DNA of 64,000 bases, from contig NZ_CP022522.1 in NCBI RefSeq assembly GCF_002850255.1, forward strand, positions 376,097 through 440,096. Reading direction: 5' to 3'. A program made the position numbers and the translations under genes. Below, piece by piece: positions 1 through 64,000 of this stretch (the first letter of the stretch is position 1; the number at the start of each line of letters is the position of its first letter). The stretch is from Pseudoalteromonas sp. NC201 (GTDB lineage: Bacteria; Pseudomonadota; Gammaproteobacteria; Enterobacterales; Alteromonadaceae). The notes beneath the pieces are model-generated. The model ran no database searches, was not told the origin of the DNA, and saw only the letters and a program-made list of their open reading frames with translations.

Positions 1-130
1 GAGATGAGTTCTCACTTTGACTTAGAGTCAACTGAAGGGCCGTTGAAGACTACAACGTTGATAGGCGAGATGTGGAAGTGCTGTGAGGCATTAAGCTAAC
101 TCGTACTAATTACCCGAGAGGCTTAACCAT
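1..130 (+). rRNA. rrl: 23S ribosomal RNA, 3' end (partial)
   Basis: The first ~130 bases read as the conserved 3' terminus of bacterial 23S rRNA, including the TAACTCGTACTAATTACCCG stretch and the closing GAGGCTTAACC. The 5' part of the gene lies outside the window. The 3' end is placed at about 130 by similarity to the E. coli 23S end, and mature ends could differ by a few bases. An intact 5S gene follows on the same strand after a ~165-base spacer, so this is the distal end of an rrn operon read rightward. No tRNA was seen in the spacer. Confidence 0.96.
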
Positions 131-295
131 ACAACGCCAAAGTGGTTTACTAGAATTGTTCCAGACAATTCCTAGCATGACCTCCATCCATGGAGGCCTT
201 AGCTAACAGAAGTTAATAGACTAAAGTAGACAAAAGAATTTAATAGCTTTTTCCAGATTTACATTGATGAGGGAGACTTCATTGATGAACAGAAT
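131..295 (+). other. 23S-5S spacer with a small CCATG palindrome
   Basis: This is the transcribed spacer between 23S and 5S rRNA. It contains an inverted repeat, CCTCCATCCATGGAGG, at about 181-196. Similar short palindromes with a central TCCATG recur after the 5S gene at about 696-709 and 724-735. No tRNA or protein-coding region was found here. Confidence 0.6.
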
Positions 296-412
296 TTCCT
301 GGTGACTATAGCGTTTTGGACCCACCTGACCCCATGCCGAACTCAGAAGTGAAACAAAACAGCGTCGATGATAGTGTGGATTACCCATGTGAAAGTAGAA
401 CATCGCCAGGAC
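296..412 (+). rRNA. rrf: 5S ribosomal RNA (intact copy)
   Basis: A full-length 5S rRNA of about 117 bases. The diagnostic core CCCACCTGACCCCATGCCGA, the following AACTCAGAAGTGAAAC and the GATAGTGTGG segment are all present in order. The terminal stem is visible: CCTGGTG near the 5' end pairs with the CGCCAGG that ends at 410. It lies just downstream of 23S rRNA and is followed at 424 by a rho-independent terminator. Ends are estimated from the terminal stem. Confidence 0.96.
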
Positions 413-423
413 CAAATAAGAGA

Positions 424-453
424 AACCCGTTGCAGTAATGCGACGGGTTTTTT
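424..453 (+). terminator. rho-independent terminator of the rrn operon
   Basis: AACCCGTTGCA and TGCGACGGGTT form a stem (one G-U pair) around a GTAA loop and are followed by a T tract. It sits 12 bases after the 5S gene. A nearly identical copy, differing only in the loop, occurs at 741-770 after the broken 5S copy. Confidence 0.9.
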
Positions 454-554
454 GCTGTTTGGGGTAAAGTACTTCCATGTAGTATCTCCCCTTCGCGCGT
501 CCTTGCGCTCACTTCCTCGAACTGCGAAGCGGTGCTTCGGTTTCTCGTCACCCA

Positions 555-681
555 AACTCAGAAGTGAAACAAAACAGCCGAAGGGTCGGCCCCGGTCAAT
601 GATAGTGTGGATCACCCATGTGACTCTCTATTTAAAAAATGAGAACATCCTACTTCGTAGCGAGCCAGGGCCAAATAAGAG
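555..681 (+). pseudogene. broken, mosaic second 5S rRNA copy
   Basis: Blocks identical or nearly identical to the intact 5S recur in the same order: 555-578 (AACTCAGAAGTGAAAC and on), 599-623 (ATGATAGTGTGGAT then CACCCATGTGA), 642-649 (AGAACATC) and 664-681 (GCCAGG then CCAAATAAGAG). Unrelated segments of about 15-20 bases separate them where the intact gene has 0-4 bases. The 5' half of the 5S, including the CCCACCTGACC core, is missing and replaced by other sequence. It cannot form the normal 5S terminal stem, so a non-functional relic of a tandem 5S duplication is the best reading. The downstream terminator is also duplicated. Confidence 0.8.
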
Positions 682-740
682 GTTGATGAAAAGCGTTCAT
701 CCATGAACTTCATCGACATTCGAACATCCATGTACATCAA

Positions 741-770
741 AACCCGTTGCAGAGATGCGACGGGTTTTTT
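741..770 (+). terminator. second copy of the rrn terminator
   Basis: AACCCGTTGCA, loop GAGA, TGCGACGGGTT and a T run. It matches the terminator at 424-453 apart from the loop bases. A ~59-base insertion containing two TCCATG palindromes separates it from the last 5S-like block. Confidence 0.85.
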
Positions 771-790
771 GCTATGTGTGATTTAAAAAC

Positions 791-814
791 CTCGCGAGGT
801 AAACTCGCTCCCAC
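791..814 (-). repeat. intact REP-like palindrome
   Basis: Read on the minus strand the unit is GTGGGAG followed by a hairpin, CGAG-TTTAC-CTCG. This is the layout of bacterial REP sequences: a GTGGG-type head plus a short stem with a small loop. A second unit with the same head and a GCGG-TTTAT-CCGC hairpin faces it at 845-851 plus 2253-2266, but is split by the insertion sequence. The two units form an inverted REP pair. Confidence 0.6.
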
Positions 815-854
815 TCCCCCACAGCATCAGCACAGCGCAACATGGTGGGAGATG

Positions 855-867
855 TATGGACTCCTCC
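855..867 (+). repeat. left sub-terminal inverted repeat of the IS
   Basis: TATGGACTCCTCC. It is a perfect 13-bp inverted match to GGAGGAGTCCATA at 2237-2249. About three bases lie between it and the REP head on the left. Confidence 0.9.
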
Positions 868-920
868 CCCTTAACGGGAGAGTACGGTATAAAGATATTG
901 CAAAACACTTTTACCAAATA

Positions 921-931
921 AGGAGTCCATA
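921..931 (+). promoter_or_regulatory. third copy of the IS terminal repeat overlapping the transposase RBS
   Basis: AGGAGTCCATA matches 11 of the 13 bases of the right inverted repeat, in the same orientation, and ends one base before the start codon. It contains the Shine-Dalgarno sequence AGGAG. A protein that binds the terminal repeats could therefore also bind here, and RNA from the left repeat could pair with it. This role is inference. Confidence 0.5.
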
Positions 932-932
932 C

Positions 933-1964
933 ATGGCACAGTCTAATTTAATTGCTATCGACTTGGCAAAAAACATTTTCCAAGTAGCGCAGCTGAAAGG
1001 CAATAAACTCAAGTTTAATAAGCCAATGAAACGCGAACCTATGTTTGAGTTGCTTGCAAAAGCCGAGGGTTCAAAGGTCGTGATGGAAGCTTGTGGTAGC
1101 GCCCAGCTTATAGCTCGCAAAGCGCTGCCGCTGGGGCATGATGTCATGTTGCTTCCCCCTAAATTTGTTAAAGCGTTTAGGCAAGGCCAAAAAACCGATG
1201 CAAATGATGTTCTCGCCATTGCCAGTGCCAGCCAAGCATATAACGTGAAGCCCTGTAAAATCATGACAGTTGAAGAGCAAACGTTGCAGTCATTGAGCCA
1301 AGCGAGAACCTTAGTAGATAAACAAAAGACTCAGCTTTCAAATCAAATACGTGGATTGCTATTAGAGTTTGGTATTGTTATTAATCAAGGCGATGCTGCG
1401 TTAACACAAGTCGTTCCAGATATTTTAGAAGATGCTGAAAATGCGCTCCCCATCGCATTAAAACAAGCACTCGCGGTGAGTTATGACCTATATAAAACAC
1501 AATGCGACGCTAAAGCACAGCTACATAAACAAGTTGAAGCGATAACCAAGCAAAATGAGAGCTGCCAGCGTTTAATGGCATTAGAAGGTGTTGGCCCAAT
1601 TACCGCGATAGAGCTGTTATCCTTTTTAGGCAATACCTCACAATTTAGTAATGCCAGAGGGGCGGCGGCATGTGCAGGTGTTACACCGACACAGCACTCA
1701 TCAGGCGGAAAAGCCAAGATAGGCCATATCCCCAAAAGACGAGGCAATACGTTAAGGAAAAACCTGTTTCTCGGTGCAAGAACGGTAGTCAGTAGGCTAA
1801 AACATAAAGAAGCGACCACAGAGAAAGAACGCTGGATAAAAAATCTACTCGCCAAGAAGAGTGTGAAATGTGTTGCCATTGCATTGGCCAACAAAACGGT
1901 TAGAACCGCCTATGCCTTACTTAAAAACGGCTCAACATACGAGCCAAAAATCTTAGCGGTGTAG
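933..1964 (+). CDS. IS110/IS1111-family transposase
   Basis: A 343-residue DEDD-type transposase. The N-terminal RuvC-like domain shows the acidic residues D10 (IAIDLAK), E52 (VVMEACG), D89 and D92 (KTDANDV). The C-terminal Transposase_20 domain contains GVGPITAIELL and the HSSGG/RRGNTLRK region that holds the conserved serine. Length fits the family (~310-400 residues). The ATG at 933 is chosen because AAGGAGT lies just upstream and the family starts with a short tail before the first Asp; an in-frame reading back to 747 would run through the inverted repeat and REP. The ribosome binding site is embedded in a third copy of the terminal repeat (921-931). No frameshift or stop was seen. Confidence 0.93.
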   Translation: MAQSNLIAIDLAKNIFQVAQLKGNKLKFNKPMKREPMFELLAKAEGSKVVMEACGSAQLIARKALPLGHDVMLLPPKFVKAFRQGQKTDANDVLAIASASQAYNVKPCKIMTVEEQTLQSLSQARTLVDKQKTQLSNQIRGLLLEFGIVINQGDAALTQVVPDILEDAENALPIALKQALAVSYDLYKTQCDAKAQLHKQVEAITKQNESCQRLMALEGVGPITAIELLSFLGNTSQFSNARGAAACAGVTPTQHSSGGKAKIGHIPKRRGNTLRKNLFLGARTVVSRLKHKEATTEKERWIKNLLAKKSVKCVAIALANKTVRTAYALLKNGSTYEPKILAV

Positions 1965-2236
1965 CACTGAGTAACAGAAGAACAAATCAAGATAAATAGA
2001 ACGTAAAAGCAGAAAGCATACTGAGATTACCCCCAGTATTGAACAAGCCAAGATAGAGCATTAAGCGGTGAAACCCACCCTTGAGAGCCTGTTAAACCGC
2101 AGGTGTATACAAATACCGCGTGGGAGAGAAGGCACAAGGGCGCGAATACATCAAAGAGGCCGAGGTAGCACCTCATCAAGAGCCCGGATATAAGCACGCA
2201 ATCACACCAATAATGCTAAAAATGGCTTGTACAATT
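1965..2236 (+). ncRNA. candidate guide (seekRNA/bridge-type) RNA in the IS right end
   Basis: The 272 bases between the transposase stop and the right inverted repeat hold no good reading frame but several stems: ATACTG/CAGTAT (2018-2023/2034-2039), a long interrupted stem CCCTTG/CAAGGG (2078-2083/2135-2140) plus GCCT/AGGC (2087-2090/2130-2133), and GAGGT/ACCTC (2162-2166/2170-2174). Inside the long stem is an internal loop capped by GTAT/ATAC. Its 5' strand has TAAACCGC (2093-2100), the reverse complement of the right target flank (2254-2261). Its 3' strand has GTGGGAGA (2120-2127), identical to the left flank (845-852). IS110/IS1111 elements are known to encode such target-guiding RNAs. RNA ends are unknown; the fold is by eye. 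Confidence 0.65.
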
Positions 2237-2249
2237 GGAGGAGTCCATA
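2237..2249 (-). repeat. right sub-terminal inverted repeat of the IS
   Basis: GGAGGAGTCCATA, the perfect inverted partner of 855-867. About three bases lie between it and the right half of the split REP unit. Confidence 0.9.
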
Positions 2250-2398
2250 TAAGGCGGTTTATCCGCAGGCATTCATCCTAAATATTTTATAAAGACACTT
2301 TACTCAGTACATTGAAAACTGTAAATATCGGCGATCCCACTACCTTTTGTGTGAGATCTTCGTTATGATTTTGCTTTTGTTTCACAACTAATTACGAA

Positions 2399-3013
2399 AT
2401 GTCAGAACTCTATCATTGGTTTGATCTCTTGGGTGTCATGGTTTTTGCAATTTCGGGAACCTTAATTGCGCATAGTAAACATATGGATGGCTTTGGTGTG
2501 ATTGTCCTTGCGACTGTAACTGGTATCGGAGGGGGAACATTACGAGACTTGATTTTAGATCAACCTGTTTTTTGGCTTCATGATACTAGCTATATTTACG
2601 CTATTTTATTTGCTGTCGCTGTGAGTATATGGTGGCTAAATCGACATCAAAATATTCCAAGAACTGTACTGCAGGTTGCTGATGCCATTGGGCTTGCTTT
2701 TTTCGCTGTAATGGGAGTACAAAAGGCTTTAAGTATTGGAATGCCTAATACTACAGCTGTGATCATGGGCGTATTGACTGGGTGTTTTGGTGGAGTCATC
2801 AGAGACGTGTTGGCTCGCGAAATCCCCCTTCTTTTAAAAGGAGAGTTATACGCGATCACCTGCATTTTTGGCGGGGTAGTCTATACTCAAGCAATTAAAT
2901 TGGGCATGGCAACAGAATACGTAATGGTATTGTCCATGGCGGCAACCTTGTTATTGAGATTAGCGGCTATGCGATACCACTTGGTGTTACACGTATTTAA
3001 CTATAAATATTAA
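2399..3013 (+). CDS. TRIC/UPF0126 family membrane protein (YadS/YicG-like cation channel or glycine transporter)
   Basis: A 204-residue inner-membrane protein made of two similar halves, each three membrane spans with a glycine-rich signature: GTGIGGGTLRD-type in the first half (TVTGIGGGTLRDLI, about residues 39-52) and TGCFGGVIRDVLA in the second (about 127-139). That duplicated layout defines the UPF0126/TRIC family, for which trimeric cation-channel and glycine-transport roles have been proposed. The substrate cannot be told from sequence. The ATG at 2399 follows the IS by ~130 bases; comM starts 17 bases downstream, so the two may be co-transcribed. Confidence 0.88.
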   Translation: MSELYHWFDLLGVMVFAISGTLIAHSKHMDGFGVIVLATVTGIGGGTLRDLILDQPVFWLHDTSYIYAILFAVAVSIWWLNRHQNIPRTVLQVADAIGLAFFAVMGVQKALSIGMPNTTAVIMGVLTGCFGGVIRDVLAREIPLLLKGELYAITCIFGGVVYTQAIKLGMATEYVMVLSMAATLLLRLAAMRYHLVLHVFNYKY

Positions 3014-3030
3014 GTAAGCAGGAGACATGG

Positions 3031-4551
3031 ATGTCTTTAGCAAGAGTCTTCACTCGAGCACAAGTTGGTATTACCGCACCCGAGGTAATTGTTGAGGTAC
3101 ACCTTAGTAATGGTTTACCTGCCTTTAGTATTGTTGGGTTACCCGAAACCTCAGTTAAAGAAGCCAAAGAGCGCGTCCGTAGTGCCCTTGTTAATGCAGG
3201 CTTTTTATTTCCAGAACAGCGTATCACAGTAAACTTAGCACCAGCAGATCTACCCAAAGACGGTGGCCGCTTTGACTTTGCAATCGCACTCGGTGTTCTC
3301 GTCGCATCAGGACAGTTAGATAGCCATGCTATTGCTGATAAAGAGTTTTATGGTGAGCTTGCGTTAAATGGTGAGCTGAGGACGGTCACTGCGATTTTGC
3401 CATCTGTTATTGCAGCAGCGAAGGAGGGGAGAACTGCTTACTTACCAATTGATAACGATGCAGTTGCGAGCCTCGCCGCTGATGCCAATCGTGTTGCTAT
3501 AAGCTGCTTGCGTACAGCATGGTTAGGCTTAAGCGGCCAGCAATCACTTATGTTTAATCAACTCTACCCAGATAATTTAAATATTGAAGCTTCAGGTGGG
3601 AACTCGCTGGATATGGCTGAGGTGAAAGGACAAGAGGGAGCGAAGCGAGTGCTAGAAATAGCCGCGGCCGGTGGGCATAACGTTTTATTTCTTGGTCCAC
3701 CCGGCACTGGAAAATCGATGCTTGCTCAGCGTCTACCCACGATAATGCCACTAATGACGGATAATCAGGCGTTAGAAACGGCTTCTATCTATTCCATACT
3801 GGGAAAAACAATCTGCCAATCAAACTGGAAAACAAGGCCTTTTAGAGCTCCACATCATACTTGCTCTGCGGTAGCCTTGGTTGGAGGCTCGTCGAACCCC
3901 AAGCCTGGGGAGATATCATTGTCAAATAATGGCGTTCTATTTTTGGACGAGTTGCCAGAATTTGATAGGAAGGTACTGGACTCATTACGTGAGCCGATGG
4001 AAACGGGCATGGTAACGATTTCGCGTGCAGCTCGACAAGTTGATTACCCTGCAAACTTTCAACTGATTGCAGCATTAAACCCCAGTCCTACAGGTTGTTA
4101 CACTGACAAAAGAGCGTCTCCAGATCAAGTATTGCGCTATTTGGCTAAGATTTCAGGTCCATTTTTAGACCGAATAGATCTACAAGTAGAATTACCCCGT
4201 CTAAAAACAGAAGAGCTACAATCCCAGAGTGATGGAGAGTCTAGCGCGACAATAAGGGCTAGGGTGGAGCAGGCCTATAAAACAGCTTTAGCACGTCAGG
4301 GAAAATGTAACGACCAACTGAGTGTAAAAGAGCTAAATCATATCTGCTATCTTGCTGATGCTGAAAGTTTATTTCTAGCAAAGGCAGCAGAAAAACTAAA
4401 GCTATCACCACGTTCATATCATCGAATAATCAAAGTTGCGCGTACCATAGCGGATCTGAGCTCTACACCTAATATTAGCTTGTCACATTTAAAGGAAGCG
4501 CTTAGTTATCGCGCGCTGGAGAGGTTGTTAGGTCAGCTAACACAGTATTAG
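3031..4551 (+). CDS. comM: ComM/YifB AAA+ ATPase (Mg-chelatase-like)
   Basis: A 506-residue protein with the standard ComM layout. It has an N-terminal ChlI/Lon-like domain (about 1-125), a Mg-chelatase AAA+ module with Walker A GPPGTGKS at 222-229 and a Walker B near VLFLDELPE (~302-310), and a C-terminal Mg-chelatase domain. ComM is a hexameric helicase that promotes branch migration during natural transformation. An RBS (CAGGAGAC) precedes the ATG. It lies 17 bases after the TRIC gene and converges with the response regulator gene. Confidence 0.95.
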   Translation: MSLARVFTRAQVGITAPEVIVEVHLSNGLPAFSIVGLPETSVKEAKERVRSALVNAGFLFPEQRITVNLAPADLPKDGGRFDFAIALGVLVASGQLDSHAIADKEFYGELALNGELRTVTAILPSVIAAAKEGRTAYLPIDNDAVASLAADANRVAISCLRTAWLGLSGQQSLMFNQLYPDNLNIEASGGNSLDMAEVKGQEGAKRVLEIAAAGGHNVLFLGPPGTGKSMLAQRLPTIMPLMTDNQALETASIYSILGKTICQSNWKTRPFRAPHHTCSAVALVGGSSNPKPGEISLSNNGVLFLDELPEFDRKVLDSLREPMETGMVTISRAARQVDYPANFQLIAALNPSPTGCYTDKRASPDQVLRYLAKISGPFLDRIDLQVELPRLKTEELQSQSDGESSATIRARVEQAYKTALARQGKCNDQLSVKELNHICYLADAESLFLAKAAEKLKLSPRSYHRIIKVARTIADLSSTPNISLSHLKEALSYRALERLLGQLTQY

Positions 4552-4594
4552 CTAACGGCACTTCAATAGATAGGGAGTGTATTATTGGTAAAGG

Positions 4595-5290
4595 TTAAGC
4601 TGACAACATATAACCTTTACCGCGAACCGTAACAATGCGTTTTTGCTCTTTTTCATCGCCGAGTTTTTTGCGTAGTCGGCCAACTAAGACATCAACCGTT
4701 CTGTCACTTGGGCTCCAATCAGGTTGCCCAATGTCTTCTGAAATACGCTCTCTGGATGTTGCCCTTCCAGCATTGGAAATAAGACAAATCAACACTTTAT
4801 GCTCTGCTTCGGTAAGTCGAGACTCAATGCCATGTTGATTGATTAAGGTACGGTTATCAGGGTGTAGTTTAAAGTCTGCATATTCAATAAATTCTTCCGA
4901 TTCATCGTCTTTATTACCAACTAAACGTTTGTATAAGGCACGCATACGCAGTTCAAGCTCAAGCGTATCAACAGGCTTACAGACGTAGTCATCAGCACCT
5001 TGCGCAAGACCTGCGATTCTATCGGCTTGAGAGTCTCGACTAGAAAGCATGATGACACCAAGGTCTGATAAGGTATTAATTTCTTTCGCGAGTTGCAGGC
5101 CATCAGTGGCGGGTAAAACAACATCAACAATAGCAAGTGCAAATGGGTTTTGGGTTTGAGCTTGAATAAGCTCAAGCGCAGTAGCACCCGTATTGTCTAC
5201 AGTGATACTGAACTCGGTATTTTCAAAGTGACTACACAGCCGCTTTGCTAAGAGTTCATCATCTTCAACTAATAAAACCTTTATGCTCAT
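4595..5290 (-). CDS. OmpR/PhoB-family response regulator, orphan
   Basis: A 231-residue two-domain regulator. The receiver domain shows the acidic pair E9/D10-D11, the phospho-acceptor D56 (AIVDVVLP), S83 (MLSSRD) and K105 (VCKPVD). The C-terminal part (about 135-230) is a winged-helix Trans_reg_C domain ending in IVTVRGKGYML. No sensor kinase gene is next to it: one neighbour is comM (convergent), the other a peptidase separated by a terminator. The regulon is unknown. Confidence 0.93.
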   Translation of the reverse strand: MSIKVLLVEDDELLAKRLCSHFENTEFSITVDNTGATALELIQAQTQNPFALAIVDVVLPATDGLQLAKEINTLSDLGVIMLSSRDSQADRIAGLAQGADDYVCKPVDTLELELRMRALYKRLVGNKDDESEEFIEYADFKLHPDNRTLINQHGIESRLTEAEHKVLICLISNAGRATSRERISEDIGQPDWSPSDRTVDVLVGRLRKKLGDEKEQKRIVTVRGKGYMLSA

Positions 5291-5481
5291 GTTTTCACTG
5301 TTAATTGTTGTTTAAATGTCGTAAATATAACACTGAGAGATCGCTGCTTGGAAGTGCATGAAACGAATTCTTACAACTCTGTATCTGGCACGTTAACCTG
5401 ACAACCTAGTTCGATCAAGGGGAAACCTAGCTTTATTATTAAATTATATACAATGATGTGTTTGATTGCTGCTTCGCTAAA

Positions 5482-5506
5482 CAAAAAGGCGGCACAGAGT
5501 GCCGCC
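5482..5506 (-). terminator. rho-independent terminator after the S9 peptidase
   Basis: On the minus strand GGCGGCAC-TCT-GTGCCGCC is followed by TTTTTGTTT. It begins about 10 bases past the peptidase stop codon, separating that gene from the response regulator downstream. Confidence 0.92.
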
Positions 5507-5515
5507 TAGCATTGA

Positions 5516-7969
5516 TTACTTACCGTATAGATGTTCCCACCATTGTGGCTCTGCTTTTAAATGCTTGTCGAAATAAGCCAGCATGGTGCTCCACCAATGG
5601 AAGCGCTTGTCACGAGCAAAAATTTGATGATCTGCGCCTTTGTATTCGACCAATTCAACATCTTGGCCAAGGATCTTCAATGCGGTATACATATTGTGAC
5701 TTTCACCTGGCGGCACATTGGTATCCGCGTCACCGTGAATTAACAATAATGGTGTTGTTACTTTGTCTGCATTAAATACCGGGCTACGTTGTGAGTAAAG
5801 CGTTGGATTGTTCCAGGGGAAACTTCCTTTTGAGGCCTCGCCAGAATACAAATAACCCCACCAGCCTTGACCCCAGTATGAAGTAATATTAGAAATACCA
5901 GCATGTGAGATAGAAGCTGAGAACAAATCAGTTTTTGTTGTCAGCAGCATAGTCATGAAGCCGCCGTAAGAAGCGCCTAAATTACCTAAACGCTTGTCAT
6001 CAACGAAAGGGTAGGCTTTCACAAACTCTTTGGTACCCATGATGATATCGTTAGCGGTGTGTTCACCCCAAGCATTGACGTGCTCTGCTGAGAACTTCTG
6101 ACCGAAACCTGTCGCACCTGTTGGTTGCAAGACATAAACAACATAGCCATTTGCTGCCCATAAGTTAAATGGATAACGCCCTGTAAAGCCACGAGTCACT
6201 GGAGAAGTGCCGCCGTAATAATAAACGAGTGCTGGGTATTTTTTAGCTTTGTCTAAATCGTGTGGTAGATATACGCGGCCTTTAATCTCCACGCCTTCAG
6301 TATTGGTAAAATTAAACTCTTCTAGGTTGGCAATTTCTGCATTCTGGTATGCGATATTTGCTGAGTCCCAAAGCGTGTCAGCTCGCTTATCTGAGGTTGA
6401 CATGGTTTTTAACTGTTGCGGAGTTGATGCAGTAGTACCTGTGAACAAGATCTCTGGGTTACGTTCACTAGACACAGAATAGTTCGCGACAACATCCAGC
6501 CCGGTGTTTAAGCGTTTGAAAGTAGACTTACTTTCGTCGAAGAAGAAAAGCTGTTGACGATCTTGGTCAGTCGCTTTTAGTACCACATCGCCATTATTGA
6601 GTACGGTAAAGCTGCCTATGGCTGGGTCAAAGTTTTTACTCAGTGCTTTTACATCGTTGCCTTTGCGATCTATCCAATAAAGTTGGCCGTCATAGTTATT
6701 CGCGAGCATACTTTCAGGTAAGTTGCGCCCCGCACCTTCTGCAAAATCAGGACCTGCAGTTACATAAATACCATTTTTAGTGTATTGCGCGCCGCTAAAC
6801 GTACGATACTGACCAATAACACTTTGCTGATTGTTTGATAGATCGATTTCTATTAGCTCTGTCAACATGTGAGGAGGTTGCGCGTAGTCTTGCTTATTAC
6901 GCGTTGCTAAAACCGTGTTTGCTTGTGCGTCAAAGTCGGCCAAGCTGTGGCTTTGTGCGCCAACGGTCACAGGATTAAGTAGCCCACTTTTGATATCAAG
7001 TAAGAAGATTTGTGACTGGGTCCGGGCATATGACCATCTATCTTCTAATCCTTGATAATGTTTAGTCAGTTTGCCTTCTTCTTTGCCGCTGTTGGTCCAA
7101 GCAAAAATAAGCGTGTCATTATCAAAAAACTCGATACTATTCGCGCCATTGAGCTTAGTAGCAACTTGAGTACGTTTAAAGGTTTTTAGATCAAGGATGT
7201 AAGCTTTATTATCTTTTAAATAAGTGAGTTTGCTGCTGTCATCACGCCATGCAAAGCTAGTTGCACTCATACCATCGAAACTGTAAAGCATATCACCATC
7301 TTCATTGTATAAAGCAGTTTCGGTGATTGCTGAATTGCCTTTTTCATCATCGTAGTGGCGGACGGTCGAAATGTAATATTCGCCGTTAGGTGCAAGTGAG
7401 ATAGCACTCACCGTTGGGGCATCAAACAACTGCTTTGCAGACAGCGCTTTGGTTTGTTTTTCTGTTAGCGTGATAACGTCATGCGCTGCTTCGCCTTCAA
7501 AGCTAAGATCAACCTTATTCCAGTCATTTACCTGCTCAGCGATAACGAGGATTTGATGATCGCCCTTGACGACATCAAGCTGAACCTCTTTAACACCGGA
7601 GACTGGCTCTCCATTTAGAAAAACTTTGGCTTTCTCGATGCCCTCAAGCTTTAGCTTACCTGAAACAAAACGTTCAGTAGTGAAATTAAATTTTAGAGCC
7701 TGCAATCCAGGTATCGTTAATTGTGTAGTTTTGTTTAGAGGCTGCCATTTGCTTTCATTATTGAATAGCGTTACCTGTTTGGCGTCTTGTTGTAATGATG
7801 GTAGCAGGTTTTCAATAATTGCATCACGATGAGCTGTATCCGCTGGCTTTATTGTTGATTCGCCTGCGATGGGACCCAAAAATTGTATTTTTGATTCGTC
7901 TAATGGGCTTGCTGAAAGTTGTGTTGAGACTGCCGTAAATAGTAGAGTGACGGCTGTACGTAATTTCAT
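5516..7969 (-). CDS. secreted prolyl oligopeptidase family (S9) serine peptidase
   Basis: An 817-residue protein with an N-terminal signal peptide (MKLRTAVTLLFTA, cleavage likely after QLSA), so periplasmic or exported. The middle is a beta-propeller-like region with repeated short strands, and the C-terminal ~260 residues are an alpha/beta-hydrolase peptidase domain. The catalytic triad is visible: Ser in GASYGGF (about residue 666), Asp in HGDADTNVP and His in GADHQIF. The family cleaves short peptides or acts as acylaminoacyl/dipeptidyl peptidases; the substrate here is unknown. It is a single-gene unit with its own terminator. A CNNM-type gene is divergent upstream. Confidence 0.92.
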   Translation of the reverse strand: MKLRTAVTLLFTAVSTQLSASPLDESKIQFLGPIAGESTIKPADTAHRDAIIENLLPSLQQDAKQVTLFNNESKWQPLNKTTQLTIPGLQALKFNFTTERFVSGKLKLEGIEKAKVFLNGEPVSGVKEVQLDVVKGDHQILVIAEQVNDWNKVDLSFEGEAAHDVITLTEKQTKALSAKQLFDAPTVSAISLAPNGEYYISTVRHYDDEKGNSAITETALYNEDGDMLYSFDGMSATSFAWRDDSSKLTYLKDNKAYILDLKTFKRTQVATKLNGANSIEFFDNDTLIFAWTNSGKEEGKLTKHYQGLEDRWSYARTQSQIFLLDIKSGLLNPVTVGAQSHSLADFDAQANTVLATRNKQDYAQPPHMLTELIEIDLSNNQQSVIGQYRTFSGAQYTKNGIYVTAGPDFAEGAGRNLPESMLANNYDGQLYWIDRKGNDVKALSKNFDPAIGSFTVLNNGDVVLKATDQDRQQLFFFDESKSTFKRLNTGLDVVANYSVSSERNPEILFTGTTASTPQQLKTMSTSDKRADTLWDSANIAYQNAEIANLEEFNFTNTEGVEIKGRVYLPHDLDKAKKYPALVYYYGGTSPVTRGFTGRYPFNLWAANGYVVYVLQPTGATGFGQKFSAEHVNAWGEHTANDIIMGTKEFVKAYPFVDDKRLGNLGASYGGFMTMLLTTKTDLFSASISHAGISNITSYWGQGWWGYLYSGEASKGSFPWNNPTLYSQRSPVFNADKVTTPLLLIHGDADTNVPPGESHNMYTALKILGQDVELVEYKGADHQIFARDKRFHWWSTMLAYFDKHLKAEPQWWEHLYGK

Positions 7970-8135
7970 TTATGTGCGCCTATTGTAGGTAATTATATGA
8001 TAAAACTATATCATAGTATTTTGAACCGGTTGTATTGCTGCGATAGACGTCCTAAATTTAATAGTCTGTGTTGATGAGCAACATAACGTATGTAGTTAAG
8101 CAAACACTTAGCGTTGAATAAAGAGGAGAATTTAC

Positions 8136-9263
8136 TTGGTTTTATTATTAACCTACATGTTTTTGGCAATAGCTATCTCTTTTATCTGTTCGGTGATGGA
8201 AGCGGTGCTACTTAGTATTACGCCAAGTCATATAGGGATCTTAAAGCAAGACAATGATGCATTAGCATCGCGAGTTCAACGCCTTAAAGACAATATTGAT
8301 CAGCCTTTATCTGCCATTCTAACGTTAAACACCGTTGCGCATACCGCCGGTGCTGCAGGGGTTGGCGCACAAGCTGCTGTGGTATTTTCAGATGCAGCTG
8401 TTGGTATTGCGTCAGCGGTGATGACGCTACTAGTTTTGGTGCTGTCGGAAATCATTCCAAAGACCTTAGGAGCGACTTATTGGCGCGGATTAACACCTAT
8501 CGTTTCCAGTGTGTTGGTATGGCTAGTTCGACTATTGAAGCCATTCGTGTGGATGTCGGATCAACTTACAAAAGTGATAGGCCGTAAAGAAGATGAGGCT
8601 CACTATATTCGTCAAGAAATCGAAGCGATGGCGGAAATAGGCTCTGAAGCTGGTGCACTGCATCAGGACGAGACTGAAACCATTCGTAGTTTATTACGTT
8701 TTCGTCATGCCAAACTAGAAAGCATCATGACACCAAGAACGGTGTTATTTAAGGTGCATAAAGATATGACAGTGCACGAGTATTTGTCTGAGCATGGTTC
8801 GGTTGCTTTTTCTCGAGTGTTGGTATTCGATAAAAACACAGATGACATCATCGGCTTTGTACACAAGAATGATATTATGCTTGCTTATCATAGGCTTGGA
8901 GAAGAATATAAAATTGGTAAGCTATCTCGCCCTCTTTATACCGTACCGGAAACACTAGCTGCGCCAGAGTTATTTAAAGCGTTACTGGCAAAGCGTCTAC
9001 ACATTGCGCTTGTCATTGATGAATATGGCGATGTACAAGGCATAGTGACATTAGAAGATTTGCTTGAATCATTAATGGGAATGGATATTGTTGATGAGCG
9101 AGAGCAAACCACCAATATGCAAGCTGCTGCTAAGCAAAAGTGGCGAGAGCGAGTAGATAATCATGATAATTTGATTGAAGACAGCGACGAAGCTGAAGAA
9201 GTGTCTGAAACGCAAAGCCACGGAGAGGAAACATCCTCTCCAGAGGTTAAGGGTTCGAATTAA
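8136..9263 (+). CDS. CNNM/HlyC-like membrane protein with DUF21 and paired CBS domains
   Basis: A 375-residue protein. The N-terminal ~150 residues form the DUF21 transmembrane domain (three or four hydrophobic segments; NTVAHTAGAAGVGAQ and EIIPKTLGA are characteristic). A CBS pair follows (about 195-325; MTPRTVLFKV and VDEYGDVQGIVTLEDLLE-type motifs). The C-terminal CorC/HlyC domain is missing; the tail is a short acidic, Ser/Glu-rich stretch. Family members are linked to Mg2+/Co2+ export. The start is a TTG, chosen because GAGGAG ends eight bases upstream; an ATG seven codons later is the alternative. The 3' end overlaps the convergent REC-EAL gene by 17 bases. Confidence 0.9.
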   Translation: MVLLLTYMFLAIAISFICSVMEAVLLSITPSHIGILKQDNDALASRVQRLKDNIDQPLSAILTLNTVAHTAGAAGVGAQAAVVFSDAAVGIASAVMTLLVLVLSEIIPKTLGATYWRGLTPIVSSVLVWLVRLLKPFVWMSDQLTKVIGRKEDEAHYIRQEIEAMAEIGSEAGALHQDETETIRSLLRFRHAKLESIMTPRTVLFKVHKDMTVHEYLSEHGSVAFSRVLVFDKNTDDIIGFVHKNDIMLAYHRLGEEYKIGKLSRPLYTVPETLAAPELFKALLAKRLHIALVIDEYGDVQGIVTLEDLLESLMGMDIVDEREQTTNMQAAAKQKWRERVDNHDNLIEDSDEAEEVSETQSHGEETSSPEVKGSN

Positions 9264-10455
9264 TCATGCGCTGCCAAGAGTGTATCCACCCTACTAGGTC
9301 TGTTAGTGGTTTGGGTTTGCTGATTAAAAAACCCTGCATTAATAGGCTATGCTTGTAGCGGTCAAGGTATTGTAGCTCTTCAATCCGCTCTATACCTTCA
9401 GCCACTATGTCTAATTGTTGATTTTGTGCGATGTCGATTAAGCTGTCGATAAGTACCTGTGAAAAGCGATCGGATTCCACATGGGTTATCAAAGAGCGGT
9501 CGATTTTGATCTCGGTAAACGGCAAAGACTTTAACTGCTGAATATTGGTAAACCCAGTACCAAAGTCGTCTAACGAAATATCAAACCCTCGGATCCGTAA
9601 ACGGTTCATTGTCTCCAATTGGATAGACTGATTCATTGGTTGGTTTTCAGTAATTTCTAAAATGATATCACTAGGCTTTAAACGGTTTATTTCTAAAATA
9701 AGTGCCAATTTATCTGGGCAGCTTAAATCATTTAATTGCACAGGTGATAAATTAAAGGCCATTTTAATTGGATAATTGAGTTCAGATTTGATTGCTTTAA
9801 ACTCATCCGTTGCCTTTTCAAAAAGCTGGAAAGTAATGATATTGATTAGATCTGTATCTTCGGCCACGCCAATGAAATGGTCCGGTAAAATAACTTGCTC
9901 AGTATTTTTAGACACAATACGGGCAAGCACTTCGACACTTTTTATCTTTTTGTCACCACGGTGAACCTTTGGCTGATAGTAAGGCGTAATTTCATTGTGA
10001 CTAATGGCATGCAAAAGATCGCTTTCGGTCACCTTTTCAATGCGGCTACGTTTAACCGTGGTATATGTCTCCATTTTTTTGAGCATACGCTCGACATCAA
10101 CCAATTGTACGGGCTTAGAAATATTGCCGATAAGGTGTGCATTGGACTGTCTGGCAAGATTGGTTGCCAGGTCAATAATCTTCTCGTCCATTTCGGAAAT
10201 AATAATAATGCCGCCAGAAAACCTAAGCTCTCCTAGTTGGCGAATAAACTCCATACCATCCATTTCGGGCATATTGAGATCTGTAAAAATGGCGTCAAAT
10301 TGATGAGGAGTCTGCCGTATTTTTTCTACAGCATTCACCGCACTTGAGCAGGTTGTGACATGCTCAATGCCAAGCTCAGTCATAATAGCTTGCATTACGA
10401 CGAGGATCGCGGGTGAATCATCTACTACCATTATCCGATGTTTTGCTAATGACAT
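9247..10455 (-). CDS. response regulator with EAL c-di-GMP phosphodiesterase domain
   Basis: A 402-residue REC-EAL protein. The receiver domain (about 1-125) has VVDDS near the start, the phospho-acceptor Asp in IFTDLNMPEMDG and Lys in ISKPV. The EAL domain (about 145-395) appears complete: EVLAR in place of EALLR, N in FNLSP, E in LEITEN, the DDFGTG loop, IKID Lys and AEGIE. So hydrolysis of cyclic di-GMP is expected, under phosphorylation control. The start at 10455 is preferred because AAGGA precedes it; an in-frame reading could go back to 10524 without an RBS. No kinase is adjacent. It converges with the CNNM gene, overlapping 17 bases. Confidence 0.92.
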   Translation of the reverse strand: MSLAKHRIMVVDDSPAILVVMQAIMTELGIEHVTTCSSAVNAVEKIRQTPHQFDAIFTDLNMPEMDGMEFIRQLGELRFSGGIIIISEMDEKIIDLATNLARQSNAHLIGNISKPVQLVDVERMLKKMETYTTVKRSRIEKVTESDLLHAISHNEITPYYQPKVHRGDKKIKSVEVLARIVSKNTEQVILPDHFIGVAEDTDLINIITFQLFEKATDEFKAIKSELNYPIKMAFNLSPVQLNDLSCPDKLALILEINRLKPSDIILEITENQPMNQSIQLETMNRLRIRGFDISLDDFGTGFTNIQQLKSLPFTEIKIDRSLITHVESDRFSQVLIDSLIDIAQNQQLDIVAEGIERIEELQYLDRYKHSLLMQGFLISKPKPLTDLVGWIHSWQRMINSNP

Positions 10456-10665
10456 TAACAATTCCTTCGTATACCTTACCTCCTTAAAGTCTAGTACAAA
10501 TAATTTAAAGTGCTCAAATCTCAAAACGCTTTAAAAGGTGATTTTTACTCAATTTGAAGCGCAATAATGACACTTTACCTGCATTTTTCTAATTCAGATT
10601 TCGGCAGCACTTTATGAAGCGGACGCTTTTAGCGATAATGCCCTAAATGACCTTTGGATCTGAAT

Positions 10666-11676
10666 ATGAATAGAGTCGAGCTTTCGCTAGCGGACAAAGC
10701 GGTATCTATCTTTTTTAACCAACAACAAGTAGTACAGCTTTTTGTCGAGCAACAAGCGATTACCTTTGAAGAGCAACATAATGGCATTTTCGCGACCATT
10801 GATGGACAAGCACTGGCGGTAAATACAGAGCAGTTACCTCAGGGGTTACTTGGTATTGCAGTAAATGGATCTGAGCTTAGGTGGCTCGAAGTGAGCACCG
10901 AGACACCTAAAGAAAAACGCAGCTTATTTGGTTTGGCAGCATTGGGCTTAAAGTTATTTAAAAGTGCCAAGGTGGTCAAAGCTGCGTTGGCTGGCGCATC
11001 CGTGGCAGGGTACGCATGGCTATTTTCTTGGCAGTTTGCGCTTATGCTTGTGGCTTGCTTAGTCGTTCATGAATATGGCCACGTCCGTGCTATGCGCTAT
11101 TTTGGGATTAAAACAAAAGGCATCTATTTGATCCCTTTCGTTGGTGGCCTGGCTGTAAGTGACGATAAGATCACGACCCGCTGGCAAGATGTAGTTATTT
11201 CGTTGATGGGACCGGCATTTGGTTTGATAACCTCAATCCTTGGAGTGGTGTTGTATTACGCGACAGAGATGGAAATCTTTGCTGGTGTTGCAGTATTAAG
11301 TGCGCTGTTGAACTTATTCAATTTACTACCCATTTTGCCGTTAGATGGTGGGCATGTTCTAAAAAGTATAAGCTTTTCAATGCGCTCTTGGGTGGGGTTA
11401 TTAGCGTGTATGGCAGGAGTATTATTCGGCCTTTGGATAAGTTACACCTTTGGCTTAATCCTACTGGTGATATTCATTTTGATTGGTAGTTTTGAAATCC
11501 TGATTGAGTGGCGTGGCCGTAATTATAGTCACTTATTACCTCTTGACCGGTATGGGCAAGTGGTCAGCGCCATTATGTATATAGTTGTTATTACAGGTCA
11601 TGTTGCGGTAATGATGCATTTTGCTGATTCAGAGAATCCAATACTAAGCTTACCAATGAAAATTTTATCAAGTTAA
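10666..11676 (+). CDS. M50 family (site-2-type) membrane metalloprotease
   Basis: A 336-residue protein. The N-terminal ~90 residues look soluble, followed by six or so membrane segments. The zinc ligands are visible: HEYGH (HExxH) at 135-139 within a transmembrane helix, and LDGGH with Asp at about 227. FVGGLAVS and the MGPAFGL segment also fit the S2P/M50 fold. The N-terminal region lacks a PDZ domain of the RseP type, so this is not RseP. The substrate is unknown. The ATG at 10666 has a weak upstream GGA; a TTG four codons earlier is possible. The gene converges with atoE across a 13-bp perfect hairpin. Confidence 0.87.
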   Translation: MNRVELSLADKAVSIFFNQQQVVQLFVEQQAITFEEQHNGIFATIDGQALAVNTEQLPQGLLGIAVNGSELRWLEVSTETPKEKRSLFGLAALGLKLFKSAKVVKAALAGASVAGYAWLFSWQFALMLVACLVVHEYGHVRAMRYFGIKTKGIYLIPFVGGLAVSDDKITTRWQDVVISLMGPAFGLITSILGVVLYYATEMEIFAGVAVLSALLNLFNLLPILPLDGGHVLKSISFSMRSWVGLLACMAGVLFGLWISYTFGLILLVIFILIGSFEILIEWRGRNYSHLLPLDRYGQVVSAIMYIVVITGHVAVMMHFADSENPILSLPMKILSS

Positions 11677-11680
11677 TCTG

Positions 11681-11711
11681 TGTAAGAAGGTGCATTACGC
11701 ACCTTCTTACA
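11681..11711. terminator. hairpin between convergent M50 protease and atoE genes
   Basis: TGTAAGAAGGTGC and GCACCTTCTTACA make a perfect 13-bp stem with a five-base loop. It overlaps the atoE stop codon. There is no clear T tract on the plus strand, so efficient rho-independent termination is likely but not certain. Confidence 0.6.
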
Positions 11712-13020
11712 GGGGCAGCAACAATAAAGTTGCGATAATTACACCCGTTACCAGCAATTGTACTAGGCAAAACCCCATAATATCTTTGGCTTTAAGGCCT
11801 GCAATTGCAAGTACCGGGAGTGCCCAAAATGGCTGGATCAGGTTAGTCCAAGCATCACCCCATGCAACGGCCATCGCGACTCTGGCTATGTCTGCATTAA
11901 GCGCTTCTGCTGCGGGAATGATAATTGGTGCTTGTACCGCCCACTGACCGCCGCCTGAAGGCACAAATATATTTACAAGGCCTGCACTTAAAAAGCTCCA
12001 CAGCGGTAATGTCCATTGACTGCTAATAGAAACAAATCCTTGAGATATTTGTTGTGCTAGTCCTGTTTCGACCATCATAGCCATGATCCCAGCATAAAAA
12101 GGAAACTGGATCACGATACCGGCACCACCTTGAATTGCTTGTTGTAGGCTATTGAGAATATTTGCAGGGGTTTTGTGTAGCAGCATGGCTAAGAACAAAA
12201 ACAGGGCTATGACGATATTCAATGTCAATGTGCCTGCATTAAAAATAAAGTAAAAGCCCAAGTAGCTAAGACCGATTGCTCCTCCTAACATACCAAGCCA
12301 TGAGGCATTTTCTAATTTTGCAGCCGGAGTATTGTGGGTACTGATATCATTACTTTGTTCAATGAGCTTTTCTTTATCAACAATAACTGCGTCATCATCT
12401 TTGGGAAGCATTAGTTTATTTATAAGTGGTAAAACGATAAAAATACTGAGTACGATGAGTAGGTTAAATGGTGCAAAGATTGTCTCTGAAGTGGTAACAA
12501 TACCTATGCTCTTTTCACTAAAGTGCCCCGGAGTTGCGATAGTCAGGGGGACTGAGCCTGATAGGCCTGCGTGCCAAACAACAAAACCAGAGTAAGCACT
12601 AGCCACTAACAGGCGATAATCAACTTTCACTTTTCGAGCGATGGCCTTTGCGAACAAAGCCCCGACTACTAAGCCAAACCCCCAATTTATCCAGCTGGCG
12701 CTCATCGCAACAAAGGTGGTGAGTATAATTGCTTGAGAGGGAGTTTTAGCTAAGCCTGCGATACGGTCTAGCGCTTTCGCTATTGGAGGGGTAACAGCAA
12801 GCATGTGACCACATAATAAAACTAACAACATTTGCATCGCAAAAGTAAGCAGCTTCCAAAAGCCATTACCCCATGCCTCAAGCACCATGACAGGTGTTGC
12901 TGGAGTAAACAATGTAGCGAGTACCATCACCAAAAAAGTGAGTAAAAGCACAATCACAAATGGATCGGGTAGATACTTGTCGACTAATTTTGTTAGCGGG
13001 GTGGTAAACTTGCCAAGCAT
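11707..13020 (-). CDS. atoE: AtoE-type short-chain fatty acid transporter
   Basis: A 437-residue inner-membrane protein with about 11-12 hydrophobic segments. The sequence matches the AtoE/TIGR00366 family, with signatures such as KYLPDPFVIVLLL near the N-terminus, SWINWGFGLVVGA and FVPSGGGQWAVQAP. The family is proposed to import short-chain fatty acids such as acetoacetate or butyrate, but no ato catabolic genes are nearby. The ATG at 13020 is chosen because AGGA lies six bases upstream; the frame is open to 13053. It is probably monocistronic. Confidence 0.88.
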   Translation of the reverse strand: MLGKFTTPLTKLVDKYLPDPFVIVLLLTFLVMVLATLFTPATPVMVLEAWGNGFWKLLTFAMQMLLVLLCGHMLAVTPPIAKALDRIAGLAKTPSQAIILTTFVAMSASWINWGFGLVVGALFAKAIARKVKVDYRLLVASAYSGFVVWHAGLSGSVPLTIATPGHFSEKSIGIVTTSETIFAPFNLLIVLSIFIVLPLINKLMLPKDDDAVIVDKEKLIEQSNDISTHNTPAAKLENASWLGMLGGAIGLSYLGFYFIFNAGTLTLNIVIALFLFLAMLLHKTPANILNSLQQAIQGGAGIVIQFPFYAGIMAMMVETGLAQQISQGFVSISSQWTLPLWSFLSAGLVNIFVPSGGGQWAVQAPIIIPAAEALNADIARVAMAVAWGDAWTNLIQPFWALPVLAIAGLKAKDIMGFCLVQLLVTGVIIATLLLLPL

Positions 13021-13240
13021 AAGACATCCTGTTTTCATTATTATTTTATGCAAATCAAAGTGATTGAATTACGCATCATAATATAGCTAAACTTTAAGCT
13101 AAAAGTTAGTGGTTTAGGCTAACTTATAGTGAACAGAAAACAATGAGCTTCATTGGTTTCCTTTAAAATCAAAGTGTTAGGGTTGGCATGAAATCTGATA
13201 TATTAAAAAGAAAGACTTTAAGTAACTAAGAGAGGTAACT

Positions 13241-13468
13241 ATGTCTGGACAAGGTTCTGGTGGTAATGTAATTGCAGCGATTTGTAACGTCTTTTTCCCT
13301 GGCCTTGGTCAGTTGGTTCAAGGTCGTATATTGGCGGCTTTAATCTTCGCAATTGTTGTTGTAGGTGGGTATGCACTGTGGTTTTTATTGGTTCCACCCG
13401 TGATTGCAGCCGTTTTCCATTTGTGGGCTATTATTGATGCTGCTAAGTATACGCCGCCTAGGTATTAA
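13241..13468 (+). CDS. small two-span membrane protein, TM2-like
   Basis: A 75-residue protein preceded by a good RBS (GAGAGG). It has two hydrophobic segments joined by a short turn and the motif FFPGLGQLVQGR, which resembles the GxGxxY/G(R/K) turn of TM2-type small membrane proteins. A second conserved-looking part is LWAIIDAAKY. The function is unknown. It is a single gene between atoE and a convergent transporter, with a three-base gap to the latter's stop. Confidence 0.75.
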   Translation: MSGQGSGGNVIAAICNVFFPGLGQLVQGRILAALIFAIVVVGGYALWFLLVPPVIAAVFHLWAIIDAAKYTPPRY

Positions 13469-13471
13469 CGG

Positions 13472-14374
13472 TTATACCAAAAAGTATAACCACCCAGTCA
13501 GGCTGACCATACTCAGCACAGTAGACAGCACAACGGTAGCCGCAAGCGTTGCTTGTTGGCTGTCGAGCTGTCTAGCAACAAGATAGGCATTGACTCCCAG
13601 CGGAGAGGCACTCATTAAAGTCACCACCTGAACTTGTTGAGTTGCCAATCCTAAATAAGTGGCAAAGAGATAAACCAATCCCGGTAGTAGTATCAGTTTT
13701 ACTGTACTTAGCCATATTGCACCCTGTAACTTTCCCCGCACGCCATACTGTACCAAGCTCGCACCCAGAATAAATAGCGCCCCTGGAATGGCGGGTTTTG
13801 CCAACCAACTAAAGCTTTCAAGTATTAAGCTTGGTAGCTTTAACCCAACAACGTTTAATATCAAACCACTCGTAATACTTACCACTATTGGGTTTAACAG
13901 CAGGGGTTTCACAATATCTACCTTATTTTTGTGTCTTGCTGCCAGTAAAAAAGTCATAAAAAACAGCATCGCACTGTGGAATGTAATAATCATAAATACC
14001 ATGGCAGCGGCTTGCTCTCCGAGTGCCATTAAGATTATCGGTAATCCGACTAACACGGTATTAGAGTAGGTGCCACTTAATGCTAATGCTGCACTGTCTG
14101 CTTTCGAGCGATGTTGCGCTTTAAAGAGAAATAGGTATAAGCCTGCATAAGTCAGAGCGACTGGGAGATAAAAGGATAATAACAAGGAGCCCGTCGCGAG
14201 GCTTTCCAGATCTGCTTGCACCATACTGCTAAATAACAGCACAGGAATACATAAATTAAAGATAAAAGTACGCAAGCCATCAAGCTGATTGATGGCGATA
14301 AAGCCTATCTTTGCACTTAAAAACCCAGAAATAACGATAAAAATGAGAGGAAATAAGATCTCAACAGGCGACAT
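13472..14374 (-). CDS. AEC (auxin efflux carrier) family transporter
   Basis: A membrane protein of about 300 residues with roughly ten hydrophobic segments in two halves, typical of the AEC family (bile/arsenite/riboflavin-transporter clan). Characteristic stretches are GFLSAKIGF in the first helix, the GTYSNTVLVGLP motif in helix 4 and SPLGVNAYLVA near the C-terminus. Substrates of bacterial members include dicarboxylates such as malate; nothing here identifies one. The start is uncertain: ATG 14374 begins just before the first helix, as in relatives, but has no clear RBS; the frame is open to a GTG at 14437. Confidence 0.85.
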   Translation of the reverse strand: MSPVEILFPLIFIVISGFLSAKIGFIAINQLDGLRTFIFNLCIPVLLFSSMVQADLESLATGSLLLSFYLPVALTYAGLYLFLFKAQHRSKADSAALALSGTYSNTVLVGLPIILMALGEQAAAMVFMIITFHSAMLFFMTFLLAARHKNKVDIVKPLLLNPIVVSITSGLILNVVGLKLPSLILESFSWLAKPAIPGALFILGASLVQYGVRGKLQGAIWLSTVKLILLPGLVYLFATYLGLATQQVQVVTLMSASPLGVNAYLVARQLDSQQATLAATVVLSTVLSMVSLTGWLYFLV

Positions 14375-14478
14375 GCGTTGACCAATAATCGAGTGGTTAA
14401 AAGGTAATTCTATCAATGAATGCTTAGCGGACGCCACTTAGGTATAATAAAAGAAGGTGATTTAGTTAAGAAGTAAAG

Positions 14479-14847
14479 ATGGAATATCAGTTTATTCGTG
14501 ACCCACTTTCTGGGTTTCGAGCTCGCTTAAATGACGAGCACGCGTTGATAGGTCGGTGGCTGAGCGAAGAGCTTGCACATGAGCGTATTGTCAGCCTGCT
14601 GACACAGCTTGAAAACCTGCCAAATCAAAAAGAAGAGCTTGTGTTGGCTGGAAAAGAGATCCGCGCCACATTCACGCCGCAAGAAGCATTATTTGAAAGC
14701 CACGCTCTGTTTCATGAAAGTGATGACATAGCGCAATACCAAGAAGACGCGCTGGCTTTAGATGAATCGGGTATGATGGCGGTGTGTGGCTATGAAGATT
14801 TTTTACCCATGCTGATAGAGTGGGCTGAATTTACCAAAGCTAAATAA
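14479..14847 (+). CDS. yacL: YacL family protein (UPF0231)
   Basis: A 122-residue acidic soluble protein. The N-terminus (MEYQFIRDPLSG) and the segment ending in GRWLSEEL match the UPF0231/YacL family, which is confined to gammaproteobacteria and has no established biochemical role. Length fits the family. It is a single gene, divergent from the AEC transporter. Confidence 0.85.
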   Translation: MEYQFIRDPLSGFRARLNDEHALIGRWLSEELAHERIVSLLTQLENLPNQKEELVLAGKEIRATFTPQEALFESHALFHESDDIAQYQEDALALDESGMMAVCGYEDFLPMLIEWAEFTKAK

Positions 14848-14850
14848 CCT

Positions 14851-15011
14851 GAGTTGCGGATAATTAATGCCTTTCTAGCAGCCAGTTTTAGCGCTAACTG
14901 CGTTGAATTCACTTCCAATAGCCAGCTATTGGTGCGTAAATTCGCCTTGCCTACAGGATGTAGGTACCTTAGCGAGAGCAGGACGCGGAAGCGGAGTTAT
15001 CCCCAAAACTC
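14851..15011. repeat. nested palindromic intergenic repeat (MITE-like)
   Basis: A 161-base element with inverted ends and internal hairpins. Ends: GAGTT (14851-14855) pairs AACTC (15007-15011), and GGATAA (14858-14863) pairs TTATCC (14997-15002). Core: CGCTAA (14892-14897) pairs TTAGCG (14969-14974), enclosing two hairpins. The first has CCAATAGC/GCTATTGG arms extended by GAATT/AATTC; the second is CTAC/GTAG (14951-14954/14960-14963). The whole could fold as a three-way branched RNA or cruciform. It has no reading frame. Similar palindromes are dispersed in marine gammaproteobacterial genomes, from general knowledge; copy number here cannot be seen. Confidence 0.6.
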
Positions 15012-15101
15012 TCTGGCTAGATAAGAAGATAGTTTAAGGTGATTAAAAAACAGTGAGTTAGTCCATTCCTTATCCAAACCTCAGGTTAAATAAGTTCTGT
15101 G

Positions 15102-15138
15102 GGGGCTGTTATCTTTTATGCTTGAGTTCAACAGCCCC
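15102..15138 (-). terminator. terminator-like hairpin after the 2OG-Fe(II) oxygenase
   Basis: GGGGCTGTT (15102-15110) pairs AACAGCCCC (15130-15138) around a long A/T-rich loop. It lies about 18 bases past the oxygenase stop codon. The T tract on the minus strand is poor, so the call is tentative. Confidence 0.45.
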
Positions 15139-15155
15139 TGAAGTATAGCGATAGC

Positions 15156-15857
15156 TTATTTGGGCGTACCATAGAGTTGCTCTGCTCTATTAAATAACAC
15201 CCACGAAGTGAGTATATACTTATCATTAGAAACCGGAATATTGCCTCTATGTGTATGTGTAAAATACCCTGGTGCTATCACCATAGAACCTTTTACTGGG
15301 GCAATTTTACGCTGCTGATAATAAAACTCGGTCTCGCCACCTTCCTCGACATCATTAAGGTAGAACATAAATAACAGCACTCGGTGTAAGGCTTCATTAT
15401 GGTCATGTTGAGGGTAGACTTCGCTGTGCCAGTAGGGGTAGCCGCCTTTATTTATTTGATAGCGTTGAGCTTGGATAGCGCCTAAACGAAATAGCTGTTG
15501 AGCAAGGACCGGGAGTTGTGGCTTGCCGACTTCTTCAAAGTTATCCACAGTGAGATCGACAGGTTCACCAGTTTTGGGGTGATACACTTTAAGTCCAAAT
15601 GCACCGATGATCATAAAAAAATGTTCTTCAAGGTACTCAAATAAGTGCTTTGCCGTAACCTGTTGAATGTGTTGTAACTGTTTGGCATAGTCAGGATAGG
15701 AATTTAAATAAAGGTCGTGACTGACTTTTTTACTCAAGTCGACACCACCAGATGTAGTCCCCTGTTTTAAATGTGGACTTTGATCGAAGGTCTTTACGAA
15801 TTCATCGCAAAAGTCTGAACTGAGTGCGTTATCGTAAACGCGAATAAAATCACTCAT
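15156..15857 (-). CDS. 2-oxoglutarate/Fe(II)-dependent oxygenase, prolyl-4-hydroxylase-like
   Basis: A 233-residue protein with a P4H-like cupin fold. The iron site is suggested by HSE (HxE in place of HxD; about residue 144) and a distal His in FTHTHRGN (about 200-203). The FYLNDVEEGGET motif between them is typical of the 2OG-FeII_Oxy_3/4 families. GSMVIAPG also fits. It probably hydroxylates a protein or small molecule; the substrate is unknown. It is divergent from the thioesterase gene, 29 bases apart. Confidence 0.87.
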   Translation of the reverse strand: MSDFIRVYDNALSSDFCDEFVKTFDQSPHLKQGTTSGGVDLSKKVSHDLYLNSYPDYAKQLQHIQQVTAKHLFEYLEEHFFMIIGAFGLKVYHPKTGEPVDLTVDNFEEVGKPQLPVLAQQLFRLGAIQAQRYQINKGGYPYWHSEVYPQHDHNEALHRVLLFMFYLNDVEEGGETEFYYQQRKIAPVKGSMVIAPGYFTHTHRGNIPVSNDKYILTSWVLFNRAEQLYGTPK

Positions 15858-15886
15858 GTTTTTCCCTAGTTTTTATTGGAGTTATT

Positions 15887-16285
15887 ATGCTGTCTGAAAA
15901 GCTTATGCCGCGTTTTTGCGACACAGATGTGCTTGGACATATCAACAATACCGTACTCCCTGTGTGGTTTGAAGCCGCGCGCACACCTATTTTCAAAATA
16001 TTTACACCAGATTTAAATCCAAAAGAGTGGAAATTGATTGTTGCCAAAGTCGAAGTCACCTTTAAAGGGGAGCTATTTTATGGTCAGGAAGTCGAAATAA
16101 AAACGGCTGTTGAACATATCGGCAACAGCTCATTTGTGATTTTGCAGCAGGCTTGGCAGCATGGAGAATGCTGTGCTGAAGGTAACACCATTATGGTGCG
16201 ATATGACTTTGCGGTTAAGCAATCTCAACCGCTGAGTCAGCAAGAGCGCGATGCGCTAGGCACTTTTATGGTTGCTGCGGCTTAA
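15887..16285 (+). CDS. acyl-CoA thioesterase, 4HBT hotdog family
   Basis: A 132-residue single hotdog-domain protein. The N-terminal active-site segment RFCDTDVLGHINN matches the 4-hydroxybenzoyl-CoA thioesterase (YbgC/FadM-like) motif, with Asp as the likely catalytic residue, followed by VLPVWFEAAR. The expected reaction is hydrolysis of acyl-CoA; chain preference is not evident. The RBS is TGGAG. Its 3' end overlaps the convergent membrane protein gene by 20 bases. Confidence 0.88.
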   Translation: MLSEKLMPRFCDTDVLGHINNTVLPVWFEAARTPIFKIFTPDLNPKEWKLIVAKVEVTFKGELFYGQEVEIKTAVEHIGNSSFVILQQAWQHGECCAEGNTIMVRYDFAVKQSQPLSQQERDALGTFMVAAA

Positions 16286-17360
16286 ACTGGTGACCAATTG
16301 CCGCTGAAATACAAGGCTTTACTGTATAGGTGTAGCCGTATTCCGCGGCGTTATCCGGCATGATCTCTAAGATCTCATAATCGTTTAATTCAACAATATT
16401 ACTGCCTTCGCTATGTTCACAGCGTGAGTTTCCGTCAGACTCAAAGCGAAAGATAAAGTAAGCCAATATTTGGTTAAGCACATCGTTATAGTTTTTGCCT
16501 TGCTCATGTAAATCTGGGTTAGAATTGTTATTAATAGATACGGTTAACGACTCCGGCTCATCTGCAGTGGACTGTGCTTCATCTTGTTGTGGAGTATCAC
16601 CACTCATGTCGGCCACTTGTGGTTGAGTTTCCGATGCTCCTTCGTTTTCTTCTTCGGAGTTTGCTGAGCGTGATTCTTTCGCGTTGGCATGGAAAGAAAT
16701 TCCGTCCTCATCTATTTTGAAATCAGAAGAAAACCCAGTAAATGCGGTTGAAGCACCTGATTTAGCGATGCCGAGCACCAAGAAAGCCAATAAAACAAAA
16801 CACATGATCAACCTGATGATTGCTGTTGTTGCTGGATAACGATAGTGGTTCTGATGCCAAAAAGGCTTTATACGTAATGGTTTAAGCAGGAAAAGTACAA
16901 CGACATAGCATGTCATAAAGAGTTGCGCGAGAATCAACAAGAAGGTACTGGTAATAAAAAACCAAGTAGGTAACGATAACAACACACTCAAATTATGTGT
17001 GTAAGGGAAATTATCCGTGCTGACCCCAGTTAAATCATTGATACGGCCATCAGCTTGCACTAACACAAAGTTAGCGATAAAGGCATAAAATAACAGTATC
17101 AGTGCTTTACCTGGCACACTTTCCCAAAAGATCATGATCCTTGGCCAGAATTCATAACATAGCGCCGTTACTGTGGTTATTAAGATCAAAAAAGCGGTGA
17201 AGTTATCATCTTCAGTTTCACTCAAGCTGAACATAAAAATGATAAAACTAACTAAATAATAGCGTTGAGCCAGTGTTAGGCTTTGCCAAAATTGGCCGAT
17301 GGAAAAGCGCAGCCTTGCTAGGTACGCGGTTAAGTTTTTTGGCGCGAGAAGTTGATGCAT
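16266..17360 (-). CDS. uncharacterised membrane protein with acidic C-terminal domain
   Basis: A 364-residue protein I do not recognise. The first ~200 residues carry about five hydrophobic helices. After residue ~205 the chain becomes hydrophilic and strongly acidic (runs of E, S, Q and D between about 225 and 275) and ends in a small region with two cysteines (CEHSEG and VKPCIS) that could form a disulfide if it is periplasmic. No enzymatic motif is visible. It lies between the thioesterase (convergent, 20-base overlap) and uvrA (50 bases away, downstream on the same strand). Confidence 0.75.
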   Translation of the reverse strand: MHQLLAPKNLTAYLARLRFSIGQFWQSLTLAQRYYLVSFIIFMFSLSETEDDNFTAFLILITTVTALCYEFWPRIMIFWESVPGKALILLFYAFIANFVLVQADGRINDLTGVSTDNFPYTHNLSVLLSLPTWFFITSTFLLILAQLFMTCYVVVLFLLKPLRIKPFWHQNHYRYPATTAIIRLIMCFVLLAFLVLGIAKSGASTAFTGFSSDFKIDEDGISFHANAKESRSANSEEENEGASETQPQVADMSGDTPQQDEAQSTADEPESLTVSINNNSNPDLHEQGKNYNDVLNQILAYFIFRFESDGNSRCEHSEGSNIVELNDYEILEIMPDNAAEYGYTYTVKPCISAAIGHQFKPQQP

Positions 17361-17410
17361 AATAAATGAATTTGTAATTATTATGCACCAATAATAGAGA
17401 CTTTTAGAAA

Positions 17411-20233
17411 TTAAGACAATAAGGGCTTAAGGTACTTACCTGTATGCGAAGCTGCAAAGTTAGCCACCGTTTCAGGCGTACCTGAGACGAGTATTTGACC
17501 ACCTCCAGCTCCCCCCTCTGGACCTAAGTCTACAATCCAGTCTGCGGTTTTGATGACATCTAGGTTATGCTCGATAACCAACACGGTATTACCATGATCG
17601 CGTAGACGATGTAACACCGCGAGTAGCTGCTGAATATCATGGAAGTGCAGACCTGTGGTTGGCTCATCGAGAATGTAGAGTGTTTTGCCGGTATCTCGTT
17701 TTGATAGTTCACGAGCGAGCTTAACACGCTGCGCTTCACCACCGGACAAAGTCGTGGCGGCTTGCCCTAAACGAATGTAGGAGAGGCCAACGTCCATTAA
17801 AGTTTGTAGTTTGCGATTGATTGCGGGAATCTTATCAAAAAATTCCCGGGCGTCCTCAACTGTCATTTCCAACACTTCGTGGATATTTTTACCTTTATAC
17901 AGTACTTCCAGTGTTTCACGGTTATAGCGCTTACCAGTACAGACATCACAAGGAACGTAGACATCCGGCAGGAAGTGCATTTCTACCTTGATAACCCCAT
18001 CGCCTTGACAGGCCTCACAGCGACCACCTTTAACGTTAAAACTAAAGCGGCCAACCTTATAACCGCGTGAACGCGACTCTTGTGTCCCCGCAAATAGTTC
18101 ACGAATAGCAGTAAATATCCCGGTATAAGTTGCTGGGTTTGAACGTGGTGTGCGACCGATAGGACTTTGATCAATATCGATAACTTTATCGAAGTGATCT
18201 AGCCCATGAACTGATTCATATGGTGCAGCTTCTTGCGTTGTTGCACCGTTTAATTCCTGATGAGCAAGTTTGAATAGGGTGTCATTAATGAGGGTAGATT
18301 TACCAGAACCAGATACCCCTGTTATGCAGGTCATTAGACCAACTGGTACTTTTAAATCGACACTTTTTAGGTTGTTGCCCGTTGCGCCTTTCAGCTCAAG
18401 CCACTTGTCATCACATTGATGACGTTGCGCTGGAACTTCAATGCATTTCTCGCCACTGAGATATTGACCCGTTAATGAGTCTTTACTTTGCATTATCTCA
18501 TCGCGAGTTCCCTCAGCGACGACATAGCCGCCGTGTACGCCGGCGCCTGGACCTATATCTATGATGTGATCGGCTGCACGAATGGCATCTTCGTCGTGCT
18601 CTACCACAATCACGGTGTTGCCAAGATCTCTTAAGTGCGTGAGTGTTTTAAGTAAACGGTCGTTATCGCGCTGATGTAGACCAATTGAAGGCTCATCCAG
18701 TACGTACATTACCCCCACGAGACCGGCGCCAATTTGGCTTGCAAGACGGATCCGCTGAGCTTCACCGCCAGATAAAGTATCAGCACTACGCTCCAAAGAG
18801 AGGTAGTTTAGGCCTACATTGATCAAGAAAGATAAACGGTCGCGGATCTCTTTGAGTATTTTGTCCGCAATTTGTGCTTTTTGGCCTGTGAGTGCTAAGT
18901 CGATAAAAAATTGACTGGCTTCGCCGATACTCATCGTTGTTACAGTTGGCAGGTTGGTCGAGCCGATAAACACATGGCGAGCTTCTTCGCGCAGTCGTGA
19001 GCCATGGCAACTTGGACACGCTTGGCTGGTTTGATATTTGGCGAGCTCTTCTCTTACTGAACTTGACTCCGTTTCCCGATAACGGCGATTCATATTGTTT
19101 AACACGCCTTCGAACTCGTGATTGCGGGTGATAAGATCGCCTCTGTCATTACGATACTTAAACGCGATTTTAGTTTTGCCTGAGCCTTCTAAAACCACTT
19201 TTTGAAATTTACTCGGCAGATCCTGAAATGGCGTTTCTAAATCAAATCCATATTGCTCGGCAACCGAGCTTAACATCTGAAAATAGTAAAAACTGCGTTT
19301 ATCCCACCCTTTGATTGCACCGCCAGACAAGCTTAGTTCTGGGTTTTGCACTACACGTTTGGGATCAAAGTACTGCTTTACCCCCAAACCATCACAGCTT
19401 TGGCACGCACCTGCGGGGTTATTGAAAGAAAACAGTCGTGGTTCAAGTTCGCTCATGGCATAGCCACAAGTTGGACAGGCAAAGTTGGCCGAGAAGATCA
19501 GTTCGTCTGCGTCGTTATCATCCATATAGGCGATTTGCGCAATGCCATCAGCCAAATCAAGCGCGGTTTCAAAAGATTCGGCTAACCGCTGCTCAAGCCC
19601 TGCTTTGACTTTGAAACGATCCACTACGACTTCTATGGTATGTTTTTTCTGTAACTCTAGCGTTGGTGGATCTGAGAGATCGCACACCTCGCCATCAATA
19701 CGTGCACGAATAAAACCTTGGCTCGCAAGCTCTTCTAGCAGTTTTACGTGCTCACCTTTACGGTTTTTCACCACCGGTGCAAGCAGCATGAGTTTGCTAC
19801 CCTCGGGTAGCGCCAACACAGTATCAACCATTTGACTGATGGTTTGTGCGGCTAACGGTAAATCATGCGTAGGGCATCTCGGTTCACCCACTCGGGCAAA
19901 GAGTAACCTTAAATAGTCGTATATTTCGGTAATGGTTCCCACGGTTGAGCGTGGGTTATGAGAAGTCGACTTCTGTTCAATGGAAATCGCGGGAGACAAG
20001 CCCTCAATGTGATCCACATCTGGTTTTTCCATCAGCGATAAAAACTGCCTCGCGTACGCAGACAAAGACTCAACATAACGACGCTGGCCTTCTGCGTATA
20101 AGGTGTCAAATGCTAAAGACGACTTCCCTGAGCCAGAAAGACCCGTGATCACTATCAACTTGTCTCTTGGAATGGTGAGTGAAATGTCTTTTAAATTGTG
20201 GGTGCGGGCACCCCTAACTTCTATTTTATCCAT
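17411..20233 (-). CDS. uvrA: excinuclease ABC subunit A
   Basis: A 940-residue UvrA with the full layout. The first ATPase half has Walker [10 protein letters not shown] (about 31-39), the second GVSGSGKST (about 640-648). Two ABC signatures LSGGEAQR are present, along with zinc-binding cysteine pairs (CPTCG and [16 protein letters not shown] and CDVC). UvrA dimers recognise DNA lesions and load UvrB in nucleotide excision repair. In E. coli uvrA and ssb are directly divergent; here two genes separate them. No convincing LexA site was found upstream. Confidence 0.98.
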
Positions 20234-20413
20234 ACGACCCTTGTGTTTTTTCGTGCGCTGTACTGAGTACGCGATACTAATCCACTAAATTGAAACCTGG
20301 ATCAGTCAAAGCATGATGTGAAGTGAACAGATTACCGCATCCCGAATACAAAATTAAGTTATCTCTGCTAAACGAACTAAACTTATTAAACCGATCAACT
20401 TGGGATATTGATT

Positions 20414-21160
20414 TTGTATCGACTTTTATTGCTTTTGGCGCTGCTTTGCCAAAATGTCTTCGCCTGTGAGCTGGTGGTACGGTTTGAGAATTATGCTGCG
20501 CAGTCTAAGTTAAATGACGACCTTGTTTGGCACGGTATGGATGTTGATTTCGCTAAAGCCTTGTTGGATGAAGCAGGGTGTAGCTATCGTTTCGTAAGTA
20601 TTCCTTGGGGTCGGGCGCTGAAGCTTTTAGAGGAGGGCGATATCGATCTTATTTTGAGCGTCACAAAAACACCGGTACGTGAACAGTTTGCGCATTTTAT
20701 TGGTCCTCAACGAATGGAAACGATTGTTTTTGCAATGAACTCAGGCGAGCCTCATCAGCTTGACTCACTTGAGTCGTTATTCCACCTGTCAAAGCCCATC
20801 GCTATTCAGCGTAATGCTTATTACGGTGAGGCGTTTACAGCTCGCCTTGCGCGTCGTACCGACAGTGAAACACAATTTATTTATGTACCCGACAATCAGG
20901 TAAAATTGAATTTGCTCAAAAAAGGACGGATAGCAGGGTTTTTAGAAGAAAAATTCAACATCCTGTATCAAAGTAAAAATAACCCTGATTTTGAAAAGTT
21001 TGCGATTAGCCCGTTGGTTATTAACGAAAACCCAGTATATTTTGCCTTTAGCAAGGCACGCACCTCGAGCGAGCGTTTGCAGCGTTTGAGTCAAGCATTT
21101 GAACGGGTTAAACGTAGCGGAAAATTAGATCAGATCACGGCCAAGTACGGCACCAACTAG
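20414..21160 (+). CDS. periplasmic solute-binding protein, family 3 (amino-acid type)
   Basis: About 248 residues with a signal peptide (MYRLLLLLALLCQNVFA) and an SBP_bac_3 fold: DVDFAKALLDEAGC, then WGRALKLLEEGDIDLI and a closing RVKRSGKLDQI. No ABC permease or ATPase gene is adjacent, so it may be a stand-alone sensor or scavenging protein; such orphans are frequent in Alteromonadales. The TTG at 20414 is preferred because GGGAT lies seven bases upstream; a TTG two codons earlier is too close to that RBS. Confidence 0.82.
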   Translation: MYRLLLLLALLCQNVFACELVVRFENYAAQSKLNDDLVWHGMDVDFAKALLDEAGCSYRFVSIPWGRALKLLEEGDIDLILSVTKTPVREQFAHFIGPQRMETIVFAMNSGEPHQLDSLESLFHLSKPIAIQRNAYYGEAFTARLARRTDSETQFIYVPDNQVKLNLLKKGRIAGFLEEKFNILYQSKNNPDFEKFAISPLVINENPVYFAFSKARTSSERLQRLSQAFERVKRSGKLDQITAKYGTN

Positions 21161-21299
21161 CGCTTTTTTCTCTCGAAGTAAGCCGTTCAAAATCATGATG
21201 GTAACAATCGCATTGCAAAGATCCGTTCGCGCTAGTGTAAGTTAAGAAAAGAGTTTGTTAAACTTGCGCGTGATTTTCGATAGTGATGAATACCGCCTT

Positions 21300-22667
21300 A
21301 TGTCTAATGACTCTTTAAATCCAACTGAAAAGCGCGCCGCGATTTCTCTTGCTGGCGTTTTCGCTTTCCGCATGCTTGGTTTGTTCATGCTGATGCCAGT
21401 GTTAGCTGTTTACGGCCAGTCTTTACAGGATGTCTCGCCACTGTGGATTGGTTTGGCTATTGGTGCTTATGGTTTGACTCAAGCTGTACTCCAGATACCT
21501 ATGGGTTGGTTGTCTGATAAGTTCGGTCGTAAGCCAATCATCATTGGTGGGTTGTTGGTATTTGCATTAGGATCCGTTATCGCGGCATTAGCGGATTCAA
21601 TCTATTGGGTGACATTTGGTAGAGCCCTACAGGGCATGGGCGCGATTGCAAGTGCTTTACTTGCGCTTGCTGCGGATTTGAGCCGTGACGAGCAGCGTCC
21701 GAAGGTAATGGCGGTCATTGGCATGTGCATTGGTATGAGCTTTGCTGTAGCCATGTTATTAGGACCAATGATTGCAGCGTCTTTTGGTATCGAAGGGATC
21801 TTCTGGCTGACGGCGGTATTGGCAATTGTAGGTATCGCTATCATTACCTTTATGGTGCCAAATGCGGTAAATAAAGCCCCAAAAGGTGACACAATAGCAA
21901 GCTTTGCAGATATTCGTCGCTTGGTGCAAAACCCACAGTTACTGAGGCTCGATCTTGGGGTGTTGCTATTGCATTTGACGCTGACTACAATTTTTGTAGC
22001 CTTGCCAGGCCAGTTGATCCGTGATGGTCTTGCTGCAGATAGGCACTGGCAACTCTATATTCCGGTATTTTTACTCGCCTTTATTTTGATGGCACCGATG
22101 ATGATAGTGGCAATCCGCAAACAAAAAGAAAAGCAGACATTCTTGCTGTCTATTGCAATGCTAGTGGTAAGCTCAGTTACTTTGTATTGCTTTGTAGATT
22201 CACTGTGGATGATCGCAGGTGCAATGCTGGTCTATTTTATTGCCTTTAATTTTCTCGAAGCAACTATGCCTGCGTTGGTTTCTCGCATAGCTCCAGCAAA
22301 CCAAAAGGGATCGGCGATGGGAGTATTTTCATCTGGCCAGTTTCTAGGTGCATTTATAGGTGGTGCTTTGGGTGGTATCTTGGCACAAAATTTTGCGGTC
22401 GATACGATATTTGCCGCGACGGCCATTATTGGGGTAATATGGTTTGTTATCGCATGGGGCATGCAAGTGCCACCTAAGAGCAAAGCGATCAGCTTAGTTT
22501 CTGCTGTAGAAAATGAGCAACAAGCGACGGAATTGGCAGACCAATTGGTTTCATTACCTGGGGTACTTGAGGCCACGGTAGTGAGAGATGAGAATCGTAG
22601 CTACCTAAAAGTAGATGATAAAATTTTTGATTTGAAGCAAGCCAAGCAAGTGCTGGGCTTGTCATAG
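21300..22667 (+). CDS. yajR: MFS transporter, YajR-like with C-terminal YAM domain
   Basis: About 455 residues. Twelve membrane segments are followed by a ~60-residue soluble C-terminal domain (ATELADQLVSLPGVLEATV, then YLKVDDKIFDLKQ), the ferredoxin-like YAM domain that defines YajR-type exporters. The MFS motif A is present (GWLSDKFGRKP). The function is probably drug or metabolite export; the substrate is unknown. ATG 21300 matches the family N-terminus; the frame is open to a TTG at 21255 with AAGAAAAGAG upstream, so the start is uncertain. ssb follows 17 bases later. Confidence 0.88.
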   Translation: MSNDSLNPTEKRAAISLAGVFAFRMLGLFMLMPVLAVYGQSLQDVSPLWIGLAIGAYGLTQAVLQIPMGWLSDKFGRKPIIIGGLLVFALGSVIAALADSIYWVTFGRALQGMGAIASALLALAADLSRDEQRPKVMAVIGMCIGMSFAVAMLLGPMIAASFGIEGIFWLTAVLAIVGIAIITFMVPNAVNKAPKGDTIASFADIRRLVQNPQLLRLDLGVLLLHLTLTTIFVALPGQLIRDGLAADRHWQLYIPVFLLAFILMAPMMIVAIRKQKEKQTFLLSIAMLVVSSVTLYCFVDSLWMIAGAMLVYFIAFNFLEATMPALVSRIAPANQKGSAMGVFSSGQFLGAFIGGALGGILAQNFAVDTIFAATAIIGVIWFVIAWGMQVPPKSKAISLVSAVENEQQATELADQLVSLPGVLEATVVRDENRSYLKVDDKIFDLKQAKQVLGLS

Positions 22668-22684
22668 TGTGAGGAGACAATGCC

Positions 22685-23338
22685 ATGGCACGTGGTGTTA
22701 ATAAAGTAATTTTGGTAGGTAATCTGGGCCAAGATCCTGAAGTTCGCTATATGCCAAACGGTAACGGCGTGGCTAACATCAGCATTGCAACTACGGATAG
22801 CTGGAAAGATAAAAACACCGGTCAATTGCAAGAGCGCACAGAATGGCACCGTGTGGTGTTGTTTGGCAAACTTGCGGAAGTTGCGGGTGAGTATTTAAGA
22901 AAAGGCTCGCAGGTTTACATTGAAGGTCGTCTACAGACTCGTAAGTGGACAGATCAAAGCGGCCAAGAAAAGTACACAACGGAAATCGTGGTGGACATGG
23001 GTGGCCAAATGCAAATGCTAGGTGGCCGTGGCGAGCAGCAGGGTCAAGGTGGCGGCCAGTACCAAGGTGGTCAACAGCAGCAAAATAATTATGGCCAGCA
23101 AAGCTATAATCAAGCGCCTCAGCAGCAATATTCGCAGCCACAGCAAAGCCAGTCAAACCAGCAGCAAGGTGGATTCGCACCACAGCAATCGCAACAGAAT
23201 TCTCAGCAGTCTTCTGGATTCGGTGGCCAGTCTCAAGGTGGCTTTGCACCACAACAGAACCAAAACAATGGTCAATCAGGTGGTAGCTCAAATCCTATGG
23301 AGCCACCAATTGACTTTGATGATGACATTCCGTTCTAA
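22685..23338 (+). CDS. ssb: single-stranded DNA-binding protein
   Basis: A 217-residue SSB. The OB-fold is at about 1-110 ([20 protein letters not shown], then [15 protein letters not shown] and [11 protein letters not shown]). A long Q/G/N-rich linker (about 115-205, many QQ and GG runs) is followed by the conserved acidic tip DDDIPF that binds partner proteins. RBS GAGGAG precedes the ATG. It works in replication, repair and recombination. The linker is a little longer than that of E. coli SSB (178 residues total). Confidence 0.97.
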
Positions 23339-23360
23339 ACGGTGGTATAGCATCTAAGAA

Positions 23361-23391
23361 AACCCTAGCATCATGCTGGGGTTTTTGTTTT
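23361..23391 (+). terminator. rho-independent terminator of ssb
   Basis: AACCCTAGCA-TCA-TGCTGGGGTT followed by TTTGTTTTT. One G-U pair is in the stem. It separates ssb from the csrD/mshH-like gene. Confidence 0.88.
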
Positions 23392-23592
23392 TAGTGGTAT
23401 AAATATCTCTAAGAGAATAGTGAAGAGTAAGCTTAGATAAAGCTTACCATCTTGTACGATTATTAAACTTAACGCATTTCTAGTTTTGGCTCAGTTGCTT
23501 ATCCTTTCTGTACAATTAAAAGCCGCATCTCGCTTGAGTTTTGCACTATTTTGAACAACACTTCAGTTATCTTTCCACCCAATAAAAACATT

Positions 23593-25179
23593 ATGCCAAT
23601 TCAGCTGTTAGATGGATTTCGTCGTCAGTATCAAAAAAAGCTAGTCGCGGTAAGTTTGACGGTGTTGTTGTGTCTAAATTTCCTTCTTAATCATTTACTA
23701 CACCTTCAGGTTCACACGCAAGGCGAAGAAGCCGCGGCTGAAATTTCTCAGCTATCAGCTGAAGCTTTTGCTACGGGAGTAAGTGAAATAGCTACGAAGT
23801 ATGGTTTTTCGTTGTTACCTGTTGCGAATGCAGAAGAGCACCAATTTGTTGCCAATGACCAAACCGTTACCTTGTACCATGAATCTATATGGATAAGTCA
23901 TGGATATATATTGATATTTTTCAATTTATTGTCGATTGGGCTGGTGTTATTCGTACACCGGTGGTGGTTTTTATACGGTAAGGCTGAGTCGACTTCACAT
24001 GCGCAGAAGCCTGTGGCTTTACCAGCCCCCGCTCCAGAAGGGCAGTATGCATTATTTGCGTTAATCCATTGGCAGTGCAGTACGCCTAAAGAAGTTGATC
24101 TGCAGTTACATTTTCAGCTTGCGCTGGTTAAAGGCGTTGGAGAGTTTGGGACTGTGGCAGTTAAATATCTGGCTTCAGGGGCATTAGCCGTGACAGTAAA
24201 GCAGATTGGGGCGACTAAAGGTATGGATTTGGTAAAGCAAATGCACGAAATCGTTTATCGAGTGCTGTTAGAGTTTCGGGGGGATTTATCTCGCAGCAAA
24301 GTGAAACTTGGCGCTTGTTTTTATCAGGAAAATAAACAACAGACACAGGTTTATCAGAGCGCAAAATCAGCGCTCTCAATTGCGCAAAATCAAGTGTGGC
24401 AACATACTCATCTAGTGCATCTTACAGAGTTATTGGCAAAACGCCTTAACGAAGACGGTGAAGCTTTGCTGAGTTATTTGAAAGCCGGACAGTTTTCCTT
24501 ATTCTTCCAGCCGTTGTTCGACTTTTTAGCCGAAGACGTAATTGTAAGCGAAGCGCTACTAAGAGTGACTCACAAAGAAATGGGGCGAATTTCGGCCAAG
24601 CAGGTGATGCAACACCTTTATACTCCAGAGCAATTTCAGTTTCTGGATAGAGCGATAGTGAAGCAGGTGTTGTCTGTTTATGAGCAGGAAAGGAGTTTTG
24701 GTAAGGTAAGCATTAACTTACATATTTCGAGTTGGGTGGATAGTCAGTTTATTGAGTGGCTCGAGGGGCAGCTAATTGCGTCTCATAGCGGGGCGGCAAT
24801 TGGGTTTGAACTTAGCATAGAAGAGGTCTATCAACATGGAGAACGTTTGCTAGCGGCTTTTGATAGGTTGAATCGACTTGGGTGCGATATTTATTTGGAT
24901 AACGTTACACAAGCTCTTACGCTAGGGCGCACACCGCTTGCCGAGTTGGTAAAAGCTATCAAGCTCAGCTGCGAGCTGGTACACGGCATTGAAAAGTCTG
25001 CGTATCGTAAACGCACAGTTAAGCAAATAGTCGCTCAAGCAAGAAGCTTGGGTATTCCCGTGTATGCAGTGGGGATTGAAACCGTTGCTGAATTGAGTTG
25101 TATCAAAGGGCTTGGAGTGAAAGGGGCCCAAGGGCATTATTTTTCCGCACCGTTACAACAGCTCGCTGATATTCACTAA
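23593..25179 (+). CDS. CsrD/MshH-like protein with degenerate GGDEF and EAL domains
   Basis: About 528 residues: a first transmembrane helix (about 19-38), a ~85-residue periplasmic part, a second helix (about 112-133), a degenerate GGDEF-like region with no GGDEF motif, and an EAL domain (about 295-525). EALLR is kept, as are N (INLHIS) and E (FELSIEE). The DDFGTG loop has become LDNVTQA and AEGVET has become AVGIET, so c-di-GMP hydrolysis is unlikely. This matches CsrD/MshH, which helps RNase E degrade the Csr sRNAs. Its place after ssb matches mshH in Vibrio. The ATG at 23593 is a choice; a TTG at 23551 is in frame. Confidence 0.83.
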   Translation: MPIQLLDGFRRQYQKKLVAVSLTVLLCLNFLLNHLLHLQVHTQGEEAAAEISQLSAEAFATGVSEIATKYGFSLLPVANAEEHQFVANDQTVTLYHESIWISHGYILIFFNLLSIGLVLFVHRWWFLYGKAESTSHAQKPVALPAPAPEGQYALFALIHWQCSTPKEVDLQLHFQLALVKGVGEFGTVAVKYLASGALAVTVKQIGATKGMDLVKQMHEIVYRVLLEFRGDLSRSKVKLGACFYQENKQQTQVYQSAKSALSIAQNQVWQHTHLVHLTELLAKRLNEDGEALLSYLKAGQFSLFFQPLFDFLAEDVIVSEALLRVTHKEMGRISAKQVMQHLYTPEQFQFLDRAIVKQVLSVYEQERSFGKVSINLHISSWVDSQFIEWLEGQLIASHSGAAIGFELSIEEVYQHGERLLAAFDRLNRLGCDIYLDNVTQALTLGRTPLAELVKAIKLSCELVHGIEKSAYRKRTVKQIVAQARSLGIPVYAVGIETVAELSCIKGLGVKGAQGHYFSAPLQQLADIH

Positions 25180-25200
25180 AACGCTAACCGCATGAGCTGA

Positions 25201-26112
25201 TTAGGCCGACTTTTTATTAGTCAAATATCTCAAACCATCTAATCCTTGTAAGCCGCCGGTATGGATTGCGGTGATCACACTGCCTCTTTTGAAGTATCCT
25301 TGTTGAGCCAAAGTGAAAATGGCGTAAAACAGTTTACCAGTATAAATAGGCTCAAGAGGCAAACGATATTTTACCTTCATTTCATGACAAAAACTCAGCA
25401 ATTCAGGTGTAGTCTTGGCGTAACCTCCGTGGTGAAAATCATGGAGTAGCTGCCATGGCGCGCAGCGCTGAGCTGTGATTAATTCATGTATCTCCTGTGC
25501 TAGGTATTCAGCACCTCTTAGTACCGTAACGCCTAGAACCTGCGTGTGATTAGGTAATCCCGAGATTAGTCCTGCCACTGTGCCGCCACTACCTACAGCC
25601 GTCATGACATAATCACTTTGAGGCAAGGAATGCGCTAACTCTTCAACGCCTTGCAGTGCAAGTGCATTAGTGCCGCCTTCTGGTATGAGATAAGCATTAT
25701 TAAACTTGGCTTGCAGAGTTTGAATGTATTCAGGCTGATTTCTTTGCCGATATTCGACTCGACTCACGGGATGAAGTGTTAGCCCGCAAGCGCTTGCCAT
25801 TTTTAGCGTTGGATTGCGCCAGTCAATCTCTGGGCCTCTAACAATTAAGTGACCTTTGATTGCGAAAAGTTTGCACGCCATGCTAGTAGCATATAAGTGA
25901 TTGGAAAACGCCCCGCCAAAAGTGACTAACTCTTCAAGGCCAGCTTGCTTTAGGTGGAGTATATTGTATTTTAGCTTACGCCATTTGTTTCCTTGGATCA
26001 CCGGGTGGAGCAAGTCATCACGCTTAACCTGCAACGTTAAACCGTATTTTTCCAATGTCGGGTGGTGAATAGTTTGGATCGGTGACTCGGCGATATTGGT
26101 GATGGTTTGCAT
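25201..26112 (-). CDS. D-cysteine desulfhydrase / 1-aminocyclopropane-1-carboxylate deaminase family
   Basis: A 303-residue fold-type II PLP enzyme. GNKWRKLKY (41-49) contains the expected PLP lysine, FGGAFSNHL the substrate loop and VGSGGTVAGL the phosphate-binding glycines. The family includes D-cysteine desulfhydrase and ACC deaminase, which cannot be told apart here; D-amino-acid desulfhydrase is the more common activity in gammaproteobacteria. It is convergent with the csrD/mshH-like gene (21-base gap) and divergent from the sulfatase-modifying-factor-like gene. Confidence 0.87.
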   Translation of the reverse strand: MQTITNIAESPIQTIHHPTLEKYGLTLQVKRDDLLHPVIQGNKWRKLKYNILHLKQAGLEELVTFGGAFSNHLYATSMACKLFAIKGHLIVRGPEIDWRNPTLKMASACGLTLHPVSRVEYRQRNQPEYIQTLQAKFNNAYLIPEGGTNALALQGVEELAHSLPQSDYVMTAVGSGGTVAGLISGLPNHTQVLGVTVLRGAEYLAQEIHELITAQRCAPWQLLHDFHHGGYAKTTPELLSFCHEMKVKYRLPLEPIYTGKLFYAIFTLAQQGYFKRGSVITAIHTGGLQGLDGLRYLTNKKSA

Positions 26113-26412
26113 GATGAAATCAGTCTGATATTTTGCACACTATAATAAAATAACCCGAGCGTTTCACTCCAGAGGTTATCATACATCCTTGATTACCTAC
26201 CTTCTATTTTGGACTTGAATTAGTAACACATCGCGATGTTAGAGAAAAATAGACAAAATCTCAGCTAAAAACTGGCAAGACGCTGGTTAATAGTTGTAAA
26301 CTCAGATATTAATTGTGCAAAGCTTGTGTTTTACTTTGTAAGTACATAGCATAGAGCCCTAACTATAAGAAATAACAAGACCAAACAATTGCCGCTGTTG
26401 GGAATGGAACAT
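26113..26412. other. divergent intergenic region with a 12-bp palindrome
   Basis: Three hundred bases between two divergent genes, hence expected to hold both promoters. The only clear symmetry is ACATCGCGATGT at 26228-26239, a possible operator of unknown regulator. No RNA gene or reading frame was seen. Confidence 0.35.
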
Positions 26413-28425
26413 ATGCGAATTGCTCCTTTAACTTTTATTGTCTCGGCCTCGATCCTGGCCATGGGTACTGTTGCTCAAAGCGCTATGGCGCAAGATACTG
26501 CAACGGTCACTGCCATCGAGTCTGAATTGTCTAACAAGCAAAGCGAATTAGACAGATACTCGGTCGTTTTAGAAAAACACCTAGCAGAGGAAACGCGTCT
26601 GCAGTCTCAACTTGAGTTATTGAGAAAACGTTCAGGTGAGTTAGACAAAGAAAAAAATCAGGCCTTAGACGCAATGAATGAGTTGTATCGTCGGCTAATT
26701 GATGATCCTTCCATTGATATTTCTTCTGCGCAAACGCGGTATCAACAAGCTGTGACAGATCACAAGCAGAACAAAGAAGACATTGCGATGCAAATTGCGG
26801 CGATTGCATCACAACGTAAAGATATTGAGCAAGTCCGTGTGACTAAGCACACCTTAGTAAATACGCTTGAAAACTTAAAAGATCAGCTTGGCACAGCGCG
26901 AGTAGAGCGACTACGTAATGAGTTTACTCGTGAAGGTACACTAGAAGTAGATCACACGATTAACTGTAAACGCACAGAGACCTTGGCGGCTTGTGAACAG
27001 CGTGGTCAGCAAATGGGGCTTCAAAAAGCAACCAAGCGCTTTATTGACCAGATTTTTGCAAACCTAACCGAGAGTCGTGTTGTTGAGCCAAAACGCAATA
27101 TGGCTGGCGCGCAGGTTCAAGTGGTTAGCAGCCATGTTGTAAATAGTGGGTTTAGTGGACAAGGCAACTACAACGTTAACCTCAGTGTGACGATGCGTGG
27201 TGATGTAAATAGCAGCCGCTTATGTAACTTGTTGAGCTTAGACAATCGTTATTGTGCTGAGTATGGCACTCCGCTTGCCGTAAATTACCAGTCGAACTAC
27301 TCGACAGTCTACAGTGATAACCAACTGACTTTTTCGGACGAACAAAGTGAGCCGGTTGAAGTTGCGACTATTACAAAGCAGCCCGTCGTGGAGACCCCTC
27401 TTGTAAAAAAGTCACAAACGGCTGATAAAACAGTCGAGTTAACTTTAAGATCAAATGTTTACGACGACGAAGTATTTATTAATGGAGTCAGTTACGGCGC
27501 GACAAAAACGACAGTAGCAATTCCTGCTGGATTTTATGATGTTGAGATCCGGAAATTAGGTTATGAACCTTATAAAGCACGCATTAACCTACGAGCTGCG
27601 CAAACCATTAATGCGAAATTGGTGAAGAAACGCCAATCGGTAACGTCTGTTGTAACGAAAAAGCCTGAGCCTGAAGCGCAACAAGTACAAGTGGTCGCCG
27701 TAGCAACCACCGAAAATAAGCTCGCTATTATCCCTGCGGGCACTTTTAAAATGGGCGACCTGACGGGTAATGGTTTACCAAATGAGCGTCCCGTTGTTGA
27801 AAAAGTGTTGAGCCATTCATATGCCATGCAGAGCACTGAGGTTACAGTGGCGGCTTTTCGCCGTTTTGCGCAAAGCACAGGATATAAAACCTTAGCCGAA
27901 CAAGGTAAAGGCTGCGCATACTATAAAAATGGCGAACCGGTTTGGGAGCTTGAATATAATTGGGAAAACCCAGGTTACGAGCAATCAGATAATTTTCCCG
28001 TTGTGTGTGTTGCCTATGACGATGCCAAAGCATATGCCAACTGGTTATCTGGTGAAAAAGGGCAGCAATTTAGATTACCCAATGAAGTTGAATGGGAATA
28101 TGCGGCGCGTGCAGGCACTGCATCTGAGTACCCATGGGGTAATGAAATCGGAAGAAACCTAGCTAATTGTGGTTGGTGTGGCAGTGAGTGGTCTAATAAA
28201 AGTCCTTCACCAGTTGCCCAATTTTCACCGAATAGCTATGGCTTATATGATACTGTAGGAAACGTTTGGGAGTGGACGCAAAAGCGTGCTTCTCAGAGCG
28301 ATGTTACAGTGCGTGGCGGTGCATGGAACTTCGCGCCGAGTTTGGCTCGAGTGTCAACTCGCTTAGCGTTAGCGCCAGATTTTAGAGCGAATTATATAGG
28401 TTTTCGACTTGTTCGAGAGCGATAA
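26413..28425 (+). CDS. periplasmic coiled-coil/PEGA/SUMF1-like (FGE-sulfatase fold) protein
   Basis: About 670 residues. A signal peptide (MRIAPLTFIVSA, cleavage near AMAQ) is followed by a long coiled coil (about 30-160), a middle region with three or four cysteines, a PEGA-type beta domain (about 341-403; ending RKLGYEPYKARINL) and a C-terminal SUMF1/FGE-like domain (about 436-669). Hallmarks there are IPAGTFKMGD, STEVTVAAFRRF, RLPNEVEWEYAAR, NVWEWT and VRGGAWNF. The two catalytic cysteines of true formylglycine-generating enzymes, expected after RGG, are absent (NFAPSLARVSTR). A structural or binding role in the periplasm is more likely. The start at 26413 fits the signal peptide. Confidence 0.85.
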   Translation: MRIAPLTFIVSASILAMGTVAQSAMAQDTATVTAIESELSNKQSELDRYSVVLEKHLAEETRLQSQLELLRKRSGELDKEKNQALDAMNELYRRLIDDPSIDISSAQTRYQQAVTDHKQNKEDIAMQIAAIASQRKDIEQVRVTKHTLVNTLENLKDQLGTARVERLRNEFTREGTLEVDHTINCKRTETLAACEQRGQQMGLQKATKRFIDQIFANLTESRVVEPKRNMAGAQVQVVSSHVVNSGFSGQGNYNVNLSVTMRGDVNSSRLCNLLSLDNRYCAEYGTPLAVNYQSNYSTVYSDNQLTFSDEQSEPVEVATITKQPVVETPLVKKSQTADKTVELTLRSNVYDDEVFINGVSYGATKTTVAIPAGFYDVEIRKLGYEPYKARINLRAAQTINAKLVKKRQSVTSVVTKKPEPEAQQVQVVAVATTENKLAIIPAGTFKMGDLTGNGLPNERPVVEKVLSHSYAMQSTEVTVAAFRRFAQSTGYKTLAEQGKGCAYYKNGEPVWELEYNWENPGYEQSDNFPVVCVAYDDAKAYANWLSGEKGQQFRLPNEVEWEYAARAGTASEYPWGNEIGRNLANCGWCGSEWSNKSPSPVAQFSPNSYGLYDTVGNVWEWTQKRASQSDVTVRGGAWNFAPSLARVSTRLALAPDFRANYIGFRLVRER

Positions 28426-28438
28426 GTAGTAAATTAAG

Positions 28439-28462
28439 AGCAGCAGGTGATGCTGCTTTGTT
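28439..28462 (+). terminator. weak terminator-like hairpin before mreB
   Basis: AGCAGCA-GGTGA-TGCTGCT followed by TTGTTT. It lies 14 bases past the SUMF1-like gene and 30 bases before mreB, so mreB may have its own promoter or be read through. Confidence 0.5.
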
Positions 28463-28465
28463 TGA

Positions 28466-29535
<1,070 letters not shown>

Positions 29536-29536
<1 letters not shown>

Positions 29537-30378
29537 TGAATTTATTATTTGGCCGAACCGTTCCCTTACAACTGCGACTTACTGTCGCAGTTGTGCTTAG
29601 TATTATTCTGATCATTGGTGACCGTTACACAGTTGGTGGGACTATGGTGCGAACCAGTTTAAACACTTTGGTCAGTCCGCTACTGTACGTTGCTAACATT
29701 CCTTATGAAGCGTTCAACTTGGGCCTGAAAAGTCTCAATACCAGAGAAAAGCTGCAACAAGAAAACCAAGCACTCAGAGAAAAACAATTAATACAGAGTG
29801 AGCAATTACAGCAACTTCAGTTTTTGCAAAAAGAAAATCAAGAATTGCGCGCCTTATTAGGTGCTTCGGCTAGGGAAACCAATCAACGTTTAATATCTCA
29901 AGTGTTGTCTGTTCATTCGAACCCTTATAGTCATCAGGTGGTGATTAATCGCGGTACTATTGATGGGATAAGCGAAGGGCAGGCTGTTATTGACGAAATG
30001 GGCATTGTTGGGCAGCTAACTCAAGTCGGTACAACGACCTCAAGAGTGCTGCTTATGACAGATACCACCCATGCGACACCGGTCAGAATATTGCGTAATG
30101 ACGTTCGCACTGTGGTTGAGGGGACGGGTAAAATCAATAATGTTCGCCTTGCTCATGTACCGCATAGCATGGATATTCGCATTGGCGATGTGTTGGTCAC
30201 TTCCGGGCTTGGTGGTACTTTCCCTGAAGGCTATCCGGTGGCTGTAGTTACTGAGATAGACCGAGACGAAGGCCTACCATTTGCACAAGTACAGGCAGAG
30301 CCGATTGCACAACTAGATCGCATTCGCTTACTCGTGGTGTTAGGTAAACGCAGCCAAGAGGCAATAAATCATGAGTAA
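29536..30378 (+). CDS. mreC: rod shape-determining protein MreC
   Basis: A 280-residue bitopic protein: a single transmembrane helix (about 14-30), a coiled coil (about 68-112, rich in Q and L) and the periplasmic beta-domain with NRGTIDGISEGQAVI and DVLVTSGLGGTFPEGYPV. It links MreB to PBP2/RodA. It overlaps mreB by one base and mreD by eight. Confidence 0.97.
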
Positions 30379-30850
30379 ACATAGCAACTTATTGATTGCA
30401 TTGAGTGTCTTTGTTGCGTTAATCATGGCACTTATGCCGTTGCCTTTTTCACTTGAACCATTTCGTCCTGACTGGGTATTATTGGTGTTGATGTACTGGT
30501 CTTTGGCCGTCCCTCACCGTGTGAATATTGGTTGGGCTTGGATGACCGGCCTAATAATAGATTTAGCGATGGGCGCGCCACTCGGGGTGAACTCGTTGAC
30601 CTATTCCATTTGTATTTATATTACCGCCAGCAACTTTCAGAAAATTCGTAATTTCTCCATCTGGCAGCAAGCAGTGCTGATCGGGCTATTTCTCGCGCTC
30701 TATCATTTGTTACAATTTTGGCTTAATCATTTCTTGCTTGATATCTACTTTAACCCGCATTATCTGTGGCCTGCGGTTACGGGCATGGTGTGCTGGCTGT
30801 GGATATTCCCACTGCTGAGAAAATATCGTAGACAGTTTAGGATCAGATAA
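30371..30850 (+). CDS. mreD: rod shape-determining protein MreD
   Basis: A 159-residue inner-membrane protein with five or so helices; FRPDWVLLVLMYW and GWAWMTGLIIDLAMGAPLG are typical of MreD. Last member of mreBCD; its final base is the first base of the maf ATG. Confidence 0.95.
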   Translation: MSKHSNLLIALSVFVALIMALMPLPFSLEPFRPDWVLLVLMYWSLAVPHRVNIGWAWMTGLIIDLAMGAPLGVNSLTYSICIYITASNFQKIRNFSIWQQAVLIGLFLALYHLLQFWLNHFLLDIYFNPHYLWPAVTGMVCWLWIFPLLRKYRRQFRIR

Positions 30851-31416
30851 TGTCTATCTCTTTATATTTAGCTTCGGCTTCTCCACGTCGCAAAGCGCTA
30901 CTTTCTCAGCTGGGCTATTCGTTCGAGCAATTTAGTGTTGATGCTGATGAAAGTCCGCTAGACGATGAAAGCGCATTACAGCTTGTGGAGCGTTTAGCGT
31001 GTTTAAAAGCGCAATCAGGTGTGGCGCTAGGGTATACCGACAAGCCGGTTCTTGGCAGTGACACTGTGGTTGTCATTGACGGAGAAGCGCTTGGTAAGCC
31101 TCGTGATAAAGCGGATTTCAAAGCGATGATGCAGCGCCTTTCTGGTCATACGCATCAGGTGATGACGGCGATTGCACTTGCAGATACAAGCAAAGTACTG
31201 AGCGATGTGATTGTGACCAATGTGACTTTTAAAACGCTAAGCGAAACTGAAATTGATGCCTACTGGGACACCAACGAGCCGCAAGATAAAGCCGGTGGTT
31301 ACGGGATCCAAGGGGTAGGTGGACGCTTTGTAACTGAGATCCAAGGTAGCTATTTTGCAGTTGTCGGCTTACCTTTATATGAGACAGACGAATTAATTCA
31401 ACGGTTTTTAAAATAA
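30850..31416 (+). CDS. yhdE: Maf family nucleotide pyrophosphatase (YhdE type)
   Basis: A 188-residue Maf protein. LASASPRRKALL at the N-terminus, the catalytic Asp region VLGSDTVVVIDG and GKPRDKADF match the family. In E. coli YhdE hydrolyses dTTP, UTP and modified analogues. It lies in the conserved mreBCD-yhdE-rng string, translationally coupled to mreD and followed three bases later by rng. Confidence 0.95.
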   Translation: MSISLYLASASPRRKALLSQLGYSFEQFSVDADESPLDDESALQLVERLACLKAQSGVALGYTDKPVLGSDTVVVIDGEALGKPRDKADFKAMMQRLSGHTHQVMTAIALADTSKVLSDVIVTNVTFKTLSETEIDAYWDTNEPQDKAGGYGIQGVGGRFVTEIQGSYFAVVGLPLYETDELIQRFLK

Positions 31417-31419
31417 AAT

Positions 31420-32892
31420 ATGAGTAGCGAACTACTAATCAATGTCACCCCAAGTGAAAGTCGCGTAGCCTTAATCGAAAATGGGGTGCTGCAAGAAGTT
31501 CAAGTTGAACGGATCGGTAACCTAGGCATCGTCGGTAATATTTATCTTGGCAAAGTAAGCCGAGTTCTTCCTGGTATGCAGGCTGCTTTCGTGGACATCG
31601 GCTTGGAAAAAGCGGCATTTCTACATGCGTCAGATATCGTGAACAGCGCTTCTATCGAAGAGGGGGTGGCCGAGTCCCCAGTTAAGAAAGTGCAGGACAT
31701 TCGTGAGCTGGTGAAACAAGGCCAGTTCATTATGGTACAAGTAGTCAAAGATCCGCTTGGCACAAAAGGCGCTAGGCTGACGACGGATATCACTATTCCC
31801 TCACGTTATTTGGTGTTTATGCCTGATGCGACGCATGTGGGAGTGAGTCAGCGTATTGAAACCGAACAAGAGCGTGACCGGTTAAAAGAGATCGTTGCAC
31901 AATATAATGACGAAAACGGTGGTTTTATCGTTCGTACCGCTGCTGAAGGCGCTTCGGAAGCAGAGTTACAGCATGATGCGGAGTTTTTGAAAAAGCTTTG
32001 GCAGAAAATTGTAACGCGCCGCCGCAAAACGAGCAAAGCAAAAATTTTGCATGAGGATCTTACCTTAGCATTTCGCACCTTGCGTGATTATGTTGGTGAG
32101 GACATGGAGCGTATCCGTGTTGACTCAAAGTTAACTTACCAAGAGCTAAAACTTTTCACTGAAGAGTTTGTTCCCCAGCTCGCAAGTGCACTTGAGTATT
32201 ACCCAGGTGAGCGTCCCATTTTTGACTTGTTTGATGTTGAAACTGAGATCCAAAAGGCACTACATCGAAAGGTTGAGTTAAAGTCTGGTGGCTACCTTAT
32301 CATTGACCAAACAGAAGCAATGACAACGGTTGATGTCAATACTGGCGCGTTCGTTGGCCATCGTAACCTCGAAGAGACGATTTTTAATACTAATGTTGAA
32401 GCAACGTCAGCAATTGCGCGGCAACTAAGGTTACGAAACCTTGGTGGTATCATTATTATCGACTTTATTGATATGGTATCTGACGAGCATAAACGCCGAG
32501 TATTGCACTCTTTAGAAACTGCGTTGTCTAAAGACCGAGCGAAAGCCAATATCAATGGACTCTCTGCACTTGGTCTTGTAGAAATGACCCGCAAGCGCAC
32601 GCGCGAAAGTCTAGAGCATATTCTTTGTGATGTGTGTCCATCTTGCTCCGGTCGTGGTTCACTAAAAACGGTCGAAACCGTTTGTTATGAGATCCTACGG
32701 GAAATCGTGCGTGTGAATCGTGCTTATGATGCCGACAAGTTTATGGTTTATGCCTCGCCAGCAGTGAGCGAAGCCTTGATCAACGATGAGTATCATAATT
32801 TAGCTGAGCTTGAATTATTTATTGGTAAGCAGGTTAGCATTCAAACTGAGAGCTTATATAGCCAAGAGCAGTTTGACGTAGTAATGATGTAA
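31420..32892 (+). CDS. rng: ribonuclease G
   Basis: A 490-residue RNase E/G family endonuclease without the RNase E C-terminal half. It has an N-terminal S1 domain (about 35-125, GNIYLGKVSRVLPGMQAAFV), the catalytic metal-binding region (VDVNTGAFVG and IIIDFIDM) and the zinc-link cysteines (CDVCPSCSGRG). It processes 16S rRNA 5' ends and some mRNAs. The length matches E. coli RNase G (489). Confidence 0.97.
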   Translation: MSSELLINVTPSESRVALIENGVLQEVQVERIGNLGIVGNIYLGKVSRVLPGMQAAFVDIGLEKAAFLHASDIVNSASIEEGVAESPVKKVQDIRELVKQGQFIMVQVVKDPLGTKGARLTTDITIPSRYLVFMPDATHVGVSQRIETEQERDRLKEIVAQYNDENGGFIVRTAAEGASEAELQHDAEFLKKLWQKIVTRRRKTSKAKILHEDLTLAFRTLRDYVGEDMERIRVDSKLTYQELKLFTEEFVPQLASALEYYPGERPIFDLFDVETEIQKALHRKVELKSGGYLIIDQTEAMTTVDVNTGAFVGHRNLEETIFNTNVEATSAIARQLRLRNLGGIIIIDFIDMVSDEHKRRVLHSLETALSKDRAKANINGLSALGLVEMTRKRTRESLEHILCDVCPSCSGRGSLKTVETVCYEILREIVRVNRAYDADKFMVYASPAVSEALINDEYHNLAELELFIGKQVSIQTESLYSQEQFDVVMM

Positions 32893-32905
32893 AGGGTAGC
32901 GGTAC

Positions 32906-35900
32906 ATGCAGGCTAAGGCCGTCTGTTTTTTCTGCCTGCGTAAAGCGTGGCAAATCTTTGCGATCACTTTAGTGACACTCGCGGTGCTGGTGTCTGCGCT
33001 GAAGTACGCCTTGCCCTATGTTAATGATTATAGAAGTAACATCGAAGCGCTGATCCAAAAGCAACTGAATGTTGATATTAGTATTGGCCAGATCAGTGCG
33101 AGTTGGGAAGGCAATGGGCCTGCTCTGGTGTTGGAATCGCTCTCTTTTAAAGACAATAAAGACTCGCCAATCTCCATTAATATTGCCAAAACCTCTTTGC
33201 AGCTCAATGTATTTGAGTCTGTACGACAAATGCAGATCGCATCTAACTATTTTGTACTGGAAGGGTTTGAGGCCGATATAGATCTGAGCAAATTAAGCGC
33301 GGCTCAAGATCAAGGTGCTTTTGAGCAGCAAGCATTAATTGAAAGCCTTTTCTTAGGTGATGTTGGGCATTTTGCGGTGCAAAACAGTCGTCTTAATATC
33401 ACCTTTTCTAGTGGTAAGACCCACAGTTTATTATTGAAAGATTTGGTGTGGCAAAACTCTAGTGCATTACATGAGGGGGCAGGAGAAATCGCATTACCTG
33501 GGTTTTCTCAAGGCCAGTTTAACGCTCGTCTTTCTTTGTCGGGGCGAAAGCTACGTGAATTGGCAGGGAATATCTATGTATCCGCGGATAAGGTTAATCC
33601 GGTCGATTGGTTAGAAGAGCTTATCACCTTAGCACATCCAGACCTAAAAGCAGACATCAATGCTCAGCTATGGCTAGGCTTTGAGCAAGGTACGTTGCAA
33701 GATATTACAGTGGATATCAAACCCAGTACCTTGACTTGGCAAGAAGACGAAAATCAGCGCACATTGGCATTAGACGATGCGCAATTTCTGTTAAAGCCAG
33801 ATCAGCAAGGTTGGTGGGTGCAAAGTAGTGGTATCCAGTTTAGTCGTAATCTAGAAGCGCTTGCTCCTATTTTATTTGAAGCGAAATGGCATAAAGATAA
33901 CAAGACCTTTTGGTTAAAGGATATTAACGCCAACTTTTTAGCTGAGTTAGCACAACTTGCTAAATTCCCTGGACGAGATTTGTTGTATGGTATGAATCCC
34001 AATGGTCAACTGAGCGCAGCGAAATTCAGTCTTGGTACTAATAACGCTTTTGCGGCATGGGGAGTTATTGAAGAGATAGCTTTTGAGCCATTTCATGGGA
34101 TCCCGGGAATTTATGGTACCAGATTAGAGGTGAATGCGACTGATGAGCAAGTTAGGCTCAATTTAAGTGCTGAACAAACTGAATTGCTATCCAAAGAGAC
34201 CTTCAAAGATAATATTAAGCTCCAGCAGCTCAGTGGTGATGTCTATATTCGCAATCAACAAGCACAAGGCTGGCAAGTTTCCAGTCCCAACTTTTGGCTT
34301 AGTAATCAAGACGTAGCATTAGCCACAGAATTTTCCTTGCAGTTATCAGATGACCCTCGGCTTGATTTATATGCGGAGCTACTCGGTGGGCGTGGTGAAA
34401 TCGCTTCACAGTACTTTCCTGTCAGTATTATGCGTAAAAGCTTAGTTGACTATTTAGAAGCAGGGATCCAAGGTGGTCAGCACTTGCAGACTCAAGTCTT
34501 ACTGAGTGGGGCGCTTTCACAATTTCCATTCGCTGATAAGCAAGGTCAGTTTGAAGTTAAATCACGTTTGAATGATGTTACTTTTGGTTTTGCACCGGAT
34601 TGGCCTAGCGTTACTTCAGGGGATGTCACACTACACTTCGAAAACGAAAGAATGGATATCTACGCACACCGTGGAGAACTTGTTAATCAAAGTATTGATG
34701 AGGGTGTCGTTGTGAGTATTGCGGATCTAAATCACGCTGATGTGCTGACTGTTGATATTAGTCACTCCACAGAAGCGAGCACGCTACAGCCTTTCTTTGT
34801 GGCAACGCCGCTCGCAGATCCACTCGCGAATATATTAGATATTGTTCAAGGTAAAGGTGATGCAAAAGGGGATGTGCAATTGGTCGTCGACCTGAAATCA
34901 GGTGCCGTACATGCTAAAGGTGACATCTACCTAGACAACAATCCTGTTTTTTTGGCAAAGCCTGGCATGCAATTACAGCAAGTGAAAGGTGTGGTTAGCT
35001 TCGATGATGACACTATCAAAGTGAATAATTTGACCGCTAAGTGGCTGGACATGCCCCTGTCGTTGGACTTATCAGGAAGCGGAGATAAGCAAAATTATCA
35101 AGTAACGACCAAGGTCAGTCTTGAAGCTGGGGTTGAGCAACTGCAACCGCACGCAAATGGAATTATTGACGGCTACTTTGAAGGCAATAGCGTGCTGAGC
35201 ACTGAGCTTATCCTTAATTTTGCCGATGCTGGATTTAACTATAAAGCCAAATTTGCTAGTGATTTACGGGGGATCGCGAGTCACTTACCCGATCAATTCG
35301 GCAAACCTGCTGATCAAGCTAAACTGCTAAGCGGCACAGTATTAGGGGATGATATTTCGAATCTTGTTACGGCAAGCCTAGATAATCAATTGTATTTTAA
35401 TGGCATCGTTGAAAATGGATCCGGTGCGATGCGTAATGCACACCTGATAATTGGCAGTAAAGATGAAGGCTTAAATGCATCCGGTTTTGATATCACAATC
35501 AAACAACAAGAAGTCGAGCTGTTGCCTTGGTTACCACTGATCAACCGCATTATCAAAGCGCCAAATTCAGGTTCCGACCCTGCATTTCTACCAGCACTGA
35601 ATCAGGTAAATGGTTCTTTCTCAAAAGTAACATTCTCTGAGATCCCTTTCCATGATGTTGACTTTACTATGGCCGCGATTGACGGCGCGATGCAGCTTAA
35701 AATCAATAGTAAAGAAATGCGCTCACAAGTGGCTATTCCAGCGTCAAACTCAAGCCGGCCTATTCACATTAATAGTGATTATTTACGTCTAAATTTACCT
35801 AAGTCGGAGCCGCAAGCGCAAGAGACGGTGGAAAAAGACGTTCACTCATTAGATTGGTTGTTGAGCTTACCTGCAACCGAATTTGTGTGCGGTGACTGTA

Positions 35901-36835
35901 AAGTTGATGAATATCAGTTAGATCAGGTCAATATGTCGTTGTTTGGGGATGGTAATAGACTCAATATTTCAGAGTTAGTGATTGACAAAAAAGATCATAA
36001 ACTCAATGCCAGTGGCCGGTTTGAGCAAGGTAAAACGACGCTAAGCGGCGCGTTAAACAGCAATGACTTTGGTGAACTAACGGATGAGTTTGATATTACT
36101 TCGACCATTAAAGACTCCCGCGCCAACATAGATTTTGTCCTCAATTGGCAAGGCGCGCCATACGAAATGGATTTACCTAGCCTAGGTGGCGAGTTGACTT
36201 GGCGCTTAGGAGAGGGCCACTTGGCAGAAATAAGCGACAAAGGAGCACGTGTCTTTTCATTGCTGAGTTTGGACTCTTTGATCAGAAAGTTACGCTTGGA
36301 CTTTAGAGATGTGTTTTCTAAAGGCTTTTTCTATAACAGTATGAGTGGTTCGGTACAACTAACGAATGGTATTGCGATCACTGAAGATGCGAAGCTCGAT
36401 GGCGTGCCCGCGGATCTAACGATACGTGGCTATGCCGATCTCAATACTCACGAAATTAATTATGATTTAGCCGTCGCACCACAAGTCACGTCGAGCTTAC
36501 CTGTGATTATGGCATGGGCGGTGAACCCTGTGACGGGATTAGCTGCACTGGCATTAGATAAGGTTATCCACTCGGCGCGAGTGATCTCTGAGATTAATTT
36601 TAAAATCACCGGAACGATGCAAGAGCCGGTGGTTACCGAGGTTGATCGTAAGAGTAAAGAAATTGAGTTACCCAAACCGGTTGTGCCTCTTAGTGAAGAA
36701 GCTATGCCAGATGGAGCTGATGAGAATACCAGTAAAGAAGCACCAGCAATGAATTCAGAATCACATCCAAGTGCTACACTTAAGCATAGTGAGCAACCTC
36801 TTGTGTCGCAAAATAAGGAAAGTGGTAATGGCTAA
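32906..36835 (+). CDS. yhdP: YhdP family AsmA-like envelope protein
   Basis: A 1309-residue protein with an N-terminal transmembrane anchor (about 13-33), followed by a very long periplasmic beta-rich region ending in a DUF3971/AsmA-like C-terminal domain (VFSLLSLDSLIRKLRLDF, then AVNPVTGLAALALDKV). YhdP, with TamB and YdbH, is thought to bridge inner and outer membranes and carry phospholipids outward. The RBS AAAGGG precedes the ATG. The last eight bases overlap the start of the amidase gene. Confidence 0.95.
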   Translation: MQAKAVCFFCLRKAWQIFAITLVTLAVLVSALKYALPYVNDYRSNIEALIQKQLNVDISIGQISASWEGNGPALVLESLSFKDNKDSPISINIAKTSLQLNVFESVRQMQIASNYFVLEGFEADIDLSKLSAAQDQGAFEQQALIESLFLGDVGHFAVQNSRLNITFSSGKTHSLLLKDLVWQNSSALHEGAGEIALPGFSQGQFNARLSLSGRKLRELAGNIYVSADKVNPVDWLEELITLAHPDLKADINAQLWLGFEQGTLQDITVDIKPSTLTWQEDENQRTLALDDAQFLLKPDQQGWWVQSSGIQFSRNLEALAPILFEAKWHKDNKTFWLKDINANFLAELAQLAKFPGRDLLYGMNPNGQLSAAKFSLGTNNAFAAWGVIEEIAFEPFHGIPGIYGTRLEVNATDEQVRLNLSAEQTELLSKETFKDNIKLQQLSGDVYIRNQQAQGWQVSSPNFWLSNQDVALATEFSLQLSDDPRLDLYAELLGGRGEIASQYFPVSIMRKSLVDYLEAGIQGGQHLQTQVLLSGALSQFPFADKQGQFEVKSRLNDVTFGFAPDWPSVTSGDVTLHFENERMDIYAHRGELVNQSIDEGVVVSIADLNHADVLTVDISHSTEASTLQPFFVATPLADPLANILDIVQGKGDAKGDVQLVVDLKSGAVHAKGDIYLDNNPVFLAKPGMQLQQVKGVVSFDDDTIKVNNLTAKWLDMPLSLDLSGSGDKQNYQVTTKVSLEAGVEQLQPHANGIIDGYFEGNSVLSTELILNFADAGFNYKAKFASDLRGIASHLPDQFGKPADQAKLLSGTVLGDDISNLVTASLDNQLYFNGIVENGSGAMRNAHLIIGSKDEGLNASGFDITIKQQEVELLPWLPLINRIIKAPNSGSDPAFLPALNQVNGSFSKVTFSEIPFHDVDFTMAAIDGAMQLKINSKEMRSQVAIPASNSSRPIHINSDYLRLNLPKSEPQAQETVEKDVHSLDWLLSLPATEFVCGDCKVDEYQLDQVNMSLFGDGNRLNISELVIDKKDHKLNASGRFEQGKTTLSGALNSNDFGELTDEFDITSTIKDSRANIDFVLNWQGAPYEMDLPSLGGELTWRLGEGHLAEISDKGARVFSLLSLDSLIRKLRLDFRDVFSKGFFYNSMSGSVQLTNGIAITEDAKLDGVPADLTIRGYADLNTHEINYDLAVAPQVTSSLPVIMAWAVNPVTGLAALALDKVIHSARVISEINFKITGTMQEPVVTEVDRKSKEIELPKPVVPLSEEAMPDGADENTSKEAPAMNSESHPSATLKHSEQPLVSQNKESGNG

Positions 36836-37643
36836 GGTGATTGCATTGCCAATGTGCTCGGCTAAAGCACCCCAAACAAATATAGATTATCTTAAAAGTC
36901 AGCTGGTTAAGTTAGTGATGGAAGAGCCAACCTTAGTTTGTTTACCTGAAACTTGGCTGGCGTTTTGCGACAATGCGCAACAGACTTGGGAATACGCGCA
37001 GCATAATGAAGCACTGCTTGGAGAGCTTTCAGCGCTTTGTCAACAATATAGCATTTGGTTGGCGGCAGGTACCATCGCGATACCAAGCCAGAGCGATAAA
37101 TATCTGGCTGCGAGTTACTTATTTGATTCGAGTGGCGAAATCGTAGCACGCTATAATAAGATCCATCTATTTGACGCCGATGTGAGTGACAAAACTAAAC
37201 AATATCGAGAGTCTGAGCGAACAGAGCGTGGACAGGATGTCGTGGTAGTGGATAGTCCATTTGGCAAAATTGGATTAAGCGTGTGTTATGATCTGCGCTT
37301 TCCAGGTTTGTTCCAAATGATGAGAGCGAAGGGAGCTGAGCTATTTTTAGTCCCGAGTGCTTTTACCTGTGCAACGGGTAAGGCACACTGGCAGCCATTA
37401 TTACAGGCGAGGGCGATAGAAAACCAATGCTATGTAGTTGCAGCCGCGCAAGTAGGTTGTCATGAAAATGGCCGAGAAACCTATGGACACAGTTTAATTG
37501 TATCGCCTTGGGGTGAAGTCTTAATTGACTCTGGTGCGAATTTAGAACCTATTTCACAGCAGCTAGATAGCGCGTTTCTTGATTCGATCCGGCAAAAAAT
37601 GCCGGTTGCGGATCATAACCGATTTAAAAGTGAGTTTTTATGA
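36828..37643 (+). CDS. carbon-nitrogen hydrolase, deaminated glutathione amidase (Nit1-like)
   Basis: A 271-residue nitrilase-superfamily enzyme. The catalytic triad is visible: Glu in LPETW, Lys in YNKIHLF and Cys in SVCYDLRFP. The KIHLFD and YDLRFPGLF motifs fit the Nit1/NitFhit branch that hydrolyses deaminated glutathione. ATG 36828 is chosen because AAGGAAAG lies upstream; the frame remains open to 36771 within yhdP. It overlaps yhdP (8 bases) and tldD (ATGA). Confidence 0.92.
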
Positions 37644-39079
37644 GTAATGTAGAGCAGAATTTACTGACCAATAGCCAGCTGACACGTGAGCAATTATCAC
37701 AGACTCTCGAGTATATTCATCAGCACAAAGTAAATTATGCCGATCTGTACTTTCAATCAAGCTACCACGAAACTTGGGTGCTGGAAGACGGCATAGTCAA
37801 AGACGGCAGCTACAACATCGAACGTGGTATTGGTGTGCGTGCAGTGAGTGGTGAGAAGACTGGCTTTAGTTATTCTGATGCCATCAATATTGAAGCCTTA
37901 ACCAAAGCTGCAGAAGCTGCGCGTAGCATTGCGCAAGCTGGCGAAAGCAGTAAAGTCCAAGTATTTAGCGATGTAAAAGCACCCATTCAATTTCAACCAG
38001 CACAGCCAATTACCAGCATGAGTGATGCGGATAAAGTGGCTTTACTAAGAGAGATTGAACAGTGCATTCGCGATTTAGCACCTGAGGCGCAGCAAGTGGT
38101 CAGTTCGCTGTCGGCGGTATATGAAGAAGTGTTAATTGCCGCAAGCGACGGCACATTTGCAACCGACATTCGCCCGTTAATACGTTTAAATTGTTCGGTA
38201 CTCCTTGAGAAAAATGATCGCAGAGAGCGTGGTAGTGCCGGTGGTGGTGCGCGTTTAGATTATGGTTACTTTAAAGAGTTAGTAGACGGTGCACCGAGAT
38301 GGATGCAGTTTGCCAAAGAAGCTGTGCGCCAAGCACGCGTGAATCTTGAAGCCATTGATGCACCAGCAGGTGCGATGCCTGTGGTGCTCGGTTCTGGTTG
38401 GCCGGGCGTTTTGTTACACGAAGCTGTTGGACATGGCCTAGAAGGTGATTTTAACCGTAAAGGTGCCTCTGCATTCAGTGGCAAAATAGGTGAACAAGTC
38501 GCTTCGAGTCTTTGTACTGTGGTGGATGATGGCACGATAGCCGACCGTCGCGGCTCTTTGAATGTGGATGATGAAGGTACGCCAGCGGCATACAACGTAC
38601 TGATTGAAAATGGTATTTTAAAGGGCTATATGCAAGACAAGCAAAACGCGAGCTTAATGGGCGTGGCGCCTACAGGTAATGCGCGTCGTGAGTCTTATGC
38701 CCATTTACCGATGCCAAGAATGACAAATACCTACATGCTTGCGGGTGAGCACAGTCAAGAAGAGATCATTCGTAGCGTAGATAAAGGCATTTTTGCTAGT
38801 AACTTTGGCGGTGGTCAAGTGGATATTACCTCTGGTAAATTTGTATTCTCAGCGTCTGAAGCCTACTTAATTGAGAATGGTAAAATAACCCAACCAATTA
38901 AAGGTGCAACGCTTATAGGCAATGGTCCAGAGGTGATGAAAAAGGTCTCTATGGTAGGCAATGACCTTGCGCTTGATAGAGGCGTTGGGGTATGTGGTAA
39001 AGATGGTCAAAGCGTCCCTGTGGGAGTCGGTCAACCGAGTTTGAAGATTGACGAAATTACTGTCGGTGGTACAGCGTAA
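37640..39079 (+). CDS. tldD: metalloprotease TldD
   Basis: A 479-residue TldD. The metal-binding motif [12 protein letters not shown] (HExxxH) lies near residues 258-263; [16 protein letters not shown] is typical of the C-terminal half. It acts with PmbA/TldE as a heterodimeric protease that processes unstructured peptides, such as microcin B17 and the CcdA antitoxin. The partner gene pmbA is only ~750 bases away. It is the last gene of the mreB-to-tldD run. Confidence 0.97.
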
Positions 39080-39120
39080 TACTACCTGCGGTAACTATTC
39101 ATAAGCCAAAAGTAATAAGC

Positions 39121-39143
39121 AAAAGGCGCATCAGCGCCTTTTT
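39121..39143. terminator. bidirectional terminator between tldD and darP
   Basis: AAAAGGCGC-ATCA-GCGCCTTTTT. T tracts are present on both strands, fitting convergent tldD and darP. Confidence 0.9.
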
Positions 39144-39170
39144 ATGTTGTATCAGAGCCACAACACTGCG

Positions 39171-39689
39171 TTACGGCATAATCGCTTCTTTTAAATACTG
39201 GAACAGCTCTTTGTAGGCTTTGCCTGGCTTCTCAGCTTTTACTTCTTTACTTGCTTGGCGCGCCATCTGGCGCATTTTTTGACGCTCAAGTTCAGGATAC
39301 TTATCCAATAGCTCATTAATCTTGCTATCTCCTTTGGCAATCACTTCATCGCGAATAAGCTCAATCTTATTCAGCAATACGTCTGCTTTATTGTTCTTAT
39401 TTAGCATCAAATCCATCGCAGCCTGAATATCTTCGACATTTGGAGTACTACGCAATGTCTTGGCAATGTAGTTCATATGACGACGGTAAGCATCTGTTTT
39501 AGCACGGATCCTATCCGCAACAGTCATGGCCTCTTTAAGCTCGTCCGTTAGAGGTAACTTCTCACGCTGCTTCTTGCCAAGCCCTGCAATTTCACAGCCT
39601 AGTTCATGCAACTCTAGCGCCTCGCGCTTAAGCTCGCTTTTTGAAACGTAAATAATCTCTTCTTCGGTCGTTTGCTCGTGTTTAGCCAT
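39171..39689 (-). CDS. darP: ribosome biogenesis factor DarP (YjgA)
   Basis: A 172-residue, highly charged, mostly helical protein matching the YjgA/UPF0307 family: IIYVSKSELKREALELHELG and DELKEAMTVADRI. DarP acts late in 50S subunit assembly near the peptidyl transferase centre. Divergent from pmbA, as in E. coli. Confidence 0.94.
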   Translation of the reverse strand: MAKHEQTTEEEIIYVSKSELKREALELHELGCEIAGLGKKQREKLPLTDELKEAMTVADRIRAKTDAYRRHMNYIAKTLRSTPNVEDIQAAMDLMLNKNNKADVLLNKIELIRDEVIAKGDSKINELLDKYPELERQKMRQMARQASKEVKAEKPGKAYKELFQYLKEAIMP

Positions 39690-39824
39690 TGGTCTTGTCT
39701 ATACTAGTAAATATTAAGGTCTCTACATTAGAGTATACCACAATTGATCACTACAATAGTTAGTAGCTGTGATAGCATATTAGCTAATATGTTTTAGTTA
39801 GACGAGCGAGCGGATAAGGTATCT

Positions 39825-41174
39825 ATGACTCAACCTCAACAACACCCTATATATAATCAAATTGATGATGTGAAAAATGCAGTTGCCGATGTGTTAGCGC
39901 ATGCTAAAAAACTAGGTGCAACCTCGGCAGAAGCGGCGATGTCTAGTACCTCTGGTCTGTCTGTAAGTACACGAATGGGAGAGGTTGAAACCATTGAGTT
40001 TAATCAAGATGGTGGTCTTGGTATTAGCGTTTATGTGGGTAATCATAAAGGCTCAGCATCAACCGCGGATCTGAGTCCTGAAGCCCTGCGCTCAGTGGTT
40101 GAAAAAGCCGTAGATATTGCTCGATTTACCTCGGATGACCCCTGTAATGGTGTGGCGGATAAAGCCTTGCTAGAGATGTCACCAGCAGATTTAGATCTTT
40201 TCCATCCTTGGCAAGTTTCTCCCGATGAAGCCATTGAGCAATGTATTGCTGCTGAAAAAGCTGCGTTAGCATTCGATCCTCGAATCGTGAATTCTGATGG
40301 CGCGAGCTTATCGAGCCACCAAGGGATCCGTGTATATGGCAATAGCCATGGCTTAATTGCAGGGTTTCCACGCACCAGACACAGCCTGAGCACCATGGTG
40401 ATTGGTAAAGAGGGTGAGCAAATGCAACGGGACTCTGCATATGCGTTATCTCGCGTGCACGCGGAGCTAAAATCCCCTGAAGAAGTCGGTTTAGAGGCGG
40501 CACAATCAACGCTTGCAAAATTAGGCAGTCGTAAGGTGTCAACGCGCAAAGTGCCTGTTATTTTTCGAGCGGATATTGCTAACAGCTTATTTGGGCACTT
40601 AGTGTCAGGTATTGGTGGCGGCGCGCTATATCGTAAGTCTAGCTTCTTGTTGGATTCTTTAGACACACAAATTTTTAATCGCTGCGTTAACATTGAAGAG
40701 AAGCCACATTTATTAAGAGGGCTTGCTTCGAGTCCTTTCGATAGCGAAGGTGTAAAAACCATCGACCGTGAAATTATCACAGATGGCGTGCTCAATACTT
40801 ACTTATTGGCAAGCTATGCTGCACGTAGAATGAATATGCAAGCGACAGGTCACGCAGGTGGGATCCATAACTGGTTAGTAAAACCAACACACGACGATTT
40901 AACCAGCCTACTTGAGTCGATGGGCACTGGTTTGTTAGTCACTGAACTTATGGGGCAAGGTGTTAATACGGTAACTGGTGATTACTCTAGGGGAGCTGCT
41001 GGTTTTTGGGTCGAAAATGGAGAACTTCAATATCCTGTAAGTGAAATTACTATCGCTGGTAATTTAAAAGATATGTTTATGGGGATTGAAGGCGTTGGCG
41101 CTGATATTGAATGCCGAGGAGCAGTACAAACCGGCTCTATACTACTCAATAATATGCAAATAGCGGGCGAATAA
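39825..41174 (+). CDS. pmbA: metalloprotease PmbA/TldE
   Basis: A 449-residue PmbA (TldE). GLSVSTRMGEVETIEFNQDG in the N-terminal half and the C-terminal GDYSRGAAGFWVENG and EITIAGNLKDMF are diagnostic. It lacks the HExxxH motif, as expected for the non-catalytic partner of TldD. The gene faces darP and converges with mgtE. Confidence 0.96.
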   Translation: MTQPQQHPIYNQIDDVKNAVADVLAHAKKLGATSAEAAMSSTSGLSVSTRMGEVETIEFNQDGGLGISVYVGNHKGSASTADLSPEALRSVVEKAVDIARFTSDDPCNGVADKALLEMSPADLDLFHPWQVSPDEAIEQCIAAEKAALAFDPRIVNSDGASLSSHQGIRVYGNSHGLIAGFPRTRHSLSTMVIGKEGEQMQRDSAYALSRVHAELKSPEEVGLEAAQSTLAKLGSRKVSTRKVPVIFRADIANSLFGHLVSGIGGGALYRKSSFLLDSLDTQIFNRCVNIEEKPHLLRGLASSPFDSEGVKTIDREIITDGVLNTYLLASYAARRMNMQATGHAGGIHNWLVKPTHDDLTSLLESMGTGLLVTELMGQGVNTVTGDYSRGAAGFWVENGELQYPVSEITIAGNLKDMFMGIEGVGADIECRGAVQTGSILLNNMQIAGE

Positions 41175-41192
41175 CTCCCTCTCTCAGCTCAA

Positions 41193-41218
41193 GAAATGCT
41201 GGTTTTGACCAGCATTTC
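41193..41218. terminator. terminator-like hairpin between pmbA and mgtE
   Basis: GAAATGCTGGT and ACCAGCATTTC form a perfect 11-bp stem around TTTG. It lies between convergent genes; T tracts are short on either side. Confidence 0.65.
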
Positions 41219-41241
41219 CCGCTATTTTGACTCTATTACTG

Positions 41242-42606
41242 CTACACTAATAACCAAGTTGCGGTGCCAAGGAATGCAAAGATCCCTACGATATCAGTAA
41301 CGGTTGTTAGTACCACACTACCAGCTAGCGCTGGATCGATATTCATTTTCTTTAACATAATTGGAATACTGGCACCTGCAATACCCGCTGCGACTAAGTT
41401 CATAAACATTGCGAAGGCAATTACAGCACCGAGTGTAAAATCCCACTGCCATATAGCAATAACCCCAGCGATCAAGACAGACCACAGCACGCCGTTTAAG
41501 GCGCCGATCGCCAGCTCTTTACCCATTAAAAACTTTTGGTTAGTCTGGTTAATATGACCAAGGGCAATACCGCGAATCACTAGGGTTAGCGTTTGGCTAC
41601 CGGCAACGCCGCCCATACTTGGTACTATGCCATTTAACACCGCGAGAATAGGTAAAATATCCAAAGTACCTTCGAAGAAGCTTGCAACAAACGCAGCCAT
41701 CAAGGCAGTTAGCAGGTTAATCCCAAGCCAAATAGAGCGGCGCTGGCTACTTTTTAAAACTGGCGCAAAGGTGTCTTCTTCATCTTCAAGACCTGCCATA
41801 CTTAACAAGCTGTGCTCAGCATCTTCACGAATAACGTCAACAACGTCATCAATGGTGACACGGCCAAGCAAATGGGCGTTATCGTCAACGACGGGAGCTG
41901 AGATCCAGTTATGACGCTCAAAAAGCTGCGCCACTTCAGACTCATCCATGGAGATAGGGATCGTTTCCTTATCTTCATCCATCAAGTCTCGAACCATACT
42001 GTCAGGAGACTTAGTTAATAAGGTATTGACTGGTAAGGCACCCAAGAAACAGTTGTCTTTATCGACAACATATAGCTCATCTGTGCCGTCTGGCAATTCG
42101 CCTTTAAGACGTAGATATCTAAATACAACTTCCAAGGTAACATCGGGTCGAATAGTTACCGTGTCGGTGCTCATTAGCGCACCGGCAGAGTGTTCCTTGT
42201 AGGACAAAGCTTGTGTCGCACGTTCTCTATCTTGGCTATCCATCGCTCCGATAACGTCTTTGTAGACGGTATCAGGCAGGCTTCTTAGGACATCACCAAG
42301 GTCATCGTCGTCCATGTCTTCTGTAGCGGCGGCGATTAGCTCAGGTTCCATCTGGGCGATGATCCCAAGTCTTACGTCCTCTGACAGTTCCTCTAAGACA
42401 TCCCCTTGGATATCTGGGTCAACAAGCTGCCACAGCATAGAGCGAATTTTATGAGGGGATGATTCTAAAAGCAGTGCAGTGTCACAAGGTGCTGTTTCTG
42501 CGAGCATACGCCTAACTTGAACAAACTGACCACTGTTTAAGGCGTTAGTTACCTTTTGGAGTTGTTCCAGTGTGTAGTCTTGTTCAAATACTTCAGGCAT
42601 AGGCAT
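41242..42606 (-). CDS. mgtE: magnesium transporter MgtE
   Basis: A 454-residue MgtE. The N-terminal superhelical domain (about 10-135) is followed by a CBS pair (about 138-265; GALMSTDTVTIRP and ISAPVVDDNAHLLGRVTIDDVVD) and five transmembrane helices. The pore motif region PSMGGVAGSQTL and the closing TDIVGIFAFLGTA fit the family. MgtE is a Mg2+-gated Mg2+ channel. The same strand as the upstream lpt-rpoN-ptsO block, but 343 bases separate it. Confidence 0.95.
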   Translation of the reverse strand: MPMPEVFEQDYTLEQLQKVTNALNSGQFVQVRRMLAETAPCDTALLLESSPHKIRSMLWQLVDPDIQGDVLEELSEDVRLGIIAQMEPELIAAATEDMDDDDLGDVLRSLPDTVYKDVIGAMDSQDRERATQALSYKEHSAGALMSTDTVTIRPDVTLEVVFRYLRLKGELPDGTDELYVVDKDNCFLGALPVNTLLTKSPDSMVRDLMDEDKETIPISMDESEVAQLFERHNWISAPVVDDNAHLLGRVTIDDVVDVIREDAEHSLLSMAGLEDEEDTFAPVLKSSQRRSIWLGINLLTALMAAFVASFFEGTLDILPILAVLNGIVPSMGGVAGSQTLTLVIRGIALGHINQTNQKFLMGKELAIGALNGVLWSVLIAGVIAIWQWDFTLGAVIAFAMFMNLVAAGIAGASIPIMLKKMNIDPALAGSVVLTTVTDIVGIFAFLGTATWLLV

Positions 42607-42949
42607 CCTTTTTGATATTAATGGTGGTTAACGTGATTAAGTTAACCCTATTCATTTATTTTATCGCAGAAATCAATTTCTTAATTTGAATTTTATTCGT
42701 GTTGTTTCTGCTGGTGGGTTGCTATCGTTAATATACGTTAAAGGTGTACGCAACGATAAAGTAGGATTTTCCGGCAACTAGCTTTACTGCACGAAAGAAA
42801 CCTAAATTGGTATTACAGTGTAACTCAGTTTATTAGGAACTACCAAGGTTTACGCTTAATTATGAGAGACTTATTAGACCACTTTGGTTACGGAGGAGGG
42901 GGAGATTAGCAGGGAGTAAATGAATCAGGCCTTATTGTTTTACTGACGA
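42607..42949. other. gene-free region upstream of mgtE
   Basis: This 343-base stretch is A/T-rich with no convincing reading frame. A 7-bp inverted repeat GGTTAAC/GTTAACC (42626-42632/42641-42647) lies 20 bases before the mgtE start and could be a regulator site or a hairpin in the mRNA leader. I did not find the conserved M-box (ykoK) Mg2+ riboswitch. A C/T-rich run read on the minus strand (42893-42903) follows the ptsO stop; no clear terminator hairpin was found for the ptsO operon. Confidence 0.4.
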
Positions 42950-43219
42950 TTACTCGGATTCATTAAACTTATTTTCTATCAGTCCGCCAATGGCGTCTAG
43001 TGCATACTGAGCATCAGGACCTTCACAAACCACTCGGACTTCTTTCCCTTGGCTGCTTTCAAGTAACAACAGCGCTAGTACGCTGTCAGCAGCAGCACTT
43101 TTGTCTCCTTGATATAAGGTCACTTCGGCATCAAATTGGGTTGCTAATTGCGCAAGAACCGTCGCTGCTCGAGCGTGCAGGCCGAGTTTGTTTTGGATTA
43201 AAAACGTATCTTCTAACAT
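42950..43219 (-). CDS. ptsO: phosphocarrier protein NPr (HPr-like, nitrogen PTS)
   Basis: An 89-residue HPr-family protein. The active-site His lies in NKLGLHARAAT (about residue 16); the region around LLLESSQGKEV corresponds to the second conserved HPr motif. Its position after ptsN-rapZ identifies it as NPr rather than sugar HPr. It passes phosphate from EI-Ntr to PtsN. The start codon directly follows the rapZ stop (TAA then ATG). Confidence 0.95.
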   Translation of the reverse strand: MLEDTFLIQNKLGLHARAATVLAQLATQFDAEVTLYQGDKSAAADSVLALLLLESSQGKEVRVVCEGPDAQYALDAIGGLIENKFNESE

Positions 43220-44086
43220 TTAACCCTCTTGCTCTCGGTGACGAATTTTGACGTTGGGATGGGTTTTAGCAAAACGTTCACCAATGGTTTGCGCTAAGTA
43301 TACCGAGCGATGTTGCCCACCTGTACATCCTATTGCGATCGTTAGATAACTGCGATTGTTACGCTCTAAGTGTGGTAACCAAGTTTGTACGAAGGTTTGG
43401 ATCTGCCAAGTAAACTTTTGCACGATGCTGTGACTCGACAAATAGTCTTTGACTGGTTGATCTAAGCCAGTTAGCGGCTTAAGCTCAGGCTCCCAATGTG
43501 GGTTGGGTAAAAAGCGCGCATCAAAAACGTAATCCGCTTGTTTTGGGATGCCGTGTTTAAAGCCGAAAGATTCAAAGGTAATAATGAGTTGTTTGTCTTT
43601 TTTACCTAAGATTTTTTCGCGGATATCTTCTGCAAGTTGATGAACGCTCAGGCCTGTAGTATCAATGAGAAAATCGGCGCGAGTGATCAGCACGTCTAAC
43701 AATTCCCGTTCTTTCTTTATCGCAACATCTAATGGAAGATTATGCAGTGAAAGAGGGTGCAAACGGCGTGTTTCTGAGAAGCGCTTTATCAGGGTTTGAT
43801 CGTCACTGTCTAAATAAAACAGGGTAGGTTTGGCAAAGCCTGGTAAGTATTCAAGAATGTCATTAAACTCGTCCTGTTCTTTAGGTAAGTTTCTAACATC
43901 AATACTGACTGCAATTTTATTATAATTGTCCGAAACACTGCGGACTAAAGACGGCAGCAAATTGACCGGAATGTTATCCACACAATAGTAGCCTAAGTCT
44001 TCCAATACTCGAAGCGCTACAGATTTACCAGAGCCTGAGCGGCCACTGATAATGATAAGCTCGAGTCCTTTTTCTTCATCACTCAT
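43220..44086 (-). CDS. rapZ: RNase adapter protein RapZ
   Basis: About 288 residues. Walker A GRSGSGKS near the N-terminus, the YYCVDNIPVNLLP segment and the C-terminal IGCTGGQHRSVYLA motif identify RapZ. In E. coli it binds glucosamine-6-phosphate and steers RNase E to the GlmZ sRNA, controlling glmS. ATG 44086 is chosen because AAGGTG lies six bases upstream; the frame opens at a GTG at 44095. It overlaps the ptsN end. Confidence 0.95.
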   Translation of the reverse strand: MSDEEKGLELIIISGRSGSGKSVALRVLEDLGYYCVDNIPVNLLPSLVRSVSDNYNKIAVSIDVRNLPKEQDEFNDILEYLPGFAKPTLFYLDSDDQTLIKRFSETRRLHPLSLHNLPLDVAIKKERELLDVLITRADFLIDTTGLSVHQLAEDIREKILGKKDKQLIITFESFGFKHGIPKQADYVFDARFLPNPHWEPELKPLTGLDQPVKDYLSSHSIVQKFTWQIQTFVQTWLPHLERNNRSYLTIAIGCTGGQHRSVYLAQTIGERFAKTHPNVKIRHREQEG

Positions 44087-44537
44087 CAAGTTCACCTTGG
44101 ATCACTGCATATAACTCATCATCACTTTTTGCTTGCCTAAGCATTTTGCAAAAAGACTTGTCTTTGAGTGTATCAGCAATCGCCGCTAAGGTCTTCAGGT
44201 GCTGTTGATTATCACCTTCAGGTACGATGAACGCGACAAAAATATCGACAGGCTGCTTATCTATGGCTTCAAACTGGATCCCTTGCTCGCTGACAAGCAC
44301 CATTGCAAGGATTTTATCCAAACCTTCAAGTCGACCATGGGGAATGGCAATGCCTTTACCGATCCCTGTGCTGCCTAATTTCTCTCGCGCCATTAAGGCG
44401 TCCAAGATAGCATGCTGACTGGTATTTGGAATTTGGCTATGAGCCAGTTCGCTGATGTATTCTAAAATACGTTTTTTGCTATTAAAAAGGACCGCAGCTT
44501 TACTGCAGTCCTTGTTCACTAATTCACTTAATTTCAT
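44079..44537 (-). CDS. ptsN: nitrogen-regulatory PTS protein EIIA-Ntr
   Basis: A 152-residue EIIA fold protein. The phospho-accepting His is in IAIPHGRLE (about residue 71). ARE-KLGSTGIGKG precedes it, as in PtsN. It regulates potassium uptake and other functions according to its phosphorylation state. Its stop overlaps the start of rapZ. Confidence 0.96.
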   Translation of the reverse strand: MKLSELVNKDCSKAAVLFNSKKRILEYISELAHSQIPNTSQHAILDALMAREKLGSTGIGKGIAIPHGRLEGLDKILAMVLVSEQGIQFEAIDKQPVDIFVAFIVPEGDNQQHLKTLAAIADTLKDKSFCKMLRQAKSDDELYAVIQGELDE

Positions 44538-44538
44538 C

Positions 44539-44826
44539 TTAGTGTCGAGTGAGCTTCTCTTTGTGTTTAATAACTTGACGATCTAGCTTGTCGATAAGGC
44601 CATCAATTGCGGCATACATATCTTGATGCTCTGTTGATGCAAATAGCTCGCCGCCGTTTACGTGTAATGTTGCTTCTGCTTTTTGTACTAGTTTCTCGAC
44701 ATCAAGGATCACATGCACATTATTGATATGATCAAAGTGCCTTTCTAGCTTCGCAAACTTGTTGGTGACATAGTCTCTTAATGAGTCAGTAATTTCTACA
44801 TGGCGACCAGTTAGATTTAGTTGCAT
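44539..44826 (-). CDS. hpf: ribosome hibernation promoting factor (short HPF)
   Basis: About 95 residues, short-form HPF lacking the C-terminal dimerisation domain. MQLNLTGRHVEITDSLRDYV matches E. coli HPF. It binds the 30S subunit and promotes 100S dimers in stationary phase. The second ATG (44826) is chosen by family match and RBS distance; an ATG two codons upstream (44832) is also possible. One base separates it from ptsN. Confidence 0.95.
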   Translation of the reverse strand: MQLNLTGRHVEITDSLRDYVTNKFAKLERHFDHINNVHVILDVEKLVQKAEATLHVNGGELFASTEHQDMYAAIDGLIDKLDRQVIKHKEKLTRH

Positions 44827-44855
44827 AAGCATTTTTCCTTCTTGGGTTTTACGTC

Positions 44856-46355
44856 TTATATCAAGCTTTTACGCTGATTTGACGGTGGAATGGCTAGGGA
44901 TTCACGATATTTTGCAATCGTACGTCTCGCTACCTTAATTCCTTGCTCAGCTAAGATATCTGCAATTTTGCTGTCACTCAATGGCTTCGCGGTATTCTCT
45001 GCAGCTATCAGCTTTTTGATAAGTGCTCTAATTGCTGTAGAAGAGCACTCACCTCCATTTTCCGTACTTACATGGCTAGAGAAGAAATACTTCAGCTCAA
45101 ATATTCCCCGAGGTGTATGCATGTATTTTTGTGTTGTCACACGGGAAATTGTGGACTCATGCATCTCAACCATTTCAGCAACATCATTTAGCACCATAGG
45201 GCGCATTGCTTCGGGGCCATGTTCAAAGAATGCCTGTTGTTGTTGCACAATGCAATTGGTAACTTTTAATAAAGTATCATTTCGGCTTTCTAAGCTTTTA
45301 ATAAACCACTTTGCTTCTTGTAAATGTGAGCGAATAAACTGACTATCCGTACTGGATTTCGCCGTTCTAGACATCGCAGCGTAATGGTCATTTACTCTTA
45401 TTTTAGGCATAGCATCAGGATTTAGCTCTACGACCCAACGACCTTTTACTTTTTTCACCGATACGTCAGGGATCACATATTCAGGCTCTTCATGAATAAT
45501 GCTTGCCGCAGGCTTTGGGTTAAGGCTATGTATTAACGTCATGACCTCTTTGAGATCGGCTTCTTTAAGGCGCGTTTTCTTAGCCAAAGTTCGATAGTCA
45601 CGGCTGGCAAGCAAGTCGATATGCTCTGTCAGGATCATTTTTGTTTCGGCAATCCATGGGGTATCTGGGGCGAATTGGTTTAGCTGAATGCATAAGCATT
45701 CTTGTAAACTACGCGCTGCGATACCGACAGGGTCAAAAAGCTGAATGCGTTTGAGTACGGCTTCGACTTCATCTAGCTCAATAGGCTCTTCGCTATTCTC
45801 GTCATTAATGCTTTCTAAAATGTCTTCGCAAGACAGTGTTAGAATGCCTGACAGGTCGACCGCTTCAATAATCGCAATCGCAATAGCTCTATCTGTTGGA
45901 CTAAATGGTGTCAGTTCGAGTTGCCACATGAGATAATCGTGGAGAGATTCAGAGGTTTCCCCTTGATAAACATTATCGTCATCGGGAAGTGGACCTGAGC
46001 TTGCAGCAGGCGCTGCACTCATATACTCGTCCCAAGTGACATCCATGGCAAGGTCATCGCTCACAGTGTCTTTGCTCATGGCGGTATCTGAGTCTATCTC
46101 ATAGTCACTAACCTGCGTTTCATCGGCTGAATCTTGATTGTCGTCAGCACGGCTCTTTTCTTGGCTGTGTTGGTCAGCGTTTTCGCCGTCAGTATTATCA
46201 CCTTCTTCCACTTCCAACAATGGATTGCTGTCTAATGCTTCTTGTATTTCTTGTTGCAGATCCAATGTACTAAGCTGCAGCAAGCGAATGGCTTGTTGCA
46301 GTTGCGGAGTCATTGTAAGTTGCTGCCCCATGCGCAGCTGTAATGATTGCCTCAT
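44856..46355 (-). CDS. rpoN: RNA polymerase sigma-54 factor
   Basis: A 499-residue RpoN. The N-terminal Q-rich activator-interacting region ([24 protein letters not shown]) is followed by an acidic region (about 50-110), the core-binding domain, the HTH and the RpoN box [10 protein letters not shown] near the C-terminus. Sigma-54 recognises -24/-12 promoters with ATP-driven activators. It lies between lptB and hpf, as in E. coli. Confidence 0.97.
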
Positions 46356-46401
46356 GTATCTCTAACAATCCTTTTTAACAGTTATTAATACTACGTCTTA
46401 A

Positions 46402-47127
46402 CTATAGCTTGAATTGTTCGCCTAGGTAGACATCTCTTACGGTTTGATCTGCCAAAACATGTTCTGGCGTGCCTGCAGCGATTAACTCACCATGTGAAAC
46501 GATGTAGGCCTTTTCACATACGTCCAGTGTTTCTCTAACGTTATGATCGGTGATAAGCACACCGATACCACGGTTTTTTAGGTGCTCTATGATTGTCTTT
46601 ATATCTAACACCGAAATAGGATCAACACCAGCAAAAGGTTCATCTAACAGGATAAACTTAGGGTTTGCGGCTAAAGCACGAGCAATTTCGACTCGTCTTC
46701 TTTCGCCTCCCGACAATGCCATGCCCTGTGAGTCGCGAATGTGTTGAATATTAAACTCATCCAGTAACTCGTTTAGTTCAGCTTCTCTTTCAACTTTAGA
46801 TAAGTCTTTTCGAGTTTCTAAAATCGCCATCAAATTTTGATAGACCGTGAGTTTTCTAAAGATTGAAGACTCTTGCGGTAGATAGCCAATACCAAGTCGT
46901 GCACGGCTGTGCATCGGTAACAAAGTGATATCTTCGTCATCAATCTGAATATAGCCTTTGTCGCTTGGTACTAACCCTACAATCATGTAGAACGTAGTGG
47001 TTTTACCTGCACCATTTGGTCCTAATAAGCCTACAATACTGCCAGCCTGAACACTTAAACCAACATTTTTGACGACCTGACGACCTTTATAACTCTTTGC
47101 TAGACCAGTTGCTTTGAGCTCGCTCAT
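46402..47127 (-). CDS. lptB: LPS export ABC transporter ATP-binding protein LptB
   Basis: A 241-residue ABC ATPase: Walker [11 protein letters not shown]-loop [12 protein letters not shown], signature LSGGERRR, Walker [11 protein letters not shown] and switch His in [10 protein letters not shown]. It powers LptFG extraction of LPS from the inner membrane. Its start shares one base with the lptA stop (TAATG). Confidence 0.97.
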
Positions 47128-47669
47128 TAATTGTTACCTTCTTCCTGCGCTTTTTTCTCTTTAGCGTCTTTTTTGTCATCAACAGGAACAAGGATGGTTC
47201 TTACTCGAGAGTCTTCTTGGTCTGAGCGCTCAGCGCTGATCAATTGCTTTTCAATGTCATAGGTGATGACTTGAGCATTGATTTTTTGCCCAGTTTGATT
47301 GATTTCAGCATCACCAGAAATCACTAGGGTTCCCTTCGCTACGTCGTAACGGATTTCATTTGCTTTGGCTTCTAGTAAGTTGCCATCGGGTTGACGTTCG
47401 CTAAAAGTGGCAGGGCTGCCAGTTGCCACAAGCAGTTGCTTGTTAATGCCGAGCTCCGCGCGGCGGTGGACCTCTAGGCGATCGGCATTTATCTTTCTGT
47501 TGCCATGAATAATAACAACATTCTGTTCAAAAATACCGATGTTGCTTTGCAGTTGAGCTTGCTGACGGCCAGCATCAATAATGACTTCATTTTGTTCTGC
47601 AGCAATTGCTAGAGTAGAACTTGCAAGCAAGCCGATGAAAACTAGTTTGTTAATGATTTTACTGGTCAT
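47127..47669 (-). CDS. lptA: LPS transport periplasmic protein LptA
   Basis: A 180-residue protein with a signal peptide ([16 protein letters not shown], cleavage after AIAA) and an OstA-like beta-jellyroll (about 25-150). The tail is Lys/Glu-rich. LptA forms the periplasmic bridge from LptC to LptD. Its start lies inside the end of lptC (11-base overlap). Confidence 0.95.
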
Positions 47670-48213
47670 AATAAATTGTCTTTGTGTGGTTGATGAGTTC
47701 GATCACTTGCTTTTGTAGATCCGCATGCAGTCCTTTACCTGTGATCCTAAGACTAGGACCGTTGATAACGACAGGGTGTTCCGACTTCATCAATTTTTGC
47801 TTAATTTCAACTCTTACATTATCGGCATTGATATCCGTGATCATGGCGTTAGGCGTTAAATTCTTTGCCAACACATTGCCCTCTAATATCAAGGTGTTGT
47901 TTTCGTATAGGGTTGCTTCTAATGCGCTTATTTGCCAATTCTGTTCACCGTTATATAAGGTGAAAATGGGCTTTTCAAAGTGACTAAAGCCAAGATCTTG
48001 ATACAACTCCATCTTATCAGCAGTTACCTGATAGTTTAATAAGCCATTTTCACTATAGGTCGTTTGCTGAAGCGTGGTTGCAACATAATCGGGTTTAGCT
48101 AACGGTTCATCTTCTTTTGCTGGATCCGCCTCTGATGGATTAAACATGGGCGACCACATCCATACCATTAAAGAAGCGAAAACAATGAGTAAGATGACAC
48201 GTAATACGGTCAT
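47659..48213 (-). CDS. lptC: LPS export protein LptC
   Basis: A 184-residue bitopic protein: an N-terminal transmembrane helix (about 3-22) and a periplasmic beta-jellyroll (about 45-184). It receives LPS from LptBFG and passes it to LptA. It overlaps kdsC by four bases and lptA by 11. Confidence 0.93.
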   Translation of the reverse strand: MTVLRVILLIVFASLMVWMWSPMFNPSEADPAKEDEPLAKPDYVATTLQQTTYSENGLLNYQVTADKMELYQDLGFSHFEKPIFTLYNGEQNWQISALEATLYENNTLILEGNVLAKNLTPNAMITDINADNVRVEIKQKLMKSEHPVVINGPSLRITGKGLHADLQKQVIELINHTKTIYYDQ

Positions 48214-48761
48214 GTACTTGATCCTTTGGAAGTCAATAAGTGATTTTGGCTGAGCATTAGAAGATCAGTTAGTTCTCTCACGGCACCAAAGCCACCTGGC
48301 ATCAAGGTCGTGTAATGGGCGATATGTTTAACAAGAGGATGTGCATCATTGACGGCAACGGCAAAACCAACTCGTTCCATTACGGGTAGATCTGGGCCAT
48401 CATCACCAATATATGCAATTTCGTCATCATTAAGGTTGAGCTTAGTCTTCAGTTCATCATATGCCACTAACTTGTTTTCTTGACCTTGGTAAATATAAGT
48501 TACATTTAAACTAGTCATGCGTTGCTGAACTATTTGTGAATGTCTACCTGTGATAACGGCGACTTCGATACCACTATCAATCAAGGCCTTAATACCAAAC
48601 CCGTCTTTGGTATTAAATGCTTTCAGTTCTTCACCATTGTTACCAAGGTATATACGGCCATCTGAGAATACGCCATCAATATCGCAAATTAATAATTTGA
48701 TTTGTTTTGCTTTTTCCCAAGCTTCAGTTGAAATCGTCTGATATAAATCTTCAAATTGCAT
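48210..48761 (-). CDS. kdsC: 3-deoxy-D-manno-octulosonate 8-phosphate phosphatase
   Basis: A 183-residue HAD phosphatase of the KdsC type: DIDGVFSDGRIYLG (nucleophile Asp), VITGRHSQIV, and YIGDDGPDLPVM (metal Asp). It makes KDO from KDO-8-phosphate. Its ATG shares one base with the kdsD stop. Confidence 0.96.
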   Translation of the reverse strand: MQFEDLYQTISTEAWEKAKQIKLLICDIDGVFSDGRIYLGNNGEELKAFNTKDGFGIKALIDSGIEVAVITGRHSQIVQQRMTSLNVTYIYQGQENKLVAYDELKTKLNLNDDEIAYIGDDGPDLPVMERVGFAVAVNDAHPLVKHIAHYTTLMPGGFGAVRELTDLLMLSQNHLLTSKGSST

Positions 48762-49732
48762 TACAGCACCCCCGCTCTAAGTAAATCTTGCGTATTCAAG
48801 GCGCCAACCGGAATGTTGTTTTCGTTCACCACAATCAAGCCGTTAATCCGTTTGGTTTCCATAATATTGAGTACCTCAGCTGCGAGCATATCGGCGCGTG
48901 CCGTCGTACTTTTAGCCGTCATTACTTGCGTGATTGGGGTGGTGTGAATATCGACCTTTTGTTCGATAATACGGCGCAAGTCGCCATCGGTAAAAATCCC
49001 TTGTAATTGCGAGCTTTCATCTACGATTGCCGTCATACCTAAACTTTTTGCGGACATTTCAAATAAAGCTTCTTTGACTGTGCAGTGACTATTGACCATA
49101 GGGATTGCATCCCCTTGATGCATGACATCAGCAACGGTTAGTAGTAGACGTCTTCCCAAACTACCACCAGGGTGGGAAAGTGCAAAATCATCAGCCGTAA
49201 AGCCTCTGGCTTCAAGTAGCGCAACCGCGAGCGCATCACCCATCACTAGCGTAGCTGTGGTGCTGGCCGTGGGTGCAAGTCCTAGTGGGCAGGCTTCTTT
49301 TGATACTTTAACACAAAGGTGAACCGTCGCATTACGAGCCATTGTAGAGCTTGGGTTGCCTGTCATGGAAATAACGGGGGCCCCTAAGCGCTTAATTACA
49401 GGTAGGATTGAGATCACCTCTTGGGTTTCCCCTGAGTTGGAGATCATCAGTACCACATCATCTTTGGTGATCATACCTAAGTCGCCGTGACTTGCTTCAC
49501 CTGGATGAACAAAAAATGCGGGGCTGCCAGTACTTGCGAGTGTCGCTGCGATTTTGTTACCGATGTGGCCGGACTTACCCATGCCAATCACGATGATGCG
49601 ACCTTGACAGCCAAACATAATTTCACAGGCTTTTACAAATTGCTGATCAACAAACTGTTGCACTTCTTCTATTGCTGCAAGTTCGGTAGCAAAAACTTGA
49701 TTTGCAGAATCAATAAATGGGTTCGTTGTCAC
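48761..49732 (-). CDS. kdsD: D-arabinose 5-phosphate isomerase
   Basis: A 323-residue KpsF/GutQ family enzyme: an N-terminal SIS domain (about 40-175; GMGKSGHIGNKIAATLASTG, SHPGEASHGDLG-type) and two C-terminal CBS domains (about 205-320; GIFTDGDLRR). It converts ribulose-5-phosphate to arabinose-5-phosphate, the first step to KDO. It is coupled to kdsC. Confidence 0.96.
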   Translation of the reverse strand: MTTNPFIDSANQVFATELAAIEEVQQFVDQQFVKACEIMFGCQGRIIVIGMGKSGHIGNKIAATLASTGSPAFFVHPGEASHGDLGMITKDDVVLMISNSGETQEVISILPVIKRLGAPVISMTGNPSSTMARNATVHLCVKVSKEACPLGLAPTASTTATLVMGDALAVALLEARGFTADDFALSHPGGSLGRRLLLTVADVMHQGDAIPMVNSHCTVKEALFEMSAKSLGMTAIVDESSQLQGIFTDGDLRRIIEQKVDIHTTPITQVMTAKSTTARADMLAAEVLNIMETKRINGLIVVNENNIPVGALNTQDLLRAGVL

Positions 49733-49741
49733 AAGGCTTCC

Positions 49742-50701
49742 TCAAATGATGTAGTAAATATAACCGACGAAGCTTGCGACAAGTATGCCACCTTCCAAGC
49801 GGTTGATGCGGCGCTGACCTGTTAAGCTGAGGCTCATTAGGATAAGCAGCAGTGTCGCGCCAAGCATAATAAATATATCACGTGACGCAATATTGGCGTC
49901 GAGGACGGATGGGTTAATGATCCCAGCAATGGATAGCACGGCCAATATATTAAAGATGTTCGAACCAATAATATTGCCAAGCGCTAGATCGTCCTCCTTC
50001 TTTAGTACACCAGCAACACAAGCAGCAAGCTCGGGTAAACTAGTACCAACGGCGATAATGGTTAATCCTATTAGCAGGTCACTCATGCCAAAATATTTGG
50101 CGATATCAACCGCAGCGCCAACGAGATAGTCCGCGCTAATAGGCAGTAAAATCATACCCACGATTAACCAGAAAACAGCTTTTTGAGTTGGAATATTATT
50201 TGGCACTTCTTCACAGGCTTCACTGACAAATGGGTCATCATTATCTCCACCACCACGCTTGGTGATAATGATAAGTGCAAGAAGAAAAGCGGCGAAACCG
50301 ACTAATAACAAAACACCTTCTACGAAACTAAAGTGGTTATCACTAACGATATACCAAGCTGCCAATGAAACGACGACTAACAGCGGCATTTCGCGGCGCA
50401 AAATACCAGAGCCAACGGAGAGTGGCCTTAATAACGCGGTGAGACCCAAAACGAGTAAGATATTGGCGATGTTAGAACCTATGGCATTGCCCACGGCGGT
50501 GTCTGTTTTATCTGCAAGAGAGGCTTGCGCAGCAACCATCATTTCTGGTGCTGAAGAACCCATGGCCACGATAGTTAAACCAACAATTAATGTTGGTACA
50601 CCAAAGTTTCGTGCAAGAGCGGCCGCACCAAAAACAAAGCGGTCAGCACTCCAAACCAGTGCAATAAAGCCAAGAATGAGAATAACAAACGATAAAACCA
50701 T
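49742..50701 (-). CDS. yrbG: calcium/sodium antiporter, YrbG type
   Basis: A 319-residue inner-membrane protein with two inverted halves of about five helices each. The alpha repeats are visible: MGSSAPEMMVA then GNAIGSNIANILLVLG, and VGTSLPELAACVA then GNIIGSNIFNILAV. This is the K+-independent Na+/Ca2+ exchanger family. First gene of the leftward LPS/rpoN block, divergent from mlaF. Confidence 0.95.
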   Translation of the reverse strand: MVLSFVILILGFIALVWSADRFVFGAAALARNFGVPTLIVGLTIVAMGSSAPEMMVAAQASLADKTDTAVGNAIGSNIANILLVLGLTALLRPLSVGSGILRREMPLLVVVSLAAWYIVSDNHFSFVEGVLLLVGFAAFLLALIIITKRGGGDNDDPFVSEACEEVPNNIPTQKAVFWLIVGMILLPISADYLVGAAVDIAKYFGMSDLLIGLTIIAVGTSLPELAACVAGVLKKEDDLALGNIIGSNIFNILAVLSIAGIINPSVLDANIASRDIFIMLGATLLLILMSLSLTGQRRINRLEGGILVASFVGYIYYII

Positions 50702-50875
50702 GAACCTCTAGCCAATAGGATTAAAATTTCGATAGATACTACCAAAAGCGCTCTGGAAAGTATAAGCAAACCGTTACATTTCACTACTTACAAAATTTTA
50801 CCAAAACGATTTTCCATCTTGTTTGAAAAAAAAGTATCATACTTGGATGAATATAGTCTGGATCTGGAGAGCGAC

Positions 50876-51676
50876 TTGTCGCAGTCAATTGTAGAAATCA
50901 AGGATGTAACCTTCTCTCGGGGTGAAAGGATCATCTACAAAAACATGAGCTTTTCCGTACCAAAAGGCAAAATTACCGCAATAATGGGGCCGAGCGGCAT
51001 TGGTAAAACCACCATGTTGCGACTGATTGGTGGTCAGCTTAAGCCTGATAGCGGTGATATTCTTTTTGCTGGAAACAGTATCCCTAACATGTCTCGAGCA
51101 GCTTTATACCAAGCTCGAACGCGCATGAGCATGTTATTTCAAAGTGGCGCTTTGTTTACTGATATGAGCGTGTTCGATAATGTGGCGTTTCCTCTGCGCG
51201 AGCATACTGAATTATCTGAAGAGTTAATCCGTTTAGTGGTGTTGATGAAACTCCAAGCGGTTGGCCTTCGTGGTGCAAAAGATTTAATGCCGGCAGAGCT
51301 TTCTGGTGGTATGGCAAGACGTGCGGCTTTAGCGCGTTCTATTGCGCTTGATCCTGAATTAATCATGTACGATGAACCGTTTGCAGGTCAGGATCCGATC
51401 TCCATGGGTGTTCTAGTTCGCTTGATTAAGTCGCTTAATGAAGTGTTGGGATTATCGTCGTTGATAGTTACCCATGATGTCACCGAAGTACTGAGCATTG
51501 CTGACCACGTCGTTATTATTGCTGAACAAGGTGTGATTGGTACGGGAACCCCTGAACAGATGCTTGAACACGAATCGCCATTAGTGCAGCAGTTCTTACA
51601 AGGCCTTGCGGATGGTCCTGTGCCATTCCACTTTAAAGCGCCAGATTATCAGCAAGCGCTGTTGCAAGGAGAGTGA
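50876..51676 (+). CDS. mlaF: phospholipid ABC transporter ATP-binding protein MlaF
   Basis: About 266 residues. Walker [10 protein letters not shown], signature LSGGMARR, Walker [14 protein letters not shown] and switch His (VTHDVTEV) are present. It drives MlaE in inner-membrane phospholipid handling. The start is a TTG at 50876, chosen because GGAG lies six bases before it and the resulting N-terminus and length match E. coli MlaF (269). The frame is open to another TTG at 50819, which would add 19 residues. It overlaps mlaE by four bases. Confidence 0.93.
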
Positions 51677-52458
51677 GTATGGTCGACTTTTTACAAAAAC
51701 TAGGCCACAAAACCCTCAGCCGTTTTGCCGCACTTGGCCGTGCCACAACAATGCTTTTTGGGGCGCTATGTAGCTTACCTAATTTCCGAAAAGGCACGCC
51801 GCTGTTGATAAAGCAACTTTACATGGTTGGTCATCAATCATTGTTGATTATCATGGTGTCTGGTTTATTTATCGGCATGGTATTGGCATTACAAGGCTAT
51901 ACCGTGTTAGTTGGGTATGGCGCTGAAGATAGCCTTGGACCTTTGGTTGCTTTGAGTTTACTTAGAGAGCTGGGCCCTGTGGTAACCGCACTCTTATTTG
52001 CAGGACGTGCAGGCAGTGCGTTAACTGCAGAAATCGGTTTGATGAAGGCAACGGAGCAATTATCTAGTTTAGAAATGATGGCGATAGACCCGCTTAAGCG
52101 CGTGGTTGCCCCTCGTTTTTGGGCCGGTTTTATTAGTATGCCGTTACTCGCACTGATATTCTCTGCGATCGCTATTTTAGGCGCACACTTGGTCGGTGTT
52201 GATTGGTTAGGCGTAGATTCAGGTAGCTTCTGGTCAATTATGCAATCGCAAGTGTCGTTTCAACAAGACATCTTAAATGGTCTTATTAAGAGTTTCGTAT
52301 TTGCACTATTAGTAACTTGGATCGCGCTATACAAAGGCTATGACTGTATTCCTACTTCAGAAGGAATAAGTAAAGCGACGACAGAGACGGTAGTACATTC
52401 TTCACTGGCTGTACTTGGCTTTGACTTTGTATTAACAGCGGTTATGTTCTCAAGTTAA
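51673..52458 (+). CDS. mlaE: phospholipid ABC transporter permease MlaE
   Basis: A 261-residue permease with five or six helices. [36 protein letters not shown] and a glycine/serine-rich coupling region ([16 protein letters not shown]) are hallmarks of MlaE. It starts inside the mlaF stop (ATGA-type). Confidence 0.95.
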
Positions 52459-52470
52459 AAGGTTTTAAAA

Positions 52471-53016
52471 ATGAATACACGGAAAATAGAAATTTTAGTT
52501 GGCTTGTTCGTGGCATTGGGCATTGCTGCATTTGTTATGTTGGCGCTAAAGGTGGCTAACTCAGGCTTAAGCGGCAACGGTGAAACTTACACTTTGCATG
52601 CTAAGTTCGAAAATATAGGTTCGTTGAAAACTCGTGCCCCAATTAAGGTGGGTGGGGTTGTGATTGGCCGTGTTGATGGAATTCACATCCATCCACAAGA
52701 GTTCGTGCCAGTAGTTTCAATGAGTTTAGATAAAAACTACGAGTGTCAGTTTTCCGATACGTCGTCGGTTTCGATTTTGACGTCGGGCATTTTAGGTGAG
52801 CAGTATTTAGGTATTTCTCCGGTTATTGCTGCTGAATCTGCGAAGCAAAAATGTCTTGGTCAGGAAGTAACGAGTGAAGATAGCGTTGATCTTGAGTCTC
52901 TTTTTGGTGTGGAAACAAAAGCGCTAAAAGACGGTGACATGATCACAGATACAAAATCGGCACTGGTATTAGAAGAGCTAATTGGTCAGTTCCTATTTAA
53001 TCAAGGGAGCGAGTAA
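52471..53016 (+). CDS. mlaD: phospholipid transporter substrate-binding protein MlaD
   Basis: A 181-residue single-span protein with an MCE domain: helix at about 7-27, then FENIGSLKTRAPIKVGGVVIGRV and GILGEQYLGISP. The C-terminal hydrophobic part forms the MlaD hexamer pore. A 12-base gap follows mlaE. Confidence 0.95.
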   Translation: MNTRKIEILVGLFVALGIAAFVMLALKVANSGLSGNGETYTLHAKFENIGSLKTRAPIKVGGVVIGRVDGIHIHPQEFVPVVSMSLDKNYECQFSDTSSVSILTSGILGEQYLGISPVIAAESAKQKCLGQEVTSEDSVDLESLFGVETKALKDGDMITDTKSALVLEELIGQFLFNQGSE

Positions 53017-53018
53017 AT

Positions 53019-53705
53019 ATGTTAAAAAACATCTATGCAAAATGTCTGACTTTGTTTGTAGCATTGATGGCTACCGCATTGGTTCAGGCGAAAGAAGTGG
53101 ATTCAAGCGATCCTTATAAAATGGTAGAGCAAGTTGCGGCGCAAACTTTTCAGCGTGTTACGAAAGAGCAAAATATCATTGAAAAAGACAAAGAACACTT
53201 ACGCGTTATCGTAGAAGAAGAGCTCTTGCCTTACATTGATTACAAATATGCTGCGTATCGTGTATTAGGTTCTTATATTCAAAAGGTTCGCAACATTGAA
53301 AGTAAAGAGGAGAAAGCCGCTGCTGTCGAGCATATTAGAGAGTTTATTGAGGTATTCAAAAATTACTTGGTAGCGACTTATGCTGGTGTATTTACTCAAT
53401 ATAAAGACCAAAAGGTAGAATTTGGTGAGCATCGCCCATTTGAGAATGAGGCTGTGGTGGTTGTTAAGACCAAAATTGTAGAACCAGGTAAGCCTGATAT
53501 CAAAATTGATTTTAAAGTTAGACGCGGGCAAGACGGTGACTGGCGTGCTTTTGACATGATGGCGGAAGGCATTAGTTTACTAGATGCCAAACAATCGGAG
53601 CTACATGGTATTTTGCGTCAGCAAGGTATTGAGCATGTGATCCAACTGTTAGATAAGAAGAGCAAGCTTCCGGTGCAATTTAGAGGGGATGATGGTGACG
53701 CCTAA
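53019..53705 (+). CDS. mlaC: phospholipid-binding protein MlaC
   Basis: A 228-residue protein with a signal peptide (MLKNIYAKCLTLFVALMA, cleavage after VQA) and the MlaC/Ttg2D fold (VEEELLPYIDYKYAAYRVLG, FKNYLVATYAGVFTQYK). It shuttles phospholipids between MlaD and the outer-membrane MlaA. It overlaps mlaB by 17 bases. Confidence 0.95.
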   Translation: MLKNIYAKCLTLFVALMATALVQAKEVDSSDPYKMVEQVAAQTFQRVTKEQNIIEKDKEHLRVIVEEELLPYIDYKYAAYRVLGSYIQKVRNIESKEEKAAAVEHIREFIEVFKNYLVATYAGVFTQYKDQKVEFGEHRPFENEAVVVVKTKIVEPGKPDIKIDFKVRRGQDGDWRAFDMMAEGISLLDAKQSELHGILRQQGIEHVIQLLDKKSKLPVQFRGDDGDA

Positions 53706-53997
53706 TATTTCATTCACCGAAAGTAAAGGTGAAATCGTGTTAACTGGTGAGCTTACGAGAGCGAGTTTACCAAGCGCACTGAAACAGTCGACCATCGTTC
53801 AAGTGTTGAAAAATGCACAATCAACCGTCTATTTTAACCTTTCTGAGGTGACAAGGGTTGACACCGCGGGCTTAGCTTGGTTAATTCACTCTTTAGGTCA
53901 ATTGAAACAGCGCGACATTCGTCTCGAGCTGAAAAATACGCCTGAGCAACTGCAAAATTTAATGGAGTTGGGACAGGTGACAACCCTATTTGAGTGA
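53689..53997 (+). CDS. mlaB: STAS-domain protein MlaB
   Basis: About 102 residues, a STAS domain. The VDTAGLAWLIHSL motif is characteristic. It regulates the MlaFEDB complex from the cytoplasm. The start is ambiguous: ATG 53689, ATG 53692 and GTG 53695 are all in frame next to AGAGGGG; the last has the best RBS spacing. Confidence 0.92.
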   Translation: MMVTPNISFTESKGEIVLTGELTRASLPSALKQSTIVQVLKNAQSTVYFNLSEVTRVDTAGLAWLIHSLGQLKQRDIRLELKNTPEQLQNLMELGQVTTLFE

Positions 53998-54002
53998 GTC
54001 TA

Positions 54003-54260
54003 ATGGAAACAAATCAAGTCGAAACTTTATTGAGAGATACACTATCGCTTGACGAGATCATCGTCAAAGCTAATGGTAGTCACTACGAAGTCATTGCTGT
54101 TGGAACGTGTTTTGACGGATTAAGAAGGCTGAAAAGAGAACAGCTGATCTACGGCCCACTGATGGATACTATTAAAGACGGCACTATGCATGCTGTTAGT
54201 ATTCGTGCATTCACACCTGATGAATGGCAAAAAGAGCGCAAATTTATTCTTCCACAATAA
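54003..54260 (+). CDS. ibaG: BolA family protein IbaG
   Basis: About 85 residues, BolA-like fold with a central H-x-x-x/HYEVIAVGTCFDGLRRLKR motif typical of IbaG and ending in HAVSIRAFTPDEW. It is linked to Fe-S cluster traffic through monothiol glutaredoxins. ATG 54003 is chosen (GAGTGAG upstream); a GTG at 53994 overlaps the mlaB stop. Confidence 0.93.
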   Translation: METNQVETLLRDTLSLDEIIVKANGSHYEVIAVGTCFDGLRRLKREQLIYGPLMDTIKDGTMHAVSIRAFTPDEWQKERKFILPQ

Positions 54261-55532
<1,272 letters not shown>

Positions 55533-55560
55533 GCATAATTAAGCAAATTGGTAAAAAACG

Positions 55561-55585
55561 AAAAGCGTCTTCCGGGACGCTTTTT
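55561..55585. terminator. terminator between murA and degS
   Basis: AAAAGCGTC and GACGCTTTT form a nine-bp stem around a TTCCGG loop, with a T tract on the plus strand and one on the minus strand. Both convergent genes can use it. Confidence 0.9.
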
Positions 55586-55600
55586 GCTTAACCTTTTTGC

Positions 55601-56680
55601 CTAATATAACCCTGTTTCGAGTTCAGCGACTTCCACCGTAATAGTGAGGCGCTGACCGCCCCTGAGTACTTCAAACTCGAGTTTAGTACCGGGCGCGGTA
55701 TTGCCTATCGTCTTCAGTGTCCTTTGCGGATTAGTCACAGGTTCTCCACCTACTTTAACTACAATATCATGCTCTTTCATGCCAGCTTGCCATGCGGGAC
55801 CTAGCGGGTCTAATTCGCTCACAGCAAGGCCGACAATTGGTGTGTAGAGATCCGTTACACTTTTACCTGTATTATCAACTGGCGTGCCTCTAAAGCCGAG
55901 ATAGCCCCGGATCACTCTGCCATCCATAATAAGTTTATGCATCACGTCCAGTGCAAGATCATAAGGGATCGCAAAAGAGATACCTTGGATATCAATATTC
56001 AAACGTGTGCGAAATTGTGCAGAGGTAATGCCAACTAGTGCGCCATTAGAATTGACAACGGCACCACCTGAGTTACCAACATTAATCGCGGCATCCATTT
56101 GCAGCAAATTATTGAATTGGCTTTCCGTGAGTGTCTGTTTGCCTGTTGCACTGATAATGCCTTGCGTAATGGTTTGTCCAATGTTCAACGGATTACCAAT
56201 TGCGAGCACCACATCCCCAACACGTGGTGAGTAGTCGTGATCGATAGGAATGACAGGCAAATTCTCGGCTGGAATTTTTAATAAAGCTAAATCGGTGATG
56301 GTGTCATAGCCTATCAGTTGCGTATCGCTATATTGGCGGCCATCAGGAAGAAGTACAATGATTTGGTCGGCATTGTTCACCACATGATAGTTTGTCAGTA
56401 TGTAACCATCTCGGCTCATAATAACACCAGAGCCAAGCTCTCTAACCGTATTTTGGCGCTGGTATCTTGGCTGATTACTAAAGCCCTCGGAAAAAATCGT
56501 TACGACCGCTGGAGCCGTTTTTTCTACAGCATCAGCAAAACTCATATGATGGGCCTGAATATGTGGGGCCTCAAGTTTTGGCAAGTTATCCCTCAGCTCA
56601 GGATTAAACCAAATGATGATAAAAGCGATCCCAAGTCCGGCAAGCAGCGGTGGAAAAATGAATTTAATTAATTTGAACAC
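55601..56680 (-). CDS. degS: membrane-anchored serine protease DegS
   Basis: A 359-residue protein with an N-terminal transmembrane anchor (about 5-25), a trypsin-like domain (His in TNYHVVNN, Asp in DLALLKI, Ser in GNSGGAVV) and a single PDZ domain (about 260-350). DegS starts the sigma-E envelope-stress cascade by cutting RseA. One PDZ and a TM anchor separate it from DegQ next door. The tail is a little longer than E. coli DegS (355). Confidence 0.94.
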   Translation of the reverse strand: MFKLIKFIFPPLLAGLGIAFIIIWFNPELRDNLPKLEAPHIQAHHMSFADAVEKTAPAVVTIFSEGFSNQPRYQRQNTVRELGSGVIMSRDGYILTNYHVVNNADQIIVLLPDGRQYSDTQLIGYDTITDLALLKIPAENLPVIPIDHDYSPRVGDVVLAIGNPLNIGQTITQGIISATGKQTLTESQFNNLLQMDAAINVGNSGGAVVNSNGALVGITSAQFRTRLNIDIQGISFAIPYDLALDVMHKLIMDGRVIRGYLGFRGTPVDNTGKSVTDLYTPIVGLAVSELDPLGPAWQAGMKEHDIVVKVGGEPVTNPQRTLKTIGNTAPGTKLEFEVLRGGQRLTITVEVAELETGLY

Positions 56681-56782
56681 AAGAGCTTATATTTATAGTT
56701 ATCTAATACTGCTAATAATGACACAAAAAAAAACACAGCGACAAGTTTCGCTGTGTTTCATTTTTAATATTTGTCGATTTCG

Positions 56783-58135
56783 TTACTGAATGAGGTAGAA
56801 AACCGTCTCGCGATCGCGTTTAATCCCTAGTACGATATTGCCTTTAATACCATTAATTAGTTTAGACATCTCTTTAACGCTAGTGACACGTTGGCGATTC
56901 ACTTGCATGATCACATCGCCTTCTTCAAGGCCAACACGTGCAGCTGGTGAGCGAGGCTCTACTGAGGTAATGACGACACCTTCATTGCCATTGCGCTCGC
57001 CACTCTCTAGTACCGCGCCTCGTAGGTTTGGATGTACATCCTCTGCATTCGCCTGTTCTTCTTGCTTACCACCAAGCTCTACGTCGATAAACTTGGTTTT
57101 GCCATCACGGTAGACACCAAGTCGTACCTCACGACCTTCACCCATCGTAGCCACTTTACCGTGGAGTTCATTAAAGCTTTCAATGTCGTCGCCGTTGAGG
57201 CTGACAATGACATCATTGGCTTTCAGACCCGCTTTGTCCGCTGCTGAATCTTCCACCACGCGCATGACATAAGCACCGCGCTTGACATCAAAGCCTTGTG
57301 CTTTAGCAAGACCAGCATCTAAAGTACGACCCAAAATACCCAATGAACCGCGACGAACTTCTCCGTACTCAACAATTTGATCCACTAGGTTTTTCATCAT
57401 GTTTGATGGAATAGCAAAGCCGATCCCGACATTACCGCCAGACGCGCCTAAAATAGCAGTGTTGATACCAATGAGTTCGCCGTTTAAGTTAACTAGCGCA
57501 CCACCTGAGTTACCTTGGTTGATTGCCGCATCTGTTTGGATAAAGTCTTCATAGCCTTCGATATTTAAGCCGCTACGGCCTAGTGCACTGATTATTCCTG
57601 AGGTGACTGTATGACTTAATCCAAATGGGTTACCAATAGCAACGGAAAAATCACCCACTCTCAACTTGTCTGAATTAGCGAGTTTGATTTCTGTTAGGTC
57701 TTCGCCGTCGATTTGTAGCAATGCGATATCGGATTCGGCGTCGCTACCGATTAATTTGGCCTCAAACTCTCTGCCATCCTTTAAAGTGACCAGCATTTCG
57801 TCTGCATCATCAATAACGTGATTATTTGTAACGACATAGCCTTTATCTGCATCGATGATGACACCTGAGCCGAGGCCACTAAAAGGGCGCTTTTGGCTAC
57901 GAGGCTGCGGTTGTCCAAAGAAAAAGTCGAAAGGGTCGACACGGCGACGCACTTCTTTAGCGCCTTTTACTTGGATACTAACAACGCCCGGGGCGACCTT
58001 TTCTAGCATAGGTGCTAGCGTTGGTAGTTGTTGGCCGTCTACGGCAACAGGAAGTTTGGCCATGCTTTGCTGCGGTAACAGCAATAAGCTAGAAGAAAGT
58101 AAAGCGGCCGATAACAAAGATAGTTTAAATTTCAT
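56783..58135 (-). CDS. degQ: periplasmic serine endoprotease DegQ/DegP-like
   Basis: A 450-residue HtrA protease. A signal peptide (about 1-26) precedes the protease domain (His in TNNHVID, Asp in SDIALLQ, Ser in GNSGGALV) and two PDZ domains (about 255-345 and 360-450). It degrades or chaperones misfolded periplasmic proteins. The adjacency to degS matches the E. coli degQS pair, though degS is downstream with a 102-base gap. Confidence 0.94.
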   Translation of the reverse strand: MKFKLSLLSAALLSSSLLLLPQQSMAKLPVAVDGQQLPTLAPMLEKVAPGVVSIQVKGAKEVRRRVDPFDFFFGQPQPRSQKRPFSGLGSGVIIDADKGYVVTNNHVIDDADEMLVTLKDGREFEAKLIGSDAESDIALLQIDGEDLTEIKLANSDKLRVGDFSVAIGNPFGLSHTVTSGIISALGRSGLNIEGYEDFIQTDAAINQGNSGGALVNLNGELIGINTAILGASGGNVGIGFAIPSNMMKNLVDQIVEYGEVRRGSLGILGRTLDAGLAKAQGFDVKRGAYVMRVVEDSAADKAGLKANDVIVSLNGDDIESFNELHGKVATMGEGREVRLGVYRDGKTKFIDVELGGKQEEQANAEDVHPNLRGAVLESGERNGNEGVVITSVEPRSPAARVGLEEGDVIMQVNRQRVTSVKEMSKLINGIKGNIVLGIKRDRETVFYLIQ

Positions 58136-58172
58136 AGTCGTGAAGTACTCCGCTATTAGCGTTAATATAAGT

Positions 58173-58201
58173 CATAAGGGGCTGATAATTAGCCCCTTAT
58201 G
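58173..58201. repeat. perfect 11-bp inverted repeat between zapG and degQ
   Basis: CATAAGGGGCT and AGCCCCTTATG around a seven-base loop. It lies after the zapG stop and before the degQ start. No T tract follows it on the minus strand, so it may be a hairpin that slows or ends zapG transcription, or a regulatory structure. Confidence 0.55.
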
Positions 58202-58250
58202 AGTAATCAATAACTTCTTTTAAAGACTATGGGGTCAACAAAAAGTTTCA

Positions 58251-58706
58251 TCAAGAGGCTTTAATTTGCTCACTTTCTTTTTTTTGACCAGAAAATAGCC
58301 CAGTTTCACCTTCGGCATAGTCACTAGGTGGTGCCTCAAAACTTGGGTCTTGTTTACGTCTTCTCTCTGGGCGTGCTTGAAGAGAAGCTTGTAGTTGTTC
58401 TGTGGTTTCTTTCGAGAAAAAAGGATCCGCAGGATGAGATGGGCGATCCTGTGTCAGTAGTTGGTTGGTTTCTTCCACATGGGTAAGCAGCTGTTGATAG
58501 CTATCCTGCATTTTATTTACTAGTTTTTTGGTGCTAGCTAGGTGATCTGATACGTCTTGACGATATTGCTCAAGGTCATGTTTAGCTTGTTGTGCTTGCA
58601 CTTCCAGTTCGTCGTGTTTGAACTGCTTTTTCGTTACAAAGCCACCTAAAAAGAATGCAGCAATGGCAACAATGATCAGTAATCCAAGCCAAGTAACGGT
58701 AGTCAT
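58251..58706 (-). CDS. zapG: ZapG/YhcB family protein (DUF1043)
   Basis: A 151-residue protein: an N-terminal transmembrane helix (about 4-22, ending FFLGGFVTKKQF) followed by a coiled coil (about 28-85) and a charged tail. This is the YhcB/ZapG layout, a gammaproteobacterial protein linked to cell division and envelope growth. Divergent from zapE, as in E. coli. Confidence 0.92.
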   Translation of the reverse strand: MTTVTWLGLLIIVAIAAFFLGGFVTKKQFKHDELEVQAQQAKHDLEQYRQDVSDHLASTKKLVNKMQDSYQQLLTHVEETNQLLTQDRPSHPADPFFSKETTEQLQASLQARPERRRKQDPSFEAPPSDYAEGETGLFSGQKKESEQIKAS

Positions 58707-58829
58707 AGGTTTCTCCCTGTGTGCCTCAACGGCAAATAAAATTAAAACTCTGTTAGAGTTAAATATACGCTGTGAATACAGTCGTGTTAATATAACCTAC
58801 AAACAAATCGTAAAAAAATATTTAAGTCG

Positions 58830-59918
58830 ATGACGCCTTGGGAAAAATATCAGCAAGATCTACAACGTGATGATTTTCAATATGACAGCGCGCAAGAAAA
58901 TGCCGTAAAGCATTTACAGCGATTGTATGACGACCTTATCAATCAGCCCCCGGTCAAACAAAACTTCTTCTCGCGCTTGTTTGGTAAAGCTGAGCCGCCA
59001 AAAGTGAAAGGGTTGTACTTTTGGGGTGGAGTGGGGCGCGGTAAAACTTATCTGGTTGATACCTTTTTCGATGCGTTGCCGACGGAGCGCAAAATGCGGG
59101 TGCATTTTCACCGCTTTATGCATCGTGTTCACGCAGAGCTAAAAAAGCTTAATGAAGTGAAAAATCCTCTGGAAAGCATCGCTGATACGTTCAAATCTGA
59201 AACTGACATTATCTGCTTCGATGAATTTTTCGTTCAAGATATCACTGATGCCATGTTACTGGGTGGATTAATGCAGGCGCTGTTTGCGCGCGGTATCGTG
59301 TTAGTGGCCACATCGAATATTGTGCCAGACGATTTGTATAAAAATGGCTTACAGCGTGCGCGATTCTTACCCGCCATTGAATTGGTAAAAGCCAATACTG
59401 AGGTCGTTAATGTGGACTCGGGTATTGACTATCGCTTACGCACGTTGGAACAAGCGGAAATTTTTCACAGCCCACTTGATAAACAAGCGGATGAAAACTT
59501 ATTCGACTACTTTAACAAACTCTCTCCGGAGCCGGGTAAAGCCGAACAGGCGATTGAGATTGAAGGTCGGATGATCCAAACCCGAATAGTGTCTGATTGT
59601 ATTGTTATGTTTGATTTCCCAGCGCTATGTGAAACCGCTCGCTCGCAAGTGGATTACATGGAGATCAGTCGCTTATATAACACAGTGATTCTATCTAATG
59701 TGAAGCAAATGGGTCAGCAAAACGATGATGCGGCAAGGCGTTTTATTGCGCTTGTCGATGAGTTTTATGAGCGTAATGTAACGCTTATCATCTCGGCTGC
59801 AGCGCCGATTACTGAACTTTATACCGAAGGTACATTGAATTTTGAGTTCAAACGCTGCATTAGCCGCTTGCAAGAAATGCAATCCCATGAATATTTAGCA
59901 AAAGAGCATTTAGCCTAA
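58830..59918 (+). CDS. zapE: cell division protein ZapE (AFG1-like ATPase)
   Basis: A 362-residue AFG1/LACE1-type AAA ATPase. MTPWEKYQQDLQRDDF, Walker A GGVGRGKTYL (about 72-81) and Walker B ICFDEFFVQD are present. ZapE affects Z-ring stability under stress. Confidence 0.95.
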   Translation: MTPWEKYQQDLQRDDFQYDSAQENAVKHLQRLYDDLINQPPVKQNFFSRLFGKAEPPKVKGLYFWGGVGRGKTYLVDTFFDALPTERKMRVHFHRFMHRVHAELKKLNEVKNPLESIADTFKSETDIICFDEFFVQDITDAMLLGGLMQALFARGIVLVATSNIVPDDLYKNGLQRARFLPAIELVKANTEVVNVDSGIDYRLRTLEQAEIFHSPLDKQADENLFDYFNKLSPEPGKAEQAIEIEGRMIQTRIVSDCIVMFDFPALCETARSQVDYMEISRLYNTVILSNVKQMGQQNDDAARRFIALVDEFYERNVTLIISAAAPITELYTEGTLNFEFKRCISRLQEMQSHEYLAKEHLA

Positions 59919-60084
59919 CGGCAATTACTTTTTTGTTAAGAGGACTTGTTCGGTGTGGGTGTTTGTAAACATCTTATTTGAACGAGTCCTTGTCACGCAC
60001 ACGTCGTCATTTCGTTGGATTTTTTGCCTTTTCTATTTTTTTCGAAATTCTTCAGATTTTCTTGTAGAAAAAAGCACCAAGCGC

Positions 60085-60113
60085 TGGTTTTCACCCAGAA
60101 GGCTTGCTATAAT
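60085..60113 (+). promoter_or_regulatory. rplM-rpsI promoter with extended -10
   Basis: A perfect -10 TATAAT (60108-60113) is preceded by TGC, making an extended -10 (TGnTATAAT). A poor -35 (TGGTTT) lies 17 bases upstream. GC-rich sequence just after the -10 (CCGCGGCC) is typical of stringently controlled ribosomal promoters. Confidence 0.85.
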
Positions 60114-60219
60114 CCGCGGCCTGCCACGTTGCGTTCTATTGCCCTCGTCGGCTTAGCCACTGACTTGAGCGGCATAAAAGTCTTAAACTCGAAGGGGTTA
60201 AAGCAAATACAAGTAGAGC

Positions 60220-60237
60220 GGTAGTCCAAGGACTGCC
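60220..60237 (+). promoter_or_regulatory. stem-loop in the rplM leader
   Basis: GGTAGTC and GACTGCC pair (one G-U) around a CAAG tetraloop, 35 bases before the rplM start. It could be a site for L13 autoregulation or a processing site. Confidence 0.45.
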
Positions 60238-60272
60238 TGTGGTTTTAAAATTGAAAACTTTGGATTTTTATA

Positions 60273-60701
60273 ATGAAAACGTTTGTTGCTAAACCAGAAA
60301 CTGTAAAACGTGACTGGTACGTAGTTGACGCTGAAGGTAAAACTTTAGGTCGCATCGCTACTGAAATCGCTCGTCGCCTTCGCGGTAAGCACAAAGCTGA
60401 GTATACTCCACACGTTGACACTGGTGACTACATCATCGTAATCAACGCTGAGAAAGTTACTGTAACTGGTAACAAAACTCAGGACAAAATGTACTATGCT
60501 CACTCTGGTTACCCAGGTGGCCTTAAGTCTATCAACTTTGAGAAACTTCAAGCTAAAAAGCCTGAAATGATCATCGAGAAAGCGGTTAAAGGCATGTTAC
60601 CTCGCGGTCCTCTAGGTCGTGAAATGTTCCGTAAACTTAAAGTTTACGCTGGTAACGAGCACAACCACGCTGCGCAGCAGCCTCAGGTTCTAGACATTTA
60701 A
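60273..60701 (+). CDS. rplM: 50S ribosomal protein L13
   Basis: A 142-residue L13: [21 protein letters not shown] near the start, [14 protein letters not shown] in the middle and [10 protein letters not shown]. Standard length and the usual rplM-rpsI operon. Codon use is strongly biased, as in highly expressed genes. Confidence 0.98.
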
Positions 60702-60712
60702 GGAGCACTATC

Positions 60713-61102
60713 ATGGCAAATCAATACTACGGTACAGGTCGTCGTAAAAGTTCAAGTGCTCGCGTATTCCTACGCCCAGGCACTGGCAACATCGTAATCA
60801 ATAAGCGCTCTTTAGAAGAGTTCTTCGGTCGTGAAACTTCTCGCATGGTTGTTCGTCAGCCTTTAGAGCTAGTTGAAATGACAGAAAAGTTTGACCTATA
60901 CATCACTGTTGCAGGTGGTGGTACAACTGGTCAAGCGGGTGCTATCCGTCACGGTATCACACGTGCACTAATGGAGTTTGACGAGTCTCTACGTCCAGCT
61001 CTACGTAAAGCTGGCTTTGTTACTCGCGATGCTCGTAAAGTTGAGCGTAAGAAAGTTGGTCTTAAGAAAGCACGTAAGAAGACACAGTTCTCTAAGCGTT
61101 AA
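60713..61102 (+). CDS. rpsI: 30S ribosomal protein S9
   Basis: A 129-residue S9: [19 protein letters not shown] at the N-terminus, [15 protein letters not shown] and the basic C-terminal tail ending KKTQFSKR, which reaches the P-site tRNA. It follows rplM by 11 bases and is preceded by AGGAG. Confidence 0.98.
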
Positions 61103-61123
61103 TTTATTACGTTTCAAGAATTC

Positions 61124-61150
61124 AAAAACCCAGCTTATGCTGGGTTTTTT
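61124..61150 (+). terminator. rho-independent terminator of rplM-rpsI
   Basis: AAAAACCCAGC-TTAT-GCTGGGTTTTTT, a strong stem with a T tract, 22 bases after the rpsI stop. Confidence 0.93.
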
Positions 61151-61618
61151 GTTTTTAGCATCTCCTATGTGCACATCAATCTCTCGTATTTACGAGGTAT
61201 CTAATTCGTTTTGTCCTACTTATTTGCTCAAAAATATCGCGTCGAGTTAAAAAAGTTCAATAAATATAATAATTAGTGCAATTCGAGCGGTAACTTGGCG
61301 GTTTTTTTTGCTACAATTGGCGAAGCAAGTAGAAAGGCCTGAGATCCAGTCACGCGATTTGGTGCGTATCCTTAGTCGGGGGGTTGATCTTAGTCAGTAT
61401 ATTGTTGTGTCAGATGCGATATCATAAATACTCGGTTTCATGCTCGAAGTAATCATAGATGATTTTCTGCGGGTTTATTCGGGCATGGATCTGGAATAAC
61501 CTTGTTTTAATCAAGGTATTTATTTATGATCGCGTCTATTTTGTAATTTCTTAAATTAACCTGCTGTAACTGATGTTCTCAATATAGCAAGTGTTGGGAA
61601 TCAAGTGGAGATAAGTGG
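61151..61618 (+). other. petA upstream region
   Basis: A 468-base stretch without a gene. A promoter-like TACAAT lies at 61312-61317 after a T run; no good -35 at the right distance was found. A stem ACCTTG/CAAGGT occurs at 61499-61504/61512-61517. The mRNA leader of petABC may therefore be ~270 bases. No small RNA family was recognised. Confidence 0.4.
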
Positions 61619-62209
61619 ATGAGCAATGCGCCTGTAGACAACAGCCGACGTCGCTTTTTAACTATCGCTACCTCTGTTGTAGGTGGCGTTGGTGCGGTTG
61701 GAGCTGCTGTTCCTTTTATTGCGTCCTGGAATCCAAGTGAGCGAGCTAAATCTGCAGGTGCGCCTGTAGAAGTAGATATCAGCAAACTTGAGTCTGGACA
61801 ACTTATTCGTGTTGAGTGGCGAGGCAAACCAGTTTGGATTGTTAATCGTACACCAAAAATGCTAGAACAAATGAAGCAACACGAAGACCAACTTCGTGAT
61901 CCTAACTCTGAAGAGCCACAGCAGTTGGCATCTGCGCAGAACGGTTTCCGTTCTAAGCGACCTGAGCTTTTCGTCGCGGTTGGGATTTGTACTCACTTAG
62001 GATGTTCACCATCTTTCCTTAACGGAAGCTTTGGTGAAAAAGTAGAAGGCACTGATAGTGGTTTCTTCTGTCCTTGTCACGGTTCGAAGTTTGATATGGC
62101 GGGGCGCGTATTCCAAAACGTACCTGCACCACTAAACTTAGAGATCCCTCCGTATACCTTTATTGACGACACTACCATTTTGGTAGGTGAAGAAGAAGGG
62201 GTTGCATAA
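61619..62209 (+). CDS. petA: ubiquinol-cytochrome c reductase, Rieske iron-sulfur subunit
   Basis: A 196-residue Rieske protein. A twin-arginine segment (SRRRFL) precedes the single helix (about 14-35), which remains as an anchor. The 2Fe-2S ligands are in CTHLGCSP and CPCHGSKFD. It transfers electrons from ubiquinol to cytochrome c1. First gene of petABC; TAA/ATG overlap with petB. Confidence 0.97.
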   Translation: MSNAPVDNSRRRFLTIATSVVGGVGAVGAAVPFIASWNPSERAKSAGAPVEVDISKLESGQLIRVEWRGKPVWIVNRTPKMLEQMKQHEDQLRDPNSEEPQQLASAQNGFRSKRPELFVAVGICTHLGCSPSFLNGSFGEKVEGTDSGFFCPCHGSKFDMAGRVFQNVPAPLNLEIPPYTFIDDTTILVGEEEGVA

Positions 62210-63510
62210 TGTCTGTTAATGTAGATAAAGCAGCAAATACGGGCGTTGTGGGCAAAGTTGTTGATTGGATCGATGCTCGTATTCCGATGACTCGCGTCTG
62301 GAATATGCACATTGCTCAATACCCAGCGCCAAAAAACTTTAACTTCTGGTACTTGTTTGGTTCACTCGCCATTCTAGTACTGGTAAACCAGATTGTAACG
62401 GGTATCTGGCTAACTATGAACTTTGTACCTTCTGCTGAAGGTGCATTTGCATCCGTAGAATACATCATGCGTGATGTTGAATACGGTTGGTTATTACGAT
62501 ACCTACACTCTACCGGCGCATCCGCATTCTTTATCGTGGTCTATCTTCACATGTTCCGCGGTATGATCTACGGTTCTTATCAAAAGCCACGTGAACTACT
62601 GTGGTTGTTCGGTATGTTTATCTTCCTAGCACTAATGGCTGAAGCCTTCATGGGTTACTTATTACCATGGGGTCAGATGTCTTTCTGGGGGGCTCAGGTA
62701 ATCATTTCATTATTCGGTGCAATCCCGGTAATTGGTGATGACTTAACGCTTTGGATCCGTGGTGACTACGTTATTTCTGGTGCAACGCTTAACCGTTTCT
62801 TTGCACTACACGTTATTGCACTACCATTAGTACTGGTTATCTTAGTATTCCTTCACATTGTTGCACTGCACGAAGTAGGCTCAAACAACCCTGACGGTGT
62901 TGAGATCAAGCGCAAGAAAGGCTCTGTAGCTGAGGAAGACAAACCTAAATTTAAATTCCATGAATACTACACTGATAAAAAAGATATTGTGGATGCAATT
63001 CCATTCCACCCTTACTACACAGTAAAAGATGTCTTAGGTGTTGCTGGCTTCTTAATTTTCTTCTGCGCAATTGTATTCTTTGCACCAGAAATGAACGGTT
63101 TCTTCCTTGAAGCGCCAAACTTTGAAGCTGCAAACCCGCTGAAAACGCCAGAGCACATTTTCCCAGTTTGGTATTTTACGCCATTCTACGCAATCCTTCG
63201 TGCTATCCCTGACAAGCTAATTGGTGTACTAGCAATGGGCGCTTCAATCGTAGCATTGGCACTACTGCCTTGGATTGACCGTGGTTCGGTTCGTTCAATT
63301 CGCTACCGTTGTGGTTTCCATAAGTTGAACATTGCTCAGTTTGTTGTCACATTCGTTATCCTTGGTTGGATTGGTGCAACACCGCAAACTGACTTTAAAA
63401 CGCTATTGTCGCAAATCACGACAGTAACTTATTTTATGTTCTTCGTGTTGCTATTCTTCTACAGTAAAAACGAGAAGACGAAGCCACTACCAACGAGGTT
63501 GACGAAATGA
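62209..63510 (+). CDS. petB: ubiquinol-cytochrome c reductase, cytochrome b subunit
   Basis: A 433-residue cytochrome b with about eight transmembrane helices. The haem ligand histidines lie in LRYLHSTGAS and YLHMFRGM in helix B, and in RFFALHVIALP and LVFLHIVALHEVGSNNP in helix D. The PEWY-type Qo motif reads PVWYFTPFYAILR. The fusion of N- and C-terminal parts is as in the standard proteobacterial bc1. Confidence 0.98.
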   Translation: MSVNVDKAANTGVVGKVVDWIDARIPMTRVWNMHIAQYPAPKNFNFWYLFGSLAILVLVNQIVTGIWLTMNFVPSAEGAFASVEYIMRDVEYGWLLRYLHSTGASAFFIVVYLHMFRGMIYGSYQKPRELLWLFGMFIFLALMAEAFMGYLLPWGQMSFWGAQVIISLFGAIPVIGDDLTLWIRGDYVISGATLNRFFALHVIALPLVLVILVFLHIVALHEVGSNNPDGVEIKRKKGSVAEEDKPKFKFHEYYTDKKDIVDAIPFHPYYTVKDVLGVAGFLIFFCAIVFFAPEMNGFFLEAPNFEAANPLKTPEHIFPVWYFTPFYAILRAIPDKLIGVLAMGASIVALALLPWIDRGSVRSIRYRCGFHKLNIAQFVVTFVILGWIGATPQTDFKTLLSQITTVTYFMFFVLLFFYSKNEKTKPLPTRLTK

Positions 63511-64000
63511 TGAAAAAGCTAGTAATCGGTTTATTCGCATTGTTGCCAACGTTATCGATGGCAGCGGGCCCATCAGTGCCTTTGATGGAAGCAAATAATG
63601 ACTTAACTGATAAAGCATCTTTACAGCGCGGCGCTAAGTTATTTATGAACTACTGCCTTGGCTGTCACCAAATGCAATATCAGCGTTATGAGCGTACTTT
63701 CCGTGACATCGGTATTCCAACTGAAATTGGTCAAGAAACGCTTATTTTCGATGGTTCAAAAGTAGGTAGCCATATTAAAAACTCTATGGCTAAAGATGAT
63801 GCTGCAAAATGGTTTGGTGCTGCGCCACCGGACTTAACACTTATCTCTCGTGTTAAGTCTCCGGACTATATCTATACTTACTTGAAGTCATTCTATAAAG
63901 ATGAGTCTCGCCCATTTGGTGTGAACAACGTTGTTTTCCCATTGGTCGGTATGCCTCACGTACTACAAGAGTTACAAGGCTTGCCAACACCGATCACTGA
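63507..64000 (+). CDS. petC: ubiquinol-cytochrome c reductase, cytochrome c1 subunit (3' end cut)
   Basis: The frame runs open to the window edge, giving 164 residues of a protein normally ~240-250 long. A signal peptide (MMKKLVIGLFALLPTLSMA) is followed by the covalent haem site CLGCH (about residues 50-54) and the cytochrome c1 segments CHQMQYQRY, APPDLTLISR and YLKSFYKDESRP. ATG 63507 overlaps the petB stop (ATGA); a second ATG follows directly. The axial Met and C-terminal anchor lie beyond the window. Confidence 0.96.
   Translation, partial: MMKKLVIGLFALLPTLSMAAGPSVPLMEANNDLTDKASLQRGAKLFMNYCLGCHQMQYQRYERTFRDIGIPTEIGQETLIFDGSKVGSHIKNSMAKDDAAKWFGAAPPDLTLISRVKSPDYIYTYLKSFYKDESRPFGVNNVVFPLVGMPHVLQELQGLPTPIT

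Follow-up and report, generated by a model that had tools for sequence, protein, structure and literature searches.

A Pseudoalteromonas IS1111-type insertion sequence with a putative bispecific guide RNA matching its target and its own ends

Results

An IS1111-type element interrupts a REP-like repeat

The window (the whole stretch of 64,000 nucleotides of Pseudoalteromonas sp. NC201 DNA that was analyzed) carries an intact-looking IS1111-type insertion sequence of the IS110 family, whose features are collected in Table 1. The 343-residue protein matched both Pfam Transposase_20 and DEDD_Tnp_IS110, it matched NCBIfam NF033542 ("IS110 family RNA-guided transposase") above the cutoff, and a Protein Data Bank sequence search with it (E up to 1) returned IS621 and ISCro4 alone. 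It contains GVTPTQHSSG, which is of the G--P----SG type in the form given for that motif in passages of Siddiquee et al. (2024, PMC11187229). The element has the marks of the IS1111 group: a DEDD transposase with an IS110-type C-terminal domain, a long noncoding region downstream of tnp (1965–2236), and subterminal inverted repeats, which are perfect over 13 bp where 11–13 bp is usual. By comparison with an empty site, the extensions beyond the inverted repeats total 7 bp (3+4, 4+3 or 5+2), which departs from the 7 (or 6) bp on the left and 3 bp on the right given for the group. We treat this mismatch as minor, the published figure varying with the assignment of shared bases. Three of the related copies (L006, L020, L021) have deletions within the transposase gene and keep the ends and the guide RNA; they possibly depend on an intact copy.

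The empty site lies at the orthologous position in a relative (genome G028, locus L122), which reads GGTAGGAG directly followed by GTGGTTTATCCGC. The comparison gives a net insert of 1402 bp, for which limits of 851–2252 or 850–2251 are equally valid, AG being common to both junctions; because of the sequence of the empty site, A852 belongs to the element and not to the target. The orthologous site in genome G014 (L121) is 4 bp shorter, GGTAGACGG vs GGTAGGAGGTGG in L122. It could be an excision scar or a REP variant; a pattern search for similarly short REPs gave 13 matches in 5 genomes vs 4 for the reversed pattern.

The element's own 5.38-Mb genome contains three full copies of it along with two remnants of the left end. 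The remnants (L004 and L005, matches of 174 and 28 bp) are without the rest of the element, and that of L005 sits after the REP-like head GTGGGAG. The uninterrupted repeat, searched as the pattern GTRGGAGNNNGTTTAYC, has 35 matches in this genome vs 0 for the reversed pattern. Together with the empty site, these matches confirm the target predicted by the first-pass annotation, a REP head plus hairpin. All 3 full copies occupy the RYG class of REP, with right flanks GCGG, ACGG and GTGG, and this class makes up 5 of the 35 uninterrupted matches (hypergeometric 0.0066 for 3/3, a rough value with matches that are partly clustered). Among the 12 named matches of one genome scan, the closest were two P. 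flavipulchra copies, with best segments 97 and 86% identical.

Table 1. Features of the element and its insertion site (window positions)
Feature	Position	Strand	Basis
Net inserted DNA, IS1111-type element	852–2253	+	Empty site in L122; 3 full copies in own genome
Core AG, left junction	850–851	+	Empty-site comparison
Left subterminal inverted repeat TATGGACTCCTCC	855–867	+	
Third inverted-repeat copy AGGAGTCCATACAT	921–934	+	Hairpin with 852–865; covariation with inverted repeat
DEDD transposase/recombinase, 343 aa	933–1964	+	Pfam, NCBIfam, similarity to IS621 and ISCro4
Putative bridge/seekRNA-type guide RNA, core part as modelled	2071–2200	+	Model R1
Target-binding loop, closed by CCCTTG/CAAGGG and GCCT/AGGC	2078–2140	+	Fold, covariation
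Right-target guide (T1) TAAACCGC	2093–2100	+	Flank match, covariation
Left-target guide (T2) GTGGGAG, same as left flank 845–851; core AG at 2125–2126	2120–2126	+	
Donor-binding loop (predicted)	2142–2199	+	Alignment A3 and fold, compensatory changes
Donor-loop closing stem	2142–2144/2197–2199	+	
Donor guide (D1) ATACATC, complement of left end GATGTAT (851–857)	2146–2152	+	
Donor-loop inner stem GGC/GCC	2158–2160/2182–2184	+	
Donor-loop hairpin GAGGT/ACCTC	2162–2166/2170–2174	+	
Donor guide (D2) ATATAAG, same as right end 2247–2253; core AG at 2193–2194	2188–2194	+	
-35-like box TTGTAC, 17 bp upstream of TA+core	2227–2232	+	TTG spacing in right ends
Right subterminal inverted repeat GGAGGAGTCCATA	2237–2249	+	
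Core AG, right junction	2252–2253	+	Empty-site comparison; core agreement across RNA clusters
Interrupted REP-like target, right part GCGGTTTATCCGC; left part at 842–851	2254–2266	+	

A target-binding loop matches both flanks of the insertion

The putative guide RNA is matched by model R1 at 133.7 bits, with the window copy in the training set of the model. A search of 600–2700 against Rfam matched no family to the RNA; a sub-threshold RsaJ match at 718–768 lies outside the element and was taken as chance. The first-pass annotation had described an internal loop here with one segment for each half of the target, and every coordinate was borne out: TAAACCGC at 2093–2100 is the reverse complement of GCGGTTTA at 2254–2261, and GTGGGAGA occurs at both 2120–2127 and 845–852. 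The 8-nt identity on the left is real, whereas the match to the true target there is only 7 nt (845–851) and ends in the core AG. A fold of 2071–2141 contains both of the outer stems that had been proposed (CCCTTG 2078–2083/CAAGGG 2135–2140 and GCCT 2087–2090/AGGC 2130–2133), and in place of the proposed inner stem GTAT/ATAC it predicts GGTGT 2102–2106/ATACC 2113–2117. This fold has an energy of −27.0 kcal/mol (z −4.3), and 0 of 200 shuffles folded as well; in the free RNA, CCGC of one guide is additionally paired with GTGG of the other. All 8 of the pairs predicted by RNAalifold show compensatory changes (17 sequences). A fold of the whole noncoding region, with its long-range pairs, was left unused, and the family evidence was preferred. 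Loci L030 and L047 (G171) have an insertion of ~22 nt between the two guides of the target loop.

The two 8-nt flank matches are far beyond chance. When random sites in the window were compared with 2078–2140, none of the 20,000 had an 8-nt match on the left together with one on the reverse-complemented right, a single-side match alone occurred at about 0.4% of sites, and the both-side rate was 0.07% when the whole noncoding region (1965–2236) was allowed.

A second loop matches the ends of the element and carries the same core

The guide-RNA loop placed by the first-pass annotation in the 3' noncoding end stands as the target loop, but the guide RNA extends past 2140, a second loop running to about 2200. 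For this donor-binding loop, 6 of the 9 predicted pairs show compensatory changes (alignment A3, 28 sequences). By itself the loop is no better folded than shuffles (z −0.4); fold energy was not used as its support, and helices picked for complementarity were not used as counts.

In a bridge RNA, the two loops should share one core dinucleotide with the DNA junction, and this was found: the core dinucleotide of T2 equals that of D2 in 25 of 28 RNA clusters (80% identity), where swapping gave a mean of 7.8 and a maximum of 17, and the T2 core equals the core of the right DNA junction in 23 of the 28. AG, CG and TG core types are each concordant at the target loop, the donor loop and the DNA junction. 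With a GA core there is one case, in which the loops are concordant and the junction is discordant. In IS5075-type elements (core TT), the target core position was aligned to a gap and scored as a miss.

Guide segments covary with flanks and ends across relatives

Relatives were gathered by DNA, protein and RNA-model searches, and the analysis comprised an RNA alignment of 58 matches from 65 sources and a table of ends and flanks for 56 copies. Each guide was scored against its own partner and against swapped partners, with 20,000 permutations each; relatedness among elements remains in the swaps, and in no test did any permutation reach the observed mean. For the target guides, own and swapped scores were 6.24 vs 4.44 for T1 (right flank, n=54) and 7.83 vs 5.05 for T2 (left flank, n=35); for the donor guides they were 6.11 vs 4.52 for D1 (left end, n=28) and 7.18 vs 5.36 for D2 (right end, n=49). 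The own partner was the best or joint best in 16/54 (T1), 20/35 (T2), 14/28 (D1) and 24/49 (D2) cases. The target-guide signal persists with the ends constant (T1 n=26, T2 n=19). On the whole, then, the loop segments of homologous copies track their flanks, with exceptions, and this covariation supports the first-pass reading of a seekRNA or bridge-RNA architecture, a reading that was incomplete in that a donor loop is also present.

The exceptions are of two kinds. Low swap-test scores were obtained for L038, L041, L079:1501, L081 and L108. Poor right-end matches occur at REPs with other stems in L019 (two), L025, L042 and L045, four loci outside the swap-test set, of which L042 and L045 retain no more of the RNA than its end. 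Some copies with nearly identical RNA occupy other REP types. The poorly matching right ends may be due to tolerance, or to recombination that moved truncated copies. The G056 copies (L019, L040) are closely spaced 3' parts, two of those in L040 lying 31 nt apart; in L019 and L040 the right flanks are repeated REPs, and the RNA is nearly identical to that of the window copy.

Targets vary among the relatives, comprising REP variants, attC-like sites, a CACCTAG-type repeat (L034) and a repeat at IS5075 (L119). The targets of L011, L013, L014, L016 and L017 resemble integron attC sites in their motif, and the flank of L119 (IS5075) is presumably a Tn21-type terminal repeat. Of the 4 RNA substitutions that separate the window copy from the G028 copies, 3 lie inside the target guides.

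Nine of the 65 sources (L109–L116 and L118) had no RNA-model match and are absent from the statistics, and two L099 matches, which duplicate the L079 copies, were left out. The left-end assignments of L035 and L094 (9/12 repeat matches, wrong sequence) were removed before the covariation tests. The RNA alignment excludes truncated or contig-end copies (L019, L022, L025, L040, L042, L045, L046), copies whose right end was not found (L007, L012, L015), further copies from genomes already represented (L103, L106, L107), remnants (L004, L005), the element's own copies met again (L001, L018, L039, L078, L098, L104), and L020, L023, L024 and L026, whose flanks are identical to those of L006, L010, L008 and L009.

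A junction promoter and a third copy of the inverted repeat

TTG stands at the exact 17-bp spacing of Table 1 in 43 of 46 distinct right ends, and in 0–5 of the 46 at 12 other spacings tried. Because the left end of the window element starts with AT after the core, closure of the element circle (2227–2253 joined to 852–853) would create TA-AG-AT as a -10 box, whose positions 3–4 are the core.

The third inverted-repeat copy overlies the ribosome-binding site (AGGAG) of the transposase gene and extends into its start codon. Its hairpin with the left end (921–934/852–865) has a predicted energy of −28.9 kcal/mol (z −4.7). In 20 of 33 distinct leaders, 9 or more of 10 positions match the complement of the element's own repeat, vs 0.17% for shuffled arms; the leaders below this level include the attC-type group, L033 and L119. 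The leader arm scored 9.47 against its own repeat and 8.50 against swapped repeats (0/20,000; 19 leader clusters, 36 elements), and a same-strand control gave 6.74 vs 6.63. Transcripts ending at 960 were folded from two starts: with a start at 852 the energy was −30.1 kcal/mol and the ribosome-binding site was paired with a probability of 0.90, and with a start at 861 the values were −15.4 kcal/mol and 0.68.

These results suggest that the third copy holds back transposase expression until excision. In transcripts read in from outside, it would pair with the left repeat; half of the pairing arm would be missing from circle transcripts that begin near 860. We infer from this an RNA lock at the leader. 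A DNA-binding site at the leader copy would explain the covariation too, and in a by-eye look for wobble as a sign of RNA action, few of the leader mismatches were G-U. We tentatively propose, as a possibility that we rate somewhat below an even chance, a circle-licensed circuit in which the junction promoter and the leader lock act together and the long repeats serve, at least in part, to prevent translation of the recombinase before excision. A circle promoter that spans the core is already known, and the leader lock is the new part. A narrow literature search found no published account of such a ribosome-binding-site lock: "ribosome" and "start codon" do not occur in the passages of Durrant et al. 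(2024, PMC11208160), and the passages of Siddiquee et al. (PMC11187229) have one mention of each, that of "ribosome" concerning a cargo gene.

Discussion

The insertion sequence in the window is very probably an autonomous element of IS1111 type, with a bispecific guide RNA produced from the noncoding region downstream of its gene. Direct observations are its anatomy, its empty site, and the family-wide covariation of the core and all four guide segments. From its sequence, the RNA appears to be a bispecific bridge RNA of the sort predicted for IS1111 elements, a class that overlaps with seekRNA. By analogy with experiments on IS621 and on other IS1111 elements, the RNA would be produced and bound by the recombinase, and the element would pass through a circular intermediate to strand exchange. 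In the excised circle, whose junction would read CATATA-AG-ATGTATGG, ATACATC would pair with the left-end half of this junction and ATATAAG with the right-end half, and the two loops would both specify the core AG as the site of strand exchange by the DEDD recombinase. Since both specify the same AG, insertion should occur in one orientation, just after GTRGGAG.

A narrower reading is that a single loop (2078–2140) guides targeting, that the recombinase reads the ends through the inverted repeats, and that the donor-like matches are incidental. The inverted repeats are indeed strongly conserved, passages of Siddiquee et al. (PMC11187229) describe target-matching segments alone, and an 82-nt form of the RNA was enough for movement of ISEc11. 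We nevertheless consider this reading unlikely: the donor segments covary with the ends at bases that include some outside the inverted repeat, and the donor-loop core changes in step with that of the target loop and that of the DNA junction across the AG, CG and TG types.

Flank matches could also arise through shared ancestry with no guiding role, guides and flanks having been inherited together or a REP having been captured into the noncoding region. Close copies do have both RNA and REP type in common, and the swap tests are uncorrected for descent, but unrelated targets (REP, attC-like, CACCTAG-type and Tn21-type repeat) fit the same RNA positions, the substitutions between the window and G028 copies lie mostly in the target guides, and the core agreement holds across RNA clusters, all of which makes an origin by descent very improbable. 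Since REP and attC targets can both form hairpins, ordinary sequence-specific recognition of REP hairpins by the protein might be envisaged, the RNA then being a structured 3' region. Neither RNA stems nor the transposase alone would account for flanks being tracked base for base, and the noncoding region of ISEc11 is essential, its deletion having stopped both circle formation and transposition according to passages of Siddiquee et al. (PMC11187229); protein recognition of this kind is hardly credible here.

A bispecific guide RNA sets the element beside several known systems. RNA from the noncoding region co-purifies with IS1111 transposases, that of the REP-targeting ISPa11 included (passages of PMC11187229). 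Our element resembles those described there, ISPa11 for example, in its transposase with a downstream noncoding region, its subterminal inverted repeats and its REP target, and it has the seekRNA arrangement of one segment for the top and one for the bottom target strand, the top-strand match lying 5' of the other in a stem-loop. It differs in the donor-matching second loop, which was not found in the passages of Siddiquee et al., in extensions that sum to 7 bp and not 7+3, and in being known from its sequence alone. A junction promoter is known for ISEc11 also (passages of PMC11187229).

For IS621, passages of Durrant et al. (PMC11208160) report a bispecific bridge RNA and a promoter that is re-formed over the core upon circularization. 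Like IS621 (PMC11208160; 8WT6–8WT9), the element described here has a homologous recombinase, two loops that would each pair both strands of target or donor with a common core, and a predicted promoter of this kind at the circle junction. Unlike IS621, it has its RNA downstream of the gene, long inverted repeats and core AG vs CT, and unlike the IS110 type its two target segments are in the IS1111 order, which is the reverse (passages of PMC11187229). Bridge RNAs have been predicted in 93.0% of IS1111 elements, with potential donor-binding nucleotides noted in many of these RNAs and ISPa11 among six drawn examples (passages of Durrant et al., PMC11208160). The RNA in the window is of the same kind; the passages of that paper contain neither this element nor its variously targeted Pseudoalteromonas relatives, and no core or donor statistics for the whole family.

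The kind of RNA is therefore already known, and what is new is this element as a further member and the support that the family-wide donor and core statistics bring to the bispecific reading. The guide RNA of IS1111 elements was presented in two 2024 papers, as a target-seeking RNA in one and a predicted bispecific bridge RNA in the other. Donor segments and a core that change with the element's own ends favor the bispecific reading, and the bases to alter are thereby named. In the Pseudoalteromonas relatives, natural variation has produced a range of targets with little change at the ends, and these elements are of use as compact RNA-guided recombinases. The third inverted-repeat copy points to a possible function of the long repeats that can be tested.

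IS5075/IS4321 share the same RNA frame (L117 and L119) with this element; unlike it, their core is TT and their target, according to the title of a reference, is the terminal repeat of Tn21-family transposons. In IS5075-type elements, with this other core and target, T1 and D2 score 8 (L117 row), and T2 and D1 score a weaker 5 (L119 row).
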